The notes under the pieces are model-generated. The model was not told the DNA's origin. It searched no databases and saw only the letters and a program-made list of their open reading frames with translations. A DNA stretch of 64,000 nucleotides from Paracoccaceae bacterium (GTDB lineage Bacteria > Pseudomonadota > Alphaproteobacteria > Rhodobacterales > Rhodobacteraceae), in the NCBI GenBank assembly GCA_016124615.1, contig WGNF01000008.1:1-64000 (forward strand), given 5' to 3'. Below, piece after piece: positions 1-64,000 of this stretch (the first letter of the stretch is position 1; the number at the start of each line of letters is the position of its first letter). Position numbers and translations under genes: made by a program.

Positions 1-197
1 CCACGGCGCTTCTAGACCGTCTGACGCACCACTGCGAAATCATCGAAACCGGCAACGAGTCCTGGCGCTTCAAAAACCGCGCCTGACCCGCCTCCACTCT
101 GTGATCAGTTCCGTCGGCTCAGGCCCTGATCTCCACGCCGCATAGAGGGGTCAATTTTGGACGCCGATAGGGGGTCAGTTTTGCGAGCCGATTGACA
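1..197 (+). mobile_element. Right end of an IS21-family insertion sequence
   Basis: The window opens inside an IS21-type element. The tail of its IstB helper gene ends at 86, and the terminal noncoding part carries two tandem 21-bp repeats at 148-168 and 172-192 (17 of 21 bases identical, 24 bp apart). Such repeated end motifs are typical of IS21 ends. The element appears to end with the CA of TTGACA at 196-197, matching the TG...CA termini of the family. Immediately after it, an hsdS reading frame begins in mid-protein. The left end, istA and any target-site duplication lie outside the window, so the boundary rests on motif and context only. Confidence 0.75.
3..86 (+). CDS. istB: IstB-like ATPase, C-terminal fragment
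   Basis: Only the last 27 residues are visible, beginning TALLDRLTHHCEII and ending SWRFKNRA before TGA. This matches the usual C-terminus of IstB, the AAA+ helper ATPase that works with the IstA transposase in IS21-family transposition. The gene is partial because the window starts inside it, not because it is visibly broken. Confidence 0.75.
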   Translation, partial: TALLDRLTHHCEIIETGNESWRFKNRA

Positions 198-1010
198 GTT
201 TGGCGTGAAATCGCGATCGGCAGCAAGGGAATAGGCGCGCGGCGCGAGCGCGTTCACCCCAGGCAGGTCCTGAGTTACAGGATCAGTCTCCCGTCTCTCG
301 AACAACAGCGCCGCATCGTCCAGCGTCTGGACACGGTCGCGGCGCTGGTGGCGGAACGCCGTCGCGCCATCGAAGCTGCCGAACGGGAAACCCAAGCCCT
401 GCTACTGAAAGCCTTCCAACGCGCCATCGACGGCGCGCCACTGCGCCCCATGTCCGAAGTCGCCCCCTTGGTGCGCCGCCCAGTCGAAATCGACCTAGAA
501 GGCACCTATCCCGAACTTGGCGTCCGTTCCTTTGGAAAAGGCACGTTTCACAAACCTGATCTACCGGGCGCGGAAGTAGGCAACAAGAAGCTGTTTCGCA
601 TCGATGCTGGTGACCTACTGTTCAACATTGTCTTTGCCTGGGAAGGTGCAGTGGCAGTCGCTCAGCCGGAAGACGATGGTCGCGTTGGATCGCACCGTTT
701 CCTTTCGTGTGTGCCAGCGCCGGACACGGCGACCGTGGAATTCCTTCGCTTCTACTTTTCAACACGCGAGGGCCTGCAGAAGCTGGGCGAAGCGTCGCCC
801 GGCGGGGCGGGGCGAAACCGAACTCTCGGATTGAAGAAGCTCGAGGACCTGGAAGTGCCCGTTCCCTCAATCGAGCGCCAACACTGGTTCGACTGCCTAC
901 AGACACTGGCACGCGAAGCCCGCGCCATCCGCGCAAGCACGGCAAAGGATGTGGACGCACTGATACCGGCCATGTTGCATGATTTTTTCAATGCTACGAC
1001 TGCCGATTAA
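198..1010 (+). pseudogene. hsdS: Type I restriction-modification specificity subunit, 5'-truncated by IS21
   Basis: About 270 residues of an HsdS-like protein, the DNA-recognition subunit of a type I restriction enzyme. The frame enters directly from the IS21 end, so the first target-recognition domain is missing. What remains: the end of domain 1 with the 'SLPSLEQQRRIVQRLD' exit motif, a central conserved coiled coil (about residues 15-70), a second target-recognition domain (about 80-215) with 'LEDLEVPVPSIERQ' at its end, and the C-terminal helix. A TTG at 192 inside the IS end could start translation, but the product would have only one recognition domain. No hsdM or hsdR is visible. Base use is less GC-rich than in the chromosomal core, in keeping with an acquired island. 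Confidence 0.8.
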
Positions 1011-1022
1011 GTTCGGCCACCG

Positions 1023-2177
1023 TTAGGTTCCGTTGACGACGCCGGATGGCCAAAGCTTCGTCTCGGGGTTTGGAGTCCGTTTCCCGGTAGGAAGATCGAA
1101 ACGGACCAATCCATCTTTTCGATTGGCCGCAACGATTTTGTTCAGGTGTGTCGTCCGCACGGGGACCTGCTCCATGACCTCGCTGGCGAGCGTGCTGAAC
1201 GCAATTCCCGGGCGTGCAGACACGGTGCGGAGCATCAGATCAGCAGCCCAGCCCATGTTCGCAGAGCATCCAACCCCATCACGACCGGTCTCAAAAGCAA
1301 TGATCTGATCCTCTGGAAAGAGCTGCGACTGCCCGCTTTCCTCGGTCTGGATGGCATGTCGCGTGCGAACTGCCTCCTTCTCGACCTTTTCTTGAACCGT
1401 CCGGAAGACCTCGACACCGAATCCGCTATGCGTGCCAAGGATCAGACGCATCTTGATCCTATCCTCGCGCGGCTTTCGGATCGCCATGTCCGTCAGATAG
1501 GTCGCAGCCCTCGCTTCTTTCATCTTGGCCTTAAGAAGCTGCAAGATTTTCGTCTCGTTGGAAGCATCGGGCAGCGCCTCGAATGTTGCTTTCCAAGCAG
1601 GGTCCGCAAGAAACCGTCCTACGGATTCTGCGACACCATCCCAACCAGCATGACGGTTCACCTCCTCGGCCATGAAGTTGAACAGGAACTCACCATTCAG
1701 CGCTCGCAGGAAATCAAAAACCTTGCTGGATTCGACATTCCAACCCGTGGGGTCGATGAACGTGAAGGTGAAGCCGTCGCGGCATGCACTGCGGATACCA
1801 TCGAGATTGTCTTCGAAGGATCCCGAGAACACCTTGATGTCAAACTCGGGTTTCTGCGCCGCGAACTGCGTAAGCTTCGCGACAGATGCCGGGTTTCGTT
1901 CGCAGAACCGGAAACGCACCTTGAGGCCTGGCCGCCCCATTTCAAGCAATGACTTGCGCACTGTTTCAAGCGTCTCGATGGCTTGCGAAAACGAAGCATC
2001 CGAATACAAGTTCGTGTCCGACACGCGCCAAGGTCCGGCGAATGCATCAACGAAATTGAAAACCGGTGATCTTCCCTGAAAGAGCTTGTAGGCGGCGGAC
2101 TCGAGATACTTGTTAAGAAACAAATGCTTGATGAATGACTGCTCACGTCCTTGGTAGTTTTCGATCCGAGGCGGCAT
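1023..2177 (-). CDS. tcmP: Three-Cys-motif partner protein TcmP
   Basis: 384 residues starting MPPRIENYQG. The protein matches the TcmP family, always found beside a three-Cys-motif protein. Residues 42-50 (FVDAFAGPW) resemble the AdoMet-binding motif I of methyltransferases, and IDPTGW at 141-146 sits where a DPPY-like catalytic motif would be, so a methyltransferase-type fold is likely but its activity is unproven. Its ATG overlaps the stop of the upstream gene as TGATG at 2175-2179, implying translational coupling. A longer frame extends upstream to 2297 but only overlaps the partner gene, so I chose the coupled start. Convergent with the truncated hsdS. A role in defence is inferred from the neighbourhood. 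Confidence 0.8.
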   Translation of the reverse strand: MPPRIENYQGREQSFIKHLFLNKYLESAAYKLFQGRSPVFNFVDAFAGPWRVSDTNLYSDASFSQAIETLETVRKSLLEMGRPGLKVRFRFCERNPASVAKLTQFAAQKPEFDIKVFSGSFEDNLDGIRSACRDGFTFTFIDPTGWNVESSKVFDFLRALNGEFLFNFMAEEVNRHAGWDGVAESVGRFLADPAWKATFEALPDASNETKILQLLKAKMKEARAATYLTDMAIRKPREDRIKMRLILGTHSGFGVEVFRTVQEKVEKEAVRTRHAIQTEESGQSQLFPEDQIIAFETGRDGVGCSANMGWAADLMLRTVSARPGIAFSTLASEVMEQVPVRTTHLNKIVAANRKDGLVRFDLPTGKRTPNPETKLWPSGVVNGT

Positions 2178-2944
2178 CAAGCTTCCTCTGGCTGCAGGGC
2201 GCGAATGATTGGTTCGGGGACGATCTGCCAAGGAAAGCCGTTCCACTCTTCGCCGTCGAGCAGACGCCCACCCGACTTCGGCCGTGCGCCACCCCACTGC
2301 TTGAAGAAGAACGCCACGTCGTCACGGTCGCAGATGTCACGAAGATGGCGTGCCCAGCTTTCGTCCATGGGCCGAGCCCGAGGCCCGCTCTCCCCCCCGA
2401 CGATGGCCCACGCGACACCCCGCAGATCAACATCCCCGATCGGCCCGAGCAGTGGCTCGAACGAAATGAAGCGTGCGTCGGAATTGATCTGCTTCAGGTG
2501 CTCGATCCGACTCGTGTGCGCGGCGTCCTCAACCGAAACGCCGAGCCAGATGTGGCGAGGGACCGGCCCTCCGTCATACCGCTTCCGAACGTAGTTGCGC
2601 ATGAGCGAGCTTCGCTTGGTCAGCACCTGGTAGACGTGCCAGTCCGCCTGCTCCATGGCATCGAACACCGCGTCGATAAATTTTCGTTCGATGTCTTTGT
2701 GGAAGAGGTCGCTCATCGAGTTGACGAAGATCATCCGCGGCTTTTTCCAGAGCACGGGCTGCTTCAGCCTCGATGACCAGAGTGTCAGGTCGAAGCCCTG
2801 CTCGTAAGGGTGTCCAGCAATCCCGCGCCAGCGCTCTGCGAACCGCTCGGCATAGCAATTGTCACAACCGGGGCCGACCTTGGTGCAGCCCGTCACCGGG
2901 TTCCACGTCGCGTCCGTCCATTCGATGTCTGACTTCTGGGCCAA
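2177..2944 (-). CDS. Three-Cys-motif protein (Gp37/Gp68 family, DUF5131)
   Basis: 255 residues. Near the N-terminus lies 'CTKVGPGCDNCYAE' with Cys20, Cys27 and Cys30, the three-cysteine motif that names the family and suggests a metal or iron-sulfur site; homologs occur in phages and mobile regions as Gp37/Gp68. The start is TTG at 2944, preceded by an AGG-containing ribosome site, and is the only start that keeps the conserved 'SDIEWTDATWNP' N-terminus. It is the first gene of a two-gene unit with tcmP. Biochemical function is unknown; a radical-SAM-like chemistry has the right cysteine style but is a guess. Confidence 0.8.
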   Translation of the reverse strand: MAQKSDIEWTDATWNPVTGCTKVGPGCDNCYAERFAERWRGIAGHPYEQGFDLTLWSSRLKQPVLWKKPRMIFVNSMSDLFHKDIERKFIDAVFDAMEQADWHVYQVLTKRSSLMRNYVRKRYDGGPVPRHIWLGVSVEDAAHTSRIEHLKQINSDARFISFEPLLGPIGDVDLRGVAWAIVGGESGPRARPMDESWARHLRDICDRDDVAFFFKQWGGARPKSGGRLLDGEEWNGFPWQIVPEPIIRALQPEEA

Positions 2945-3327
2945 CTGCTCGCCTCACACTTTTTCCAAAATCTTAGCACGCGAATGACGCGGTACAAAGG
3001 ACGAACAGCGACGCCGTCGGATTATGAACACCGGCGTGCCAAGGCAGCCACTTCGGTCCATTTGTTTGGTCTGTGTCTCGCCCGGAATCCAGTTGGACAG
3101 GCGAAATGATATGAAGGCGCGGGCGAAAAAAACACAGCCAAAGCAATGGCTTATATCTGTTTACCGTATCGTGCGCGGTTAACAGGTCCGGAGAATATCG
3201 GCCCGGAGAGAACGCTTTTCGGCCTTCTGAGGAATGTGCCGGTTAACAGCCCAACCCGCATAACCCCCGAAAACAACGGAAAAATCCGGCCGCGGCCGGA
3301 TCGGGAGAACGCTTTCGCGAGGGCAAG
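2945..3327. other. Gene-free stretch between the island and tRNA-Ser
   Basis: This 383-base stretch lies immediately 3' of tRNA-Ser. It is visibly richer in A and T than the flanking chromosome and must contain the promoter of the three-Cys/TcmP pair, which reads leftwards. I see no convincing open frame, no integrase remnant and no second copy of the tRNA 3' end. Confidence 0.5.
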
Positions 3328-3417
3328 TGGCGGAGCGAGAGGGATTCGAACCCTCGAGACGGTCTCCCGTCTACACACTTTCCAGGCGTGCGCCTTCGAC
3401 CACTCGGCCACCGCTCC
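3328..3417 (-). tRNA. serT: tRNA-Ser (GGA)
   Basis: Read on the minus strand: GGAGCGG acceptor half at 3417, a long variable arm typical of serine tRNAs, anticodon GGA within CTGGAAA, T arm GGTTCGAATCC, and an encoded CCA ending at 3328. The 90-nt length fits a class II tRNA. It decodes UCC/UCU. Its 3' end faces the IS21/hsdS/tcm island, the usual orientation for island integration at a tRNA. The gene symbol is by analogy only. Confidence 0.95.
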
Positions 3418-3492
3418 GTGACGCGGTGTTTACAGGCAGGGGCGCGGCGGTGGCAAGGGGGCGGGGCGAGAAATCGCCGCGGTTTCGACGCC

Positions 3493-5433
3493 TTACACCG
3501 TGATGCGTGAGCCAAGCTCCACCACGCGGTCGCGCGGCAGGTGGTAGAACTCGCTCGGGTCGGCGGCAAAGCGGCTGAGGCCGATGTACAGCCGGTCCAG
3601 CAGCCGGGCCACACCGGCGCGGGCGCCCATGATGACCTTGCGGCGGCCGAGGAAGAACGAGGTCGACATCACGTCGAATTTCAGCCCGACCCGACGCGCG
3701 AGGCCGAGCGCGCGGCTGAGGTTCGGCGTCTCCATGAAGCCGAAGCGCAACCTGAGGCGGGCAAAGTGGTCGTCGATGCGGGTGTATTCGACGCGCTCAT
3801 CCTCGGCGGCCATCGGTACGCGCAGAATCTCCACCGTCAGCAGCACGTTACGGTCATGCAGCACGCGGTTGTGCTTGAGGTTGTGCAGAAGCGCCGCGGG
3901 CACGGCGGTCGGGTCCGAGGTGAGGAAGAAGGCGGTGCCATCGACCCGCTTCACGCTGGAGGAATCGGCGATCGAATGGGCAAAGCCGTCCATGTCGACC
4001 TTCTGCTTGCTTTCGCGCGCCATGATCAGCTGGGTGCCGCGCCACCAGGTCCACATGATCAGCGCGAAGGTGCACGACAGCGCGATGGGCACGTAGCCAC
4101 CTTCGGGGATCTTCATCAGGTTCGACAGGAAGAAGGTGCCTTCGAGCAGGAAGAACGGAATCGCGCAGGGCACCACCAGCCAGAGCGGCAGCTTCCAGCC
4201 GCGCAGCGAGTAGATCACCGCCAGCGTCGTATCGACCAGCATGGCGCCGGTCACCGCGATGCCATAGGCCGAGGCCAGCGCAGACGAGCTGCGGAATGAC
4301 AGCACGAAGGACAGCACCCCCGCCAGCAAGAGCCAGTTGACGGTGGGGATGTAGATCTGGCCGCTCTGTCGTTCTGACGTGTGTACGATCGACATGCGGG
4401 GCAACAGGCCAAGCTGGATCGCGGCCCGGGTCATCGAATAGGCGCCGGTAATAACCGCCTGCGCGGCGATGACGGTGGCGACGGTGGCGAGGCCCACCAG
4501 CAGCGGCAGCGCCCAGCCCGGCACCATCAGGAAGAAGGGGTTGTGCAGCGCGGTGGGATCGGCCAGCACCAGCGCGCCCTGACCAAGGTAGTTCAGCATC
4601 AGGGCCGGGAACACCAGGATGAACCAGGCCATCCGGATCGGGTTGCGGCCGAAGTGGCCAAGGTCGGCGTAAAGCGCCTCGGCCCCGGTCACGGCAAGGA
4701 AGACCGCGCCCAGCACGATGAAGGCGACGACGCCGTGGTGCTGGATGAACTCGATGGCGTAGAGCGGGTTGAAGGACAGCAGAACCTCGGGGTCGCCGAT
4801 CACATGCACCAGCCCGGTCACGCCCATGACCAGAAACCACAGGGCCATGATCGGCCCGAAGGCGGCCGAAATCGCATGGGTGCCGTGGCGTTGCACGATG
4901 AAAAGACCGAGCAGGATGGCCAGCGTCACCGGCAGCACATATTCCCCGAACGCAGGCGCGACGAGGCCGATGCCCTCGACCGCCGACAAGACCGAAATCG
5001 CCGGCGTAATGACCGCGTCGCCAAGGAACAGCGAGGCGCCCGCGATGCCAAGCGCCAGCAGCCAGAGCGACCGCCGCCCGATAGCCAGCCGCGACAGCGC
5101 GTAAAGCGCCAGCACCCCGCCCTCGCCCCGGTTGTCGGCGCGCAGCAGAAACAGCACGTATTTCAGCGTCACGATCAGCGTCAGCGACCACAGCAGAAGC
5201 GACAGCACGCCGAACACGTCGAAGCGCGACACGCCCTGCTCGGCGACCGGGCGCAACGCTTCGCGCAGCGCGTAAAGCGGGCTGGTGCCGATGTCGCCGT
5301 AAACCACGCCCACCGCGCCAAGGGTCAGCGCGGCGATGCTGCTTTTGTGCGCGTCATGATCGGCGGGCGATTCGTCGTCATCGAATTCGGTGATATCGTT
5401 CCCGGCGGGGACGTCACTCAGCTTGCCAATCAT
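3493..5433 (-). CDS. kup: Low-affinity potassium transport system Kup
   Basis: 646 residues, a normal Kup length. The signature 'GAVGVVYGDIGTSPLYALRE' lies near residues 37-56, followed by roughly 12 membrane segments and a cytoplasmic C-terminal domain ending at about 646. The family imports K+ together with protons across the inner membrane. I chose ATG at 5433 (MIGKLSDVP) because GGAG lies upstream at good distance; the frame stays open to 5490 but that extension is basic and has no ribosome site. Stands alone between tRNA-Ser and the alaX group. Confidence 0.92.
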   Translation of the reverse strand: MIGKLSDVPAGNDITEFDDDESPADHDAHKSSIAALTLGAVGVVYGDIGTSPLYALREALRPVAEQGVSRFDVFGVLSLLLWSLTLIVTLKYVLFLLRADNRGEGGVLALYALSRLAIGRRSLWLLALGIAGASLFLGDAVITPAISVLSAVEGIGLVAPAFGEYVLPVTLAILLGLFIVQRHGTHAISAAFGPIMALWFLVMGVTGLVHVIGDPEVLLSFNPLYAIEFIQHHGVVAFIVLGAVFLAVTGAEALYADLGHFGRNPIRMAWFILVFPALMLNYLGQGALVLADPTALHNPFFLMVPGWALPLLVGLATVATVIAAQAVITGAYSMTRAAIQLGLLPRMSIVHTSERQSGQIYIPTVNWLLLAGVLSFVLSFRSSSALASAYGIAVTGAMLVDTTLAVIYSLRGWKLPLWLVVPCAIPFFLLEGTFFLSNLMKIPEGGYVPIALSCTFALIMWTWWRGTQLIMARESKQKVDMDGFAHSIADSSSVKRVDGTAFFLTSDPTAVPAALLHNLKHNRVLHDRNVLLTVEILRVPMAAEDERVEYTRIDDHFARLRLRFGFMETPNLSRALGLARRVGLKFDVMSTSFFLGRRKVIMGARAGVARLLDRLYIGLSRFAADPSEFYHLPRDRVVELGSRITV

Positions 5434-5644
5434 GCGTTTTCTTCTCCGAGCCGCGTGGCCACCGGGGGCCCGCCGCATCCGTTGTTCCATCTCGTCGCAC
5501 AGTAGCGCAAAGATCCGGCTCCGTGTTGCACGCCCGGAAACAGGCGCCGTGTGGCTAGGGTCATTCGACTCGCCCGACAGAGCCGCGGAATATGCGCGAA
5601 ATCGTGATCACCGCAAGGGCGAATGCGTGCTGAGACCATCTGCC

Positions 5645-6370
5645 TCAGGGTTCGAGCACCAGGGACACGCGCCGGTTCTGCCGCCCCTTCTTCTCGATCT
5701 TGCCCAGGCTGACACGGCCGATCTCGCCGGTGCGGGCGACGTGGGTGCCGCCGCAGGGTTGCAGATCGACCTGCTCGGCGCCCTGCCCGATGCGGATCAG
5801 GCGCACCCGCCCCTGCCCCATCGGCGGCTTCACCGACATCGTCTTGACCAGACCGGGGTTGGCCTCCAGTTCGGCATCGGTGATCCAGTCTTCCGTCACC
5901 GGCAGATCGCGTTCGATCAGCGCGTTCACCGCCGCCTCGACGGCCGCGACATCCTCTGGCGGTTCGGGCATGTCGAAGTCGAGCCGCCCTTTTTCCGCGC
6001 CGATCTGGCCGCCGGTCACCGGCAGCGGGATCACCACCGACAACAGATGCAGCGCGGTGTGAACCCGCATGTGGCCATAGCGCCGCGCCCAGTCGAGCGT
6101 CTGCGTCACCTCGGTGCCGATCGGCGGCAGCGGCAGCGGGTCGGCGGGCACCAGCACGACGGCGCCCTCGTCGCCCTTCACCGCGGTGGCGATGCTCAGC
6201 TTCGGCGCGCCGGGCCAGGCGATCCAGCCGCTGTCGCCGGGCTGCCCGCCGCCGGTCGGGTAAAAGATCGATCGGTCCAGCACAAGGCCGCCCTCGGGCG
6301 TGTGGGCGACCACGGTGGCGGTGGTCTCGTCAAGGTAGGCATCGGTGCGAAACAGCGGCTCTGTCGTCAT
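5645..6370 (-). CDS. alaX: Alanyl-tRNA editing protein AlaX
   Basis: 241 residues with the two zinc-binding motifs of the AlaRS editing domain: H104-TALH108 and C206-GGTH210, and the N-terminal 'FYPTGGGQPGDSG' loop. Free-standing AlaX proteins hydrolyse mischarged Ser- or Gly-tRNA(Ala) in trans. The ATG overlaps the mscS stop (ATGA, 6367-6370), so it is the last gene of a run cysK-mscS-alaX. Confidence 0.92.
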   Translation of the reverse strand: MTTEPLFRTDAYLDETTATVVAHTPEGGLVLDRSIFYPTGGGQPGDSGWIAWPGAPKLSIATAVKGDEGAVVLVPADPLPLPPIGTEVTQTLDWARRYGHMRVHTALHLLSVVIPLPVTGGQIGAEKGRLDFDMPEPPEDVAAVEAAVNALIERDLPVTEDWITDAELEANPGLVKTMSVKPPMGQGRVRLIRIGQGAEQVDLQPCGGTHVARTGEIGRVSLGKIEKKGRQNRRVSLVLEP

Positions 6371-8721
6371 GGCGTCTCCTTGGGCGGCGCGCCCCGCAGC
6401 GTCTCGGGGTTGCGGATCCAGATGTCGCGTTGGGCAAAGGGAATCTCGAACCCTTCCTTGGCAAAGCGTTCGGCAATCTGGTGGTTCATCTCGTTGCGCA
6501 CATCCAGCACGAAGTTCACGTCGCGCAGGATCGCCCGGATTTCGAAGTTCAGCGCATCCGCGCCAAATCCGGCGAAAAGAACGATCGGTTTGGGGTTCAG
6601 CACCACCAGCGGATGCGCTTCGGCAATCTCGCGCAGCACGCGGTCGACCTTGCGGGTGTCGGTGCCGTAGGCGACGCCGATCGGCACGATCAGCCGCCCG
6701 ATGCGGCTGAATTTCGTCATGTTGGTGACGGTGCCGGTGATCAGGTTCGAGTTCGGCACGATCACGTCGGCGCGGTCGAAGGTCTCGATCCGGGTCGAGC
6801 GGACCGAGATGGACCGCACCGTGCCCTGCACGCCGCCTGCCTCGATCCAGTCGCCCTCGCTTACCGGCCGCTCGATCAGCAGGATGATGCCGGAAACGAA
6901 GTTCGACACGATGTTCTGCAAGCCGAAACCGATGCCGACCGACAGCGCCCCGGCGACGATGGCAAGGCCGGACAGGTCGATGCCCGCCGCCGTGATCGCG
7001 ATCAGCGCCGCCAGCACGATGCCGATATAGCCCACCCCCACCACGATCGCGTTCTGGCCGCCAAGGTCGATCCGGGTTTTCGGCAGCACGGTCGCCTTCA
7101 ATGCGCCCTGCACCAGCCGCGTCACGCCGTAGCCCAGCGCGAAAAGGATCGCGAAGGTCAGGAAGTTCGCCGGCGAGATGCGCGTGGTTCCGATCGAGAA
7201 CCCCTGTGAAAACTGGGTCCAGAGTTCGGTCAGATCCGCCACCCGCGCGCCCCAGACCAGCGCGAAGACCGGCAGCAGCAGCAGCGTCAGCGCAAAGCCG
7301 ATCAGCACTGGCAGCAGGCCGTCGTCATCGGTGGCGGGGGCGCCGGTGATCCAGCGGTAGACGTCATCCACCAGCCGCTGCGCCAGCACCAGCAGCCCCA
7401 TCAGCGCCAGCGACAGCGCGGTGGGAAAGATCGCCGCCGAGGCGGCAGCGATGTAGCCCGCGGCGGCGAACAGCGGCGCCGCCGCGGCCAGCACCATCAC
7501 CGCCCGCGCGATCAGCCCGACCACCTGATGGCGGTAGCTGGTGACAGCGTCCGCCTCGCCCGCGCTGGTGGCGTGCAGCTTCAGCAGCCGCCCCAGCCGG
7601 AACAGCGCAAACCCGGCGAGGGCGAGAATGGGAAAGCTGGTGACCGCGTTCGCGGCCTCCTGCTCGGTGCCCGGATGGATCAGCGTTCCGCGCAGAACCT
7701 CCAGCGCGACCAGCACACCCAGCAGCGTGGCGTGAAACCGCCCCTCGGTGCGCCGTTCGGGCGTCAGGTCCAGCACCGCGCGGGCGTCGGGCTGGCGCGG
7801 GAACATCTGCCCGCCCAGCCAGCGCGCGGCGAAGATCGTCAACCCCATCGGCGCCAGCACCCGCAGCACCGACTGGCCGACCATGCCCAGCAGCCCGGTG
7901 CTGGAAATCGCCTGCACCAGCGCCAGCACACCCAGGAACGGCAGCGCGATCTGCCCCAGCGAGGCCAGCAGCACCAGCGCCTGCACCCCGCGATCCGACG
8001 ACCGGCGGCGCACCCAGGCGACGCCAAGGCCGATCCAGCGCTGCCCGCGCGCCAGCAGCACCAGCGCGAAGGCCAGATAGCCCAGGATCAGCGGCAGGTT
8101 GCCACCCAGTTCGGCGCGGCGGTTGTCGATCGACCAGGCATCGAGGATCTCGCCCCAGATCGAGGTGCCCGCGTTGCTGACCACCTTCAGCGCCGCGGGC
8201 CAGTTCGCCGGGTTCACCGGCGCGGGCGACAGATGCATCAGCGCGTCCGCCTGCCGGGTCAGTTGCACCTTGTCGATCTCGCGCACGATCCCGTCGGCCC
8301 GGCTGTAGGCCTCGTCGGCCGCCAGCCCCGGCGCTTGCAGCTTGGCCAGCTGATCGCCCAGCGCGGTGCGCCGCTGCGCGATCTCGGGCGCCTCGGTAAC
8401 GCCTTCGGCGGGCGGCGCGCCAAGCGCCGCAATCTGGGTTTGCAGCGTAACGATGCGCGTCTTGTTGGCGCTTTGCGCGGCCTGAAACTGGCTGCGCCAG
8501 TCCACCACCGTCTTGCGCAACTGGTCGAGCGCGAGGTTGGTCGTATGCGCGTCCGAAATCACCGACTCGGCGTGGGTCGCGAATTTCTCCCACGCCGGAT
8601 AGTCGGGTGCCGTGCTCTGATCCTGCGCCTGCGCGGCGACCGGCGGAACCAGCAGCAGCGGCGCCGCACCGAGGCAGAGAAAGACAAGCGCCGCGCGCAG
8701 AAGGAAGAGCAGTCGGGTCAT
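6367..8721 (-). CDS. MscS-family mechanosensitive channel with DUF3772-type N-terminal domain
   Basis: 784 residues. A signal peptide (about 1-30, ending VAAQAQ) is followed by a periplasmic helical DUF3772-type domain rich in Q, A and K (about 35-200), then many membrane segments and, at the C-terminus, the MscS core with a glycine/alanine-rich pore helix (AGALSVGIGFGLQNIVSNF) and a beta domain (about 600-780). Such channels release solutes under hypo-osmotic shock. The start ATG overlaps the cysK stop as TGATG at 8719-8723, and its own stop overlaps the alaX start, so the three genes are coupled. Confidence 0.88.
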   Translation of the reverse strand: MTRLLFLLRAALVFLCLGAAPLLLVPPVAAQAQDQSTAPDYPAWEKFATHAESVISDAHTTNLALDQLRKTVVDWRSQFQAAQSANKTRIVTLQTQIAALGAPPAEGVTEAPEIAQRRTALGDQLAKLQAPGLAADEAYSRADGIVREIDKVQLTRQADALMHLSPAPVNPANWPAALKVVSNAGTSIWGEILDAWSIDNRRAELGGNLPLILGYLAFALVLLARGQRWIGLGVAWVRRRSSDRGVQALVLLASLGQIALPFLGVLALVQAISSTGLLGMVGQSVLRVLAPMGLTIFAARWLGGQMFPRQPDARAVLDLTPERRTEGRFHATLLGVLVALEVLRGTLIHPGTEQEAANAVTSFPILALAGFALFRLGRLLKLHATSAGEADAVTSYRHQVVGLIARAVMVLAAAAPLFAAAGYIAAASAAIFPTALSLALMGLLVLAQRLVDDVYRWITGAPATDDDGLLPVLIGFALTLLLLPVFALVWGARVADLTELWTQFSQGFSIGTTRISPANFLTFAILFALGYGVTRLVQGALKATVLPKTRIDLGGQNAIVVGVGYIGIVLAALIAITAAGIDLSGLAIVAGALSVGIGFGLQNIVSNFVSGIILLIERPVSEGDWIEAGGVQGTVRSISVRSTRIETFDRADVIVPNSNLITGTVTNMTKFSRIGRLIVPIGVAYGTDTRKVDRVLREIAEAHPLVVLNPKPIVLFAGFGADALNFEIRAILRDVNFVLDVRNEMNHQIAERFAKEGFEIPFAQRDIWIRNPETLRGAPPKETP

Positions 8722-9752
8722 CACCCCTCGAATACGCTCGGAAGGGCGCGGGGCGTCGCATCCAGCCAGCCCGGCACCGGTAACCCCTTTTCCCGCAGGA
8801 ACGCCGGGTTGAACAGCTTCGACTGATAGCGCGTGCCGTAGTCGCACAGGATGGTGACGATGGTGTGCCCCGGCCCCATCTCGCGCGCCATGCGGATCGC
8901 GCCCGCGATGTTGATGCCGGACGAGCCGCCAAGGCAGAGCCCCTCGTCCGCCAAGAGGTCGAACACGATCGGCAGCGCCTCGGCATCGGGGATGCGCCAT
9001 GCCATGTCGGGGGTGAAGCCTTCCAGGTTGGCGGTGATCCGCCCCTGTCCGATACCCTCGGTGATCGAGGATCCGGGCGAGTCGAAGGCGCCCGTGGTGT
9101 AGTAGCTGAAGAGCGCGGCGCCCTCGGGGTCGGCCAGACCGATCTTCACGCCCTTCGGTTGCAAGGCCATGCCGATCCCGGCCAGCGTGCCACCCGAGCC
9201 CACGGCGCAGACGAAGCCATCGACCTTGCCATCGGTCTGCGCCCAGATCTCGGGGCCGGTCGTCTCGATATGCGCCTGCCGGTTGGCCACGTTGTCGAAC
9301 TGGTTGGCCCAGATCGCCCCGTTCGGCTCGGTCTTCGCCAGCGCCTCGGCCAGACGGCCGGAATAGCGGATGTAGTTGTTGCGGTTCTTGTAGGGCGCTG
9401 CGGGCACCTGCACCAGTTCGGCCCCGGCCAGCCGCAGCATGTCCTTCTTTTCCTGGCTCTGGGTTTCCGGGATCACGATGACGGTGCGGAACCCCATCGA
9501 CGATCCGACCAACGCCAGCCCGATGCCGGTGTTGCCCGCCGTGCCCTCGACGATGGTGCCACCGGGCTTCAACTGCCCTTTCGCTACCGCGTCGCGGATG
9601 ATGTAAAGCGCGGCGCGGTCCTTGACCGACTGGCCGGGGTTCAGGAATTCGGCCTTGCCGAGGATCTCGCAGCCGGTGATCTCGCTGGCCTTGCGCAGCC
9701 GGATCAGCGGCGTGTTGCCGATCGCGTCGGCCAGGTCCTTCTGAATGCGCAT
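8721..9752 (-). CDS. cysK: Cysteine synthase A
   Basis: 343 residues. PLP-dependent O-acetylserine sulfhydrylase: 'NPGQSVKDRAA' carries the PLP lysine K44, 'EGTAGNTGIGLA' the substrate loop and 'GSGGTLAGIG' the phosphate cup. It makes L-cysteine from O-acetylserine and sulfide in the cytoplasm. Start ATG at 9752 follows AAGG; the frame extends to 9812 without a ribosome site. In Rhodobacter sphaeroides cysK is part of the trgAB-cysK tellurite-resistance locus, and here it directly follows trgB with the same orientation. Confidence 0.92.
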   Translation of the reverse strand: MRIQKDLADAIGNTPLIRLRKASEITGCEILGKAEFLNPGQSVKDRAALYIIRDAVAKGQLKPGGTIVEGTAGNTGIGLALVGSSMGFRTVIVIPETQSQEKKDMLRLAGAELVQVPAAPYKNRNNYIRYSGRLAEALAKTEPNGAIWANQFDNVANRQAHIETTGPEIWAQTDGKVDGFVCAVGSGGTLAGIGMALQPKGVKIGLADPEGAALFSYYTTGAFDSPGSSITEGIGQGRITANLEGFTPDMAWRIPDAEALPIVFDLLADEGLCLGGSSGINIAGAIRMAREMGPGHTIVTILCDYGTRYQSKLFNPAFLREKGLPVPGWLDATPRALPSVFEG

Positions 9753-9821
9753 GAGCTTTTGCCTTTCTGACGTCGCCCCTTGATAGGCGGCGATGCCGGG
9801 GAACTCAAGCACGCGGGCCGC

Positions 9822-10985
9822 TCACGAAGCGGCGACAACCCCCGCCTCGGCGCGCAGACGGGCCCGGTTGGCGGCCAGCCAGTAGATCGTTACCAGCAGC
9901 GGCGCGATCTGCACCTCGCCACTGTCGACTAGCGCCATCAGGTCGTCGAAAGACAGCAGATGGGCGCGGATATCCTCGTGCTCTTCCGGCAGCCCGCCCA
10001 TGCCCGCGCTGTCGTCGGGCAGATCGGCAAGGCCGACGTAGGAATAAAGATACTCTGCCAGCAACCCCGGCGAGGGGTAGTATTCCCCCGCCTTCAAGAG
10101 CACGCCAAGGGTGATCCCGGCTTCCTCCACCGCCTCGCGCCGCGCGGCCATTTCGGGCGTCTCGCCGGGGTCGATGCGGCCGGCGATCGGTTCCAGCATC
10201 CAGGGCTGCGGATCGCCGCGACCAAAGGGACCGGCGCGGAACTGCTCGATCAGCATCACGCGGTCGCGCACCGGGTCATAGGGCAACACCGTCGCGGCAT
10301 CGCCCGACATGAAGACGGCGCGGCGCATCTCGCCCGACATCGCGCCGTCAAAGCGGCGGTGGCGCAGATCGAACTCTTCGACCGAAAAGAACTGCGCATA
10401 GGGTTCGGCGTGGTGCATCACGTCGATGTCGCCCGCCGCCGCCGCCCGCCGCAGGCCGGTCGGTGCCGCCACCGCCGCACGCAGCCGCGAGGCCGCGGTA
10501 ACCAGCATCGCCGGATAGCGCCGCCACGCCTCGCCCGGCGGGACAGTGCCGAAGCCCTGCATGAACCGCCCGGCGGCCAGCACCGCCACCGCGCCATAGC
10601 GATCCACCCAATCCGCCAGCCGCCAGGGCGCGCCGGGGCGCAGCCGGTCGGCGCTGGCGATATAGACCCGCGCGGCGATGCGGGTGCCGTCGGCCTCGGC
10701 GGTGACCGCATGGGTGGCGTAGTCGAACCCGCCTTCGTAGAAGTCGAGCCGCTCGATATCGGTGGCGTCCAGCCCTTCGACGACCACCCCCGCCGCCTCG
10801 GCGCCCGCCCGCGACAGGATCATCGGAAAGGCGTGATCGGCGACCCAATGCACCGCGTGATCGGCCAGCCGCGCGGGCCGCATTGCAACCTCGCGCCCCA
10901 GCACCGCAGTCAGAAGCGGCGCATGGCACAGGGTGCCGTAAAAGAAGAAAGTGGTCCCGCTCACAGCCAGCGCCGACTTGTCCAT
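9822..10985 (-). CDS. trgB: Tellurite-resistance protein TrgB, GGCT-like and Nudix domains
   Basis: 387 residues with two domains. The N-terminal half (about 10-150) has the 'FFFYGTL' entry of gamma-glutamylcyclotransferase/AIG2-like folds. The C-terminal half (about 220-370) is a Nudix hydrolase with a complete Nudix box at 269-291 (G5xE7xREAVEEAG) of the ADP-ribose pyrophosphatase type. Known as TrgB in the R. sphaeroides tellurite locus. ATG at 10985 lies 25 bases inside trgA; a GTG at 10964 forms a GTGA overlap with the trgA stop and is an equally good start (380 residues). Substrate not known from sequence. Confidence 0.85.
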   Translation of the reverse strand: MDKSALAVSGTTFFFYGTLCHAPLLTAVLGREVAMRPARLADHAVHWVADHAFPMILSRAGAEAAGVVVEGLDATDIERLDFYEGGFDYATHAVTAEADGTRIAARVYIASADRLRPGAPWRLADWVDRYGAVAVLAAGRFMQGFGTVPPGEAWRRYPAMLVTAASRLRAAVAAPTGLRRAAAAGDIDVMHHAEPYAQFFSVEEFDLRHRRFDGAMSGEMRRAVFMSGDAATVLPYDPVRDRVMLIEQFRAGPFGRGDPQPWMLEPIAGRIDPGETPEMAARREAVEEAGITLGVLLKAGEYYPSPGLLAEYLYSYVGLADLPDDSAGMGGLPEEHEDIRAHLLSFDDLMALVDSGEVQIAPLLVTIYWLAANRARLRAEAGVVAAS

Positions 10986-11401
10986 TCGACAAACAGCCCC
11001 GCAACTGCGGCCCCGCCGACAAGGATCGCAAGGTCGGACGGGTTGGCCAGCAGCTTGCCGTAGTCGATCATCAGCCCGAACACCGCCTCGACCGCCTGTT
11101 GCGGCCCCTTGTAGCGGTGGTCGAGCGAGCGCAGGATCATCTCGCGCCCCGAGAAGGCCAGCAGCGAGAAGAACACCATCACCACCGAGGTGCCGATGCC
11201 CGAGCTGATCGCCGTGCTATAGCCGCGCCCGGCCATCTTGCCCATCATCAGCCAGCCCGTCAGCGCCCCGAACGCGGCGCAAATCTCGGACAGGAAGCCG
11301 AACGGCGTGCCTTCCGGCAGATAGGGCTTCAACGCCTCGGCAGCGACAAAGGCGAGCAGCGCGAAGGCGATCGCCGCGAACAGTTTGGGGGCTGTGGGCA
11401 T
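10961..11401 (-). CDS. trgA: Tellurite-resistance membrane protein TrgA
   Basis: 146 residues, a small inner-membrane protein with about four hydrophobic segments (8-25, 35-55, 65-85, 120-138). It matches the TrgA family seen in Rhodobacterales, whose mechanism in tellurite resistance is not settled. The ATG at 11401 abuts the cfa stop directly (TGAATG), and the 3' end overlaps trgB, so cfa-trgA-trgB-cysK reads as one transcription unit. Confidence 0.85.
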   Translation of the reverse strand: MPTAPKLFAAIAFALLAFVAAEALKPYLPEGTPFGFLSEICAAFGALTGWLMMGKMAGRGYSTAISSGIGTSVVMVFFSLLAFSGREMILRSLDHRYKGPQQAVEAVFGLMIDYGKLLANPSDLAILVGGAAVAGLFVEWTSRRWL

Positions 11402-12616
11402 TCAGACGGCCGGCCTTGTGATGGTGATCTGGGTCACGTCGCAGTTACCGCCCTCGAACGCCCCGGCGCAAGAGGTCAGGTAGAGATTCCACATCCGCCG
11501 GAAGCGGTCATCGAAGCCAAGCCGCGAAATCTCGCCCCAGCGGTTGTTGAAGGTGTCAGACCAGCGCCGCAGCGTCTGGCTGTAGCCGTCGCCGAATTCG
11601 ATCGAGTGGCGAACCTGCAACCCGGCGCGGCGGACTTCTTCCCGCAGCGCGGCGGGGGAAGGCAGCATCCCGCCCGGAAAGATGTATTTCTGGATGAAAT
11701 CAACACTCTTGCGGTAAATCTCAAAGCGCGCGTCCTGCACCGTGATGATCTGCAAGGTCGCGTTGCCGCCCGGTTTCAGGCGGTCGCGGACGGTCTGGAA
11801 GTAGGTCGGCCAGTATTTCTCGCCCACCGCCTCGAACATCTCGATGCTGGCGATCCCGTCATAGACGCCGCGTTCGTCGCGGTAGTCCTGCATCTTGATC
11901 TCGACCCGGTCCTGCAGCCCGGCCGTCCGGATGCGGTTCACCGCATAATCGTGCTGCGCTTTCGAGATGGTCAGGCCGGTCACCCGCAACCCGCGTTCGC
12001 GCGCCGCATATTCGGCAAAGCCGCCCCAGCCGCAGCCGATTTCGAGCACATGATCGCCGGGTTGGGCGCCCATCTGGTCCACCAGACTTTCGTATTTCCG
12101 GCGCTGCGCCTTTTCCATCGGCTCCTGCCCGCTATGGAACAGGGCCGAGGAATAGGTCATCGTCTCGTCCAGCCAGAGCCGGTAGAAGTCGTTACCCAGA
12201 TCGTAATGCGCGGCGATGTTCTTTTTTGCCTGCCGCCGCGAATTGCCGTGCAGCCAGTGCCGCAGGTTCTCGAAGGCGCGCACCAATCCCATGCCCGGAA
12301 AGCCGTCGTACAGCGCATCGTTGCGGGCATGCACGAGGTCCATGAAGGCTTGCAGGTCGGGCGTTGTCCACCAGCCGTCCATGTAGGCTTCGAGAAAGCC
12401 CAAATCGCCCTCGCGGATCAGCCGCGCGAAAAGATCGGGGTTGTGCACCTCGATCGCCGCGACCGGTCCGGGGTGACGCCCGTCGGCGCGAAAGGTCCGG
12501 CCATCGTCGAGCACGAAATCGAGCCGCCCATTTTCAAGCGACCGCGCAACCTCGAACACCTGCGCGAAATAGCGCGGCAATCCCGGTTCGCCCTTGGCCG
12601 AAGCAAGAACACTCAT
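11402..12616 (-). CDS. cfa: Cyclopropane-fatty-acyl-phospholipid synthase
   Basis: 404 residues. The AdoMet-binding motif 'VLEIGCGWGG' lies near residue 190-199 and is preceded by the conserved 'HYDLGNDFYRLWLD' stretch. The enzyme methylenates cis double bonds of membrane phospholipid acyl chains; members of this group may also make related methylated or furan-type lipids. ATG at 12616 has a run of G bases 7 nt upstream; a GTG at 12622 is possible. Lies between photolyase and trgA on the same strand, a combination suggestive of membrane and DNA protection from oxidants. Confidence 0.88.
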   Translation of the reverse strand: MSVLASAKGEPGLPRYFAQVFEVARSLENGRLDFVLDDGRTFRADGRHPGPVAAIEVHNPDLFARLIREGDLGFLEAYMDGWWTTPDLQAFMDLVHARNDALYDGFPGMGLVRAFENLRHWLHGNSRRQAKKNIAAHYDLGNDFYRLWLDETMTYSSALFHSGQEPMEKAQRRKYESLVDQMGAQPGDHVLEIGCGWGGFAEYAARERGLRVTGLTISKAQHDYAVNRIRTAGLQDRVEIKMQDYRDERGVYDGIASIEMFEAVGEKYWPTYFQTVRDRLKPGGNATLQIITVQDARFEIYRKSVDFIQKYIFPGGMLPSPAALREEVRRAGLQVRHSIEFGDGYSQTLRRWSDTFNNRWGEISRLGFDDRFRRMWNLYLTSCAGAFEGGNCDVTQITITRPAV

Positions 12617-12664
12617 CGCCACGCCCCCCGTTTGACCCTACATTCCCAAATGCGGGGCCGCCGC

Positions 12665-14077
12665 TCAAGCCCCTCGTTGCGCGTAGGCCGCCAGCGCCCG
12701 CGCCCGCCCGGCGTCAAGCGCCACCAGTGGTGCCGGATAGGGCGCCGCCGGGTCGAGCGCCCAGGAAACCGGCGCCGCCCGGAAATAGTCGCGCGCCTCG
12801 CGGCCGGGCTCGCGCGACAGCTCCGCGATGAAGCGGCGGCGGTATTCGCCGCTGGCGTCGAACTTGGCCGCCTGCGTCGCCGGGTTGAAGACGCGGAAAT
12901 AGGGCGCGGCGTCGGGGCCGGAGCCCGCCACCCATTGCCAGCCCATCGCGTTCGCGGCCGGATCCCAGTCGATCAGGCACTCGGCGAACCACGCCAGCCC
13001 CACGCGCCAGTCGGTCATCAGGTGCTTGGTCAGGTAGGAGGCCGCGATCATCCGGGCCCGATTGTGCATCGTGCCGGTCACATACATCTCGCGCAGCGCG
13101 GCATCGACAAAGGGCTCGCCGGTCATGCCCCGGCGCCAGCGTTCGGCCTCGGGGCTGTCACCGCGCCAGGGGAAGGCGTCCCAGTCCGGGCGCCAGTTCC
13201 GCGTGGCGAGTTCGGGGAAATGGTGCATCAGGTGCCAGGCGAACTCGCGCCAGACCAGTTCCTTCAGGAAATGCTCGGCGCCCCGCGCGCCCTCGTGCAG
13301 CGCGCGCTGACCGGCGTGCCAGATCTGGCGCGGCCCGATCTCGCCCACCGCGAGGTTTTCCGACAGGCGCGAGGTCGCATCCCCGGCGGGAAAATCCCGC
13401 GCCTCGCGATAGCACGCGACCCGCGTGGCAAGGAAGTCCGCCAGCCGGTCCTGCGCCGCCGCCTCGCCCACGCGGGCGTATTGCGCCACGATGGCCCCAC
13501 CGGCCCGCATCGCCTGCCCCAGGTGCCACTCCTCCAGCCGATCACCGTCGGGCCAGACGGCGGGCGGGCGCAACCCGGTCACGGGGGGCGCGGGCAGGGC
13601 GACGGGCCGACCCTTCACCGCATTCCAGTACGGGGTATAGACGCGGTAGGGGCCGCCCTGCCCCGTCGCCACCGCCCAGGGTTCGTGCAAAAGGAAGCCC
13701 GGAAAGCTCTGCGCGTCGATGCCACGGGCGCGCAGGGCCGCCTTGACGGCGCTATCGCGCGCCTTCGCCGCCGGATCGTAGAGCCGCCCCCACCACACCG
13801 CCGTGGCGCCGGTTTCAACGATGAGGCGGTCGAGCACCTCCTGCGCCCGGCCCCGCCGCAGGATCAGCCGCGCCCCAATCCGCTCCAGCCGCGCCGCGAA
13901 AGCCGCAACCGCCGCGCCCCAGCGCCATTTCGGCGCGGCGCCCAATGTCTCCACCACCTCGTCGCAAATCGCGACCGCGATCAGCGGCCGCCCGGTCGCC
14001 GCGGCGGCGGCCAGCATCGGGTTGTCGGCCAGCCGGAAATCGCGGCGGAACCACAGGATCATCGGCGGCGCGGTCAT
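12665..14077 (-). CDS. phrB: Deoxyribodipyrimidine photolyase
   Basis: 470 residues. An N-terminal photolyase domain begins MILWFRRDFRLADNP, and the C-terminal FAD-binding domain contains 'TGTMHNRARMIAASYLTKH' and 'WQWVAGSGPDAAPYFR', classic for CPD photolyases of the class I type. It repairs cyclobutane pyrimidine dimers with light energy. ATG at 14077 follows AAAGGGACGGGA; the longer frame to 14095 is disfavoured. First of the run phr-cfa-trgA-trgB-cysK, 33 bases behind the aminotransferase stop. Confidence 0.92.
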   Translation of the reverse strand: MTAPPMILWFRRDFRLADNPMLAAAAATGRPLIAVAICDEVVETLGAAPKWRWGAAVAAFAARLERIGARLILRRGRAQEVLDRLIVETGATAVWWGRLYDPAAKARDSAVKAALRARGIDAQSFPGFLLHEPWAVATGQGGPYRVYTPYWNAVKGRPVALPAPPVTGLRPPAVWPDGDRLEEWHLGQAMRAGGAIVAQYARVGEAAAQDRLADFLATRVACYREARDFPAGDATSRLSENLAVGEIGPRQIWHAGQRALHEGARGAEHFLKELVWREFAWHLMHHFPELATRNWRPDWDAFPWRGDSPEAERWRRGMTGEPFVDAALREMYVTGTMHNRARMIAASYLTKHLMTDWRVGLAWFAECLIDWDPAANAMGWQWVAGSGPDAAPYFRVFNPATQAAKFDASGEYRRRFIAELSREPGREARDYFRAAPVSWALDPAAPYPAPLVALDAGRARALAAYAQRGA

Positions 14078-14110
14078 TCCCGTCCCTTTCGGCACGGGGC
14101 GGCCCCGTGG

Positions 14111-15340
14111 TTACAGCACCTGATCCAGCGCCCGGATCAGGTGGGCGATCTCATGGGCGCTGGTGTAGTGCACGAAGCTCATACGCAGCACGCCATGCAC
14201 CAGATCAACGCCCATCGCCCCCAGCGGGCGCACGGCGTAGAAATCGCCGCCCCCGGCCATGATGCCGTGCGGCGCCAGCGCCGCCGCCAACGCCTCGCCC
14301 GGCCGGTCGCAGACCACGGCCACCGTCGGCGCCCGATCCTCGGCGCGGCGCGGGCCCAAGAGGCGCACATCGTTGCGCGCGGAAAGGTAGTCGAGCAGCG
14401 GTTGCAGCAGCCGCACCTCATGCGCGCGCATCAGGTCGTGCACCAGCGCGCCCTTTTCCCGCGCGTCCAGCGCGCCGCCGCCGTGATGCGCCGCCTGCAC
14501 GTCGATGTAATCCGCCATCCCGGCGCTCGCCGCGATCTGGGCATGGTCCGGCCCCGCCGGGGTGAAGCGTTTGTAAAGCGTATCGCCGTTGAAGTAGTGG
14601 CCCTGATTGGGCAGCGATTCCCCCAGCGCGCGGCGGATCACCATGATGCCCTGATGCGGGCCATAGGTCTTGTAGGCCGAGAAAAGGTAGATGTCGGTTC
14701 CCAGCGCATCCACGTCGGGCAACCCGTGCGGCGCATAGCTGACGCCATCGACGCAGGTGACCGCCCCCGCCGCATGGGCGATGGCCACGATCGCGGCCAC
14801 CGGGTTGATCTCGGCCACCACATTGGAGCAATGCGGAAAGCAGACCAGCTTGACCTTGCCGTCGGCCAACAGCGGCGTCAGCGCGGCCGGGTCAAGATGG
14901 CCAGTGTCGCGGTCGATGCCCCAGACCCGCACCTCTACCCCTTCGTCGGCCAGACGGCGCCAGACGCCGGAATTGGCCTCGTGGTCCTGATCGGTCACCA
15001 CGATGGCGGCGCCCTTCGGCAACCATTTGCGGAACGCCTGCGCCAGCACGTAGGTGTTGGCACTGGTCGAGGGGCCAAAGCTGACCTCATCCGTGGCGAC
15101 ACCCATGATCGCGGCAAGGCGCGTGCGAGCCTCGTCCATCTCGGCGCCGGCCAGTTCAGAGGCGGCATAGGGCGCGTAGGGCTGCACCTTGCGTTCGCGG
15201 TAGAACCGCGTCAGCCGGTCGAAGACCTGCTGGCAAGGGTATGATCCGCCAGCGTTTTCAAAGAATGCCTGGCCCTGAAGGCTGGCTTGCGAGAAGGCCG
15301 GGAACTGGCTGCGGGTGAAGGAAAGATCAAGGTCGGTCAT
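14111..15340 (-). CDS. Class V aminotransferase, cysteine-desulfurase-like
   Basis: 409 residues. PLP fold type I protein: 'DQDHEANSGVW', 'CVDGVSYAPHG' and 'FSAYKTYGPHQG' (the PLP lysine lies in SAYK) place it with the selenocysteine lyase/cysteine desulfurase-like group. There is no clear catalytic Cys loop, so desulfurase activity is uncertain and an amino-acid or amine substrate is possible. ATG at 15340 follows AAAGGG. It reads in the same direction as phr, 33 bases downstream. Confidence 0.82.
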   Translation of the reverse strand: MTDLDLSFTRSQFPAFSQASLQGQAFFENAGGSYPCQQVFDRLTRFYRERKVQPYAPYAASELAGAEMDEARTRLAAIMGVATDEVSFGPSTSANTYVLAQAFRKWLPKGAAIVVTDQDHEANSGVWRRLADEGVEVRVWGIDRDTGHLDPAALTPLLADGKVKLVCFPHCSNVVAEINPVAAIVAIAHAAGAVTCVDGVSYAPHGLPDVDALGTDIYLFSAYKTYGPHQGIMVIRRALGESLPNQGHYFNGDTLYKRFTPAGPDHAQIAASAGMADYIDVQAAHHGGGALDAREKGALVHDLMRAHEVRLLQPLLDYLSARNDVRLLGPRRAEDRAPTVAVVCDRPGEALAAALAPHGIMAGGGDFYAVRPLGAMGVDLVHGVLRMSFVHYTSAHEIAHLIRALDQVL

Positions 15341-15534
15341 GCGGGAGCCCTTTGCAAAACAGAACGGACGCGCCCGGGAATGCCCTGCCCTTGAGGATGC
15401 GAGGCCCCCGGATTGGCAGGTCTTCCAGCCGAGCCGTTGCGCCCGACACCTGTCGAAACACACCGGCAGACCCCGCGCGAAACGCGGCGTCGCCGCCTTG
15501 GTAGCCTGCGGAACGGCGCCGGTAAAGCCCCGGC

Positions 15535-16524
15535 TCAGGCGTTGACGTCAACCACCACGCGGCCCTGCACCTGGCCTTGCAGGATCGCCGCCCCCAGCGC
15601 GGGCAGGTCGGCCAGCGTCGCGGGCCGGATCATCGCCTCCAGCTTTGCCATCGGCAGGTCGCGGGCGATCCGCGCCCAGGCCCGCACCCGGTCGTCATAG
15701 GGGCGCAGCACCGAGTCGATGCCCAGAAGGTTCACGCCGAGCAGCAGGAACGGGATCACCGTCGCGGGCAGCGCCGCACCACCCGCAAGGCCGACCGCCG
15801 CGACCGAGGCGCCGTATTTCATCTGCCCCAGCACCCGCGCCAGCATCGCGCCGCCCACCGCATCGACGCAGCCCGCCCAGGTTTCCGCCTCCAGCGGCCG
15901 CTTGGCGGTTTCGGCGAGTTCGGCACGCGCCACGATGCGGCTGGCGCCAAGCTTGCGCAGGTAATCCGCCGTCTCGGGCCGCCCGGTGACGGCGGCGACG
16001 GCGTAGCCCAGATGCGCCAGCAGCGCCACCGCGACCGAGCCCACGCCACCGGCGGCGCCAGTCACCAGCACCTCGCCATGACCCGGCGTCAGGCCGTGAT
16101 CCTCCAGCGCCATCACCGCCAGCATCGCGGTAAAGCCCGCGGTGCCCACCGCCATCGCCTGTCGGGTCGTCAGCCCCGCGGGCAGCGGCACCAGCCAGTC
16201 GGCACGCACGCGGGCCTTTTGTGCGTAGCCGCCCCAATGCGCCTCGCCGACCCGCCAGCCGGTCAGCACCACCTTGTCGCCGGGCGCGTAGCGGGCATCG
16301 GCCGAGGCCTCGACCGTGCCGGCAAAGTCGATCCCCGGCACATGCGGCCAGTGCCGCACCAACCCGCCGCCCGCCCCAAGGCAAAGCCCGTCCTTGTAGT
16401 TCAGGGTGGAATACTCGACCGCCACCGTCACCTCGGTTTCAGGCAGGCGGTCCTCCCCAAGGGTCTGCACCGCGGCGTGGGTGTTCCCTTCCGCGTCCTT
16501 TTCAACAACCAGCGCGTTGAACAT
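15535..16524 (-). CDS. acuI: MDR-family quinone oxidoreductase, acrylyl-CoA reductase AcuI-like
   Basis: 329 residues. Medium-chain dehydrogenase/reductase without the structural-zinc cysteine block, with the NADPH loop 'VLVTGAAGGVGSVAVALLAHLG' split near residues 149-170. It resembles YhdH/AcuI, which reduces acryloyl-CoA to propionyl-CoA and protects cells from acrylate in Rhodobacter and roseobacters. ATG at 16524 follows GAGGAGAA. No dddL or acuR/K is next to it here, so the AcuI name is by similarity. Confidence 0.82.
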   Translation of the reverse strand: MFNALVVEKDAEGNTHAAVQTLGEDRLPETEVTVAVEYSTLNYKDGLCLGAGGGLVRHWPHVPGIDFAGTVEASADARYAPGDKVVLTGWRVGEAHWGGYAQKARVRADWLVPLPAGLTTRQAMAVGTAGFTAMLAVMALEDHGLTPGHGEVLVTGAAGGVGSVAVALLAHLGYAVAAVTGRPETADYLRKLGASRIVARAELAETAKRPLEAETWAGCVDAVGGAMLARVLGQMKYGASVAAVGLAGGAALPATVIPFLLLGVNLLGIDSVLRPYDDRVRAWARIARDLPMAKLEAMIRPATLADLPALGAAILQGQVQGRVVVDVNA

Positions 16525-16534
16525 GGCATTCTCC

Positions 16535-17071
16535 TCAATCAAGGGTGTCGGGCAGGATGAACAGGTCGGTGTCGCCCGGCCGCGCCCCCGCCGCCGTCAG
16601 CATGGCGTGAATCTGGCCGCGGTGATGGGTCTGGTGGTTGAACATGTGCATGACGGTGAAGCCAAAGGGCTTCACCGTCTCGCGCCCCAGCGCCCCCGAC
16701 ATCCAGCGCAGATTGCCGCCCAGATCGCTGTCTTTCAACCCCTCGGCCCAGGCCCGGATGCGGCGGTCGGTCTCGACCCGGCGGGCAAGGGTTTCGGGCG
16801 CGTCGGGGAACAGATCGGGGCTGTCCGCGATGCCCGCTTCGGGGCGCGGGCCGCCCTCGAACCGGCTCATCCAGACCAGATCGGCCCAGAGCAGATGCGA
16901 CATCGTCCGGGTGATCGAGCCGAAGAAAGCGCCGCGATCACGGGCCCGTTCGGCGGCGTCCAACCCCGCCACGGCCTGCGCCAGACTGGCGTTCTGCCAC
17001 GCGTTGTAGCGCGCCATCAGGCGCACATAGTCGGCCGTCACCAGCGCCGCCCCGCTTGCCGTTGCCGTCAT
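16535..17071 (-). CDS. DinB family protein
   Basis: 178 residues, a four-helix bundle with the DinB metal triad in likely form: His in 'TMSHLLWAD' (about 67) and two in 'MFNHQTHHRGQIH' (about 142-147). Members include thiol transferases and stress proteins of unknown substrate. ATG at 17071 follows GGGAGCGGTGAG. It precedes acuI by 10 bases on the same strand, so the two are probably co-transcribed. Confidence 0.85.
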   Translation of the reverse strand: MTATASGAALVTADYVRLMARYNAWQNASLAQAVAGLDAAERARDRGAFFGSITRTMSHLLWADLVWMSRFEGGPRPEAGIADSPDLFPDAPETLARRVETDRRIRAWAEGLKDSDLGGNLRWMSGALGRETVKPFGFTVMHMFNHQTHHRGQIHAMLTAAGARPGDTDLFILPDTLD

Positions 17072-17403
17072 CTCACCGCTCCCTGCCCTGATCCCGGCGC
17101 CGGATCCGGCCCGGCCCGCCGCCCTTTTTCCGCCGGAGAGTTCGGCGCGGCAAGCCCCCATCGCCAAAGGATCGGGCAGACCGGGACGGCCCCACCGTCG
17201 CGGTGGAGGGCGTTCACAGAGCCGTGAACCGTCGCCCGCGCCGCAGGGACAACGGCCACGCCCTTGATCCGCAACGGCTTTCCTGACCTTTCGGACAGGC
17301 TGCCGCGGCCCGGAATCTGATTTCGCCGCAGAATAACTACTTGAGACGCTGTCGCCGCTAAACTAGCCTCATGCCCATAACAACTCCAACAACAGGGACG
17401 AAA
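17072..17403. promoter_or_regulatory. Divergent intergenic region with a weak sigma-70-like promoter
   Basis: A 332-base gap between dinB-like (leftwards) and the binding-protein gene (rightwards). TTGAGA at 17341-17346 and TAGCCT at 17364-17369, 17 bases apart, could drive the rightward gene. No open frame or RNA structure is convincing. Confidence 0.3.
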
Positions 17404-18453
17404 ATGAACATTCGCAACGTCATGGTGGCCGCCGCCGCGGCCCTTACGCTCGGTCAGGCCGCCAACGCCGCCGACCCCAAACTGACCGTGTTCGACTGGG
17501 CCGGGTTCGACCAGAAGAACCTCGTCGCCGACTATGTGACCAAGTACGGCGACCAGCCGACCTACGCCTTCTTCGGCGACGATGACGAGGCGTTCCAGAA
17601 AGTCTCCTCGGGCTTCAAGGTGGATATTGCCCACCCCTGCTCGCAGATGATCCAGAAGTACCGCGACGCGGGCCTGATCGTGCCGTGGGATACCTCGAAG
17701 ATCCCGGCCTTCAAGGACATCGCGCCGCGCTTCCTGAACTCCAAGGTCTTCGTCGACAATGGCACGGTCTGGTACATCCCGACCGACTACGCCTATACCG
17801 CGACCCTCTACGATCCCGCCAAGGTTCCGGCCGAGGATGCGGCGACGCTGCAGGTCTTCGTCAACCCGAAGTATCAGGGCAAGGTCTCGCTGCCCGACAA
17901 CTCGGATGACGTCTGGGCGCTGGCGCTGCTGGCCACCGGCGTGACGGACTGGACCAAGGTCGATGACGCGCAGTTCAAGGCCGCCGCCGACTGGCTGCGC
18001 AAGGCGCACAAGAACGTCGTGTCGTACTGGAGCGATCCGTCCGCGCTGAACCAGCTGATGCAGTCGGGTCAGGTCACTGTCGCCTGGTCGTGGAACGACT
18101 CGGCCACGCAGCTGAAGGCCGATGGCATGAAGGTCGTCTTCAACCGTCAGCCCAAGGAAGGCGCGTCGAGCTGGTTCTGCGGCTGGGTCCACATGAAAGA
18201 CGCCCCCGGCGACGATCAGCGCGCCTATGACTTCGTGAACGCCTTCCTGTCGCCCGCCGCCGCGCGCGGTCTGCTGGACGACTTCGGCTATGCCTCGACC
18301 AACCAGGTCGGCGAGGCCACGATTTCGCACGACGAACTGGTGCAGCACGACATCGACCCGGTCACCGGCACCCTGCTGGCGCAGACCCCGCTGGACCAGA
18401 AGCTGCGCGATCGCATGGTGGAAGAGTTCCAGAAGATCAAGGCCGGCTTCTAA
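17404..18453 (+). CDS. Periplasmic substrate-binding protein, PotD-like (ABC transporter)
   Basis: 349 residues. A Sec signal peptide (about 1-22, AALTLGQAANAAD) leads into a polyamine/iron-type binding fold ('TVFDWAGFDQKNLV', 'VDIAHPCSQMIQKY', 'VWYIPTDYAYT'). Resembles PotD/PotF-type binding proteins for polyamines or related cations. ATG at 17404 follows AGGGACGAAA; upstream in-frame ATG at 17371 would spoil the signal peptide. No permease or ATPase gene is next to it: tmRNA follows on the right and the gene on the left is divergent, so it is an orphan or works with a distant transporter. Confidence 0.82.
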   Translation: MNIRNVMVAAAAALTLGQAANAADPKLTVFDWAGFDQKNLVADYVTKYGDQPTYAFFGDDDEAFQKVSSGFKVDIAHPCSQMIQKYRDAGLIVPWDTSKIPAFKDIAPRFLNSKVFVDNGTVWYIPTDYAYTATLYDPAKVPAEDAATLQVFVNPKYQGKVSLPDNSDDVWALALLATGVTDWTKVDDAQFKAAADWLRKAHKNVVSYWSDPSALNQLMQSGQVTVAWSWNDSATQLKADGMKVVFNRQPKEGASSWFCGWVHMKDAPGDDQRAYDFVNAFLSPAAARGLLDDFGYASTNQVGEATISHDELVQHDIDPVTGTLLAQTPLDQKLRDRMVEEFQKIKAGF

Positions 18454-18473
18454 GCCACTGATCCGATGATCGG

Positions 18474-18500
18474 AAACGCCGCCCCCGCCGGGCGGCGTTT
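18474..18500 (+). terminator. Rho-independent terminator
   Basis: A perfect 10-bp stem (AAACGCCGCC / GGCGGCGTTT) with a 7-nt loop, ending in TTTTCATTT, 20 bases after the stop of the binding-protein gene. Confidence 0.8.
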
Positions 18501-18526
18501 TCATTTGGCGATCCCCGACTGCGGCC

Positions 18527-18555
18527 TTGAGCCCGGCCCGCCACATGCCTATATT
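18527..18555 (+). promoter_or_regulatory. Promoter of the tmRNA gene
   Basis: TTGAGC at 18527-18532 and TATATT at 18550-18555 are separated by exactly 17 bases, a strong sigma-70 promoter. Transcription would begin near 18562, at the first base of a stable hairpin of the acceptor piece. Confidence 0.7.
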
Positions 18556-18561
18556 GGCTCT

Positions 18562-18900
18562 GTCCGGGGCAACCCGGACTATGGCGATAAACGCGCACGT
18601 AATAAGCGGATCGGACCCGGGGGCGGTACCCGGCGACTCCACCAAACACCCGGCATTGCGGGTCATGGGGTCGAAACAGGATCGACGAACGACTAAAGGT
18701 GTTAGCTTTTGCTCGGTGAGGTACCACCGTTATCGGTCCAAAATGTACAGTTGCCAATGACAACCGTGCTCCGGCAATGGCTCTGGCTGCGTAAGCAGTT
18801 CGAGTCGCCGAAAATAAGCCCTTGCGCTTAGCAGCGTAAGGCGGGGTTCGCAGGCACCTGGCAACAGAAGCCTGCACTTTCCGCCCGCGCGGCGCCCGTC
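18562..18900 (+). ncRNA. ssrA: tmRNA, circularly permuted two-piece form
   Basis: Gene order is permuted as in alphaproteobacteria. The acceptor piece comes first and ends with CGACTCCACCA at 18634-18644. After a short spacer the second piece starts GGGGTCG at 18667-18673, which pairs with CGACTCC to rebuild the acceptor stem. The tag frame at 18753-18791 reads ANDNRAPAMALAA followed by TAA, a normal degradation tag ending LAA. The hairpin GTCCGGG-GCAA-type begins the acceptor piece. The 5' end is set from the promoter; the 3' end near 18900 is approximate. It rescues stalled ribosomes with SmpB. Confidence 0.93.
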
Positions 18901-18916
18901 TGAGTGGAGCCGCCGG

Positions 18917-20164
18917 GTGCAACCCTCGCCAAGTTTTCCCGAAGCGACCCGCGTCTTTGCCCGCATCGGCCTGATGTCCTTCGGCGGGCCGGCGGCGCAG
19001 ATCGCCGTGATGCACCACGAACTGGTGGAGACCCGCGACTGGCTGACCGAGGCGCAGTTTCTGGCCGGGCTGTCGTTCTGCATGCTGCTACCGGGCCCCG
19101 AGGCGATGCAGCTTGCCACCTACGCGGGCTGGCGCCTGCACGGGGTGCGCGGCGGGCTGGTCGCGGGGCTCTTGTTCGTGCTGCCCGGCGCGGTGGTGAT
19201 GCTGGCGCTGGCGGCGGGTTATTCCGCCTTTGGCGCCGTGCCGACGGTGCAGGCGGCCTTCCTTGGCATCAAGGCCGCCATCGTGGTGATCGTCATCGAC
19301 GCGCTGCGCCGCGTCGCCCGCCGGGCCCTGACCGGGCGGGCGCAGCGGATCATCGCGGCGCTGGCCTTCGTCGCGCTCTTCGCCTTTGCCATGCCGTTCC
19401 CTGCGGTCGTGATCCTCGCCGGGCTTTACGGCGCCGCAACCGCGCCCACCTCGGCCACCCGGCCGCCACCGGTGCCGCTGCGCCCGGCGCTGCGCATGGC
19501 GGCGATCTGGGCCGCCGTCTGGCTGATCCCGCTGGGTCTGCTGGCGGTGCTGGAACATGGTCTGCTGACCCAGATCGGCGCCTATTTCGCCCGGCTCGCG
19601 GTGCTCAGCTTTGGCGGGGCCTATGCCCTGTTGGCCTGGATGGCGCAGACCGTGGTGGCCGATTTCCACTGGCTGACCCCGGCGCAGATGGTTGACGGTC
19701 TGGGCCTGGCCGAGACGACGCCGGGGCCGCTGATCCTGGTGACCGAATTCGTGGGCTACCTCGCCGCCGCCCGGCATGGCGGTGCGTGGGGCGGCGTTCT
19801 GGGCGCGCTGGTCACGCTCTGGATGACCTTTGCCCCCTGTTTTCTGTGGGTTTTCGTCGGCGCGCCCTGGATCGAGGCGATCACCACCCGGCCCCGCCTG
19901 ACCGCCGCGCTGAACGCGGTGATGGCCGCCGTGGTCGGCGTCATCCTGAACCTGTCGCTGTGGTTCGCGCTGCATGTGGCGTTCCACGCGGTCGGGTTGT
20001 TCGCTTGGGGGCCGCTGCATGTGCCGCTGCCGCAGCTTTCCAGCGTCGATTGGCGCGCCCTTGCCCTGACGGCGCTGGCGGCGGTGATCGTCCTGCGGTT
20101 GCGCTGGCCGCTGCCGGTGGCGCTGGCCGTCGCGGCGGCGATGGGGCTGATCGGCGGGCTTTGA
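18917..20164 (+). CDS. chrA: Chromate transporter ChrA
   Basis: 415 residues with two tandem CHR domains (about 8-180 and 210-405), each starting with the 'F..IGLMSFGGPAAQI' / 'FARLAVLSFGGAYALL' motif, and about 10-12 membrane segments. Long-chain ChrA proteins export chromate across the inner membrane. The start is GTG at 18917, with GGAG about 8 bases upstream; there is no in-frame ATG that keeps the first CHR motif complete. Lies directly behind tmRNA. Confidence 0.9.
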   Translation: MQPSPSFPEATRVFARIGLMSFGGPAAQIAVMHHELVETRDWLTEAQFLAGLSFCMLLPGPEAMQLATYAGWRLHGVRGGLVAGLLFVLPGAVVMLALAAGYSAFGAVPTVQAAFLGIKAAIVVIVIDALRRVARRALTGRAQRIIAALAFVALFAFAMPFPAVVILAGLYGAATAPTSATRPPPVPLRPALRMAAIWAAVWLIPLGLLAVLEHGLLTQIGAYFARLAVLSFGGAYALLAWMAQTVVADFHWLTPAQMVDGLGLAETTPGPLILVTEFVGYLAAARHGGAWGGVLGALVTLWMTFAPCFLWVFVGAPWIEAITTRPRLTAALNAVMAAVVGVILNLSLWFALHVAFHAVGLFAWGPLHVPLPQLSSVDWRALALTALAAVIVLRLRWPLPVALAVAAAMGLIGGL

Positions 20165-20252
20165 ACGGGGGGCGAAAAACCCCGGCCCGGCCCCTTCCCT
20201 TCGGATTCGAATCCCCTATGCTGACCGAACTGCGGCTGCGAAAGGCTTTCTG

Positions 20253-20717
20253 ATGACCCGTTCCATCGACTACGGAAATCTGATGCACCGTGCGATGCGG
20301 GGACTGATCCAACAGGTGCTGACCGACGTCGCCGAGAATGGCCTGCCCGGCGCGCATCACTTCTTCATCACCTTCGACACCCGGCACAGCGGCGTGAAGA
20401 TGGCGTCTTGGCTGAAGGATCGCTATCCGGCCGAAATGACGGTGGTAATCCAGCACTGGTACGAAAACCTGACCGTCACCGACGAGGGTTTCACCATCAC
20501 GCTGAACTTCGGCAACCAGCCGGAACCGATGTTCATTCCATTCGACTCGGTGCGCACTTTCGTCGACCCCTCGGTTGAATTCGGCCTGCGGTTTGAAACC
20601 CATGACGATGACGACGACGAAGAGGATGACGACGAGGCCGACATGGCCGAAGAGGTCGAGGACGACGCCCCGCACAAGGATGCCGAGGTGGTCAGCCTCG
20701 ACAGCTGGCGCAAATAG
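20253..20717 (+). CDS. sspB: ClpXP adaptor SspB (alphaproteobacterial type)
   Basis: 154 residues. A beta-rich core (1-115, 'HHFFITFDTRHSGVKM', 'ITLNFGNQPEPMFIPF') is followed by a very acidic linker (DDDDDEEDDDE) and a C-terminal tail 'VVSLDSWRK' that would dock on ClpX. SspB delivers tmRNA-tagged peptides to ClpXP, so its position two genes after ssrA is functionally apt. ATG at 20253 follows AAAGG. Confidence 0.9.
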   Translation: MTRSIDYGNLMHRAMRGLIQQVLTDVAENGLPGAHHFFITFDTRHSGVKMASWLKDRYPAEMTVVIQHWYENLTVTDEGFTITLNFGNQPEPMFIPFDSVRTFVDPSVEFGLRFETHDDDDDEEDDDEADMAEEVEDDAPHKDAEVVSLDSWRK

Positions 20718-20798
20718 CTCGCGGTATGCGACGGTATGCCGATTGATTTTGCGATGCTGGACGGCTAAACCCCTCGCGACAGCGAGGAGGCTTGCCCG

Positions 20799-22193
20799 AT
20801 GACCGCGACCCGCACCGAAACCGACAGCTTTGGCCCGCTTGAGGTTCCCGCCGACAAGTATTGGGGGGCGCAGACGCAGCGTTCCATCATCAACTTCCCG
20901 ATCGGCTGGGAACGCCAACCGGTGAAGATCATCCGCGCGCTCGGCGTGATCAAGAAGGCCTGCGCGCTGGTCAACATCGACCAGGGCGATATTGCGCCGG
21001 AACTGGGCCAGGTGATCGCCGCCGCCGCGACCGAGGTGATCGAGGGCAAGTTCGACGACAACTTCCCGCTGGTCGTCTGGCAGACCGGGTCGGGCACCCA
21101 GTCGAACATGAACGCCAACGAGGTGATTTCGAACCGCGCGATCGAGATGTTGGGCGGCGTCAAGGGCTCGAAAAAGCCGATCCACCCGAACGACCATGTG
21201 AACATGGGGCAATCGTCGAACGATACCTTCCCCACCGCGATGCATGTGGCCATCGCCATGCAGGCGCGCGACGTGCTGCTGCCGGGGCTGGAAAAGCTGC
21301 ATGCCGCGCTGGCCGCCAAATCCGAAGCCTTCAAGGACATCATCAAGATCGGCCGCACCCATACGCAGGACGCGACGCCGCTGACGCTAGGGCAGGAGTT
21401 TTCGGGTTATGCCGCGCAGGTGGCCAAGGGCATCGCGCGGGTGAAGATGTGCCTGCCCGACATCTACGAACTGGCGCAGGGCGGCACTGCCGTCGGCACC
21501 GGGCTGAACACCAAGCATGGCTGGGATACCCGTGTGGCCGCAAAGATCGCCGAGATCACCGGCCTGCCCTTCGTCACCGCGCCCAACAAGTTCGAGGCGC
21601 TGGCCGCGCATGACGCGATGGTCATGTTCTCGGGCGCGCTGAAGACCGTGGCGGCGTCGCTGTTCAAGATCGCCAACGACCTGCGTCTGCTGGGCTCCGG
21701 CCCCCGCTCGGGCCTGGGCGAGTTGATCTTGCCGGAGAACGAACCCGGCAGCAGCATCATGCCGGGCAAGGTGAACCCGACGCAGGCCGAGGCGCTGACG
21801 ATGGTCTGCGCCCATGTGATGGGCAACGATGCGGCGGTGGGCTTTGCCGGGTCGCAGGGGCATTTCGAGCTGAACGTCTACAACCCGATGATGTCCTATA
21901 ACGTGTTGCAGAGCATGCAGCTGCTGGGCGACGCGGCGGGCAGCTTCACCGACAACATGGTGGTCGGCACGCAGGCCAACACCGCGCGGATCGACAGGCT
22001 GATGAAGGAATCGCTGATGCTGGTCACCGCGCTGGCGCCCACCATCGGCTACGACGCCGCGACCAAGGTGGCCAAGACGGCACACAAGAACGGCACCACG
22101 CTGCGCGAAGAAGCCATCGCGCTGGGTTATGTCGATGGCGAAACCTTCGACCGCATCGTGCGGCCCGAGGATATGGTGGGGCCGAAGGGCTGA
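20799..22193 (+). CDS. fumC: Class II fumarate hydratase
   Basis: 464 residues. Signature '[13 protein letters not shown]' (about 317-329) holds the catalytic serine loop, and '[10 protein letters not shown]' supplies the catalytic histidine region. It interconverts fumarate and malate in the TCA cycle, without an iron-sulfur cluster. ATG at 20799 follows GAGGAGG. The stop at 22193 is one base from the next start, so fumC and the two small genes behind it are probably one operon. Confidence 0.95.
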
Positions 22194-22194
22194 C

Positions 22195-22374
22195 ATGGTC
22201 GAGATCGTCAACCTCAACCACGCCCGCAAGGCGCAGGCCCGCGCCAAGGCCCGTGCCACCGCCGAGGCGAACGCGCTGAAGTTCGGCCGCAGCAAGGCCG
22301 AACGGGCGCTGGAGCAGACGCAGGCCGACAAGGCCCGCGCCGCGCTCGACGCCCACGCGCGCGAGACTGAATGA
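22195..22374 (+). CDS. DUF4169 family small protein
   Basis: 59 residues, highly charged and Ala/Arg/Lys-rich, beginning MVEIVNLNHARKAQARAKA. This matches the short DUF4169 proteins that follow fumC in Rhodobacterales. Likely all-helical and cytoplasmic; function unknown. ATG at 22195 begins one base after the fumC stop; the stop overlaps the next start (ATGA). Confidence 0.8.
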   Translation: MVEIVNLNHARKAQARAKARATAEANALKFGRSKAERALEQTQADKARAALDAHARETE

Positions 22375-22601
22375 ACGGCCGCCCGGTCAAGCACTCGCTG
22401 ACGCTCGCCGGGCACCGCACCAGCGTTTCGCTGGAAGCCGCGTTCTGGCAGGCGTTCCGCGAGATTGCCGCCACGCGCGGACAGGGGATCAATACGCTCG
22501 CGGCCGAGATCGACGCCGCGCGCGGCGATGTGGGGCTGGCGTCAGCCATTCGGGTTTTCGTGCTGGATGCGGTCCGAACCAAATCTTCGCCGAAGATTTG
22601 A
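22371..22601 (+). CDS. Ribbon-helix-helix domain protein
   Basis: 76 residues. 'HSLTLAGHRTSVSLEAAFWQAFREIA' is the ribbon-helix-helix DNA-binding motif of the RHH_4 type, with a short C-terminal helix. The start overlaps the DUF4169 stop at 22371-22374. Probably a small transcriptional regulator; no target is evident. The last codons lie in a perfect inverted repeat (22581-22599). Confidence 0.78.
   Translation: MNGRPVKHSLTLAGHRTSVSLEAAFWQAFREIAATRGQGINTLAAEIDAARGDVGLASAIRVFVLDAVRTKSSPKI
22581..22599 (+). terminator. Inverted repeat, possible terminator of the fumC operon
   Basis: Perfect 9-bp arms AAATCTTCG / CGAAGATTT with a one-base centre, overlapping the 3' end of the RHH gene. Only a weak T-run follows after a short gap, so termination is uncertain. 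Confidence 0.4.
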
Positions 22602-22628
22602 GCTGATTTTACTGCGAAAAATCGCCCT

Positions 22629-23972
22629 TTAACGGCGGCGGATATCCAGCCAGATGCCGTCTTTCGCCCGCACCGTCAGATGCGCCACCGGCACCGGTTC
22701 GCGCCCCGCGACCGGGGCGAACCGGAACGCCCGCACCAGCAGGGCCAGCAACAGTGGCCCCTCGACCATCGCGAAACCCGCCCCGGTGCAGACCCTTGGC
22801 CCGGCCGAGAACGGCATGTAGGCGTCACGGGCCGAGGCACGGCAGGCTTCCGTCTGCCAACGGTCGGGGTCGAAGGCATCGGGATCAGCCCAGAACCTTT
22901 CGTGCCGGTGCAGGTGCCAGGGGCTTAGCACGATCTGCGCGCCGGGGGCGACCGGGCGGTCGCGCATCACCTCGGGGCAGCGGTTTTCGCGCACCATCAT
23001 CGGCACCGGTGGATAAAGCCGCAGTGCCTCGCGGAACACGTCGCGGGTGAACTTCAGCTTCGACAGGTCTGAAAACGCGACATTTTCCCCGAGCGTCGCC
23101 GCTTCGGCCGCAACCCGATCCTGCACCTCGGGCGCGCGTGCCAGCAGATAAAGCGCCCAAGCCAGCGCCGAGGCCGAGGTTTCATGCCCGGCCAGAAAGA
23201 AGATCGCCACCTGATCGACCATCTCAGCCGTTGCGAACCGCTCGCCGGTCTGCGGGTCGGCGGTGGTCATGATCTTGGTCGCCAGATCGTCGGGCGCGGT
23301 GCCGGCCGCAATCGCCGCGGCGCGGTCATCCGTCAGCCGCGCGATCAGCCCGCGGATCGCCCGCGCGGTGGCCTTGGTCCGCCGCCGGTGAAAGCGCGGC
23401 ACCCAGGCGGGCACCGGCAGGAAGGCAGCAAGATTCAGGATCGGTTGCGTCCGCTGATAGTCGCGGAACTGGGCGAAGACCGCGGCGGCCACCGCATTCT
23501 CGATCGGGATCGAAAAGAGGGTGCGAAAGATCACGTCGGCCGCCGCATGGCTCATCGGGGCCTCGACCTCCTGCACGCCCTCGCCCAGCCGCGCCACCGC
23601 CGCCTGCCCGGCGGCCAGCATCGCCGGGAAGGCATCACGCAAGCGGCCGCCCTCGAACGCCGGGTCGATGATGCGGCGCTGGCGCTTCCATTCCTCGCCG
23701 TTGGTCACGAAGACCGAGCGGCCCAACAGCGGGCGCAGCCCCTCGCCGATCCGGTTCGATTTCGGAAAATCATCCGGCCGCTCGTTCAGCACGCGGGCGA
23801 TCAGCGCCGGATCGTTGCACAGATAGCTGCGAAAGAACGACGTGCGGAACTCGGCCATCCAAGCGCGGTACAGCCGCGCCGGTTGCGCCGACAGGATGTC
23901 TTGCCGGAAAAGCCGCAGATAGCGCCAGAGCGAGACGCGATCGGGGCGCGGCGTGGGCTTGGGCGGGATCAT
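22629..23972 (-). CDS. Cytochrome P450
   Basis: 447 residues. The heme loop 'FSAGPRVCTG' near residue 385-394 carries the thiolate cysteine, 'AGHETSA' is the I-helix oxygen-activation motif, and EALR is the ExxR pair. It looks like a soluble bacterial P450 of the CYP4-like group; no ferredoxin or reductase gene is adjacent, so electrons must come from elsewhere. Start ATG at 23972 overlaps the stop of the upstream hydrolase gene (ATGA). An in-frame extension exists far upstream but is the shadow of that gene. Substrate unknown. Confidence 0.88.
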   Translation of the reverse strand: MIPPKPTPRPDRVSLWRYLRLFRQDILSAQPARLYRAWMAEFRTSFFRSYLCNDPALIARVLNERPDDFPKSNRIGEGLRPLLGRSVFVTNGEEWKRQRRIIDPAFEGGRLRDAFPAMLAAGQAAVARLGEGVQEVEAPMSHAAADVIFRTLFSIPIENAVAAAVFAQFRDYQRTQPILNLAAFLPVPAWVPRFHRRRTKATARAIRGLIARLTDDRAAAIAAGTAPDDLATKIMTTADPQTGERFATAEMVDQVAIFFLAGHETSASALAWALYLLARAPEVQDRVAAEAATLGENVAFSDLSKLKFTRDVFREALRLYPPVPMMVRENRCPEVMRDRPVAPGAQIVLSPWHLHRHERFWADPDAFDPDRWQTEACRASARDAYMPFSAGPRVCTGAGFAMVEGPLLLALLVRAFRFAPVAGREPVPVAHLTVRAKDGIWLDIRRR

Positions 23973-25192
23973 GCCGCGCGGCTCGTATAGCGCGACAGCG
24001 GCCGTTCGATCCGGCTTTTCGAGGCCGCGCGACCCGCATAGCGCGCGGCCAGCGTCAGCGGCCCGGCGGTGATGCGGAAATAGTCGTAATCCCTCGGCCG
24101 GTCGAAGGCCGAGAGATACTGGAAATGCAGCCGGAAGAAGCGCCAGCGCAGCGCCCGCCAGCGTTCCGGGCTCAGCGTCTGGGTGAAGGCGGCCGAGATC
24201 ACCAGCGGCCAGCGCCGACCCCCCGGCGCCACGCCCGACACCGCCACCGGATCGCAAAGCGAAAACGCCGCGCCATCGCCCGGCGCGGTAACATCGACCC
24301 ATGTCAGATCGTCGCGCGTCGAAAGGAAGGCCAGATCGTCGCGCAGCTTCCACGCCGCAGGCAGGAAGGACACCATCGGAATGACATGGCCCAGCGACAG
24401 GAAGGCCAGCACCGGCCCGCCGGCCGCAGGCCCCTCGCCCGCGCGCAGAAGGTCGGCCAGCACCCCCACCGCCAGATGCGCGCCCGAGGAATGGCCGACC
24501 ACCAGCACCTCGTCCACCTCGGTGCGCAAAGCCTCGGCGATGGACTGGCGAAACACCACCATCCGCGCCGCCAGATCGGCGGGCAGCGCGCCCCGTGCCT
24601 GCGCGGTATGGGCGTAGTCGTGCATCAGGTAATAGGCCAGAAAGCGGCCATCCAGCGCCCGGAACCAGCGCAAGCCAAGCGGCACCACGGCCAACCCGAC
24701 AAGAACGGCCACTGCCAGCGGGGCCAGTTTCGCCACCAGCGCGCCCGCCGCCAGCCCGGCAAGGCAGGTCAGGCCAAGCTGAACCAGCAGCATCACGATG
24801 GGATAAAGCGCGGCGAGGATCGGCCCCTTGCGCAGCCGCATCAGCCGGAACAGCGCGCCCGAGCCGATGTAGACCCAGGCCGTGCGCGCCAGTTGCAGAT
24901 AGGTCGCCGGGATCCCCTGTGCCATCGAGCCGCGCACGATATCGGCCCAAATCAGCATCTCGACCTCGGCCTGCACCGAAGCACCGTCGATTTCGGCCTG
25001 CACCTGCCAGCCATAGGCGCCCCGCCCCTGCTTCGGGCTCAGCGTCAGGTGATAGCCAGAGATCTCGGCCTGCGCGGCGCCTTCCTTGCGGTACATCTCG
25101 CGGTAGCGGCGCGCGGGCACGGGGTCGTAGCCGGGGATGTAGAACACCCGCCGCCGCGCCACCTGCCCCGCCGTCTTGTCCGCCCCGATCAT
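23969..25192 (-). CDS. Membrane alpha/beta-hydrolase coupled to the P450
   Basis: 407 residues. 'VVGHSSGAH' with S235 is the nucleophile elbow of an alpha/beta hydrolase. Two hydrophobic segments precede it (about 127-153 and 156-175), so the catalytic domain is membrane-anchored; the N-terminus has 'VFYIPGYDPV'. Its stop overlaps the P450 start, indicating co-translation. An esterase or lipase acting on a lipid also used by the P450 is an inference from the pairing. Confidence 0.75.
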   Translation of the reverse strand: MIGADKTAGQVARRRVFYIPGYDPVPARRYREMYRKEGAAQAEISGYHLTLSPKQGRGAYGWQVQAEIDGASVQAEVEMLIWADIVRGSMAQGIPATYLQLARTAWVYIGSGALFRLMRLRKGPILAALYPIVMLLVQLGLTCLAGLAAGALVAKLAPLAVAVLVGLAVVPLGLRWFRALDGRFLAYYLMHDYAHTAQARGALPADLAARMVVFRQSIAEALRTEVDEVLVVGHSSGAHLAVGVLADLLRAGEGPAAGGPVLAFLSLGHVIPMVSFLPAAWKLRDDLAFLSTRDDLTWVDVTAPGDGAAFSLCDPVAVSGVAPGGRRWPLVISAAFTQTLSPERWRALRWRFFRLHFQYLSAFDRPRDYDYFRITAGPLTLAARYAGRAASKSRIERPLSRYTSRAA

Positions 25193-25232
25193 GGCGCCAG
25201 CATAGGCGGCAATTCCGGCGAAAATAAGGGGC

Positions 25233-25985
25233 TCAGCCGAGCGCGGAAAGGCCGGGGAAATGCTCCAGCAGCCAGTAGGAGAAGCTGGAGAACCCGCCCG
25301 TCAGCATCAAGAGCCCGATGGTCCAGAGCAGAAGGCCCATGAGCCGCTCGATCCGCTCCATCCGCGCCTTCATCCAGCGCATCAGCCCGGCCAGCCGCGG
25401 GAAGAACGCCGCGACCGCCAGAAACGGCAGCCCCAGCCCCAGCGCATAGACCGCCAGCAGCAGCGTGCCCCGGCTGACGCTGGCCTCGTTCGCGGCCAGC
25501 GACAGGATCGCGCCCAGTTGCGGGCCGATGCAGGGGGTCCAGCCAAAGGCGAAGGCGAGGCCGAGCACATAGGCGCCGAAGGCCGACCCGCCGCGGTCGC
25601 CAACGTCCAGCCGCGCCTCGCGGTTCAGGAAGGGGATGGTGATGACGCCCAGAAAATGCGCGCCAAAGACCATCACGATCAACCCCGACAGGGTGGCGAA
25701 GATGGTGGAGTTCTTCAGGAAGAAAGCGCCAAAGGCCGAGGCGGTGAAGCCGAGGAACAGGAACACCGTCGACAGCCCCAGCACGAAACAGAGCGCCGGA
25801 ACCATCGGGCTGCGGCGGGTCGCTTCGGCGCCGTTCAACTCGGCGATGCTGATGCCCGACATGTAGGCGAGGTAGGGCGGCACGATCGGCAGCACGCAGG
25901 GGCTGAGAAACGACAGGATGCCCGCGCAAAGAGCGATGAACATGGCCGGCAACAGCCCGGCGTCGATCAGGTCCAGTCCGAACAT
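25233..25985 (-). CDS. ccdA: CcdA-type cytochrome c biogenesis/thiol-disulfide membrane protein
   Basis: 250 residues, six or seven membrane segments. Cysteines in 'LSFLSPCVLPIVPPYLAYMSG' (about residue 30) and 'FGWTPCIGPQLG' (about 150) are the redox-active pair that passes electrons across the membrane to periplasmic thioredoxins for cytochrome c maturation. ATG at 25985 has AAAGGGG 6 bases upstream; the ATG at 25991 is too close to it. Divergent from tusA. Confidence 0.9.
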   Translation of the reverse strand: MFGLDLIDAGLLPAMFIALCAGILSFLSPCVLPIVPPYLAYMSGISIAELNGAEATRRSPMVPALCFVLGLSTVFLFLGFTASAFGAFFLKNSTIFATLSGLIVMVFGAHFLGVITIPFLNREARLDVGDRGGSAFGAYVLGLAFAFGWTPCIGPQLGAILSLAANEASVSRGTLLLAVYALGLGLPFLAVAAFFPRLAGLMRWMKARMERIERLMGLLLWTIGLLMLTGGFSSFSYWLLEHFPGLSALG

Positions 25986-26091
25986 GTGCATCCCCTTTGC
26001 CGCCGCATAGACGATTTCGCTGCCTCCGTCACGAGGCCAATGCGTCACAACGGCGTGGACGCAGGCTCGTGATCGGCCTATCAGGCGGCGC

Positions 26092-26319
26092 ATGGAGTGG
26101 GATGCCGAAGTCGATGCCGCCGGGCTGATCTGCCCCCTGCCCGTCTTGCGCGCGCGCAAGCGGCTGTTGTCGCTGCCGCCGGGGGCGGTGCTGCGGCTGA
26201 TCGCCACCGACCCCGCCTCGATCATCGACGTGCCGCATTTCTGCGCCGAAGCGGGGCATGCGCTGCTTGGGCAGACCGAGGAAGGTCCGCATCAGGTGTT
26301 CCTGATCCGGCGGGGGTAA
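26092..26319 (+). CDS. TusA-family sulfurtransferase
   Basis: 75 residues. 'ICPLPVLRARKRL' holds the conserved Cys14 of the CPxP motif, the persulfide carrier of TusA/SirA-like proteins. These relay sulfur in tRNA thiolation or cofactor pathways in the cytoplasm. ATG at 26092, about 106 bases from the divergent ccdA start, which shares the theme of thiol chemistry. Confidence 0.88.
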   Translation: MEWDAEVDAAGLICPLPVLRARKRLLSLPPGAVLRLIATDPASIIDVPHFCAEAGHALLGQTEEGPHQVFLIRRG

Positions 26320-26323
26320 GGAA

Positions 26324-26348
26324 AAGGCGCCGGGAACCCCGGCGCCTT
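26324..26348. terminator. Bidirectional terminator between tusA and rne
   Basis: 11-bp perfect stem AAGGCGCCGGG / CCCGGCGCCTT with a 3-nt loop, placed between two convergent genes. A-run on the left and T-rich sequence on the right let it serve both directions. Confidence 0.8.
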
Positions 26349-26372
26349 CCAATCTTTCAACCGTCCGCCGGA

Positions 26373-29105
26373 TCAGCGGGCCAGCGACCACCAGCCGCGC
26401 TTTTTCGGCTTCGGCTCGCCGTCTTCGGCGACCTCCGGATCGGGGGCGGGTTGCAGCGCCTCGGCCACCGTCACCGTGTCATCCGCCATCGGCACAGCCA
26501 GCGGGGCCGCCGCTTCGGCGACCTCGGCCACCGGCGCGGGCGCGGGCATTTCCGGCGCGGGCGCGGGCGTCGGCGCAGGCGCTTCCGCCACCGGTTCCGG
26601 CGCGGGCGCCGGTTCCTCGGCCACGGGTTCCACCGGGGCCTCGGCCACCACCGGCGCTTCGGCGGCAGCTTCGACCGGGGCCGCCGGTTTGCGTGCGCGG
26701 CTGCGCGGGGCGCGCTTCTTCGGTGCCTGGGCTTCCTCGGCGACCGCTTCGGCCACGCCGCCTTCGTCGGCGGTCAGCTCTTCAACAGCGGCCTCTTCCG
26801 CCGCTTTCGGCTTGGCGCGGCTGCGGCTGCGGCGACGCGCGGGCTTGGCCGGGGCCTCGGCCTCTTCGGCCACGGGCGCGGCTTCGACCACCTCGGGTTC
26901 CGCAACGGCGGCGACATCTTCGCTCTCGTCGCCTTCGCCGTCGTCCTCGGTGCCGTCGTCGCCCTGCGCATCGGTGCCGCCCTCGGCCGGACCCGATGCG
27001 CCATTCTTGCGACGCCGACGACGACGGCGCTTCTTCTTCGGCCCGTTCGGGGCTTCGCCCGGCTCGGCCTCGGCAACCACCGCGACCTCTGCCACGTCCT
27101 CCGCTTCCGGCTCGTCCTCTTCGATCTCGACCTCGTCCTCTTCGACCAGATCATCCATCAGCGAGGTATCGACCGACACCACGGGATGCGCTTCGGGCAC
27201 GATGCGCAGCGCGGTCTTGAACTTCTCGATCGAGAAATCGGGGCTGATCAGACTGGGATCGGCCTCGATGCGCACCGACATGCCATAGCGCAACTCGATC
27301 TGCGCGATGTGCTCGCGCTTCTGGTTCATCAGGAAGTTGACGATGGCGACCGGCGCCTTCAGCAGCACCTCGCGCGAGCGTTTGCGGGTCCCCTCTTCCT
27401 CCAGCTGGCGCAGGATCGACAGCGCAAGACTGTCATCCGAGCGGATCAGCCCGGTGCCGTGGCAATGCGGGCAAGGCGCCGTGGTCGCCTCCAGCATCCC
27501 CGGCCGCAGGCGCTGGCGGCTCATCTCCAAGAGGCCGAAGCCCGAGATGCGGCCGATCTGGATGCGCGCGCGGTCGGTCTTCAGCTTGTCCTTCAGCCGC
27601 TTTTCGACGGCGAGGTTGTTGCGCCGCTCTTCCATGTCGATGAAGTCGATCACGATCAGGCCGGCAAGGTCGCGCAGCCGCAGTTGGCGCGCGATCTCTT
27701 CCGCCGCTTCGGTGTTCGTCTTCAGCGCGGTTTCCTCGATCGAGCCTTCCTTGGTGGCCCGGCCAGAGTTCACGTCGATCGCCACCAACGCCTCGGTGAT
27801 GCCGATCACGATGTAGCCGCCCGATTTGAGCTGCACCACCGGGTTGAACATGCCGTTGAGGTAGGTTTCCACCTGATAGCGCGCGAACAGCGGCATCTGC
27901 TCGTTGTACTGCTGCACCACCTTGGCGTGGGACGGCATGATCATCTTCATGAAGTCCTTGGCGACGCGGTAGCCTTCGGCACCCTCCACCAGAACCTCTT
28001 CGATCTCGCGCGTGTAAAGGTCGCGGATCGTGCGCTTGATCAGGTTGCCTTCTTCGTAGATCGGCGCGGGCGCGATGGATTTCAGCGTCAGCGCGCGGAT
28101 CTCTTCCCAAAGCCGCATCAGGTATTCGTAGTCGCGCTTGATCTCGGCCTTGGTGCGCTTGGCACCGGCCGTGCGGATGATCAGGCCGGCGCCTTCCGGC
28201 ACCTCGATCTCGCCCGCGATCTCCTTGAGTTTCTTGCGGTCTGCGACCTGGGTGATCTTGCGCGAAATGCCACCGCCACGCGCGGTGTTGGGCATCAGCA
28301 CGCAATAGCGCCCGGCAAGCGAAAGATAGGTGGTCAGCGCCGCGCCCTTGTTGCCGCGCTCTTCCTTGACGACCTGGACCAGCATGATCTGCCGGACCTT
28401 GACGACTTCCTGGATCTTGTATTTCCGCGCCCGCGGCTTGCGCGGCTGGCGGATTTCCTCGGCGACGTCTTCCTCGGCGATCGACTCGATTTCTTCGTCG
28501 TTGTCGGCGGCGTGGTCGAGCGCGCGATAGCGGCGTTCGCTGCGCTCTTCGCCGGTTTCCTCGTGCGGCTCTTCGGCGGGCGCGGCGGCGGCCTCTGCTG
28601 CGGGCGCCTCCGGCGCGGCGGCCTCGATCACGGCCGTCTCTTCGGCCGTGGCATCGTAAAGCGCATCGGCGCCGCGATCCTCGCCCAGATCGACGACGTC
28701 CATGTTGCCGATCTCGCGGCTGGTGACGGCATCGCCGTTGGCGGCCTCTTCGGCACGCGGCTGCGGGCGCGGGCGACGGGTGCGTTCGCGGCCCTCGTCA
28801 TCTTCCATCGCGCGGGCATAAGCGCGCTCTTCCTCCAGCAGCGCCTTCCGGTCTGCCGTCGGGATCTGGTAGTAATCCGGGTGGATTTCCGAAAAGGCGA
28901 GGAAGCCGTGCCGGTTTCCGCCGTAATCGACGAATGCCGCCTGCAGCGAAGGCTCTACCCGCGTGACTTTCGCAAGGTAGATGTTGCCGGCGAGCTGGCG
29001 TTTGTTGACGGTTTCAAAGTCGAATTCCTCAACCTTGTTTCCGTCCACCACCACGACCCGGGTTTCCTCCGGGTGGGTGGCATCGATAAGCATCTTGGTG
29101 GCCAT
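26373..29105 (-). CDS. rne: Ribonuclease E
   Basis: 910 residues. N-terminal RNase H-like/S1 part starts MATKMLIDA; the S1 domain is split by a long acidic and Arg/Pro-rich insert (about residues 80-240), a known trait of alphaproteobacterial RNase E. The DNase I-like catalytic region follows with 'LVAIDVNSGRATKEG' and a catalytic Asp, and the zinc link 'CPHCHGTG' lies near 470-478. The C-terminal 350 residues are Ala/Glu/Pro-rich with basic patches, a degradosome scaffold, ending GWWSLAR. Initiates mRNA decay and processes rRNA. Start at 29105; the frame opens 15 bases earlier. Confidence 0.93.
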   Translation of the reverse strand: MATKMLIDATHPEETRVVVVDGNKVEEFDFETVNKRQLAGNIYLAKVTRVEPSLQAAFVDYGGNRHGFLAFSEIHPDYYQIPTADRKALLEEERAYARAMEDDEGRERTRRPRPQPRAEEAANGDAVTSREIGNMDVVDLGEDRGADALYDATAEETAVIEAAAPEAPAAEAAAAPAEEPHEETGEERSERRYRALDHAADNDEEIESIAEEDVAEEIRQPRKPRARKYKIQEVVKVRQIMLVQVVKEERGNKGAALTTYLSLAGRYCVLMPNTARGGGISRKITQVADRKKLKEIAGEIEVPEGAGLIIRTAGAKRTKAEIKRDYEYLMRLWEEIRALTLKSIAPAPIYEEGNLIKRTIRDLYTREIEEVLVEGAEGYRVAKDFMKMIMPSHAKVVQQYNEQMPLFARYQVETYLNGMFNPVVQLKSGGYIVIGITEALVAIDVNSGRATKEGSIEETALKTNTEAAEEIARQLRLRDLAGLIVIDFIDMEERRNNLAVEKRLKDKLKTDRARIQIGRISGFGLLEMSRQRLRPGMLEATTAPCPHCHGTGLIRSDDSLALSILRQLEEEGTRKRSREVLLKAPVAIVNFLMNQKREHIAQIELRYGMSVRIEADPSLISPDFSIEKFKTALRIVPEAHPVVSVDTSLMDDLVEEDEVEIEEDEPEAEDVAEVAVVAEAEPGEAPNGPKKKRRRRRRRKNGASGPAEGGTDAQGDDGTEDDGEGDESEDVAAVAEPEVVEAAPVAEEAEAPAKPARRRSRSRAKPKAAEEAAVEELTADEGGVAEAVAEEAQAPKKRAPRSRARKPAAPVEAAAEAPVVAEAPVEPVAEEPAPAPEPVAEAPAPTPAPAPEMPAPAPVAEVAEAAAPLAVPMADDTVTVAEALQPAPDPEVAEDGEPKPKKRGWWSLAR

Positions 29106-29531
29106 GTTTGTCCATTGCACCCGGCGGGGCGAGAGCCGCGCGGACGGATCCGGGCGGGCGGCTCACAACGATCGGGTGACTTGTTCGGGCGAAGCGGGCC
29201 GTCGGACAGACACACCGATGCACCGAAGGGCGCCCGGTCGGGCGTCCCAGTCTCGGCTTCGGCAGGTCTGTGCAGCCCATCGCGGTTGTTCCAGGGCACC
29301 GATGTCGGCACCCGTCCTATCAGCCCGACGCGTCACCGACCGTCCGGGCAATTCATTGGTCTTGCGACCCATCGACCGACCGACTCCGATCGCAAGGGCA
29401 AGATGCCCGTCATCGGAATCAGCGGCGAAACTGACTCGGCGGGTCCGGTTCGGCGACACGGAACCCCCGTCCCGAGACTTTAGCGGGTCGCAAGAGGAAA
29501 AGACAATGGAAATTCTGCGCCGGGCATTCGC
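29106..29531. other. Gene-free stretch upstream of rne
   Basis: A 426-base stretch between the RNase E start and the end of the small zinc-ribbon gene, which reads in the same direction. It must hold the rne promoter and probably a long 5' untranslated region; RNase E is classically autoregulated through such a leader in enterobacteria. I cannot show that structure here. Confidence 0.4.
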
Positions 29532-29741
29532 CTAATGCGCGAGCGTGTGGCTGATCATAAATCCGGCGGTGGCCACCCCCCCCAGCACGACCAGCGCCAC
29601 CGCGACCGGCAGCAGAATGATCGGCAGCCGCTGCGCGAAGCTCTTGGGCTGGTGGCACTTGCCGCACACAGGCGAAAACATACGCGTATCATGACCACAG
29701 TAGCGGCATGTAACGCCGCGCACGTTCATCAATGCTGACAT
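29532..29741 (-). CDS. Small zinc-ribbon membrane protein, function unknown
   Basis: 69 residues. 'CRYCGHDTRMFSPVCGKCH' provides two CxxC knuckles for one zinc ion; residues about 42-64 form a single membrane helix. I placed the start at ATG 29741 because AAGGG lies 6 bases upstream; ATG at 29747 is too close to it. No family assigned. Downstream gene of the DctBD-like pair, but 225 bases away and probably separate. Confidence 0.55.
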   Translation of the reverse strand: MSALMNVRGVTCRYCGHDTRMFSPVCGKCHQPKSFAQRLPIILLPVAVALVVLGGVATAGFMISHTLAH

Positions 29742-29966
29742 CGGCATCCCTTGGAACCGGCCCCAACGACGTTGAGTCCAGTTCGCCTCAACGCGAATCT
29801 CCTGTCCTTTAGTAAGCCCTCACCCCGGCCGAAAGTCCACCGTGCAGGCGCGGCATCCGCCGCAATCCCGCACTCCGTCGGCCCCATGCAACATCTTCAG
29901 GCGGTGGTTCCGGAATTGATGAACCTTTCGCACATCATTTGACAGGCGCGGGGCGTGACGCCCGAT

Positions 29967-31298
29967 TCAGACGTAGTCGCCACGGCTCAGCCCGTACTTC
30001 GCCATCTTCTCGTTCAGCGTCCGGCGCGGCAGGCAAAGTTCCTCCATCACCGCGACGATAGAGCCCTTGTGGCGGCGCATCGTGTTGTCGATCAGCATCC
30101 GCTCGAACGCATCCACGTAATCCTTCAACGGCTTGCCTTCGGTGGTCAGCGCCGGGGCCGTCGCCTCGTTGTCTGCCATCAGCAGCGAGGCGATGGTGCC
30201 GGTGCCGCGGCGGTTCTGCAGCACCGCGCGTTCGGCGATGTTCACCAGCTGGCGCACGTTGCCGGGCCAGGGCGCCTGCAGCAGTTGCGCGGCCTCCTGC
30301 GCGGTCAGTTGCGGCGCGTCGCAGCCGTATTCCTCGGCGAACTGCTCGGCCATGCGGGTGAACAGCGTCAGGATATCCTCGCCCCGCGTCCTGAGCGGCG
30401 GCAGGGTGATCTTCAGCGCCGCCAACCGGTAGTAAAGGTCGGGGCGCAGCGTTTCTTCCAGCGTGCGGTCGGGCGCGTGTTCGTTGCAGATCGCGATGAT
30501 CCGCGTCTCGGCGGGCAGCCCCTGTTCGTTGATCTGGGTCAGCAGGCGGGCCTGCATCCCCTGGCTCAGTGCCTCGATGTCTTCAAGGCACAGCGTGCCG
30601 CCCCGCGCCTCTTCCACCAGCGGCAGACCGCTGCCTTCCTCGGTCGGGCCGAAAAGCCGCGTCGCCAACGTATCCTCGGAAAACGCGGCGCAAGAGATGG
30701 TGACGAACTTGCGCCCCGCCCTTGGCCCCACCGCATGCAGCGCATGGGCCACCAGCGTCTTGCCGGTACCGGTCTCGCCGTCGATCAGCACATGCCCGTC
30801 GGCCTGCCCCAGATCGAGGATATCCTCGCGCAGGCGTTCCATCACCGCCGACGAGCCGATCAGCTTGCGCATCAGCACCGTGCCATCCGACAGCTCGCGC
30901 CGCAGCGCACGGTTGTCCAGCGTCAGCCGCCGCGCCTGCGTCGCGCGCTTGACCAGTTCGGTCATCCGATCCGGGTTGAACGGCTTTTCCAGAAAGTCGT
31001 AGGCGCCAAGCCGCATCGCCTCGACCGCCATCGGCACGTCGCCATGCCCGGTGATCATGATCACCGGCAGGCCGGAATCCATGCTCATCAGCCGCTTCAG
31101 AAGGGCCATGCCATCCATCCCCGGCATCTTGATGTCGCTGACCACGACGCCGGCGAAATCGGACCCGATCGCCTTCAGCGCATCTTCGGCACTGCCGTGG
31201 GCTTCGGTGTCGAACCCCGACAGCGCCAGCCACTGGCTGATCGACTGCCGCATGTCCTGTTCGTCGTCGACGATCGCCACTTTCATCGCACGCGCCAT
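29967..31298 (-). CDS. dctD: DctD-like response regulator, AAA+ without the GAFTGA loop
   Basis: 443 residues. A receiver domain (about 5-120, phospho-Asp in 'VVVSDIKMPGMDG'), an AAA+ domain (about 140-350) with Walker A 'GETGTGKT', and a Fis-type HTH near the C-terminus ('KGSIVAVMEEL...RTLNEKMAKYG'). The GAFTGA sigma-54 contact loop is replaced by 'LFGPTEEGSGLPLVEEARGG', roughly ten residues short of a normal DctD, and Walker B reads LEDI where most members have LDEI. ATG at 31298 follows GAGGG. Partner of dctB directly upstream. Confidence 0.85.
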   Translation of the reverse strand: MARAMKVAIVDDEQDMRQSISQWLALSGFDTEAHGSAEDALKAIGSDFAGVVVSDIKMPGMDGMALLKRLMSMDSGLPVIMITGHGDVPMAVEAMRLGAYDFLEKPFNPDRMTELVKRATQARRLTLDNRALRRELSDGTVLMRKLIGSSAVMERLREDILDLGQADGHVLIDGETGTGKTLVAHALHAVGPRAGRKFVTISCAAFSEDTLATRLFGPTEEGSGLPLVEEARGGTLCLEDIEALSQGMQARLLTQINEQGLPAETRIIAICNEHAPDRTLEETLRPDLYYRLAALKITLPPLRTRGEDILTLFTRMAEQFAEEYGCDAPQLTAQEAAQLLQAPWPGNVRQLVNIAERAVLQNRRGTGTIASLLMADNEATAPALTTEGKPLKDYVDAFERMLIDNTMRRHKGSIVAVMEELCLPRRTLNEKMAKYGLSRGDYV

Positions 31299-31305
31299 TA
31301 CACCC

Positions 31306-33072
31306 TCACTCTGCTGCTTCAACGCCCGGCGTCAGTATGGGCAGTTGCACTTCGAACACCGCGCCGCCGCTTTCGCCGTTGCGCGCCGTCAGCCGCCCGC
31401 CCAAGTCCTTGACGATGCCGGACGAGATCGCAAGCCCCAGCCCGACCCCCTCGCCCGGCTTCTTGGTGGTGTAGAACGGTTCGAACAGCTGGTCGAGATT
31501 CTCGATGCCGTGGCCGTTGTCGCGCACCGTCAGCGTCGCCGTTTCGCCCGCCGACAGCAGGATGTCGATGCGCGGATCGGCCTCGCCCTTGGTCGCATCC
31601 AGCGCGTTGCGCAGCAGGTTGATGATCACCTGCTCGTAACGGATGCGGTCGGCCATCACCATCACCGGGGTGCGCGGCAGCGCCCGCGTAATTTTCACCG
31701 CGCGGGTTTTCAACTGCGGCTCCATCATCGACAAAGCCGTGGAAACACAATGCCTTGCATCCACAGGCTCAAACGCCTGCCCGCCTTTGCGGGCGTAGGA
31801 TTTCAGCTGCCGGGTGATTGCGCCCATGCGGTCGATCAGGTCGTCGATGCGCTGGAACGACGACAGCGCCTCATCCGGCCGCTTGCGCAGCAGCAAGAGC
31901 CGCGCGCCCGCCAGATAGGTCTTCATCGCGGCCAGCGGCTGGTTCAACTCGTGGCTGACCGCGGCCGCCATTTCCCCCAGCGCGGCCAGCTTGGACGACT
32001 GCGCCAGCGTCTGTTCGGCAAGGCTCAGGTCTTTCTGCACCTTCTCGCGTTCGGCAATTTCCCGCTGCAGCCGAACGTTCAACTGGCGCAGTTCCGCCGA
32101 CTCGCGCTGGAACAGCACCGACTGCGACACCGCGCGCCGCGACAGGATGTAGAAGGCCAGCGCCAGCAGGATGGCAAAGCCCATGATCTCCAGCGCCAGC
32201 ACGGCGTTCACCTGCTCGCGGATCGAATCGTAGCGGGTGAAGGCGGTCAGCTTCCAGCCGCGGAACGGGATGGTGGACGAGTTCTGCATCACCGCCATGC
32301 CGCGCAGATAGGCGTCGGGGCGGGCCCGGGTCCAGTCGGCGGTGACGTTCCACGCCCGCTCGATCGCCGAGGGTGCATCGCGCGCCACCAGCGCATCCTT
32401 CAGCTTCAGGCCGCGCCAGCGCGGTTCGGTCGACAGGATGATCTGGCCTTCGCTGTCGGTCGCCACCACCGCATCGGAAAAGCCCGCCCAGCTGCGCTCG
32501 TACTTGCTCAGGTCGACCTCGACGACGATGACGCCGATGGTCGCGTTGGCCTGGCTCACGCTGCGCGAATAGGTGAACTCGAACCCGCCGGAATCGCGCG
32601 GGTTGACGGTGAACACCGAATCCTTGGCCCGCTGCGCCTCGAGGAACGAGGGCGAGGCCTTCAGGTTGGTTCCGATCCGGTTGCGGTCGGTCGAGGCGAC
32701 GACGCGACCGTCATTGTCCAGCAGCACGATCGCCGCCGCGCCAATCTCGGCCTGCAACGAGATCAGGCGCTGCGAGGTGGCGGTGAAATCGGTGGTGGTC
32801 AGCGCCTCGATCAGCGCGGGGTCGCGCGACAGCAGAAGCGGCACCACCGATGTCCGCTGCAACTCGCTGATCACGTTGCCGGAATAAAGCGCGAGCCGCA
32901 GGATGGCCCGGTTGCGCGTCGTTTCGGTAAAGCGCTGGGTCAGCACATCATTGGTCATCAGCACAAGGCCGATTGCCACCAGCACCAGCACGCCGACGAT
33001 GATCCGGGCCAGCCACGGCGGGCGCCGGACCGGCACGGGCGAAGGATCGTCGGAAGGATCGCGCGGTTTCAT
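31306..33072 (-). CDS. dctB: DctB-like sensor histidine kinase
   Basis: 588 residues. Membrane segment at about 22-42, a periplasmic dCache-type sensor (about 45-290), second membrane segment (about 292-312), coiled coil, H-box 'AAVSHELNQPLAAMK' and ATPase motifs 'INLLRNALDATKG' and 'GVGLGLAIS'. In rhizobia and Rhodobacter DctB senses C4-dicarboxylates. No dctPQM transporter is adjacent, so ligand identity is inferred. Stop lies 7 bases before the dctD start. Confidence 0.87.
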   Translation of the reverse strand: MKPRDPSDDPSPVPVRRPPWLARIIVGVLVLVAIGLVLMTNDVLTQRFTETTRNRAILRLALYSGNVISELQRTSVVPLLLSRDPALIEALTTTDFTATSQRLISLQAEIGAAAIVLLDNDGRVVASTDRNRIGTNLKASPSFLEAQRAKDSVFTVNPRDSGGFEFTYSRSVSQANATIGVIVVEVDLSKYERSWAGFSDAVVATDSEGQIILSTEPRWRGLKLKDALVARDAPSAIERAWNVTADWTRARPDAYLRGMAVMQNSSTIPFRGWKLTAFTRYDSIREQVNAVLALEIMGFAILLALAFYILSRRAVSQSVLFQRESAELRQLNVRLQREIAEREKVQKDLSLAEQTLAQSSKLAALGEMAAAVSHELNQPLAAMKTYLAGARLLLLRKRPDEALSSFQRIDDLIDRMGAITRQLKSYARKGGQAFEPVDARHCVSTALSMMEPQLKTRAVKITRALPRTPVMVMADRIRYEQVIINLLRNALDATKGEADPRIDILLSAGETATLTVRDNGHGIENLDQLFEPFYTTKKPGEGVGLGLAISSGIVKDLGGRLTARNGESGGAVFEVQLPILTPGVEAAE

Positions 33073-33118
33073 CGACGCAGATTACGCCGCGCCGCGCGCC
33101 GCCTCAAGCGCCGGGCGC

Positions 33119-33787
33119 TCAGGCCGGCGCCATGACGCCGAGCAGCGAGCGAAACAGCACCGCGCCATCGGTGCCGCCCTGCGCCGGGTCGATGCAGCGT
33201 TCCGGGTGCGGCATCATCCCCAGCACGCGACGGTTCGCCGACAGGACACCCGCGATCGCATCGACCGAGCCGTTGGGGTTGTCGCAATAGCGCAAAGCGA
33301 CGCGATCCTCATCGGTCAGCCGCGCCACCAGATCGGCGTCGGCGGTATAGTTGCCATCATGGTGCGCGATCGGGATCGCCACCGTGTCGCCCTTGTGCCA
33401 GCCCGCGGTATAGGCGCTGTCGGCGGTCGCCACGGTCAGCTCGACCGTGCGGCAGACGAACTTCAGCCCGGCGTTGCGCATCAGCGCGCCCGGCAGCAGC
33501 CCGGTCTCTGTCAGCACCTGAAAGCCGTTGCAGACCCCCAGTACATAGCCGCCGCGCCCGGCATGGGCGACAATGGCCGCCGAGACCGGCGAGCGCGCAG
33601 CGATGGCGCCGCAGCGCAGGTAATCGCCGAACGAGAAGCCGCCGGGGATGCCCACGATGTCGGTGCCCGCGGGCAGTTCGGTATCCTTGTGCCAGACCCG
33701 GACCACATCGGCCCCCGCGGCCGCGAAGGCTTCGGCAAGGTCGCGGTCGCAGTTGGACCCCGGAAAGGTGATGACGGCGGCTTTCAT
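33119..33787 (-). CDS. purQ: Phosphoribosylformylglycinamidine synthase subunit PurQ
   Basis: 222 residues, a class I glutamine amidotransferase with nucleophile Cys in '[11 protein letters not shown]' (about residue 87) and catalytic His/Glu in '[11 protein letters not shown]'. Delivers ammonia to the PurL subunit with PurS in purine synthesis. ATG at 33787 follows GGGGAG. In this genome purQ is 6 kb from purC-purS, on the opposite strand. Confidence 0.95.
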
Positions 33788-33859
33788 GGCGGCGGCTCCC
33801 CTGTTGGCGGTGCAGATGCGATACCCCAGATCGACGCCCCGTTCCAGATCAAAGCCGCA

Positions 33860-34501
33860 TCAGCGCAGCCGCGCCAGCGTGGGGGTCAGATCGCCATAGC
33901 CGGTAAAGCGCCGCTCATACGCCAGCCCCAGCCGCGCGGCGCAATCCTGCGCCTTGGCATCCAGCGCGGGGTCATCGGTCTGCGCCTGATAGACCAGCTT
34001 GGTGTAGTTGCCAAACAGCATGTCACGCAGCTCGGGATGGCGGTCGAGGCCCATCGGCTTCCAGACGAAGGCATCGAACTGCCGCACCAGAAAATCGGTC
34101 AGGTAGAAGGCGGTGAACTCGGTTTCGGCAAGCTCGGCAAAGGTCGCGTTGCCCTCGAAGAACGAATAGCAATGCGGGCCCTCGACCATCTCGACGCCCA
34201 GTTCGGCGCATTTCGCCTGCAACAGGCCGCCGGTGCCGCAATCGGCGTAGACGACGAAGATCGTCTCATAGGTCGCGCGATGCGTGGTTACCGCCGCCTC
34301 CACCGCCGCCGGAATGCGGTCGGGCCACAGGTGCAGGTTGGCGGGCAGGCAGGTCAGGTCCATGTGGTCCCAGCCGTTCGCCCGTTTCAGCGCCAGGATC
34401 TCATGCGCCAGCGCCCCGCAGGCCAAAAGCAGCACGCGCCCCTGCGGGCGGTCCAGCGGCAGGCCCGCCTCGGTCAGCGTGGTGTCGTCGGGTTCGACCA
34501 T
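33860..34501 (-). CDS. DUF1638 family protein
   Basis: 213 residues, begins MVEPDDTTL. Matches DUF1638, which has conserved features 'VLLLACGALAHEI', 'YADCGTGG' and 'GPHCYSFFEG' with several cysteines (about 28, 84, 105). Members are found beside corrinoid methyltransferase genes; the function is not established. ATG at 34501 follows GGAGG and begins one base after the tetR stop, so both are one operon. A corrinoid gene lies about 1.2 kb away. Confidence 0.8.
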   Translation of the reverse strand: MVEPDDTTLTEAGLPLDRPQGRVLLLACGALAHEILALKRANGWDHMDLTCLPANLHLWPDRIPAAVEAAVTTHRATYETIFVVYADCGTGGLLQAKCAELGVEMVEGPHCYSFFEGNATFAELAETEFTAFYLTDFLVRQFDAFVWKPMGLDRHPELRDMLFGNYTKLVYQAQTDDPALDAKAQDCAARLGLAYERRFTGYGDLTPTLARLR

Positions 34502-34502
34502 C

Positions 34503-35108
34503 TCAGCCTCCGGTCCTGGGGCAGAGGTAGCGATCCACCACCGCCTCGGCAAGGGTGCGGGCCGTCACCGCGGCCGCTGCGGGGGAAAGCCGGGCGATGT
34601 CGGTCAGTGCGATCAGCGCCTCGATCCCGGTCACCGCCGCCATTGCCGCCACCAGCGCCTCTGCGCGGTCGGGCGGCAGGGCGCCCGGCGCCTCGGCCAG
34701 CGCGTGGCGCAGATAGTCCATCCGGCGCGCGCCCCGCCGCTGTTCGGGCGCCCGCCCCTCGGCCGCAAGGTCGAGCGTGCGGGCAAGATAGCGGCGGAAC
34801 TGCGCCTCGTGCGCCTGCGCCAGCGCGAACATGTAGACCGAGACGGCGATCAGCCGGTCGCGCAGCCCCTCGGCCCCGGCCACGACGGCCTCGTAGGGCA
34901 GCACCTGCACATCCAGCCCCGCCTCCAGCACCAGCGCCTGGGCATCGGGGAAATAGCGGTAGGCGGTGGCCTTCGAAATGCCCTGCTCGGCCGCCGCGGC
35001 CACCACCGTCACCGGCTCGTCCCGCGCCATCAGCGCCCGCGCGCCAGCCAGGATCGCCTCGCGGGTGCGGCGGCGCTGTTGCGGGCGGGTGGCGGGCGTG
35101 TCGGTCAT
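34503..35108 (-). CDS. TetR family transcriptional regulator
   Basis: 201 residues. The N-terminal HTH (about 13-60) contains the TetR signature 'TVVAAAAEQGISKATAYRYFPDA'; the rest is a helical ligand domain without obvious ligand clues. Divergent from a cupin gene with two palindromes between them (35141-35174), so it probably represses itself, DUF1638 and the cupin gene. Confidence 0.88.
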   Translation of the reverse strand: MTDTPATRPQQRRRTREAILAGARALMARDEPVTVVAAAAEQGISKATAYRYFPDAQALVLEAGLDVQVLPYEAVVAGAEGLRDRLIAVSVYMFALAQAHEAQFRRYLARTLDLAAEGRAPEQRRGARRMDYLRHALAEAPGALPPDRAEALVAAMAAVTGIEALIALTDIARLSPAAAAVTARTLAEAVVDRYLCPRTGG

Positions 35109-35140
35109 GGCGGGGCGGCCTCCGGATGGCGGATTGTTAT

Positions 35141-35174
35141 TGAGACTGCAGTCTCATTATGGTACTGCAGTATC
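35141..35174. promoter_or_regulatory. Tandem palindromes, likely TetR operators
   Basis: Perfect 16-bp palindrome TGAGACTGCAGTCTCA at 35141-35156 and a related GGTACTGCAGTATC at 35161-35174, both centred on CTGCAG and 19 bases apart centre to centre, in the tetR/cupin divergent gap. Confidence 0.7.
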
Positions 35175-35208
35175 ACTTACTGCGACTCACCGGTCAAGGA
35201 GAATGACC

Positions 35209-35670
35209 ATGCCAGCGACACCGCACCGCACCTATGACGTGCTCGGGCTTCTTCTGAAGTTCCGCGCGTTTCCCTCTGAAACAAATGGCAAATTCTGCCT
35301 CGTGGATTGCCTCGTCCCGCCCGGCCTCGGGGCACCGCCCAATGCCCATCCGGGTGAAGCCGAGTGCTTCATAGTGTCGGAAGGCCAGTTCGACTTCGTC
35401 ATCGGCGAGACGACCCGCCGCGCTGGCCCCGGCGAGATCGTGGTGGTGCCCGAAGGCGCGTTGCACGCCTTCCGTTGCACCGGCACGGCGCCGGGCCGCG
35501 TGCTGATCGTGAACGCGCCGGGCAAGATGCACGAGGTCTTCTTTACCGGCGTGGGTCGGCCCCTGCCGGAAGAGACGACAGCGCCGCAGCCACCCGTCGG
35601 CCCGCCCGACATCGCCCGCGTCCTTGCCGTGGCCAGCGCCGCCGGGATGCAGATCCCGATCCCCGCGTAA
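35209..35670 (+). CDS. Cupin domain protein
   Basis: 153 residues with the cupin metal site in the order 'HPGEAECFIVSEGQFDFVIG' and 'GALHAF' (about residues 46-95). Function unresolved; could bind a small ligand or act as an enzyme. Start at 35209, 7 bases after AAGGAG; the ATG at 35203 is only one base from it. Divergent from the TetR gene, the likely regulator. Confidence 0.82.
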   Translation: MPATPHRTYDVLGLLLKFRAFPSETNGKFCLVDCLVPPGLGAPPNAHPGEAECFIVSEGQFDFVIGETTRRAGPGEIVVVPEGALHAFRCTGTAPGRVLIVNAPGKMHEVFFTGVGRPLPEETTAPQPPVGPPDIARVLAVASAAGMQIPIPA

Positions 35671-35677
35671 GACGAAA

Positions 35678-35699
35678 AAGGGCCCCGCAAGGGGCCCTT
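35678..35699. terminator. Bidirectional terminator between cupin and corrinoid genes
   Basis: 9-bp perfect stem AAGGGCCCC / GGGGCCCTT with GCAA loop between convergent genes, with A-run on the left side and TTC on the right. Confidence 0.8.
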
Positions 35700-35722
35700 C
35701 ACACGCGCCATCCGGCATCGGT

Positions 35723-36424
35723 TCAGCCCACGGCGGCCTGGTTGTGCTTGCGCGCCATGAACTGCTTGGCGGTTTCCACCGCCACCGCCGCATCGCGGCA
35801 ATAGGCATCGGCGCCGATCGCACGCCCGAATTCCTCATTCAGCGGCGCGCCGCCGACCAGCACGATATACTCTTCGCGCAGGCCCTTTTCCTTCAGCGTG
35901 TCGATCACGACCTTCATGTAGGGCATGGTCGTGGTCAGCAGCGCCGACATGCCCAGAATGTCGGGCTGTTCTTCTTCCAGCGCCGCCAGATATTTGTCGA
36001 CCGAGTTGTTGATGCCAAGGTCGCGCACCTCGAAACCGGCGCCTTCCATCATCATCGCGACAAGGTTCTTGCCGATGTCGTGGATGTCGCCCTTCACGGT
36101 GCCGATCACCATCTTGCCCATCCGCGGCGCGCCGGTTTCGGCCAAGAGCGGCTTCAGGATGAACATCCCGGCCTTCATCGCGTTGGCGGCCAGCAGCACT
36201 TCCGGCACGAACAGGATGCCGTCGCGGAAGTCGTAGCCGACGATGGTCATGCCCGCGACCAGCGCCTTGGTCAGCACGTCATAGGGGGTCCAGCCGCGTC
36301 CCAGCAGGATGTTCACGCCCTCTTCGATCTCTTCCTTCAGACCGTCGTAAAGGTCGTCATGCATCTGCAGCACAAGTTCGTCGTCCGACAGTTCGGAAAG
36401 GATGATTTCTTGATCGTCGGCCAT
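35723..36424 (-). CDS. Corrinoid (B12-binding) methyltransfer protein
   Basis: 233 residues, a two-domain corrinoid protein: a helical cap (about 10-95) and a Rossmann-like B12 domain (about 100-220). 'GDIHDIGKN' contains the DxHxxG histidine that ligates cobalt; 'SALLTTTMPYMK' and 'VGGAPLNEEFGRAIGAD' complete the motif set. These carry methyl groups between methyltransferases. A betaine/homocysteine-type methyltransferase follows about 2 kb downstream; a split methionine synthase is the simplest reading. ATG at 36424 follows GGAGCAGG. Confidence 0.88.
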   Translation of the reverse strand: MADDQEIILSELSDDELVLQMHDDLYDGLKEEIEEGVNILLGRGWTPYDVLTKALVAGMTIVGYDFRDGILFVPEVLLAANAMKAGMFILKPLLAETGAPRMGKMVIGTVKGDIHDIGKNLVAMMMEGAGFEVRDLGINNSVDKYLAALEEEQPDILGMSALLTTTMPYMKVVIDTLKEKGLREEYIVLVGGAPLNEEFGRAIGADAYCRDAAVAVETAKQFMARKHNQAAVG

Positions 36425-36562
36425 GACCTGCTCCTGCATTTCGCGTGTCGCGCCCTACATGCGTCCAAAGGTCCGGGGGCACTGTCCGGATTGCGACATG
36501 CGCCGTGTCATCCACGACTCGGGCCGAATTGGCGCGTCAAGGCAAGCCGGGGGGTGGCAAAT

Positions 36563-36577
36563 GTTCCCCATTCGTTC
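36563..36577 (+). promoter_or_regulatory. LexA/SOS box upstream of the radical SAM gene
   Basis: GTTC-N7-GTTC (spacer CCCATTC) lies 12 bases before the ATG of the PA0069-like radical SAM gene. This is the direct-repeat consensus bound by alphaproteobacterial LexA. Position and match suggest SOS induction of the gene. Confidence 0.6.
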
Positions 36578-36589
36578 TATCTTCATACG

Positions 36590-37678
36590 ATGTCCGACCC
36601 GGCCACGATCCCGCCCCACCTGCGCCTGCGCGCCCGCGGCGCCACCTCAAACGCCGCCGGGCGGTTCGAGCCTGAAACCCGCGTGATCGAACCCGACGGC
36701 TGGGACCGGCTTGAGGATGAAGTGACGCTGCGCACCACCGTCACACTGGAACGCCCGCGCAGCGCGATCAGCCGCAACGCCTCGCCCGATCTGCCGTTCG
36801 ACCGCTCGCTGAACCCCTATCGCGGCTGCGAACACGGCTGCATCTACTGTTTCGCCCGCCCCAGCCACGCTTACCTCGGCCTCTCGCCCGGCCTCGATTT
36901 CGAAACCCGGTTGATCGCCCGCCCCGGCATCGGCGCCGTGCTGGCGCGCGAATTGTCGGCGCGCCGCTACAGCCCTGCCCCGCTGGCCCTCGGCACCAAC
37001 ACCGACCCCTATCAACCGATCGAGGCCGAATACCGGGTGATGCGCGAGGTGCTGGAGGTGCTGTCTGCCTTCAACCACCCGGTTGCCATCACCACCAAGG
37101 GCACACTGATCGAGCGTGACCTCGACCTGATCGCGCCCATGGCGGCGAAGGGGCTGGCGCGTGTCGGCCTGTCGGTCACCACGCTGGATCCGGCGGTGGC
37201 GCGCGCGATGGAGCCGCGGGTGCCCGCGCCCGCGCGGCGGCTGGAAACCATCCGGCGGCTGACAGCGGCGGGGGTGCCGGTGCGGGTGATGATCGCCCCG
37301 GTCGTGCCCGCCCTGACCGATCATGAAACCGAGGCGATCCTGCAAGCCGCGCATGATGCGGGCGCCACCCGCGCCACCTATATCGTGCTGCGCCTGCCGC
37401 TGGAGGTCGCGCCGCTGTTTCGCGACTGGCTGACGGCGCATTTCCCCGACCGCGCCGCCCATGTCATGGGCCGGGTGCGCGAATTGCACGGCGGCAAGGA
37501 CTACGACCCCGCCTGGGGCAAACGGATGCGCGGCGAGGGGCTCTGGGCCGACCTGATGGCGCAACGCTTTCGCGCCGCCACCCGGCGGCTGGGGATGGAC
37601 GCACCCTCACCGCCGCTGCGCACCGACCTGTTCCGGGTGCCGCCGAAACCGGGCGATCAGCTCAGCCTCGAGTTCTGA
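36590..37678 (+). CDS. PA0069-family radical SAM protein
   Basis: 362 residues. 'CEHGCIYCFA' with Cys80, Cys84 and Cys87 is the CxxxCxxC cluster of radical SAM enzymes; 'LGTNTDPYQPIE' and 'ITTKGTLIERDLDLI' are typical of the PA0069/Rv2578c subgroup related to spore photoproduct lyase-like proteins. Substrate unknown. ATG at 36590 is used because it lies just behind the SOS box and the conserved N-terminal block; a longer frame overlaps the divergent side. Confidence 0.85.
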   Translation: MSDPATIPPHLRLRARGATSNAAGRFEPETRVIEPDGWDRLEDEVTLRTTVTLERPRSAISRNASPDLPFDRSLNPYRGCEHGCIYCFARPSHAYLGLSPGLDFETRLIARPGIGAVLARELSARRYSPAPLALGTNTDPYQPIEAEYRVMREVLEVLSAFNHPVAITTKGTLIERDLDLIAPMAAKGLARVGLSVTTLDPAVARAMEPRVPAPARRLETIRRLTAAGVPVRVMIAPVVPALTDHETEAILQAAHDAGATRATYIVLRLPLEVAPLFRDWLTAHFPDRAAHVMGRVRELHGGKDYDPAWGKRMRGEGLWADLMAQRFRAATRRLGMDAPSPPLRTDLFRVPPKPGDQLSLEF

Positions 37679-37688
37679 ACCGCCCATT

Positions 37689-37736
37689 CTTCCTGGCGGA
37701 AATACTCCCGGGGGTGTGGGGGCAGGCAGCCCCCAC
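37689..37736. repeat. Intergenic repeat with hairpin, copy 1
   Basis: TTCCTGGCGGAAATACTCCCG (reverse-complement core GGGAGTATTTCCGCCA) at 37689-37714, followed by a perfect 8-bp hairpin GTGGGGGC / GCCCCCAC (37716-37736). It lies between two convergent genes and probably ends their transcription. A related motif is at 43742-43774. As I recall, this sequence type is widespread downstream of genes in Rhodobacterales. Confidence 0.5.
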
Positions 37737-37742
37737 TCTGCC

Positions 37743-38756
37743 TCAGCCGCGCCGCCCCCGGCGTTCACGCTTCGGGCCACCGGCATCGTCGCCCGTGCCA
37801 TCCGAGGCCGAGGAGAAGCCGCCCAGCTTTTCGGCGATCGTGTCCAGCGCCGGGCGCGGGCCGCGCGGGCGCGTCATCAGCGCCTCGCGCATGGCGCGCA
37901 GGTGTTCCGGCATCGTGCCGCAGCAGCCGCCGATGATCCGCGCGCCCGCATCGCGCGCCAGCACCGCATATTCGGCCATCAGCGCCGGGGTGCCGTCGTA
38001 ATGGATGTGGCCGTCGTGATATTTCGGGATGCCCGCATTGCCCTTGGCGATGATCGGCCGTTCCGTGCCCTGCGCGACAAAGCCCAGAACGGTGCGCATC
38101 AGGTCGGACGCGCCGACGCCGCAGTTGGCGCCGAAGGCCAGCGGCGGATGCGGCAGTTTCTCGACCAGATCGACCAGCGCGGCCGAGGTCAGCCCCATCA
38201 TCGTGCGCCCGGCGGTGTCAAAGCTCATCGTGCCGCACCACGGCATTCCGGCCAGCCGCGCGGCCTCTGCCGCGGCCTTGAACTCTTCGGCGGCCGAAAT
38301 TGTCTCGACCCAAAGCACATCGACGCCGCCCGCTTTCAGGCCCTCGGCCTGCTCGTGGAACATCTCCACCGCCAGTTCATGCGTCAGGGTGCCCATCGGC
38401 GCCATGATCTCGCCGGTCGGGCCCATCGAGCCTGCCACCACCACCGGGCGGCCCGCCGCGTCGGCAATCTCGCGCCCCAGTTCGGCGGCGATCTTGTTCA
38501 GCTCATGGGTGCGGGCCTGCGCCCCGTGCAGCTTCAGCCGCGACGCATTGGCGCCAAACGAGTTGGTCAGGAAGATGTCGCTGCCCGCCTCGACCGCACC
38601 ACGGTAAAGCGCGCGGATGTTGTCGGGTTTCTCGACGTTCCACATCTCGGGCGCATCGCCGGACGACAGGCCCATGTTGAACAGGTTGGTGCCGGTCGCA
38701 CCATCGGCCATCAGCCAGTCGCGGGTGGCGAGAAGGGTGGAAAGCAGGTCGCTCAT
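37743..38756 (-). CDS. bmt: Betaine/homocysteine S-methyltransferase-like protein
   Basis: 337 residues. Homocysteine-binding TIM barrel of the Pfam S-methyltransferase family, with zinc cysteines in 'GANCGVG' (about 209) and 'GGCCGTMP' (about 275-276). Family members transfer a methyl group to homocysteine, forming methionine, from betaine or, in split MetH systems, from a corrinoid protein. ATG at 38756 follows AAGGGG. C-terminal 30 residues are low complexity (GPKRERRGRRG). Donor cannot be decided from sequence. Confidence 0.85.
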   Translation of the reverse strand: MSDLLSTLLATRDWLMADGATGTNLFNMGLSSGDAPEMWNVEKPDNIRALYRGAVEAGSDIFLTNSFGANASRLKLHGAQARTHELNKIAAELGREIADAAGRPVVVAGSMGPTGEIMAPMGTLTHELAVEMFHEQAEGLKAGGVDVLWVETISAAEEFKAAAEAARLAGMPWCGTMSFDTAGRTMMGLTSAALVDLVEKLPHPPLAFGANCGVGASDLMRTVLGFVAQGTERPIIAKGNAGIPKYHDGHIHYDGTPALMAEYAVLARDAGARIIGGCCGTMPEHLRAMREALMTRPRGPRPALDTIAEKLGGFSSASDGTGDDAGGPKRERRGRRG

Positions 38757-38885
38757 GTCGGCCCCTTGCGTGTAAACGGTGGCCGGGCCGCGTCGGCCCG
38801 ACCGCCCTGATCTCGCATGTCACGCGATCGCAGGCAATTGCGCAATCCGCATGATCTTCATGCGGCAGACCGCGAAACCCCCGGC

Positions 38886-39200
38886 TCAGGCGCCTTTCGC
38901 CAGTTCGGCCTGCACCGCGTAAAGGCATTCGGCCCGCTTGGCGCGCACGGCGGCCATGTCGGCCTTGCCGTCCAGATCGGCCACCACATGGCGGATCACG
39001 TCCTCATGCCCGGCCTCGGTGAAGTCGGCCTTGACCACGCCCATCGCATAGGCCTCGGCCTCGTCGCCGGACTTGCCCAGCAGCGCCGCGGCCCACAGCC
39101 CCAGTGCCTTGTTGGCCCGGGCTTCGGCCTTAAACTGCATTTCGGCGTCATGGGCGAACTTGGCCTCGAAGGCGGTTTCGCGGTCATCGAAGGTCGGCAT
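38886..39200 (-). CDS. ATPase inhibitor subunit zeta (DUF1476)
   Basis: 104 residues. Starts MPTFDDRETAFEAKFAHD and is helical and charged, matching the zeta subunit that inhibits the F1-ATPase of Paracoccus denitrificans by binding its catalytic face. N-terminal inhibitory segment is complete. The ATG at 39200 has no strong ribosome site. It is not next to the atp genes. Confidence 0.88.
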   Translation of the reverse strand: MPTFDDRETAFEAKFAHDAEMQFKAEARANKALGLWAAALLGKSGDEAEAYAMGVVKADFTEAGHEDVIRHVVADLDGKADMAAVRAKRAECLYAVQAELAKGA

Positions 39201-39353
39201 GGCATCCTCTCGGGTTCGTGATCGTCGACCCAGATGTGGGCGACCGGGCGCCGCGACGCAAGCCCCCGGCTTCGCCTTGCGACAACCTGCGCATTGGCCT
39301 ATAGCGGGGCGAAGCGGGCGCATCCCCCGATGCGCGCGCCCCTCGGAGTTGAC

Positions 39354-40112
39354 ATGGCGCGGCGCAAGAAAATTTTTGAAGGCAAGGCCAAGATTTTGTA
39401 CGAAGGCCCCGAGCCGGGCACATTGGTGCAGTACTTCAAGGACGATGCCGCCGCCGCCTTCCCGACCGAGCGCCGCGACACGATCGAAGGCAAGGGCGTG
39501 TTGAACAACCGCCTTTCCGAATTCTTCATGACCGGGCTGAACTCGATCGGCGTGCCGACCCATTTCATCCGCCGCATCAACATGCGTGAACAACTGATAC
39601 GCGCGGTGGAAATCATCCCGCTGGAGGTTGTGGTGCGTAACTTCGCCGCCGGACCCATCACGACGCGCCTCGGCATTCCCGAGGGCACGCCGCTGCCGCG
39701 CCCGATCGTCGAATTCTACTTCAAGGATGAAAAGCTCGGCGACCCCTTGGTGACCGAAGAGCACATCATCGCCTTCGGTTGGGCCAGCCAGCAGGATCTG
39801 GATGAAATGGTGGCGCTGGCGCTGCGGGTGAACGACTTCCTGTCGGGCGTGATGATGGGCGTGGGCATCCGCCTTGCCGATTTCCGCATCGAGGTGGGCC
39901 GCATCTGGGAAGGTGACTTCCAGCGCCTGATCGTGGCCGACGAGATCAGCCCCGACAGCTGCCGCCTGTGGGACGCGCGCGGCATCATCTCGGCGGACGA
40001 TCCGCCGCGCGAACTGGCCGGGCAGACCGACGCCTATACCGAACTTGCGCAACGGCTGGGCGTGCTGCCCACCAATGTGACCCATGCCGGCAAACCGACC
40101 CTGATCAACTGA
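39354..40112 (+). CDS. purC: SAICAR synthase
   Basis: 252 residues. ATP-grasp-like fold with '[17 protein letters not shown]' and '[24 protein letters not shown]' typical of PurC. It condenses CAIR with aspartate in purine synthesis. ATG at 39354 follows GGAG. Next comes purS after 11 bases. Confidence 0.95.
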
Positions 40113-40123
40113 AAGGCCCCGCG

Positions 40124-40363
40124 ATGAAAGCCCGCGTCCATGTCATGCTGAAGGATGGCGTTCTCGACCCGCAGGGCGAGGCCGTGCGCCATGCCCTTGG
40201 CACCCTCGGGTTTTCCGGCGTCGCGGGTGTGCGGCAGGGCAAGGTGATCGAGCTTGACCTGACCGCCACCGACCGCATGGCGGCCGAGGCCGAGGTGCGC
40301 GCGATGTGCGAAAAGCTGCTCGCCAATACCGTGATCGAGAAATACACCGTCGAGATCGCCTGA
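40124..40363 (+). CDS. purS: Phosphoribosylformylglycinamidine synthase subunit PurS
   Basis: 79 residues, with the PurS pattern 'KARVHVMLKDGVLDPQG' and 'VRQGKVIELDL'. Forms the bridge between PurL and PurQ. ATG at 40124. One base separates its stop from the next start. Confidence 0.95.
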   Translation: MKARVHVMLKDGVLDPQGEAVRHALGTLGFSGVAGVRQGKVIELDLTATDRMAAEAEVRAMCEKLLANTVIEKYTVEIA

Positions 40364-40364
40364 G

Positions 40365-41405
40365 ATGCTGGCCGCGCGGCTGACCGGCTGGCGCGCCCCG
40401 CTTGAGATCGGCCAAGCCCCCGACCCGGACTGCCCCGAGGATGGCGTGGTGCTGCGGGTGCTGGCCTGCGGCATCTGCCGGTCCGACTGGCACGCCTGGA
40501 CCGGGGCCGACCCGGTCGACCTGCCCCATATCCCCGGCCATGAATATTGCGGCGTGATCGAGGCCGTCGGCCCCCGCGTTTCCGGCTGGCACCGCGGCGA
40601 CCGGGTGATCGCGCCTTTCATCCTCGCCTGTGGCAGCTGCCCCGACTGCCGCGCCGGACACCAGACGATCTGCGCCACGCAGGCACTGCCCGGCTTCAAT
40701 GCGCCCGGCGCCTTTGCCCAGTACGTCGCTGTCCCGCATGCCGACGCCAACCTTGCCCGCCTGCCCGAGGGGATGGACCCCGCCCTTGCCGCAGCCCTCG
40801 GCTGCCGGGTGACGACCGCCTGGCATGCGCTGACCGACCGCGCCGCACTGGCGCCGGGCGAGTGGCTGGCGGTGCAGGGCGCGGGCGGCGTCGGATTGTC
40901 GGCGCTGCTGCTGGGCCGGGCGCTTGGCGCGCGGGTGGTGATGGTCGACGTGGTGCCGGAAAAGCTCGCCTTTGCGACGACGCTGGGGGCCGATGCGGTG
41001 GTGGATGCGCGGGCGGGCGATGCGGCGGCGCAGGTTCGCGCCCTCACCGGCGGCGGCGCCGATGTGGCGATCGAGGCGCTGGGGATCGAGGCGACCACGG
41101 TGGCGGCGCTGCGCAGCTTGCGCAAGCGCGGCCGGATGGTGCAGATCGGCATGCCCGCGGGCGAACACGCCACGATGCGGCTGCCGATGGACGCGGTCTA
41201 TTCCGAGCAGCTGGCGCTATTCGGCACGCGCGGCATGCCGGGCTGGCGCTACCCGAGCCTGTTCGCACTGATCGCGGGTGGCCATGTCGACCTGACGCCG
41301 CTGATCGCGCGGCGGGTGCGGTTGTCCGATGCCTCGGCCGAACTCGCCGCCTTCGACGGCCCGGCGGCGCCGGGCGTGGCCGTCATCACCGATTTCGCGG
41401 GCTGA
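40365..41405 (+). CDS. Zinc-dependent alcohol dehydrogenase family protein
   Basis: 346 residues. Medium-chain dehydrogenase with catalytic zinc residues in 'CGICRSDWHAW' and 'GHEYCG', the structural four-Cys block 'CGSCPDCRAGHQTIC', and the NAD loop 'GAGGVGLSALLLG'. Substrate not evident. It follows purS by one base, so is co-transcribed with purC-purS, an unexpected pairing. Confidence 0.87.
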   Translation: MLAARLTGWRAPLEIGQAPDPDCPEDGVVLRVLACGICRSDWHAWTGADPVDLPHIPGHEYCGVIEAVGPRVSGWHRGDRVIAPFILACGSCPDCRAGHQTICATQALPGFNAPGAFAQYVAVPHADANLARLPEGMDPALAAALGCRVTTAWHALTDRAALAPGEWLAVQGAGGVGLSALLLGRALGARVVMVDVVPEKLAFATTLGADAVVDARAGDAAAQVRALTGGGADVAIEALGIEATTVAALRSLRKRGRMVQIGMPAGEHATMRLPMDAVYSEQLALFGTRGMPGWRYPSLFALIAGGHVDLTPLIARRVRLSDASAELAAFDGPAAPGVAVITDFAG

Positions 41406-41439
41406 CCCGCGGCCCCGAGCTTTCGCCGAAACTGCGCGC

Positions 41440-41868
41440 TCAGGCGGCGGCGGTGGCGCTGGCCAGATCGCGGATACGCTCCACCATCGCCCGCACCCCG
41501 TTCGAGCGTTGCGACGACAGATGCTCGGTCAGCCCCAGCCGCCCGAGTTCGGCGGCCGCGTCCACCTGCCCCACCTCGGCCACCGTCAGCCCGGAATAAA
41601 GCGCGTGCAGCACCGCGATCAGACCGCGCACGATCATCGCGTCGCTTTCGCCCTGAAAGTCGAACCGCGCGCCGGGCCCCTGCCCTTCGACATGCGGCAT
41701 CAGCCAGACCTGACTGGCGCAGCCGTTCACCTTGGTCGCGGGCACCCGGAACGCCTCGTCCAGCGCGGGCATGGCGCGGCCAAGCTCGATGACGTGGCGA
41801 TAGCGGTCTTCCCAGTCGTCGAGAAAGGCGAAGGTGTCGGCAATGTCTTCGAAGGCGGGCGTGGCCAT
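41440..41868 (-). CDS. sufE: SufE family sulfur acceptor
   Basis: 142 residues. Cys50 in 'TKVNGCASQVWL' is the persulfide-accepting cysteine. SufE takes sulfur from the SufS desulfurase for iron-sulfur cluster assembly. ATG at 41868 follows GGAG at 8 bases; ATG at 41880 would extend by four residues. No suf operon is adjacent. Confidence 0.9.
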   Translation of the reverse strand: MATPAFEDIADTFAFLDDWEDRYRHVIELGRAMPALDEAFRVPATKVNGCASQVWLMPHVEGQGPGARFDFQGESDAMIVRGLIAVLHALYSGLTVAEVGQVDAAAELGRLGLTEHLSSQRSNGVRAMVERIRDLASATAAA

Positions 41869-41991
41869 CGGCGTCTCCATCTGCTGACTTTCAGGTAAGG
41901 CCGCCGCGGCCAAAGGTCCAGTACCCGCGCAGAGCGGCTTTTCAAAGCCGTCGGATTGGGCTACCCAAGACCCGATGCGATGGGGGAAGAC

Positions 41992-42471
41992 ATGAAGAAA
42001 CCGCTGCTTGCCGCGCTGGTTCTGACGCTCGCGCTTGGCGCCTGCAGCGGGTTCCGCCAGTCCCGCATGAATCCGTTCAACTGGTTCGGCGGCTCGAAGA
42101 AGGCCGCACCCGTTGCCGTTGACCCGGCGACCGGCGTGGCCCTGGCGCCCGCCGACACGCGCGATCTGGTGGCCGAGGTCGAAACGCTGGTGGTCGAGCG
42201 GCGGCCGGGCGGCGCGATCATCCGCGCGACCGGGCTGGCGCCGACCCAAGGCTGGTGGAACGCGGCATTGGCGGTCGAGAATGATGGCAAGCCGGTCAAG
42301 GGCGTGCTGACCTACCGCTTTGTGATCTCGCCGCCGCTGGGGGCCACGCCCGTCTCCACGCCGCAATCGCGCGAAGTGACGGTGGCGATCTATCTGTCAG
42401 ACGCGCAGATGGATGGCGTGACGCAGATCACCGTGACCGGGCTGAACAACGCCCGATCCAGTCGCCGCTAG
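41992..42471 (+). CDS. Putative lipoprotein, function unknown
   Basis: 159 residues. Lipobox LALGAC with Cys18 predicts an exported lipid-anchored protein. The mature part has a beta-rich, Ig-like appearance ('GGAIIRATGLAPTQGWWNAAL', 'GVTQITVTGLNN'). No family name is certain. ATG at 41992 follows a GGGGGAAG ribosome site. Ends 5 bases before the convergent rnd stop. Confidence 0.72.
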   Translation: MKKPLLAALVLTLALGACSGFRQSRMNPFNWFGGSKKAAPVAVDPATGVALAPADTRDLVAEVETLVVERRPGGAIIRATGLAPTQGWWNAALAVENDGKPVKGVLTYRFVISPPLGATPVSTPQSREVTVAIYLSDAQMDGVTQITVTGLNNARSSRR

Positions 42472-42475
42472 GCGG

Positions 42476-43630
42476 TTAAAGCCGGACCACCTTCACGTCG
42501 TTGCCCTTGGCCGACAGCGCGATCTCGCCCCGGCACAGCCTGAGCGCGTCGTCGCCGAACGCCTCGGCGCGCCAGCCGTGCAGCGCGGGCATGTCACGCT
42601 CGCCCGCCGCGATGGCGTCCAGATCGGCGGCCGAGGCGATCAACTTGGCCGCCACCCCCGCGCTTTCCGATTTCGCCTTCAGGAGCACCCGCAACAGGTC
42701 GGCCAGCGCCGGGTTCACCTGCAACTGCTCGCGGCTGAGGTCGGGCTTGGGCATGTCTTCGGGCTTCATCGCCGCCGCGGCCTTCACCGCCGCGATGATT
42801 CCATCCGCGATCTCGCCCCGCCGCGCCTCGCGAAGAAGCAGCCGCGAGCGGCCAAGCTCTTCGTAATTGGTCGGCTTGGTCGAGGCGAGTTCCAACAGCG
42901 CATCGTCCTTGTAGACCCGCGAGCGCGGCACGTTGCGGCTTTGCGCGTAGTCCTCGCGAAACCGCGCCAGTTCCTTCACCACGGCAAGAAACTTGCCCGA
43001 ATTGGTGCGCGTCTTGACCCGCATCCACGCCTCATCCGGGTGAATGGTGTAGGTCGCGGGATCGGTCAGCACCGCCAGTTCCTCGGCCACCCATTTCTGG
43101 CGGCCGGATTTCTCGATCTGCTGGGCGAGGTGTTCGTAGATCACCCGCAGATGGGTCACGTCGGCCAGCGCATAGACCAGTTGCGCCTCGGTCAGCGGAC
43201 GACGCGACCAGTCGGTGAAGCGCGAGGTCTTGTCGAGCGGCTCATGCGCGATCTTCTTGACCAGCGTCTCATAGCCGACCTGCTCGCCAAACCCGCAGAC
43301 CATCGCGGCCACCTGAGTGTCGAAGAGCGGCACCGGGAACACCTTGCCCTCGACGAAGAAGATTTCCAGATCCTGCCGGGCGGCGTGGAACACCTTCACC
43401 GTCGCATCATGGCGGAAGAGGTCGTAGAGCGGGTCGAGCGACAGCCCCTCGGCCAGCGGATCGACCAGCACCGCCTCACCGGTCTTGCCGGGCAGCGCCA
43501 TCTGGATCAGGCACAGCTTGGACCAGTAGGTACGCTCGCGCAGGAATTCCGTGTCGATGGTAACGTAGGCTTCGGTCTTGGCGGCCGCGCAGAAACGGGC
43601 CAGCTCTTCGGTCGTGGTGATCAGGTTCAT
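42476..43630 (-). CDS. rnd: Ribonuclease D
   Basis: 384 residues. DEDD 3'-5' exonuclease with 'TIDTEFLRERTYW' (ExoI), 'FHAARQDLEIFF' (ExoII) and 'YALADVTHLRVIYEH' (ExoIII), followed by HRDC-type helical domain(s). Trims tRNA and other RNA 3' ends. The stop lies 4 bases from the convergent lipoprotein gene. Confidence 0.92.
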   Translation of the reverse strand: MNLITTTEELARFCAAAKTEAYVTIDTEFLRERTYWSKLCLIQMALPGKTGEAVLVDPLAEGLSLDPLYDLFRHDATVKVFHAARQDLEIFFVEGKVFPVPLFDTQVAAMVCGFGEQVGYETLVKKIAHEPLDKTSRFTDWSRRPLTEAQLVYALADVTHLRVIYEHLAQQIEKSGRQKWVAEELAVLTDPATYTIHPDEAWMRVKTRTNSGKFLAVVKELARFREDYAQSRNVPRSRVYKDDALLELASTKPTNYEELGRSRLLLREARRGEIADGIIAAVKAAAAMKPEDMPKPDLSREQLQVNPALADLLRVLLKAKSESAGVAAKLIASAADLDAIAAGERDMPALHGWRAEAFGDDALRLCRGEIALSAKGNDVKVVRL

Positions 43631-43741
43631 CCGGGTTCCGGCATTCGCATGGGCGCGGGGTCATCCCGCAGGACCGCTATAGGGGTACGGGCGGCGAAAG
43701 GAAAGACCTTGGGCGGGGGGGCCCGTCCGGCAGGGCAGAAG

Positions 43742-43774
43742 CCTCCGGCGGGGATATTTGGGCCAAGCTGAAAG
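43742..43774. repeat. Intergenic repeat, copy 2
   Basis: CCTCCGGCGGGGATATTTGG and the following GCCAAGCTGAAAG, related in core GGGRxTATTTxxGCCA to the copy at 37689-37714 but without a strong G/C hairpin. It lies just beyond the purN stop, probably as part of its 3' untranslated region. Confidence 0.45.
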
Positions 43775-43775
43775 C

Positions 43776-44366
43776 TCAGGGCAGCCAAAGCGGGGTTCGG
43801 TTGCCGCTGGCGAAGCGGCGCAGCACGGCGGGGTAAAGCCGGTGTTCCTCGATCAGCACGCGGGCCGACAGGGTTTCGGCGGTGTCGCCGGGCAGCACCG
43901 GAACGCGGGCCTGCCCGAGGATGGGGCCGGCGTCAAGCTCGGCGGTGACCTCATGCACGGTGCAGCCCGCCTCGGCGTCATGCGCGTCGAGCGCGCGCTG
44001 GTGGGTGTGCAGGCCGGGGTATTTCGGCAAGAGCGAGGGGTGGATGTTCAGCATCCGCCCGGCAAAACGGGCGATGAAGCCGGGCGTCAGGATGCGCATG
44101 AAGCCCGCAAGGCAAAGGATGTCGGGCGCGGCGGCTTCCAGCGGGGCGAGCAGCGCCGCCTCGAACGCGGCGCGGTCGCCCTTGTAGGCGCGGTGGTCCA
44201 CGGCGGCGGTCGGGATGCCCATCGCCGCCGCCTTCGCCAGCCCGGCAGCGGCGGGATCGTTGGCCACGACCAGCACCGGGCGCGCCGGATGATCGCCGGT
44301 CATCGAGCGGGCAAGCGCGACCATGTTCGAGCCGCCGCCCGAAATCAGGATCGCGACACGCTTCAC
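43776..44366 (-). CDS. purN: Phosphoribosylglycinamide formyltransferase
   Basis: 196 residues. '[13 protein letters not shown]' is the phosphate loop, '[12 protein letters not shown]' contains the catalytic His and '[12 protein letters not shown]' the catalytic Asp. Uses 10-formyl-THF to formylate GAR. The ATG overlaps the purM stop at 44363-44366 (ATGA). Confidence 0.95.
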
Positions 44367-45409
44367 AGCAGGCGGCCGGTGTAGCGCACGCCCTCGCCCG
44401 CCGTGACGGTGCCAAGCCGGGTTACCGTTTCGCCCGCGTCGGCCAGCAGCGCGGCCAGCGCCTCGGCACGGGCGGCTTCGGCGACGACAACCATGCCGAT
44501 CCCGGCGTTGAAGGTCTTCAACAGCTCCGGCTCGGCGATGCCCGCGGTTTCGGCCAGCCAGCGGAACACCGGCGGCAGGGTCCAGCTTGAGAGGTCGATG
44601 GCCGCCCCCAACCCCTCGGGGAAAACGCGTGGCAGGTTCTCGGTCAGCCCGCCGCCGGTGATATGGGCAAGGCCATGCACGCCACCCGCCCGGATCGCCG
44701 CCAGCGCGGATTTGACGTAAAGCCGCGTCGGGGTCAGCAGCGCCGCGCCCACCGTCCCCGCACCAAACGGCGCCGGGTCGGCCCAGCCAAGCCCCGCAAG
44801 CTCCACCACCTTGCGCACCAGCGAATAGCCGTTGGAATGCACGCCCGACGAGGCGAGGCCGAGAAGCACGTCGCCCTCAACCACGCCCGCAGGCAGATCC
44901 GCGCCGCGTTCCATCGCGCCGACCGCAAATCCGGCAAGGTCGAAGTCGCCGCCGTGATACATCCCCGGCATCTCGGCCGTCTCGCCGCCGACCAGCGCGC
45001 AGCCCGAGGCGGCGCAGCCATCGGCGATCCCCTCGATGATCGCGGCGGCCTGTGCCACCTCCAGCTTGCCGGTGGCGAAGTAGTCGAGGAACAGCAAGGG
45101 CTCTGCGCCCTGGCAGACCAGATCGTTGACGCACATCGCCACCAGGTCGATGCCGATGGTCGCCACATTGCCGGTGTCGATGGCGATGCGCAGCTTGGTG
45201 CCCACCCCGTCGGTCGCCGCGACCAGGATCGGGTCGCTGTAGCCCGCCGCCTTCAGGTCGAAGAGCGCGCCAAAGCCGCCAAGGCCCGCCATCGTGCCCG
45301 CCCGCGCGGTGCGCTTGGCGGCGGGCTTGATCCGCTCCACCAGCGCGTTGCCCGCGTCGATGTCCACGCCCGCCTCGGCGTAGGTCAGCCCGTTCTTCCC
45401 CTGACTCAT
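44363..45409 (-). CDS. purM: AIR synthase
   Basis: 348 residues. PurM signatures '[12 protein letters not shown]' and '[14 protein letters not shown]' are present, with '[13 protein letters not shown]' near residue 190. ATP-dependent ring closure of FGAM to AIR. ATG at 45409 follows GAGGGGA; the frame runs further upstream without ribosome site. Coupled to purN. Confidence 0.95.
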
Positions 45410-45540
45410 GGCACGTCCCCTCTGGTTTGCCGCTGCTCTAGACGATCCCCGCCGGGCGCGCAACGCGGGCGCGCGGGGGTTTTGGGTTGTTCGGGCGCCA
45501 TCGCGACCCTAGCCTTGGCCAAAAGCGACGGAGGCGCGCC

Positions 45541-46062
45541 ATGACAGCCGAAACCAGACCCGACTGCATCACCCACTGGACCGAGATCGAGGGCCCCGAC
45601 ACCCCGCACTATGAGCAGGATGACGAGCTGATGGGCCTTGACGCCGACATGGGGCGCCACTTCGGCCTGACCCGGCTTGGCCTGCATCATGTGCGCCTGC
45701 CGCCCGGCCGCCGCACCTCTTTCCCCCATGCCGAAAGCGCCGAGGAGGAATTCATCTTCGTTCTGTCCGGTACGCCCGACGTCTGGCTCGACGGCACCCT
45801 GCACCGCCTTGGCCCCGGCGACGCGGTGGGCTTTCCGGCCGGAACCGGGCTGTGCCACAGCTTCCTGAACAACACCGAGGCCGAGGTTTGCCTGCTGGTG
45901 GCGGGCGATACCCAGCGGGCCGAGAACCGGATCGTCTATCCGCTGAACCCCGACCGCCGCCCGCTGCGGTCGGATTGGTGGGAAGACGCGCCGCTGCGGG
46001 TGCTGGGCGACCACGACGGCCTGACCGCCGCCCGCCGCGCCGCCAGGGCCCGCAAGGGTTGA
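45541..46062 (+). CDS. Cupin domain protein
   Basis: 173 residues with two cupin motifs, 'PHAESAEEEFIFVLSG' and 'GTGLCHSFLNN'. Divergent from purM. No enzyme family can be named. ATG at 45541 follows GGAGG. It is the last protein gene before tRNA-Ile2. Confidence 0.8.
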   Translation: MTAETRPDCITHWTEIEGPDTPHYEQDDELMGLDADMGRHFGLTRLGLHHVRLPPGRRTSFPHAESAEEEFIFVLSGTPDVWLDGTLHRLGPGDAVGFPAGTGLCHSFLNNTEAEVCLLVAGDTQRAENRIVYPLNPDRRPLRSDWWEDAPLRVLGDHDGLTAARRAARARKG

Positions 46063-46097
46063 CCAAAGCAGGGCCGCGGTCTACCCATGCCGCGGCC

Positions 46098-46173
46098 GGG
46101 CCTGTAGCTCAATGGTCAGAGCAGGGCGCTCATAACGCCTTGGTTGGGGGTTCAAGTCCCTCCGGGCCTACCA
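46098..46173 (+). tRNA. ileX: tRNA-Ile2 (CAU anticodon, lysidine-modified)
   Basis: 76 nt with encoded CCA. The acceptor stem GGGCCTG / CGGGCCT, anticodon loop CTCATAA with CAU. The pairs C4-G69 and C5-G68 are the determinants read by TilS (lysidine synthase), so this is the AUA-decoding isoleucine tRNA rather than elongator Met. Symbol by analogy. Accessory-looking DNA begins on its 3' side. Confidence 0.8.
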
Positions 46174-46417
46174 AGATTCAGAGTGAGACGCGTTTCCATT
46201 TCGCAAGCCGCCTCATGAAAATCCCGATCCTTGCTGTCGGATCTCGTTCTGGCCGTCGTTTGACAGCAGCCGTGACGACAGGCGTTCGGCCGCCGGAACC
46301 CCTTGCGAGTCGAAGAGGTTGCGCCGTTCGGCCTCACCTCGTGGCGAGGAAGTCGACGCCGAGCGGGCCGGCAAGGCGGCGCCGGGGCTCGTTCCGGACC
46401 GCTTTTGCCGACCCTGC

Positions 46418-48019
46418 CTAGTGCGCCGCGCCAAGCGGCCCGAGCCGCACGTCATAATCCACCGCGATGCCGTATTGCGGGTCATCGGCGCTGTCGACCA
46501 TGAGCTGGCCAGCGCGATGCAGGAGCCGATGGCAATCCCGGCTCAGGTGGCGCAGCACCAGGCGTTTGCCCTGCGCCTCGTAGCGGGCGGCCATTGTCTC
46601 GATCGCGGCCAGCGCGGACTGGTCGGCGACCCGGCTTTGGGCGAAATCCACCACCACCAGCGCGGGGTCACCTTCCGGGGCGAACAGCTCGCCGAAGCCG
46701 GAGGCAGAGCCGAAGAACAGCGGCCCTTCGATCTGGTAGACCTTCGCGCCCTCGGGCGTCTCGTGGGTGCGGGCACGGATGCGCGTGGCATTCTGCCAGG
46801 CATAGGCAAGGGCGGAGACGATGACGCCTGCGACCACGGCAATGGCCAGATCGGTCGCAACCGTGATGCCGGTCACCAGCACGATCACCACCGCATCGGC
46901 AGGCGGCACGCGCAACAGCAGGCGGAAGCTTTGCCAAGCAAAAGTACCGATTACCACCATGAACATAACACCGACCAAGGCCGCGAGCGGGATCCGCTCG
47001 ATCAGCGGGGAGGCGATCAGGATGAAGGACAGCAGGAAAAGCGCCGCGACCGTCGCCGCCAGCCGCGTCCGGCCGCCCGAGGTGACATTGATCATGCTCT
47101 GCCCGATCATGGCGCAGCCGCCCATCGCGCCGAACAGGCCGCAGGTGACATTCGCCGCCCCCTGGGCGATGCATTCCTGGCTCGCCCCGCCACGTCGGCC
47201 GGTGATCTCTCCCACCAGGTTCAGCGTCAGCAGGCTTTCCAGCAAGCCGATCGTGGCAAGGATCAGCGCATAGGGTAGCACGATCTCCAGTGTCTCGAAG
47301 GTCAGCGGCACTGCAGGAATGTGGAAGCTGGGCAGCGCCCCCTTGATCGAGGCCATATCGTGCACCCGCGGCACGTCGATACCAAAGCCGATCACAAGCG
47401 CCGCCGTCACCGCGATCCCAGCCAGCGGCGCGGGGATCACCCGGGTGATCCGCGGCGTAAGCCAGATGACCGCCATCGTGACAGCGACCAATGCCAGCAT
47501 CATGGCAAGCTGTCCGCCCTGCATCCAGTGCCGGACACCCGCCGCGTCGGCGATCTGGAACTGGCCAAGCTGTGCCAGAAAGATGACGATGGCGAGGCCG
47601 TTTACAAAGCCCAGCATCACCGGATGCGGCACCAGCCGCATGAACTTGCCCAGCCGGAGGACGCCCGCGAGGATCTGGAGGGCGCCGGTCAGCAGCACTG
47701 TGGCGAAGAGATATTCGACCCCGTGCCGGCTCACCAGCGCCACCATCACCACGGCCATCGAGCCGGTCGCGCCGGAAACCATCCCCGGTCGGCCACCAAC
47801 AAGTGCGGTGATCAGCCCGACGATGAACGCTGCATAAAGCCCGACCAACGGATTGACCCCGGCAACGAAGGAAAACGCCACCGCCTCGGGCACCAGCGCC
47901 AGCGCGACCGTCAGCCCGGCCAGAAGCTCGGTCCGAATGTCAGCCAGGGAATACGGCACCGCAGGAGCGTCGGCGGGAGAGACGGCGCGTGCAAAGGCCG
48001 CCATTGCAGAGCTTGGCAT
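46418..48019 (-). CDS. SulP-family anion transporter
   Basis: 533 residues. A 12-14-segment SulP/SLC26 core (about 30-400) including 'GATGSMAVVMVALVS' and 'GMVSGATGS', then a C-terminal STAS domain (about 420-525). Family substrates include sulfate, bicarbonate and C4-dicarboxylates; this one lacks distinguishing evidence. ATG at 48019 follows AGGA. Separated from tRNA-Ile2 by 244 bases in which I see no gene. Confidence 0.85.
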   Translation of the reverse strand: MPSSAMAAFARAVSPADAPAVPYSLADIRTELLAGLTVALALVPEAVAFSFVAGVNPLVGLYAAFIVGLITALVGGRPGMVSGATGSMAVVMVALVSRHGVEYLFATVLLTGALQILAGVLRLGKFMRLVPHPVMLGFVNGLAIVIFLAQLGQFQIADAAGVRHWMQGGQLAMMLALVAVTMAVIWLTPRITRVIPAPLAGIAVTAALVIGFGIDVPRVHDMASIKGALPSFHIPAVPLTFETLEIVLPYALILATIGLLESLLTLNLVGEITGRRGGASQECIAQGAANVTCGLFGAMGGCAMIGQSMINVTSGGRTRLAATVAALFLLSFILIASPLIERIPLAALVGVMFMVVIGTFAWQSFRLLLRVPPADAVVIVLVTGITVATDLAIAVVAGVIVSALAYAWQNATRIRARTHETPEGAKVYQIEGPLFFGSASGFGELFAPEGDPALVVVDFAQSRVADQSALAAIETMAARYEAQGKRLVLRHLSRDCHRLLHRAGQLMVDSADDPQYGIAVDYDVRLGPLGAAH

Positions 48020-48681
48020 TGGGTATCCTGTTCTTTTCGCGTGCCGCCCGATACCTCATGCGGCACCGCAGCGAAAGGCCGAAAGCCCTCGCAATGGCCC
48101 TTCCAGCTTCGTCGGACGCGACGCTGCCGGATGATACAATGTCGACCGCCGCACTTGAGCGGGCAGCCGGACTTTCGCTCTGCAGGCTGGGTGCGCATCT
48201 GCGACCGGCGGTCGAGACCGCCTTTATCGGCGCGTTGGATGCCCCGTGGCGCCACTTTTGGTCTGGCTGGCGTTCGCCGAAATGCCTGGGCGGAACACGA
48301 TCGTCGACGCTCTGATCGCCTTCGCGCCCGTCGGCTTCCACGTCCCGGCGCGTGAGGCAGCGCTATCACGCTCGGTCGGCGATGGCCACGACCGTACCGC
48401 CACGGCGCCAAAGTGATTTCCGCGAGGAAGGCAACCGGCACCGTCGCATCCGATCCAAGGCGCACCCAACCGTCAGTCTCCGTTGCCTCGTCGCAGCACC
48501 GGACAGGATCAGCTCGGCGCTGCCGGTCGCCGCGTGGCGCCCAAAAGGCAACAACACGCGTTCCCACGGCGTGCCAGGCCGGTGGCGAACGGGAAAGACC
48601 GCTTGTCCTTCGCGCACCGCCTCCTTGAAGCGTTGGTTGGCTTTTGTCGCAACCGTCCGGATGCACATGATGGCACGCTGG
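48020..48681. other. Degenerate stretch, no intact gene
   Basis: 662 bases between SulP (leftwards) and the glyoxalase-like gene. Several overlapping open frames exist on both strands but none has convincing codon use plus start. A minus-strand stretch near 48450-48660 reads 'GTPWERVLLPFG' and 'AELILSGAA', reminiscent of bacterial PAS_5-type proteins, and may be a decayed gene, but this is weak. Confidence 0.35.
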
Positions 48682-49113
48682 TCACGATGGTGCCTGCTCG
48701 ACAACCAACTGCGGCGCACCGTCCGAAGTCTTTCTCGGCGAGCGCCCAGCGGTGTTGATCGTGCCCCGTATCTGGCGGCGCAGGTTCGAAAAGCTTCCGA
48801 ACTGCACCGTGTCCACCGGTTGGTCGAGACGGATCTCGATTTGCCGGTGGTCTGCGGGGCCGGCGAGGGCAACGATCTCGCCGGTGAAGGGCTGCCCGAG
48901 GTAGTAGCCGCGCACCCGGTCACCCAAAGCCAGTTCGGACGGCCCGTTGCGCTGTTCAAGACGGGCATGAAGCGTGTTCCAGTCCCGCGCGCCGTGTTGT
49001 TGGGCCACGAGTTCCAGCGCCTGCGCATGGCTGATCGCCGTGCCCCGCGCCTGAAGTGCCGCGCGCAGGGCCTTGGCCTGCGCCTTGGCTTCGGAAAGTG
49101 CGGGCAGGGTCAT
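48682..49113 (-). CDS. Glyoxalase-superfamily-like protein
   Basis: 143 residues beginning MTLPALSEAKAQAKALRAAL. Matches a family labelled glyoxalase superfamily, with the N-terminal 'ISHAQALELVAQQHGARDWNTLHARL' helical motif; a catalytic metal site is not clear. ATG at 49113 overlaps the MATE stop (ATGA at 49110-49113), so expression is coupled to the exporter. Confidence 0.72.
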   Translation of the reverse strand: MTLPALSEAKAQAKALRAALQARGTAISHAQALELVAQQHGARDWNTLHARLEQRNGPSELALGDRVRGYYLGQPFTGEIVALAGPADHRQIEIRLDQPVDTVQFGSFSNLRRQIRGTINTAGRSPRKTSDGAPQLVVEQAPS

Positions 49114-50498
49114 GTCCGTTCCTCCGTGGCGTGAACCGCAGATCTCCGCCGTGCGTTGCGGATCATGGCCGTGGCCAGCATGAGAAGCATCGCATCGGCG
49201 GCGGGAAAGGCAAACCAGATCGCCCGCGAGCCAAAGGCAGTCGCGGCAACCAGCACCAATACCGGGGTCAGAAACCAGGGCTTTACCAGTGTAAGGACGG
49301 CGGTGCGCGCAGGCTGCCCAAGCGCCTGAAAGTGAAGGGCCAGAACAAGAACGGGACCCGAAAATGCGTAGAAGAACATCATCGGGCGCAAGATGGTTGC
49401 CACAGCCTCGGCGACCGCCTGATCCTTGCTGAAGATCGCGCCGACCCACGGACCCGCGACAAGCACCGCGGCTGCCATCCCCAGGCACCAAAGAAAGGCA
49501 GTCCCCAGCGCCACTCTCAGCGCCGCCTGGGCCCTGTCGTGACGCCCGGCCCCCGCATTGTTGCCGGTGATGCTCTGGGTCGCCAGCGCGACGGCCATCT
49601 GTGGCAGAAAGGCCAGGCCGAGGATCCGCGTCACCACGCCGTAGGCGGCGACCAGAACGTCATACCGCGCTCCAGCACTTTCGCGAAGGACCACGACCAC
49701 GGTCGTCGCCACCAGCGCCATGCCGATGAAGCCGAGGCACAGCGGCAGCCCGAGGCGGATGATCTCGCTCCATCCCACCAGCCAGTTGTTGCGCCGAAGC
49801 GACGCCAGAGGCAAAAGGCGTGGGTTGCGTGCGCGGACCATGATCAGCAGCGCAAGGCCAAGTGCCTGCGCGGCAATCGTGCCGACCGCCGATCCGGCGA
49901 TGCCCAAGCCAAGCACAACGATCCCCAGCCAGTTTGCGGCTACATTGAACACATTGACCATGACCGACAGGATGGCGATGAGGCCAGCGCGCCCCTCGTT
50001 GCGCAGGGCATCGGCATGCAGGCCAAGAGCAAACTGCACCGGCGCGCCAAGAATCAAAATCTCCAGATACGTGCGCACCATTGCCGCGACGCTGCCGTTT
50101 CCGACCGCCATATGCTCGACGCTGCCAGCGCCGATCGTCAGGGCGACGGCGACAAGCGCCGCTGCGATCGCCAGCGCAAGGCCGTGCGCGCCGACAAAGA
50201 CCCGCTCGGCCGCCGCGCGCTGCCCTGCCCCAAGATGCCGCGCCAGCAGGCTCGACATGCCGCCACCGATAAGCGTCGAGAGCGCGGTCAGAACCATGAC
50301 TACCGGAAAGGCGAGGCCTACCGCAGCCAGGGCGTCCGGCCCGATGAAACGACCAACGAATATCCCGTCGACAACATTCAGAATGCCGCCCATCGACATG
50401 ACGACCGCCATCGGCAAGGCGTTCGAGAGAAACAGCCGCCCGACAGGGGCGGTCAGGAACGGATTTCCCGTTTGATGCATGGCGTGTCGATCCGACAT
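49110..50498 (-). CDS. MATE family efflux transporter
   Basis: 462 residues, 12 membrane segments in two bundles, the MATE hallmark. Exports cationic drugs or metabolites with Na+ or H+. ATG at 50498 follows GAGGAG. Coupled to the downstream glyoxalase-like gene. Substrate unknown. Confidence 0.87.
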   Translation of the reverse strand: MSDRHAMHQTGNPFLTAPVGRLFLSNALPMAVVMSMGGILNVVDGIFVGRFIGPDALAAVGLAFPVVMVLTALSTLIGGGMSSLLARHLGAGQRAAAERVFVGAHGLALAIAAALVAVALTIGAGSVEHMAVGNGSVAAMVRTYLEILILGAPVQFALGLHADALRNEGRAGLIAILSVMVNVFNVAANWLGIVVLGLGIAGSAVGTIAAQALGLALLIMVRARNPRLLPLASLRRNNWLVGWSEIIRLGLPLCLGFIGMALVATTVVVVLRESAGARYDVLVAAYGVVTRILGLAFLPQMAVALATQSITGNNAGAGRHDRAQAALRVALGTAFLWCLGMAAAVLVAGPWVGAIFSKDQAVAEAVATILRPMMFFYAFSGPVLVLALHFQALGQPARTAVLTLVKPWFLTPVLVLVAATAFGSRAIWFAFPAADAMLLMLATAMIRNARRRSAVHATEERT

Positions 50499-50944
50499 CG
50501 CTCACTCCTCTTGCGAGGCATTTCAGGATGGATGGGAGCCTGCATTACCCACCTGCGAAATGCTTCGAGGGTGAGATGTCGCTGCGATCCGGGCTTCACC
50601 GTGACTTTCGTCTGCAGGCGGCAGGTGCCCGGCACCTTGCGGCCGTCATATGGGAAATGATGGCTTGAGGTCAAGGAGGAGACGCGACCGAAATAGAGCG
50701 GCCCAGAGCCGAAAGTGGCCGGTGGCTCGAACTGCTGCAGCGCCCCATCCCGACCGTTCATAGGTCTGGTCGCGCTTTCTTGCTCTTCTCATCCTTTGTC
50801 TGGGGCTCGCCACCATTGCATCGGCCGATCCTGCTCTCACGCCCGCTCGACACGCCGCTGGCGGATCCGAAACTGGTCACTCCGCTCGAACGCCTATGCC
50901 GGTTCGTGAGACGCGCGCCGCGATGAACACCGGTAAAGGCCGCG
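50499..50944. other. Gene-free stretch between MATE and aapP
   Basis: A 446-base gap upstream of the MATE gene and downstream of aapP. It should hold the promoter of MATE-glyoxalase. A short plus-strand frame reading 'PLADPKLVTPLERLC' ends at about 50926; it is too short and has no start, so I treat it as remnant or chance. Confidence 0.35.
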
Positions 50945-51691
50945 CTATTTCAGGATCTGCCGCAAGAACTCTTGTGCGCGGCGGGTCCTCGGGTTGGAGA
51001 AGAAATCCCCGGGCGGCGCGATCTCGACGATCTGGCCGTCGGCCATGAACACGATCCGGTCTGCGACCCGTTTCGCAAATCCCATCTCGTGGGTGACGAC
51101 CACCATGGTCATGCCGTTGTCGGCGAGTTGGACCATCGTGTCGAGCACTTCGCCGATCATCTCGGGGTCGAGCGCGCTCGTCGGCTCGTCGAACAGCATG
51201 ATGCGCGGCTCCATGCAGAGCGCGCGGGCAATCGCCACGCGCTGCTGCTGGCCGCCCGAAAGCTGGCCCGGATATTTCGCCTCCTGCTCGGGGATGCGGA
51301 CCTGGGCGAGGTAGCGCCGGGCGCGCGCCTCGGCCGCGGCGCGCGGCGTGCGCCGGGCGAGGATCTGCGGCAGGGCGCAATTTTCGAGCACCGTAAGGTG
51401 CGGGAAGAGGTTGAAGTGCTGGAACACCATGCCGACATCGCGGCGGATCGTCTCGAGGTTCTTCACGTCGGCGTCGAGGGTGACGCCGTTGACCGCGACC
51501 TTGCCCGCCTGATGCAGCTCGAGCCGGTTCAGGCAGCGGATCAGCGTCGACTTGCCGGACCCCGACGGGCCGCAGATGACGATCCGCTCGCCGGGGGCCA
51601 CATCGAGGCTGATGTCGCGCAGCGCGTGAAACGCGCTGAACCACTTGTTCAGGGCCTTTATGGAAATCGCCTGCGTCGTCTGCCCGTTCAT
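50945..51691 (-). CDS. aapP: Amino acid ABC transporter ATP-binding protein (AapP-type)
   Basis: 248 residues. Walker A 'GPSGSGKST', signature '[15 protein letters not shown]', Walker B '[13 protein letters not shown]' and the H-loop in '[10 protein letters not shown]' are intact. A polar amino acid importer ATPase. ATG at 51691 overlaps the permease stop (ATGA). Confidence 0.92.
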
Positions 51692-52785
51692 CCGTGGCTC
51701 CTTTTCCTGACGCCGCGCTCCAGCCACTGGGCATAGATCGTGATCCCGAAGCAGATGGAAAAATACATCGTCGCGACGAACATGTAGGTTTCGGTATAGG
51801 GCGCGGGCCAAGCCGGGTCGGTCGCCGCCGCCCGTCCCGCGCCCAGCATGTCGAAGACGCCGACGATCATCACCAGCGCGGTGTCCTTGACCATCACCAC
51901 GGCGGTGTTGGTCAGCGGCGGGATCACCTTCTGGATCGCTTGCGGCAGGATGATGCGCCAGATCATCCGCCAATAGGGAATTCCCAGCGCCTGCGCCGCC
52001 TCGGCCTGCCCGGCGCCGAGGCCCTGAAGGCCGCCGCGCAGCACCTCGGCAAGGTAGGCGGCGGCGAAGATCGTCAGCGCGGCGAGGGTCCGGCCCAGCT
52101 TGTCGATGGTCCAACCGGCGGGGAGGAACAGCGGCAACAGGATCGCCGCGACGAAGAGCATGGCGACGAGAGGGATGCCTCGCACGATCTCGATGAAAAG
52201 GATCGAGAGGCCGCGCGCCACCGGCAGGTCGGACTGGCGGCCCAGGGCGAGGGCGATCGACAGCGGAAAAGCGAAGGCGAGCGACAGCACCGAGAGCAGC
52301 AGCGTCACCGGCATTCCGCCCCATTTCGACGTGGGCACGAAAGCGAGCCCCGCGAAGCCGCCGTACATGAGGGTGAGCATGACGAGGATCGCCCCGCCCC
52401 AGAGCAGCGCGAGCCGCCCTCCCCAGACCCGGGGAGAGAGCGAGGCGAGCACCATCAGCAGCGTGATCGCGATCACCAGGATCGGCCGCCATTGCTGCGT
52501 CGGCGGATAGAGGCCAAAGAGGATGAGCCGGAGCTTGGCGCCGATGAAGGCCCAGCAGGCCCCGGCGCCCTGACAGGCCGACGGGGTGGCGGCGTGCCAG
52601 GTGGCGTCTACCGTGGCCCATTTGAGGGCAGGCAGCAGCATCGCGATCAGCGCGATGGTGCCCAGCGTGATCGCCGCCGAAAGCGCATCGCCGAAGAGGA
52701 GCCTCCAAAGCGGCCTGCGCAGCTTCGGCGGCGGGGCTCTGGGCGGAATGGGGCGCGAAACGACGGCGAAGGTCATGCTGGTCAT
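51688..52785 (-). CDS. aapM: Amino acid ABC transporter permease (AapM-type)
   Basis: About 365 residues. C-terminal HisM-type permease domain with EAA loop '[20 protein letters not shown]' and about 8 membrane segments; N-terminal extension of about 150 residues with extra segments, as in AapM/BztC. ATG at 52785 forms TGATG with the aapQ stop; ATG at 52776 has a better-spaced ribosome site and is the alternative start. Confidence 0.88.
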
Positions 52786-53903
52786 CACCTCACCACGATC
52801 GCCACGTGGGCGTTGTACCAGTTGATCAACGCCGAGATGGCAAGCGAGATTGACAGGTAGATTGCGATCATCAGTGCGAGGTTCTCCAGCGCCTGCCCGC
52901 TCTGGTTGATCACCGTGTTGATGACCAGCGCGAGGTCGGGGAATCCCACCGCGAGCGCGAGCGTCGTGTTCTTCACCGTCGAAAGGTATTGCGAGCCGAG
53001 TGGCGGCAGGATCACCCGCAGAGCCTGTGGCAGGATGATCCTGGAAAGCAGCTCACGCTCGGGCAGGCCAAGGGCGCGGGCGGCCTCCCACTGGCCACGG
53101 GCGATGGCGTCGATGCCACCGCGGATGATCTCGCCGATGAAGGTCGAGGTATAGAGGACGAGGCCGATCATCAGCGCCGCGAACTCTGGCGAGAGGGCCA
53201 TGCCGCCCTCGAAGTTGAACCCGACGAGATGGGGGATGTGCGGCTTCGGCGCGATCGTGGCGACGGCGGTGATGCCTGCGACGACGGCCGCGCCGACGGC
53301 AGGCAGGGTGCCACGTGTGACCCTTCGGTGGCGAAGGACGCCGCGCATCGCCAAGCCCGCAACCGCGGCTGCGATGAGGATTTCGCAGAACGCCGCCGCA
53401 GAGATGCTGGGCAGATAGATGCCGCGCTGACTGAGGTAGACGCCGGGTAGCGGATGCAGCGCGCGGCGGGCCGAGGGCATGTTGGTGGTGATCACCGCAT
53501 ACCAGAAGAGAAGCTGCACGATCAGCGGCATGTTGCGCAAAAGCGTGACATAGACGGCGGCAACCGCCGAGAGCAGCGGATGGGCAGAGCGGCGGGCAAG
53601 CGCGACGAGCAGCCCGAGAAGCGTCGAGAACACGATCGCGAGGACCGAAATCCAGAGCGTGTTCCCCACCCCCACCACATAGGCCCAGCCATAGCTGTCA
53701 CCCGTCCGATAGGGCAGCAGGCTTTCCGAGATCGGAAATTCGGTGGGCCGTGCGAGGAAACCAAGGCCGACGCGGATGCCGCGCGCCTCAAGATTCATCA
53801 TCGTGTTCTGGGCGATCCACAGGGCCGCCCCGAGCACCCCGATCAGGAGGAAGGCCTGGATGGCCCACCCCCTGACCCGTGCGTCATACCAAAGCCGGCG
53901 CAT
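52785..53903 (-). CDS. aapQ: Amino acid ABC transporter permease (AapQ-type)
   Basis: 372 residues, a HisM-type permease with EAA loop '[20 protein letters not shown]'. As in AapQ, a long insert lies between the first membrane segments. Forms the channel with AapM. Start at 53903 follows GAGG; 9 bases after the aapJ stop. Confidence 0.88.
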
Positions 53904-53912
53904 CCAGCGGCC

Positions 53913-54938
53913 TCACTCGAAGGCCATCGGGAACATCAGCCCGCCGGCGCTGTAAAGCGCATTCGGCCCACGCTCGATCTTCAGCGGGCTGTCCTTGCCA
54001 ACGGTCCGATCGAAGATCTGCCCGTAATTGCCCAACTGGCGAATGATATTTGCCGCGAAGTCGTCGGAAAGGCCGAGCGACGTTCCCAGCCCCGGCTCAA
54101 GCCCGAGGAAACGGCGTACCGCGGGGTCCTTGCTGTCCTTGAAGCTGTCGATGTTCTGGCTGGTGATGCCCAGAAGCTCGCCCTCTTCAAGCGCCTCGAT
54201 CGACCAGAAAACGATCTTGCGCCACTGATCGTCGCCCGAACGGACGGCGGGGGTCAGCGCCTCCATGTACTTGGTGGCCGGAAAGATGATGTAGTCGTCA
54301 GGGTTCTTCGCCATCGTCGCGCGCACCGAGGCCAGCGCCGAGGCATCGGTGATCAGCGCATCGCAGCGGCCCGAGAAGAAGGCCTGCCGCGTGCCCTGCG
54401 TGTTGTCGAAGACCACCGTCTTCAGCCCGAGATCGTACTGGCGCGAGACATCCTCGACCACGATCTCGGTGGTCGATCCGGTCTGGACGCAGACCGAGGC
54501 GCCCTTGAGGTCCTCCGCCTTGGTGACGCCGAGGTCCTTCTTCACCATGAAGCCGGTGTAGTCGTAGAAATTCGGCGTGGTGAAATCGATGCCGCTGGCC
54601 GAACGGCTCAGCGTCCATGTGAAGGTGCGCGGCAGCACGTCGACCTCGCCGGTCTGGAGCGCAGGGATGCGCTGCTGGCCGGTCAGTGGCACGAACTGCA
54701 CCTTGTCCTTGTCGCCGAAGACGGCGACCGCGACGGCGCGGCAGATGTCGATGTCGAGTCCGCGCCAGTAGCCGTTGGAATCGGGCGCGCCGAAGCCCGG
54801 CGTGCCCTGGCTCGATCCGCAGATCAGGTTGCCGCGCTCGCGCGCGGTCTCCAGCAAGGACTTGGCGCTTGCCGGGATTGCGGTGGCGGCGAGGCCGACA
54901 GCGGCAACGCAGCTCAGAAGGACTGTCCGCAGTTTCAT
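53913..54938 (-). CDS. aapJ: Amino acid ABC transporter substrate-binding protein (AapJ-type)
   Basis: 341 residues, with signal peptide (about 1-25, ending IPASAKS). Binding fold of the polar amino acid family; matches AapJ/BztA, which bind a broad range of amino acids. ATG at 54938 follows AAAGG. Order aapJ-Q-M-P is that of the rhizobial operon. Preceded by a cystathionine beta-lyase gene, so a sulfur-containing ligand is possible. Confidence 0.9.
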   Translation of the reverse strand: MKLRTVLLSCVAAVGLAATAIPASAKSLLETARERGNLICGSSQGTPGFGAPDSNGYWRGLDIDICRAVAVAVFGDKDKVQFVPLTGQQRIPALQTGEVDVLPRTFTWTLSRSASGIDFTTPNFYDYTGFMVKKDLGVTKAEDLKGASVCVQTGSTTEIVVEDVSRQYDLGLKTVVFDNTQGTRQAFFSGRCDALITDASALASVRATMAKNPDDYIIFPATKYMEALTPAVRSGDDQWRKIVFWSIEALEEGELLGITSQNIDSFKDSKDPAVRRFLGLEPGLGTSLGLSDDFAANIIRQLGNYGQIFDRTVGKDSPLKIERGPNALYSAGGLMFPMAFE

Positions 54939-54997
54939 GTTCTACCTTTCTGTTGGAGGGACTCGAGCGGTTCGACCGCCTCTGGTGGGGTTTGCAG

Positions 54998-56155
54998 TCA
55001 GCGCAGCGCGTCGAAGAGCGTGTCGACGTCGGCGGTCAGGTCCGCCGGATCCTCGAGCCCGATGGAGAGTCGCAGGATCGTGCGTGCATTGCGGGGATGG
55101 TCGTTGACGCGGGCGCCCGCGACCGACATCGGCGCGATCAGCGAACGGGTGCCGCCCCAGCTTGCGCCCAGGGCAAAGACCCGCAGCCCGTTCAGGGCCG
55201 CCTCCAGCTTCGGCTCTGCCGCTTCGGGCAGGACCACGCTGAAGACGCCGCTGGCGCCGGCGAAGTCACGTTTCCAGAGGTCGTGGCCGACCGATCCCGG
55301 TCGCGCGGGGTGGAGAACCTCAAGCCCCTCGCCCCGCGCCGCGATGCGTTCGGCAAGGCCGAGTGCTATGCGGCCGGAATGCGCCAGCCGCACCGACATG
55401 GTTTGCAGCCCGCGCAGAACCAGCGCCACCGCATCCGGCGACACGCCCAGGCCGAGCATCCGCATCGTGTCGCGCAGGCCCTTGCGCAGATCGCTGTCGG
55501 CGACCGTGACCGATCCCATCAGCAGGTCGGAATGCCCGCCGGGATACTTGGTCAGCGCCTGCATCGACAGATCGACCCCGAGCGCCAGCGGCTTCAGATA
55601 GAGCGGCGTGGCCCAGGTATTGTCGATGCCGGTCAGGATGCCACGCGCTTTTGCCAGCGCTGCGATGGCGGGGATGTCCTGCACCTCCATTGTCGTCGAG
55701 CCGGGGCTTTCGGCCCAGATCAGCCGCACGCTGCCGGTGATCTTCGCCTCAAGGTCGCTCGCATCGGGGCGGTAGATGTCGTGCCCGATCCCGAGAGGCG
55801 CCAGGAAGTCGCGGCAGAAGCCCGTCACCGGCGGATAGACGCTGTCGGGGATCAGCACGGTATCGCCGGGCCGCAGCACACTCAACATGGCTACGGCAAT
55901 CGCGGACTGGCCCGAGGGCAGCAGAACCGTGTGCTTGCCCCCTTCCAGCGCAGTGAGTTGCGCTTCCAGAACCCGGCTGGTCGGCGTCCCATGCAGCCCG
56001 TAAGAGTAGCCATCGAGATCGCGTTGGCTGCGCGTGGCATAGTCGGCGGCAGACTCGAAGACGATGGTTGAGGCCCGGTGGGTCGGCACCGTCAGGCTGG
56101 CGTAGCCGTCTTCCGAAACCTCCGGGGCCTTCACGCATTTCGTTGCGTCGTGCAT
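54998..56155 (-). CDS. metC: Cystathionine beta-lyase (MetC-like)
   Basis: 385 residues. Cys/Met-metabolism PLP family: 'ALTKYPGGHSDLLMG' contains the PLP lysine, and 'SYGLHGTPTSRVLEAQLTALEGG' is the N-terminal substrate loop. Splits cystathionine to homocysteine, pyruvate and ammonia; it may also act on other thio-amino acids. ATG at 56155 follows GAGG. First gene of the metC-aapJQMP unit; divergent LysR gene. Confidence 0.88.
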   Translation of the reverse strand: MHDATKCVKAPEVSEDGYASLTVPTHRASTIVFESAADYATRSQRDLDGYSYGLHGTPTSRVLEAQLTALEGGKHTVLLPSGQSAIAVAMLSVLRPGDTVLIPDSVYPPVTGFCRDFLAPLGIGHDIYRPDASDLEAKITGSVRLIWAESPGSTTMEVQDIPAIAALAKARGILTGIDNTWATPLYLKPLALGVDLSMQALTKYPGGHSDLLMGSVTVADSDLRKGLRDTMRMLGLGVSPDAVALVLRGLQTMSVRLAHSGRIALGLAERIAARGEGLEVLHPARPGSVGHDLWKRDFAGASGVFSVVLPEAAEPKLEAALNGLRVFALGASWGGTRSLIAPMSVAGARVNDHPRNARTILRLSIGLEDPADLTADVDTLFDALR

Positions 56156-56228
56156 CTGAAATCCTCATGTCGTTTGACCAAGAAGACCTCATGGCGCATA
56201 GAAAGAATACTGATCATCTGGCATTCCT

Positions 56229-56247
56229 CTATGTGAAAAACTTATAG
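56229..56247. promoter_or_regulatory. LysR-type box in the metC/lysR divergent gap
   Basis: CTAT-N11-ATAG (spacer GTGAAAAACTT), a perfect T-N11-A LysR motif, lies 10 bases before the LysR start and about 75 bases from metC. Confidence 0.65.
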
Positions 56248-56256
56248 GATGGGCGC

Positions 56257-57150
56257 ATGAACTTCCGGCAGCTCGAAGCCTTTCACAACGTCATGATCTC
56301 GGGCTCCACCGTCCGGGCGGCCGAGTTGATGAACGTCACACAGCCCGCTGTCAGCCGGGCGATCGGCGATCTCGAACTTTCGCTGGGCTTTGCGCTTTTC
56401 GACCGGGTGCGCGGCCGGCTTGTCCCGACGCCCGAGGGTCAGCTTTTCTTCCGTGAGGTGGGCGAAAGCTACCGGGGCATCGCCCATCTTCGTTCGGCCG
56501 CCGCGGCGATCCGCGAATACGGCTCGGGCGTGTTGCGGGTGGCGAGCCTTGCGGCGCTTTCGTCCTCGCTGGTGCCGAACGCCATACAGGCGTTCCGGCG
56601 CAATCACCCCAAGATCCGCATCACCTTCCAGGTCGCAGGCTCGGCGCAGGTCCGCAACGCCGTGGCGGACGGCCAGATCGACGTGGGACTGGCGGCGGAT
56701 GAGATCGAGCGGTCGGGGGTGGACAGTCAGGTCTTCACCACTCAGCCCGGTCTGATCGCGATGGCGCCCAACCATCCGCTGACGAGGCGAGACCGGATCG
56801 GCCCGACCGATCTGGAAGGCGTGCCACTGATCGGCCTGACGCCCGAGGACCGGGCAAGGCACCGCTTCGACCAGTGCCTTGCAGAGGGCGGCGTCATCCC
56901 GAACTACATCATCGAGACGCCGAACTCTGCCACGATTTGCGCGCTGGCCTTGAGCGGTGACGCCGTGGGACTGGTAAATCCACTCGCCGTGTCCGGCTTC
57001 CCGGCGCAGGGCCTGGTGACCAGACCTTTCCTGCCACGCGTCGTCTTTCGCTCCTACCTGCTGTTTCGGCCGGACACCCAACGTTCGCAGCTTGTGCGCG
57101 ACTTCGCCGCGGAACTGGTCAGGGCCCGGAACAGTTTCAGCATCGAATAG
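56257..57150 (+). CDS. LysR family transcriptional regulator
   Basis: 297 residues. N-terminal winged HTH (about 3-60, 'MNVTQPAVSRAIGDLE') and a periplasmic-binding-like inducer domain (about 92-295). ATG at 56257 follows GGATGGGCGC. Divergent from metC, so it probably controls the metC-aapJQMP operon and itself; ligand unknown, plausibly a sulfur amino acid. Confidence 0.88.
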   Translation: MNFRQLEAFHNVMISGSTVRAAELMNVTQPAVSRAIGDLELSLGFALFDRVRGRLVPTPEGQLFFREVGESYRGIAHLRSAAAAIREYGSGVLRVASLAALSSSLVPNAIQAFRRNHPKIRITFQVAGSAQVRNAVADGQIDVGLAADEIERSGVDSQVFTTQPGLIAMAPNHPLTRRDRIGPTDLEGVPLIGLTPEDRARHRFDQCLAEGGVIPNYIIETPNSATICALALSGDAVGLVNPLAVSGFPAQGLVTRPFLPRVVFRSYLLFRPDTQRSQLVRDFAAELVRARNSFSIE

Positions 57151-57241
57151 GCTCGACACCGAACCGGATAGAGGCTGCCTGCCACACCGGTGGCGAATGC
57201 ACAGCGGAACTGGTGCTGCAGGTGATCCCGGTGTGTTTGCG

Positions 57242-57601
57242 CTAATGCTCTTGCGCCGCATGCCCGCGCAATTCCGCCGCCAGATCCATCAGGATCTGGC
57301 GGCGGAATTGCAGATCGGCCACAAGCGCGTCGAGTTCGCTGATCTTTGCCTCGACCTTGGAGAGAAGTCGCGTCTTTCGCGTGTTGTCGTGCGGCGAGTC
57401 GAGATGCGCCGCGATCTCCGCCAGGCTGAAGCCCAGCTCTCGTGCCCGGTTGATAAAGCGGACGATCTCCAGGTCCCGCTCATCATAGTCGCGATAGCCA
57501 CTCGCAAGCCTTGCCGCGCGCGGCAGCAGGCCTTGGCCCTCATAGAACCGAATGCGTGAAGGGCTGACCCCTGCCCGCCCCGCGAACACGCCGATCCGCA
57601 C
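57242..57601 (-). CDS. MerR family transcriptional regulator
   Basis: 119 residues. N-terminal winged HTH ('SPSRIRFYEGQGLLPRAAR', about 12-31) and a C-terminal coiled coil ('LLSKVEAKISELDALVADLQ'). No metal-binding cysteines, so a drug or redox-insensitive type. The start is GTG at 57601, with AAGGGGC upstream. Divergent from the alpha/beta-hydrolase gene. The 3' end encodes a perfect palindrome (57268-57311). Confidence 0.85.
   Translation of the reverse strand: MRIGVFAGRAGVSPSRIRFYEGQGLLPRAARLASGYRDYDERDLEIVRFINRARELGFSLAEIAAHLDSPHDNTRKTRLLSKVEAKISELDALVADLQFRRQILMDLAAELRGHAAQEH
57268..57311. repeat. Perfect 20-bp inverted repeat with 4-nt loop inside merR
   Basis: Arms 57268-57287 and 57292-57311 are perfect reverse complements, with loop ATCA, the strongest hairpin I see in this window. 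It lies near the 3' end of the merR reading frame and encodes part of the C-terminal helix; no run of T follows, so it is not a plain terminator. Confidence 0.85.
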
Positions 57602-57613
57602 GTTGATTGCCCC

Positions 57614-57638
57614 TTGACCTTAAAGTTGGGTCGAAGGT
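57614..57638 (+). promoter_or_regulatory. Putative MerR operator in the divergent gap
   Basis: TTGACC at 57614-57619 overlaps a dyad ACCTT-N12-AAGGT at 57617-57638. MerR-type promoters have such a dyad in a 19-bp spacer. No good -10 follows at the right distance, so this is a proposal. Confidence 0.4.
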
Positions 57639-57678
57639 GCAGGATCGACACGGTTCGATCAAGGGCATTGAGGTCGCG

Positions 57679-58380
57679 ATGAAAACACTGATGATCATCC
57701 CCGGCCTTGGCAGCGACGCCGCCGTCTGGCAGCCCACGATCGCGGCCTTGGACGGGCGGGTGAACTGCCTCGTCGGCAACACCCACGGCGACAACAGCCT
57801 GCCGGGCATGGCGCGGCGGGTCTTGGATCAGGCCCCGGCGACCTTTGCCCTGGCCGGCGTGTCGATGGGGGGAATGGTCGCGCTGGAAATCATGCGGATC
57901 GCGCCCCAGCGGGTGACCCATCTGGCCCTGGTCGACACCAACGCGCGGCCGGATACCGCGGGCCAAAGGGCCTACCGCTATCTGTCCAGCGCGGTGGTCG
58001 CCATCCCTGGCCTTTTGGGGCGGCTGTCGGCCAGCAGCGCCAGATCGCTGGTCCACACATCAGCGCCCCCAGAGGTGCGCAAGGAATTGGCCGAGATGGG
58101 CGTCCGGGTCGGTGCGAAAGTCTACATCCGGCAAAGCACCGCGGTGGCGTCGCGAAAGGACCAGCGTCCGGTCTTGCGCACGATCAGCATTCCAACTGTG
58201 GTGGTCGTCGGTTCTGACGACCGGATAACCCCGCTCAATCTCTCCCAGGAGATTCACGACCTCACGCCGGGGTCGACATTTCAGGTTCTTCCCGACTGCG
58301 GCCACCTTCCACCGATCGAGAAGCCGGCGAGGCTGGCGGCGATATTGCTCGAGTTGATGATGGTGAGTTCGACACGCTGA
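57679..58380 (+). CDS. Alpha/beta-hydrolase
   Basis: 233 residues. 'LAGVSMGGMVALE' carries nucleophile Ser62, with a likely acid in 'VVGSDDRITP' and base His in 'DCGHLPPIEKP'. A soluble cytoplasmic hydrolase of general serine-esterase type. ATG at 57679 follows GAGG; the frame begins 72 bases earlier. Likely controlled by the divergent MerR protein. Confidence 0.82.
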   Translation: MKTLMIIPGLGSDAAVWQPTIAALDGRVNCLVGNTHGDNSLPGMARRVLDQAPATFALAGVSMGGMVALEIMRIAPQRVTHLALVDTNARPDTAGQRAYRYLSSAVVAIPGLLGRLSASSARSLVHTSAPPEVRKELAEMGVRVGAKVYIRQSTAVASRKDQRPVLRTISIPTVVVVGSDDRITPLNLSQEIHDLTPGSTFQVLPDCGHLPPIEKPARLAAILLELMMVSSTR

Positions 58381-58473
58381 TGCCTTCCGAGGGCCCGGCG
58401 CCAGCGGCGGGCAGAGAAGCGAGCCTGTCGTGCGGGCCGGGCGGCCCGCGCAGCCTCGTTTGCGATGTTCGCC

Positions 58474-58704
58474 TCAGCCCAGCCAGGCCAGAACCTGATC
58501 GCGCGAGGGGACGGAACCTTTGTGCACGACGCGGCCCTCGACGACGACGGCGGGCGTGGTCATCACACCAAAGCTCACGATCTGGCGCATGTCTTCGATT
58601 TTCTCGAGTGTTACGTCCTTGCCGGTCTCGGCCGCGACTCGGGTGATGATATCCGTCGTGGCTTTGCACTTTGCACAGCCAGAGCCCAGCACTTTGATAT
58701 CCAT
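58474..58704 (-). CDS. Thioredoxin-like small redox protein
   Basis: 76 residues. 'GSGCAKCKATTDII' has the CxxC pair Cys10/Cys13, matching the short thioredoxin-like family that follows ArsP-type permeases. Probably a disulfide reductase partner in the arsenic cluster. ATG at 58704 follows AAGGA. Lies 12 bases after the permease stop. Confidence 0.82.
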   Translation of the reverse strand: MDIKVLGSGCAKCKATTDIITRVAAETGKDVTLEKIEDMRQIVSFGVMTTPAVVVEGRVVHKGSVPSRDQVLAWLG

Positions 58705-58716
58705 GATTATGTCCTT

Positions 58717-59802
58717 TCAGAACAGGTAGTTGAAAAGAAAGCCCACGGCGAGGATGCCGCTGCCCACAACGCCGATGAACACGCCGATCAGCCGCAGCGT
58801 CAGCACTTGGCGCAAGATGATCATCTCGGGTGCCGACAGTGCGATCACGCTCATCATGAAGGCCAGAACGGTGCCCAGAGGGGCGCCCTTGCTCAACAGC
58901 GCCTCGACGATAGGGATCACCCCGGCTGCGTTGGTATACATCGGGATGCCGATCAGAACCGCCGCCGGAACCGACCACCAGGCCCCTGCGGTGCCTGCCG
59001 ACCCGGACCCCATGATGCGCAGCATCAGATCTTGCGGCACATAGCCGTGAATGGCGGCCCCCATCGCGATGCCGAGGATGATCCAGACCCAGACCCGGCC
59101 GAAGATTTCCCGCACCGCCACGCCCCCCTGACGATAGCGATCCACCAGCGTCAGGCGGTCAGCCGCGACGACGCCGGGCGTGACGGCACCGGAATGAATG
59201 TCGCGCACCCAGCCTTGCAACCAGCCTTCAAGGTGAAGCTTGCCGATCACCCAGCCCGCGACGATGGCCACGCCAAGGCCAAAGCTGAAATAGACGGCAG
59301 CGACCTTCCAGCCGACCAGACCGAACAGCAGGACCAGTGCGACCTCGTTCACCATCGGCGCCGCGATCAGGAAGGAGAAGGTGACGCCAAGCGGCACCCC
59401 GGCGGAGACCAGCCCGATGAACAGCGGCACCGCCGAGCACGAACAGAAGGGCGTCAGCACCCCAAGTCCCGCCGCCATCACGTTGCCCACGCCCTCGCGC
59501 CGCCCGGCGAGCATGGCGCGGGTGCGCTCGGGGCTGAAGAAGCTGCGCACCACGCCCATGCCAAAGACGATCAGCATCAGCAGCATCATGACCTTCGGCG
59601 TGTCGTAGAAGAAGAACGCCAGCGCCTCGCCGGTGTGGCCGGCGCGGTCCACGGGCAGATGCGCCACGATCCATTCCGACCATCCCGGCAATTGCCGGTA
59701 GAGGGCAAACCAGACCGCGACAAAACCGATCACGCCCAGATGCCAGACCCAATCAGGGCGGGCATCCCTGCCGTGCAGCGGGGCGGTGATGTCCGCGCTC
59801 AT
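58717..59802 (-). CDS. arsP: ArsP-like permease
   Basis: 361 residues, about 10 membrane segments. 'TPFCSCSAVPLFIGL' and 'GIPMYTNAAGVIPI' are the paired motifs of the permease family to which ArsP (organoarsenical efflux) belongs. The two cysteines in the first motif would bind As(III). ATG at 59802 overlaps the ArsR stop (ATGA). ArsP-type function is inferred from family and neighbours. Confidence 0.8.
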   Translation of the reverse strand: MSADITAPLHGRDARPDWVWHLGVIGFVAVWFALYRQLPGWSEWIVAHLPVDRAGHTGEALAFFFYDTPKVMMLLMLIVFGMGVVRSFFSPERTRAMLAGRREGVGNVMAAGLGVLTPFCSCSAVPLFIGLVSAGVPLGVTFSFLIAAPMVNEVALVLLFGLVGWKVAAVYFSFGLGVAIVAGWVIGKLHLEGWLQGWVRDIHSGAVTPGVVAADRLTLVDRYRQGGVAVREIFGRVWVWIILGIAMGAAIHGYVPQDLMLRIMGSGSAGTAGAWWSVPAAVLIGIPMYTNAAGVIPIVEALLSKGAPLGTVLAFMMSVIALSAPEMIILRQVLTLRLIGVFIGVVGSGILAVGFLFNYLF

Positions 59803-60089
59803 GCGGCTTTCCTTTCTTCGTCTTTGGCGGCGGCGAGAACCGCGTCGAGGATGGCTCGTGCGGAAGGTTGCATCGCCGGATTCAACCGGTAGCGCACCCA
59901 CTGGGCATCGCGCCGGTCAACCACCAAGCCTGCCTGCTTCAGCATCTGCATATGCCGCGACATCCGGCTTTGCGTGGCATCGAGCCGTTTCATCAACTCG
60001 CAGACGCAATGTTCCCCGCCGTCGGCAAGGATCTGGACCGCGCCAAGGCGCGTGGGTTCGGCGAGGGCTGAGAGAATGGCGACCGGCAT
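59799..60089 (-). CDS. arsR: ArsR-family repressor, CxC type
   Basis: 96 residues. Winged HTH ('CELMKRLDATQSRMSRHMQML'). 'HCVCELM' gives Cys28 and Cys30, the arsenite-binding pair of classical ArsR. I chose the ATG at 60089, which follows GGAG; upstream ATGs at 60116 and 60122 lie inside or at the proposed promoter. Coupled with arsP. Confidence 0.87.
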   Translation of the reverse strand: MPVAILSALAEPTRLGAVQILADGGEHCVCELMKRLDATQSRMSRHMQMLKQAGLVVDRRDAQWVRYRLNPAMQPSARAILDAVLAAAKDEERKAA

Positions 60090-60119
60090 GCAACGCTCCT
60101 GCGCTTTTGCGTTCATGCG

Positions 60120-60148
60120 CATATAGGCATATATAATACATGCGTCAA
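60120..60148 (-). promoter_or_regulatory. Promoter of the arsR-arsP operon
   Basis: On the minus strand TTGACG (60148-60143) and TATATG (60125-60120) are 17 bases apart. Imperfect arms CGCAT / ATGCG (60118-60122, 60140-60144) overlap it as an ArsR operator candidate. Confidence 0.6.
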
Positions 60149-60184
60149 TCGGCATGCATCAAGAAAGGATCAGGCTGGCCCCGT

Positions 60185-61255
60185 CTACTTGGTGGCTTCG
60201 CCTCTTGTCTTCTGCGCCAGCCGCCGGACGGCGCGGCCGCGTTCGTACCACGGCCGGGTCGCGGTCACGATCGCCACGACCGACAGCATCACCGGCACCT
60301 CGATCAACACGCCGACAACCGTCGCCAGCGCCGCGCCGGAGGCGAAGCCGAACAGACTGATTGCGGTGGCCACCGCCAGTTCGAAGAAGTTAGAGGCCCC
60401 GATCAGCGCCGAGGGGGCCGCCACGCAATGCGCCTCGCCCGTCGCGCGGTTCAAGAGATAGGCGAGGCCCGCGTTCAGATAGACCTGAATCAGGATCGGC
60501 ACCGCGATCAGCGCGATGACGACCGGCTGGGCGATGATCTGTTCGCCCTGAAAACCGAACAGCAGCACCAGCATGGCCAGCAGCGCCACCACCGAGGTCG
60601 GACCAAGCCGCGTCAGCAACGCCGTCAGCGCCGCCTCGCGGCCCTGCGCCAGCCGGTTGCGCCGGATGATCTGCGATAGGATGACCGGCACCACGATGTA
60701 AAGGGCGACCGACAGCAGCAGCGTCTCCCACGGCACGGTGATCGAGGACAGGCCCAGCAGGAAGGCCACGATCGGCGCGAAGGCCACGATCATGATCGTG
60801 TCGTTCAGCGCGACCTGGCTTAGCGTGAACAGCGGCTCGCCGTTCGACAGGTTCGACCAGACGAACACCATCGCCGTGCAGGGGGCGGCGGCCAGCAGGA
60901 TCAGACCGGCGATGTAGCTGTCGATCTGCCCCGCGGGCAGCAGCGGCCGGAACAGGACGGACAGGAAGAACCAGCCGAGCAGCGCCATCGTGAAGGGCTT
61001 CACCGCCCAGTTGATCGCCAGCGTGACCCCCACGCCGCGCCAGTGCTTTGCCACCTGACCAAGGGCGCCAAAGTCGATCTTCAACAGCATCGGGATGATC
61101 ATCAGCCAGATCAGCACCGCCACGGCAAGGTTCACATTGGCCAGTTCCAGCCCGCCGATGGCGTGAAAGAGACCGGGCAACATCTGGCCAAGGCCAATGC
61201 CCGCGACGATGCACAGCGCGACCCAGAGGGTCAGATAGCGTTCGAAGGCGTTCAC
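60185..61255 (-). CDS. acr3: ACR3-family arsenite efflux transporter
   Basis: 356 residues, about 10 membrane segments. 'LLAAAPCTAMVFVWSNLS' with Cys126 and 'ASNFFELAVA' are the conserved ACR3 motifs for As(III)/H+ antiport. The start is GTG at 61255, 6-7 bases after AAGGA; an ATG further upstream would add unrelated sequence. Ends near the arsR promoter. Confidence 0.9.
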   Translation of the reverse strand: MNAFERYLTLWVALCIVAGIGLGQMLPGLFHAIGGLELANVNLAVAVLIWLMIIPMLLKIDFGALGQVAKHWRGVGVTLAINWAVKPFTMALLGWFFLSVLFRPLLPAGQIDSYIAGLILLAAAPCTAMVFVWSNLSNGEPLFTLSQVALNDTIMIVAFAPIVAFLLGLSSITVPWETLLLSVALYIVVPVILSQIIRRNRLAQGREAALTALLTRLGPTSVVALLAMLVLLFGFQGEQIIAQPVVIALIAVPILIQVYLNAGLAYLLNRATGEAHCVAAPSALIGASNFFELAVATAISLFGFASGAALATVVGVLIEVPVMLSVVAIVTATRPWYERGRAVRRLAQKTRGEATK

Positions 61256-61337
61256 GGCATGTCCTTGGGCAATGGCAGGCAACAGGTGGCGCTGGCGGGC
61301 GGGGTCAGGTGCGATGAATTCGGCCAGTGGGCGCAGC

Positions 61338-61363
61338 GTATATGCGTTTTGCGATGCAAATAC
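61338..61363. promoter_or_regulatory. Putative ArsR operator upstream of acr3
   Basis: GTATATGC-N10-GCAAATAC, arms 7 of 8 complementary, in the acr3/arsR2 divergent gap. Confidence 0.55.
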
Positions 61364-61413
61364 AGGCGGTCGCGAGATGCTTACCGCGAGGTTGCCGGCG
61401 CCCTGACAGCCGG

Positions 61414-61437
61414 CTATTTCAGCAATCATGGAAATAG
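61414..61437. promoter_or_regulatory. Putative ArsR operator upstream of the second arsR
   Basis: CTATTTC-N10-GAAATAG, perfect 7-bp arms with the same N10 spacing as the operator by acr3. TTGACA follows at 61441-61446 as a -35, so a bound repressor could block this promoter. Confidence 0.6.
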
Positions 61438-61475
61438 AGCTTGACAGGCCGCCCAGGGGGCGCCACTCTACTTCC

Positions 61476-61823
61476 ATGAACATCGAAATAGTATCCCACC
61501 AACTCGAGGCGCTCGGCAACGCCACCCGCCTCAACATCTACCGCACCCTCGTTCGCGCGGGGATGAGCGGGCTGGCAGTCGGCGGGCTTCAGGACCGTCT
61601 CGGCCTTCCCGCGTCAACCCTGTCGCATCACCTGAAACGGTTGATCGACACCGGCCTTGTGCGGCAGGACCGGGCGGGCACCAGCCTGATCTGCCACGCC
61701 GAATATCCGGCGATGAGCCGCCTGTTGGGGTTTCTGTCGGATGAGTGCTGCGCGGACGAGCGCGAGGGGGGCTGTGGCCCCGCACCCGCCGCGGGGCTGG
61801 CTGAACCGGCGGCGGAGGGGTGA
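61476..61823 (+). CDS. arsR: ArsR-family regulator, C-terminal-Cys type
   Basis: 115 residues. HTH ('GLPASTLSHHLKRLIDTGLV') and C-terminal cysteines 'SDECCADEREGGC' (Cys91, 92, 100), a different arsenite site from the first ArsR. ATG at 61476; the transcript may have a very short leader. Divergent from acr3. Confidence 0.87.
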   Translation: MNIEIVSHQLEALGNATRLNIYRTLVRAGMSGLAVGGLQDRLGLPASTLSHHLKRLIDTGLVRQDRAGTSLICHAEYPAMSRLLGFLSDECCADEREGGCGPAPAAGLAEPAAEG

Positions 61824-61871
61824 TGTTTTGGCCTATAATTCCATTATCCCAGAATGACGGAAGGAAATGCC

Positions 61872-63287
61872 ATGATTAGTGATTCCCCCCTGCCGATCGC
61901 CGTGATCGGGGCCGGTCCGGTCGGTCTTGCCGCCGCGGCCCATCTGATTGCCCGCGGGCTGGAGCCTCTTGTCTTCGAACGCGGCACGGCGGTGGGTGCC
62001 GCGATTGCGGACTGGGCCCATGTCCGGGTCTTTTCGCCCTGGCGATACAATGTCGATTTGGCCGCGCGGGCGCTGCTGGAGGCCAACGGCTGGACCGCGC
62101 CCGCGGCTGACCATCTTCCGACCGGGGGCGAGATCCTGCGCGATTACCTCGAGCCGCTGGCGGCGCTTCCGGCCCTGGCGCCGCGCTTGAGGCTGGGGGC
62201 CGAGGTGCTGGCGATCAGCCGACGCGACCACAGCCGACTGGACAGCGAGGGCCGGAACGACGCGCCCTTTATGGTGGTCTGGCGCGACGCGTCGGGGCAA
62301 CACCGCACCCTGGCCCGCGCCGTCATCGACGCCTCGGGCACCTCGACGCGGCCCAACCCGATCGGCCGCGACGGGCTGCCGGTCGAAGGGGAACTGGAGA
62401 ATGCGGATCGCATCGCCTATGGCATCCCGGACGTAAAGCAGGCGGCGCGGAACATCTACGCGGGGCAGCGAACGCTGGTGATCGGCGCGGGCCATTCGGC
62501 GATCAACGTGGTGCTCGACCTGCTTGATCTGCAAGCCGAGGCGCCGCAGACACAGGTGATCTGGGCGACCCGGTCGGGTGGCATCAACCGGTTGCTGGGC
62601 GGCGGGCTGAACGATCAACTGCCCGGCCGCGGACACCTGGGGCTTGCGGCGGAAACGGCGATCCGGGCGGGCCGGGTTCAACTGCTGTCGCCGTTTTCGG
62701 CGCGGCGGATCACGGCACGCAACGGCGGCGTGGAGGTGGAGGCTGCGGCAGAGAGCCAGCCGGTGACCCTGCAGGTGGATCGGATCGTCGTCGCAACCGG
62801 CTTCCGACCCGATCTGTCGCCGCTTGGCGAACTGCGCCTGTCGCTCGATCCGGCAGTGGAGGCGCCGCGCGCGCTGGCACCGCTGATCGACCCGAACCTG
62901 CATTCCTGCGGCACGGTTCCGCCGCATGGGGTCGATGAGCTTTCGCACCCCGAGACAGGTTTCTTCATCGTTGGCATGAAAAGCTATGGCCGCGCCCCGA
63001 CCTTCCTGATGGCAACCGGCTACGAGCAGGTGCGTTCCATTGCCGCCGAACTGGCCGGAGACCGCGTGGCGGCACGGCAAGTGGAACTGGTGCTGCCAGA
63101 GACGGGCGTCTGCAGTGGTCTGCCGACCGTTCCAGACGCCGCTGCAGGGGCGAGCGCCTGTTGTGGCGGGCCAGCAACAAGCGCGGGGGCCTGTTGCCTG
63201 CGCGACGAGGCGGCGAAGGCTGCGGGCGAGGTGGGCTGCGGATGCGGCGCCCCAACCGGCAAACCGCGCGAGGCGGCATGCTGCTGA
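61872..63287 (+). CDS. FAD/NAD(P)-binding flavoprotein with cysteine-rich tail (ArsO-like)
   Basis: 471 residues. Two Rossmann motifs, 'AVIGAGPVGLAAAAH' and 'LVIGAGHSAINVV', fit a flavin monooxygenase/lysine hydroxylase-like fold. The last 50 residues contain four CC/CxC units (ACCGG, GACCLR, GCGCG, AACC), as if to bind As(III) or another soft metal. ATG at 61872 follows GGAAGGAAA. Downstream of arsR2 and overlapping the MFS gene. Confidence 0.8.
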   Translation: MISDSPLPIAVIGAGPVGLAAAAHLIARGLEPLVFERGTAVGAAIADWAHVRVFSPWRYNVDLAARALLEANGWTAPAADHLPTGGEILRDYLEPLAALPALAPRLRLGAEVLAISRRDHSRLDSEGRNDAPFMVVWRDASGQHRTLARAVIDASGTSTRPNPIGRDGLPVEGELENADRIAYGIPDVKQAARNIYAGQRTLVIGAGHSAINVVLDLLDLQAEAPQTQVIWATRSGGINRLLGGGLNDQLPGRGHLGLAAETAIRAGRVQLLSPFSARRITARNGGVEVEAAAESQPVTLQVDRIVVATGFRPDLSPLGELRLSLDPAVEAPRALAPLIDPNLHSCGTVPPHGVDELSHPETGFFIVGMKSYGRAPTFLMATGYEQVRSIAAELAGDRVAARQVELVLPETGVCSGLPTVPDAAAGASACCGGPATSAGACCLRDEAAKAAGEVGCGCGAPTGKPREAACC

Positions 63288-64000
63288 GTGAACGCAGCCG
63301 GGTGATCTCGGCGCTTGGCATCGTCCAGATCTTCAACTGGGGGTCCACCTACTACCTGCTTGCCGTGCTGGCGGGCCCGATCCAGCGCGGCACGGGATGG
63401 TCGGCTGAGGCGGTGACGGCTGGCATTTCCATCGGCCTGCTGATCTCCGGCCTTGTCGCGCGCCGGGTCGGGCGGCTGATCCAGACGCACGGCGGCAGGC
63501 TCGTGCTGGCCGGTGGGGTCGGCTGCATCGCCGCGGGGCTGGTCATGCTGGGCCTCGCCCAGACCTTCGGCCTCTACCTTGCCGCGTGGATCGTGATCGG
63601 CCTCGGCATGGGCGCGGGGCTCTATGACGCCGCGTTCTCCACGCTCGGGCGGCTTTATGGCCACGAGGCGCGGCGGGCGATCACCGTCCTGACGCTGTGG
63701 GGCGGCTTCGCCAGTACCGTCTGCTGGCCGATTTCCGCCTTTCTCGTCGATGCGCTTGGCTGGCGCGGGGCGTGTTTCGCCTACACCGGTCTGCACCTGG
63801 GCGTGACCTTGCCGCTCTGCCTCTTTGCCCTGCCCCGCAAGGTGCCGCCGTTACCCTCGTCCCCCGGCCGGTCCCGGCCTGACGGCGACACCCTGATCCA
63901 CGATCCAAGGCTCTGGCTGATCGCGGTGGCGGGTGTCACGCTTGCGGTGCTGGCCGCGCTCTGGTCGATCCATGTGATGACGATCCTGAAGGCCGATGGC
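63278..64000 (+). CDS. MFS transporter, partial at window end
   Basis: The first 241 residues are visible, beginning MLLSERSRVISALG. It has MFS-type membrane segments with 'WGSTYYLLAVLAGPIQ', 'GIGMGAGLYDAAFS'-like stretches. ATG at 63278 overlaps the flavoprotein stop at 63285-63287, so it belongs to the same arsenic operon, as its likely export partner. C-terminal half lies beyond the window. Confidence 0.72.
   Translation, partial: MLLSERSRVISALGIVQIFNWGSTYYLLAVLAGPIQRGTGWSAEAVTAGISIGLLISGLVARRVGRLIQTHGGRLVLAGGVGCIAAGLVMLGLAQTFGLYLAAWIVIGLGMGAGLYDAAFSTLGRLYGHEARRAITVLTLWGGFASTVCWPISAFLVDALGWRGACFAYTGLHLGVTLPLCLFALPRKVPPLPSSPGRSRPDGDTLIHDPRLWLIAVAGVTLAVLAALWSIHVMTILKADG

Follow-up and report, generated by a model that had tools for sequence, protein, structure and literature searches.

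In the window, the whole stretch of 64,000 nucleotides of a Paracoccaceae bacterium that was analysed here, a DUF5131 gene and a TcmP gene form a two-gene unit which we tentatively read, at a probability of roughly 40%, as a mobile module that modifies nucleic acid and has a role in conflicts with phages or other mobile DNA, probably as island- or prophage-borne immunity. As substrate, a nucleic acid is favoured over a small molecule. The pair would constitute one two-enzyme modification module carried as mobile-element cargo, in which DUF5131 would act as a radical-SAM enzyme and TcmP, as an AdoMet methyltransferase, would modify an exocyclic amine while its winged helix holds the nucleic acid. 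The coupling of the two genes and their correlated divergence suggest that both enzymes would share one substrate, either through sequential action or through TcmP positioning the substrate for DUF5131. The modification would then block incoming phages rather than mark the element as self, as suggested by restriction-gene neighbours and by the position of distant pairs, which in temperate Gordonia phages lie close to the immunity repressor. It is conceivable, though rather doubtful, that the pair writes an undescribed compound base modification joining radical chemistry with amino-methylation, and forms a nuclease-free immunity system of its own, disseminated by tRNA-Ser islands, conjugative elements and temperate phages, in the last beside the immunity repressor.

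Table 1. Features at the DUF5131-TcmP end of the window.
Feature	Position	Strand	Remarks
IS21-type element end, istB-like C-terminus	1..190	+	at contig start; the istB-like gene end, window 1-197, is 69.5% to the matching stretch of locus L100
Fragment of hsdS, encoding the specificity subunit of a type I restriction system	192..1010	+	lacks the N-terminus; in convergent orientation to TcmP
TcmP, predicted class I nucleic-acid methyltransferase with C-terminal winged helix	1023..2177	-	384 aa; basis TIGR04474 and model
DUF5131 / Gp37-Gp68 family protein, predicted radical-SAM enzyme	2177..2944	-	TTG start, 255 aa; basis PF07505, PADLOC and model
'X', island end between tRNA-Ser and DUF5131	2945..3327		common to other islands
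tRNA-Ser(GGA)	3328..3417	-	island starts right behind the 3' CCA

The DUF5131 and TcmP genes overlap in a TGATG junction (window 2177), and an earlier note on this DNA had correctly given the two-gene unit, its strand, its coordinates and this overlap. Behind the tRNA-Ser(GGA) the pair comes first among the cargo, and it is transcribed in the direction of the tRNA. The disrupted restriction gene mentioned in that note is the hsdS fragment, whose match to the PADLOC profile Specificity_I (289.5 bits) covers only profile positions 128-379 of 382, hence its missing N-terminus. In our reading an IS21-type element cut hsdS, the IS21/istB naming being likewise our reading of the sequence without a profile match; what had been called an IS21 element is present only as the end of an istB-like gene. 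A search of the same genome, run without a positive control, gave no HsdM match to complete the type I system of the window. Window positions 288-3330 are collinear with three other loci (L180, L101 and L104) at 78-82% DNA identity.

The assignment of DUF5131 to its family is clear, with 317.8 bits for Pfam PF07505 against a gathering cut-off of 28.9, and 329.4 and 326.4 bits for PADLOC PDC-M41B and PDC-M30B respectively. With TIGR04471 (radical SAM mobile pair protein A) it scores 69.8 bits, below the cut-off of 355, and judged by sequence it is a relative and not a member of that family. The C-x6-C-x2-C site reported earlier is present (Cys20, Cys27 and Cys30), together with a fourth conserved cysteine, Cys205. 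The canonical radical-SAM spacing is C-x3-C-x2-C, and the superfamily includes variant spacings; DUF5131 differs from the canonical one in 30 of 30 loci fetched by the Pfam profile and not by the motif, all of which keep C-x6-C-x2-C, so the conservation of the cysteines, on which the earlier note had staked its proposal, was borne out. A further count of 55/55 is partly circular, as DUF5131 was recognised there by the cysteine motif. The motif is looser among DUF5131s that lack TcmP, since 7 of 24 such loci are unmatched by the pattern (L200, L223, L224, L227, L228, L230 and L241), and a stand-alone phage DUF5131 (L061) shows C-x7-C.

The predicted model of DUF5131 (pLDDT 87.9) displays a partial TIM-barrel fold, and its first 26 VIA structural-alignment rows all bear titles of radical-SAM enzymes. 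Spore photoproduct lyase occupies the first six rows (Z 11.9-12.2, 188-190 residues), the best PDB alignment being 4fhf with a Z of 12.2 over 188 residues at an rmsd of 3.0. Viperin-like enzymes form the second group (Z 11.3-11.4) and further alignments include SuiB (Z 10.9) and RlmN (Z 10.7); these rows are not exhaustive of families, and a family absent from them may still match. With Foldseek the model gave zero matches at E<=0.001, the first row being PRMT5 (6.5e-3), with spore photoproduct lyase at 1.3e-2, and a sequence-based search for solved relatives of the pair returned none that was convincing. DUF5131 would be a radical-SAM enzyme, with a predicted fold and a putative cluster suggested by the three conserved cysteines.

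TcmP scores 95.1 bits with NCBIfam TIGR04474 (curated cut-off 53), 17.6 bits with Pfam PF22560 GMT-wHTH, under its cut-off of 27, and weakly with PADLOC PDC-M30A (30.4 bits) and PDC-M41A (16.2 bits). Both stretches named in the earlier note, FVDAFAGPW and IDPTGW, are found in it, within a set of residues comprising K17, motif I (D44-A-F-A-G-P-W), E93 and motif IV (D142-P-T-G-W). Y8, K17, D44, E93, D142 and P143 occur in 48 of 48 TcmPs, of which only Y8, K17 and E93 count independently, as the 48 loci were fetched via patterns around D44 or D142. Among the same loci, partly fetched by that very motif, motif IV reads DPTG in 35, as in the window, and DPKG in 13. A second class of TcmP has LDQxG; it omits L005, L011 and L063_14163, at least the first two being chance matches of the pattern.

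The model of TcmP (pLDDT 91.4) predicts a class I methyltransferase fold followed by a C-terminal winged helix. Its longest methyltransferase alignments in the PDB are RlmJ, acting on 23S rRNA, and Trm1, acting on tRNA, with RlmJ 6qe5 at Z 13.7 over 212 residues (rmsd 3.5, about 11% identity); small-molecule methyltransferases score equally high. In sequence there is little likeness to RlmJ (hhalign E 0.0094, probability 4%), and RlmJ profiles in Pfam and NCBIfam gave zero matches to TcmP at E<=1. The activity of RlmJ is described as requiring Y4, H6, K18 and D164 (PMC3814359). Compared without superposition, K17 and D142-P143 of TcmP seem alike in kind to the catalytic K18 and D164 of RlmJ. 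Hence the active site would be of the exocyclic-amine, adenine N6-like kind, and the predicted winged helix would bind nucleic acid. The modification module proposed in the earlier note is supported by both predicted folds, the radical-SAM barrel and the RlmJ/Trm1-like methyltransferase with its winged helix; its two possible substrates narrow to nucleic acid as the favoured one.

The two families do co-occur, as had been said, and their coupling is far beyond chance. Across 385 genomes of the class, 29 of the 30 TcmP places above cut-off adjoin DUF5131 within about 1 kb when coordinates are compared, and the single unpaired place lies at a contig end; TcmP above cut-off is present in 29 of these genomes and DUF5131 in 54. 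In a set of 93 loci found through TcmP, with the cysteine motif used to identify DUF5131, a DUF5131 lies close by in 88, sharing the strand of TcmP in 83 of them and opposing it in 5. The divergence of the two proteins is correlated (distance-matrix r 0.733, n 77, 0 of 2000 permutations), also among 25 deep representatives (r 0.247, 12 of 5000 permutations). Furthermore, paired copies cluster in the DUF5131 tree, with 3 label changes against 14.9 when shuffled, for 41 paired and 17 stand-alone rows; L200 was left out of this tree because its sequence missed the motif pattern. Strict pairing is observed in Pseudomonadota, Acidobacteriota and Myxococcota.

The island character of the locus is seen by comparison with six genomes of the same genus. 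In four of them homology begins at window 3325-3328, which places the boundary at the 3' end of the tRNA; three of these four contigs carry other DNA, without X, past the tRNA and the fourth (L095) stops 7 bases past it, while the other two genomes show no tRNA beside kup within the match. The same boundary at a tRNA-Ser 3' end is found in the window and in 12 loci with the pair directly behind a tRNA-Ser, with four anticodons in all. The locus is therefore tRNA-bounded on one side, the second boundary of the island lying beyond the contig, as the window begins at its base 1. In other copies far island ends, designated Y, carry CTCCGCCA or the same with one mismatch. For the window's island, where the contig ends first, no second copy of the tRNA end was found as a direct repeat marking the far edge, and elsewhere in the same genome such a repeat was met in only two places, with 2-3 mismatches, one of them a tRNA-Ser. 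Several tRNA-Ser islands contain restriction genes together with a large serine recombinase, and several encode their own HsdM; downstream in 9 loci of the window's clade lies a large serine recombinase cluster, checked with Pfam for one locus, and none is visible in the window. TcmPs 86-91% identical occur across different alphaproteobacterial families and orders. X/Y-bounded DNA also exists without the pair, at one place in the same genome (contig C23) and with other cargo at L092, so the pair is cargo and not the mobility core; this rules out the idea that it is the constant core of a tRNA-Ser element. Insertion of a Devosia copy in tmRNA was also considered and was unsupported.

The scan of nearest neighbours beyond the window's clade covered 141 of 148 at 52 loci (133 and 8 large ones), the remaining 7 being left out to keep within a size limit or for membership of the window's clade. 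No Pfam family occurs in more than 4 of the 133 neighbours, raw counts that have no baseline and thus indicate no enrichment. PADLOC families match one or two surveyed neighbours each, 5 of the 8 large neighbours match none, and the pair itself contains no known defence effector. As to whether the pair lives mostly among housekeeping genes, a question raised in the earlier note, the outcome is divided: islands in the window's own clade, but mixed neighbourhoods elsewhere, housekeeping genes included, in which known defence genes are a minority. The suggestion of a role in defence or in the life of a mobile element is favoured by the restriction genes on tRNA-Ser islands and by a phage immunity slot. 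Found in temperate Gordonia phages, this slot lies close to their immunity repressor, varies in content and holds distant pairs, which in phage Easley are genes 38-39. TcmP had at first seemed missing from phages, with only 1 record, a view overturned by divergent TcmPs in 13 records.

Several other explanations were weighed. The pair might modify the DNA of its own mobile element, so evading host restriction or aiding establishment, which we consider somewhat unlikely. Two Sulfitobacter plasmids carry the pair ahead of DUF932 and RadC genes, directly after an SSB gene in one of them and with an IS between DUF5131 and TcmP in the other; two TcmPs flank a DUF5131 motif frame on a stretch of conjugative element from a P. 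aeruginosa record; SSB recurs in 4 of the 133 neighbours; and in three records examined, phage DUF5131s without TcmP are near DNA methylase, HNH or recombination genes. All of this would suit such self-marking, but the Gordonia phage pair sits in the repressor-side module and not among early lytic genes, and the HsdM encoded by several islands would protect them already. Modification of tRNA or rRNA, perhaps of tRNA-Ser, that shields translation from phage or toxin or tunes translation is unlikely. It would fit the RlmJ and Trm1 alignments of TcmP, the presence of RlmN among those of DUF5131, and the fact that a tRNA directly before the pair, within 0.4 kb, is always tRNA-Ser (window and 12 of 48 loci). 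However, integration at a shared 3' end accounts for that link, at three loci the tRNAs lying within about 2.1 kb are different ones (L131 Thr and Gly, L140 Met, L145 Arg), and the plasmid and phage pairs examined have no annotated tRNA gene, in annotation that for PLSDB lists no RNA genes.

Reversal of DNA damage, with DUF5131 as a repair enzyme resembling spore photoproduct lyase and its partner providing the targeting, as the first six alignment rows of DUF5131 might suggest, appears quite improbable: the barrel is common to other radical-SAM enzymes such as the viperin-like ones (Z up to 11.4) and SuiB, a fold by itself proves no function, and the methyltransferase would be left unaccounted for. 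The second group of rows might equally point to a viperin-like DUF5131 producing a modified nucleotide that halts phage polymerases, with TcmP finishing or sensing it, but TcmP, with its winged helix, appears to act on a polymer, and a nucleotide kinase is absent among the 25 most frequent neighbour families; we give this the least credit. Hardly more probable is a neutral passenger without a role in conflict, for which the pair-free cargo between X/Y ends and the mixed neighbourhoods would speak, as strict pairing in three phyla and the retained cysteines require selection.

If it is true that the pair makes a new anti-phage nucleic-acid mark, bacterial immunity gains a radical SAM and methyltransferase chemistry. 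Both families are fairly frequent in the class, the temperate Gordonia phages with the pair offer a ready system for genetics, and tRNA-Ser islands are a place to seek defence cargo in Alphaproteobacteria. A literature search that did not cover preprints found no functional study of DUF5131 or TcmP among the papers listed, and to this extent the earlier description of the pair as uncharacterized stands; the pair is, however, named in NCBIfam and listed among the PADLOC candidates PDC-M30 and PDC-M41. TcmP (SMa2243) appears beside Hna in an expression table (PMC12445080) and TcmP is listed in a prophage table (PMC12429752), and the wording 'three-Cys-motif partner' is also present in PMC7387457. 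The PDC systems are described as predictions by 'guilt-by-embedding', and in a panel of 100 P. aeruginosa strains PDC-M30 was predicted in 32, 68.8% phage-resistant, which is a correlation only (PMC10855318).

Compared with known systems, TcmP shares with RlmJ (23S rRNA m6A2030 methyltransferase) a Rossmann fold, a lysine in the N-terminal region and the Asp-Pro of motif IV, but has DPTGW where RlmJ has DPPY and adds the C-terminal winged helix. DUF5131 finds its best solved structural alignment in spore photoproduct lyase, to which it is 9% identical and from which it differs by its C-x6-C-x2-C spacing and by its methyltransferase partner. The prophage-defence system gp43/gp44 of Gordonia phage CarolAnn is likewise a two-gene cargo beside a temperate-phage immunity repressor; compared by description only it is RexAB-like with a membrane protein, and the published description rules it out as the same system (PMC6426606). 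The unproven two-gene candidates PDC-M30 and PDC-M41 are closer, in the high scores of DUF5131 with both B models (326-329 bits) and in consisting of two genes, to judge from the A and B models, but the low A-model scores of the window's TcmP indicate a divergent partner type. With NCBIfam TIGR04474 and PF07505, for which the window's proteins exceed both curated cut-offs, there is no difference in definition, the name of TIGR04474 already declaring the three-Cys-motif partnership. The family is thus not new, its partnership being named by NCBIfam and both proteins being listed by PADLOC as unproven phage-defence candidates; what is added here is the island position behind tRNA-Ser and the predicted chemistry of the pair.

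In the window DUF5131 (predicted radical-SAM) and TcmP (predicted methyltransferase) share one base at their junction, TGATG. Both family matches are over the curated cut-offs, with 317.8 bits for DUF5131 (Pfam PF07505) and 95.1 bits for TcmP (NCBIfam TIGR04474), and the coordinates and strand of the two-gene unit described in the earlier note were confirmed. Against the PADLOC models of phage-defence candidates the DUF5131 scored 329 bits (PDC-M41B) and 326 bits (PDC-M30B) and the TcmP only 30 bits (PDC-M30A). Neither the two families nor their partnership is new, and PADLOC carries both as defence candidates that are so far unproven; the window pair is a member of this known but uncharacterised pair, in an unusual and informative setting.

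Coordinates of the gene pair in the window and of features in comparison loci
Locus	Feature	Position	Strand	Remarks
Window	DUF5131	2177-2944	-	255 aa, TTG start; upstream gene of the pair
Window	TcmP	1023-2177	-	384 aa; directly after DUF5131
L063	two TcmPs and short DUF5131-motif frame between	11980-13170, 13346-13906, 14163-15497		P. aeruginosa plasmid record
L138, L143, L152	pairs beside DISARM-like (DrmD, DrmMI) and PD-Lambda-4 genes	11325-14402; 3-3419; 3333-7091
L194	pair and neighbours	4168-8905		Pseudochrobactrum plasmid
L131	tRNA-Gly	11190-11263
L140	tRNA-Met	11353-11429
L092	X/Y ends	2554-2655, 13755-13846		own genome, C23:900.6-911.9 kb
L259	tRNA-Ser (CGA) with large serine recombinase	3231-5441, 5815-5904		own genome, C19:23.2-25.9 kb

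A profile search of 385 genomes belonging to the class put TcmP above the cut-off at 30 places in 29 genomes, and DUF5131 in 54 genomes. Comparison of the listed coordinates in these genomes placed DUF5131 within ~1 kb of 29 of the 30 TcmP places, the sole other one being at a contig end. The C-x6-C-x2-C site pointed out previously is kept in all 30 DUF5131 loci fetched by profile from the same set. Among 93 further TcmP-found loci (80 from genomes, 13 viral contigs), where DUF5131 was recognised by its cysteine motif, it was nearby in 88 (same strand 83, opposite 5); of the other five, four are truncated where their contig stops, which leaves L172 as a genuine exception. DUF5131 and TcmP distances correlate (r 0.733, n = 77, 0/2000 permutations), more weakly among 25 deep representatives (r 0.247, 12/5000 permutations). 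The pairing of the two genes is old: on the tree of 58 DUF5131 proteins the paired or stand-alone label changes 3 times vs 14.9 in shuffles.

With a TcmP profile, no TcmP-like frame turned up in the few kb around 24 DUF5131 loci without known TcmP (5 phages, 19 from genomes). These stand-alone DUF5131 are longer as a rule, with open frames mostly of 297-432 aa vs 251-283 for most paired ones (exceptions include L234 and L235), and the cysteine motif pattern was unmatched in 7 of the 24 loci. The longer ones of actinobacterial phages (L061, L202, L204, L205) form a separate tree branch together with a long-branched bacterial row (L231).

Of six genomes from the same genus, four match the window across kup and tRNA-Ser(GGA) as far as window 3325-3328, the tRNA 3' end; past this point three continue with unrelated DNA while the fourth contig stops 7 bases on. 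The pair genes read in the tRNA direction, 383 bases separating tRNA and DUF5131 in the window. Using ARAGORN on 48 loci, a tRNA-Ser (anticodons GGA, GCT, TGA, CGA) was found directly before the pair in 12, at 290-383 bases from the DUF5131 frame, and non-Ser tRNAs lie within ~2.1 kb of the pair in L131, L140 and L145; those tabulated for L131 and L140 are directly behind TcmP and are perhaps other attachment sites. In four loci (L103, L118, L128, L181) what precedes the tRNA-side island end X is no tRNA but the far end (Y) of a different element, with CTCCGCCA in common; this arrangement indicates tandem insertion. The Devosia marina copy covers 20.5 kb, from X at ~1,098,648 to the end of its Y at 1,119,169, and may be single or composite. 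Elsewhere in the window's own genome two X ends and one Y (L092) bound 11 kb without DUF5131-TcmP, the frames of which read like metabolic or transport genes.

Given that X/Y ends carry other cargo too, the pair is island cargo and not a mobility gene. On the downstream side of TcmP, for the most part in opposite orientation, are restriction genes: 8 loci have the HsdM-type cluster, 7 the HsdS-type and 5 the HsdR-type (each name resting on one or two members), and other islands carry GmrSD (L102) or, in L107, an AAA protein together with a type II methyltransferase. The window's hsdS is cut by an IS21-type element, as is that of L100. Members of a large serine recombinase cluster occur further downstream in 9 loci of the window's clade, with PF00239 and PF07508 in the one member tested. 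The window's own genome has at another tRNA-Ser (L259) a large serine recombinase that is 52% identical to that of the islands over the match and whose frame ends ~0.4 kb away from that tRNA's 3' end. Recombinases of this kind may have tRNA-Ser ends as their target, which would be unusual for serine recombinases. Between the window and copies in other families DNA identity is 78-82% over 3 kb, and protein identity is 86-91% across families and orders; these values show recent spread.

Beyond the window's clade the pair has mixed neighbours: among the 133 nearest no Pfam family occurs more than 4 times (SSB = 4), housekeeping families such as LepA are present, and each PADLOC family matches one or two of them; these raw counts are not a claim of enrichment. 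Of 8 large neighbours, five gave no match, and the other three resemble proteins of DISARM, DISARM/type IIG or PD-Lambda-4. Sixteen plasmid records match TcmP, 10 of them over at least 80% of it. In nine plasmid regions the pair is beside mobile, SSB/DUF932/RadC, restriction, DUF3800 or patatin-like genes, and in one an IS is inserted between DUF5131 and TcmP. The conjugative-element stretch of L063 holds two different TcmPs, and the short frame of 187 codons lying between the two carries the DUF5131 motif. In L194 a prophage-like stretch with RecT and nuclease genes holds the pair, which adjoins genes for a restriction endonuclease and a LexA-type repressor.

For the DUF5131 model (pLDDT 87.9) the top structural alignment is with 4fhf, a spore photoproduct lyase (Z 12.2, 188 residues, rmsd 3.0), followed by viperin-like enzymes (Z 11.4), SuiB (10.9) and RlmN (10.7). 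Since a search by Foldseek alone had no hit at E<=0.001, with PRMT5 ranked first, the radical-SAM-type fold is a prediction and no proof. A fourth cysteine, Cys205, is conserved in 55/55 rows. By predicted fold TcmP (model pLDDT 91.4) belongs to the class I methyltransferases. Many such enzymes, among them ones acting on small molecules, align about equally well (Z 13-15), the longest alignments being with RlmJ (211-220 residues, e.g. 6qe5, Z 13.7) and Trm1 (3axs, 237 residues, Z 13.3, rmsd 6.9). Towards the C-terminus the TcmP model resembles a winged helix, and the corresponding Pfam match scores 17.6 bits, below the threshold of 27. Below its cut-off TIGR04474 also gives a match in the E. 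coli control genome and in the protein of L031, the latter RlmJ-like as read from its sequence. Y8, K17 and D142-P143 are present in 48/48 TcmPs, D142 being within a locus-search pattern and Y8 and K17 outside it; they can be set beside Y4, H6, K18 and D164, given as required by RlmJ in the source passage (PMC3814359). We infer that TcmP would methylate an exocyclic amine, adenine N6 or similar. In a second TcmP class of 10 loci (L002, L004, L006, L010, L014, L015, L017, L018, L020, L021) motif IV is LDQxG instead of DPxG, so the chemistry may be different; DUF5131 adjoins nine of these, the tenth, L018, being at a contig end.

Phage records matching DUF5131 number 160, and one record matches the window's TcmP. 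In Gordonia phage Easley TcmP gp39 (187 bits) adjoins DUF5131 gp38 between integrase and immunity repressor. Thirteen phage records match gp39. A TcmP profile from which the rows of Easley and Bosnia had been left out detected the TcmPs of Bosnia, Angelique and Jablanski at E 2e-34 or better, each with the DUF5131 motif beside it and in the Easley-type layout (in Jablanski two genes separate TcmP from the regulator that follows). The same slot holds other genes in TuertoX and Lamberg, with a repressor region 96.7% identical to that of Bosnia, and in Pollux (91.3%).

The likeliest function, held tentatively at a probability of about 0.4, is that the pair modifies nucleic acid in conflicts with phages or mobile DNA. 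The predicted folds are in favour of the modification role proposed in the earlier note, and the restriction-bearing tRNA-Ser islands and the phage repressor slot in favour of its proposed part in defence or in mobile elements; the proposal stands in part, and the mixed neighbours outside the clade speak against it. Rival readings are that the modification serves self-marking, that RNA is what is modified, or that the pair acts in repair. For conflict use a parallel is phage CarolAnn, in which, as described in the source passage, experiments showed a defence by two cargo genes that are expressed together with the repressor; that repressor-side cargo is, however, of another kind than DUF5131-TcmP (PMC6426606).
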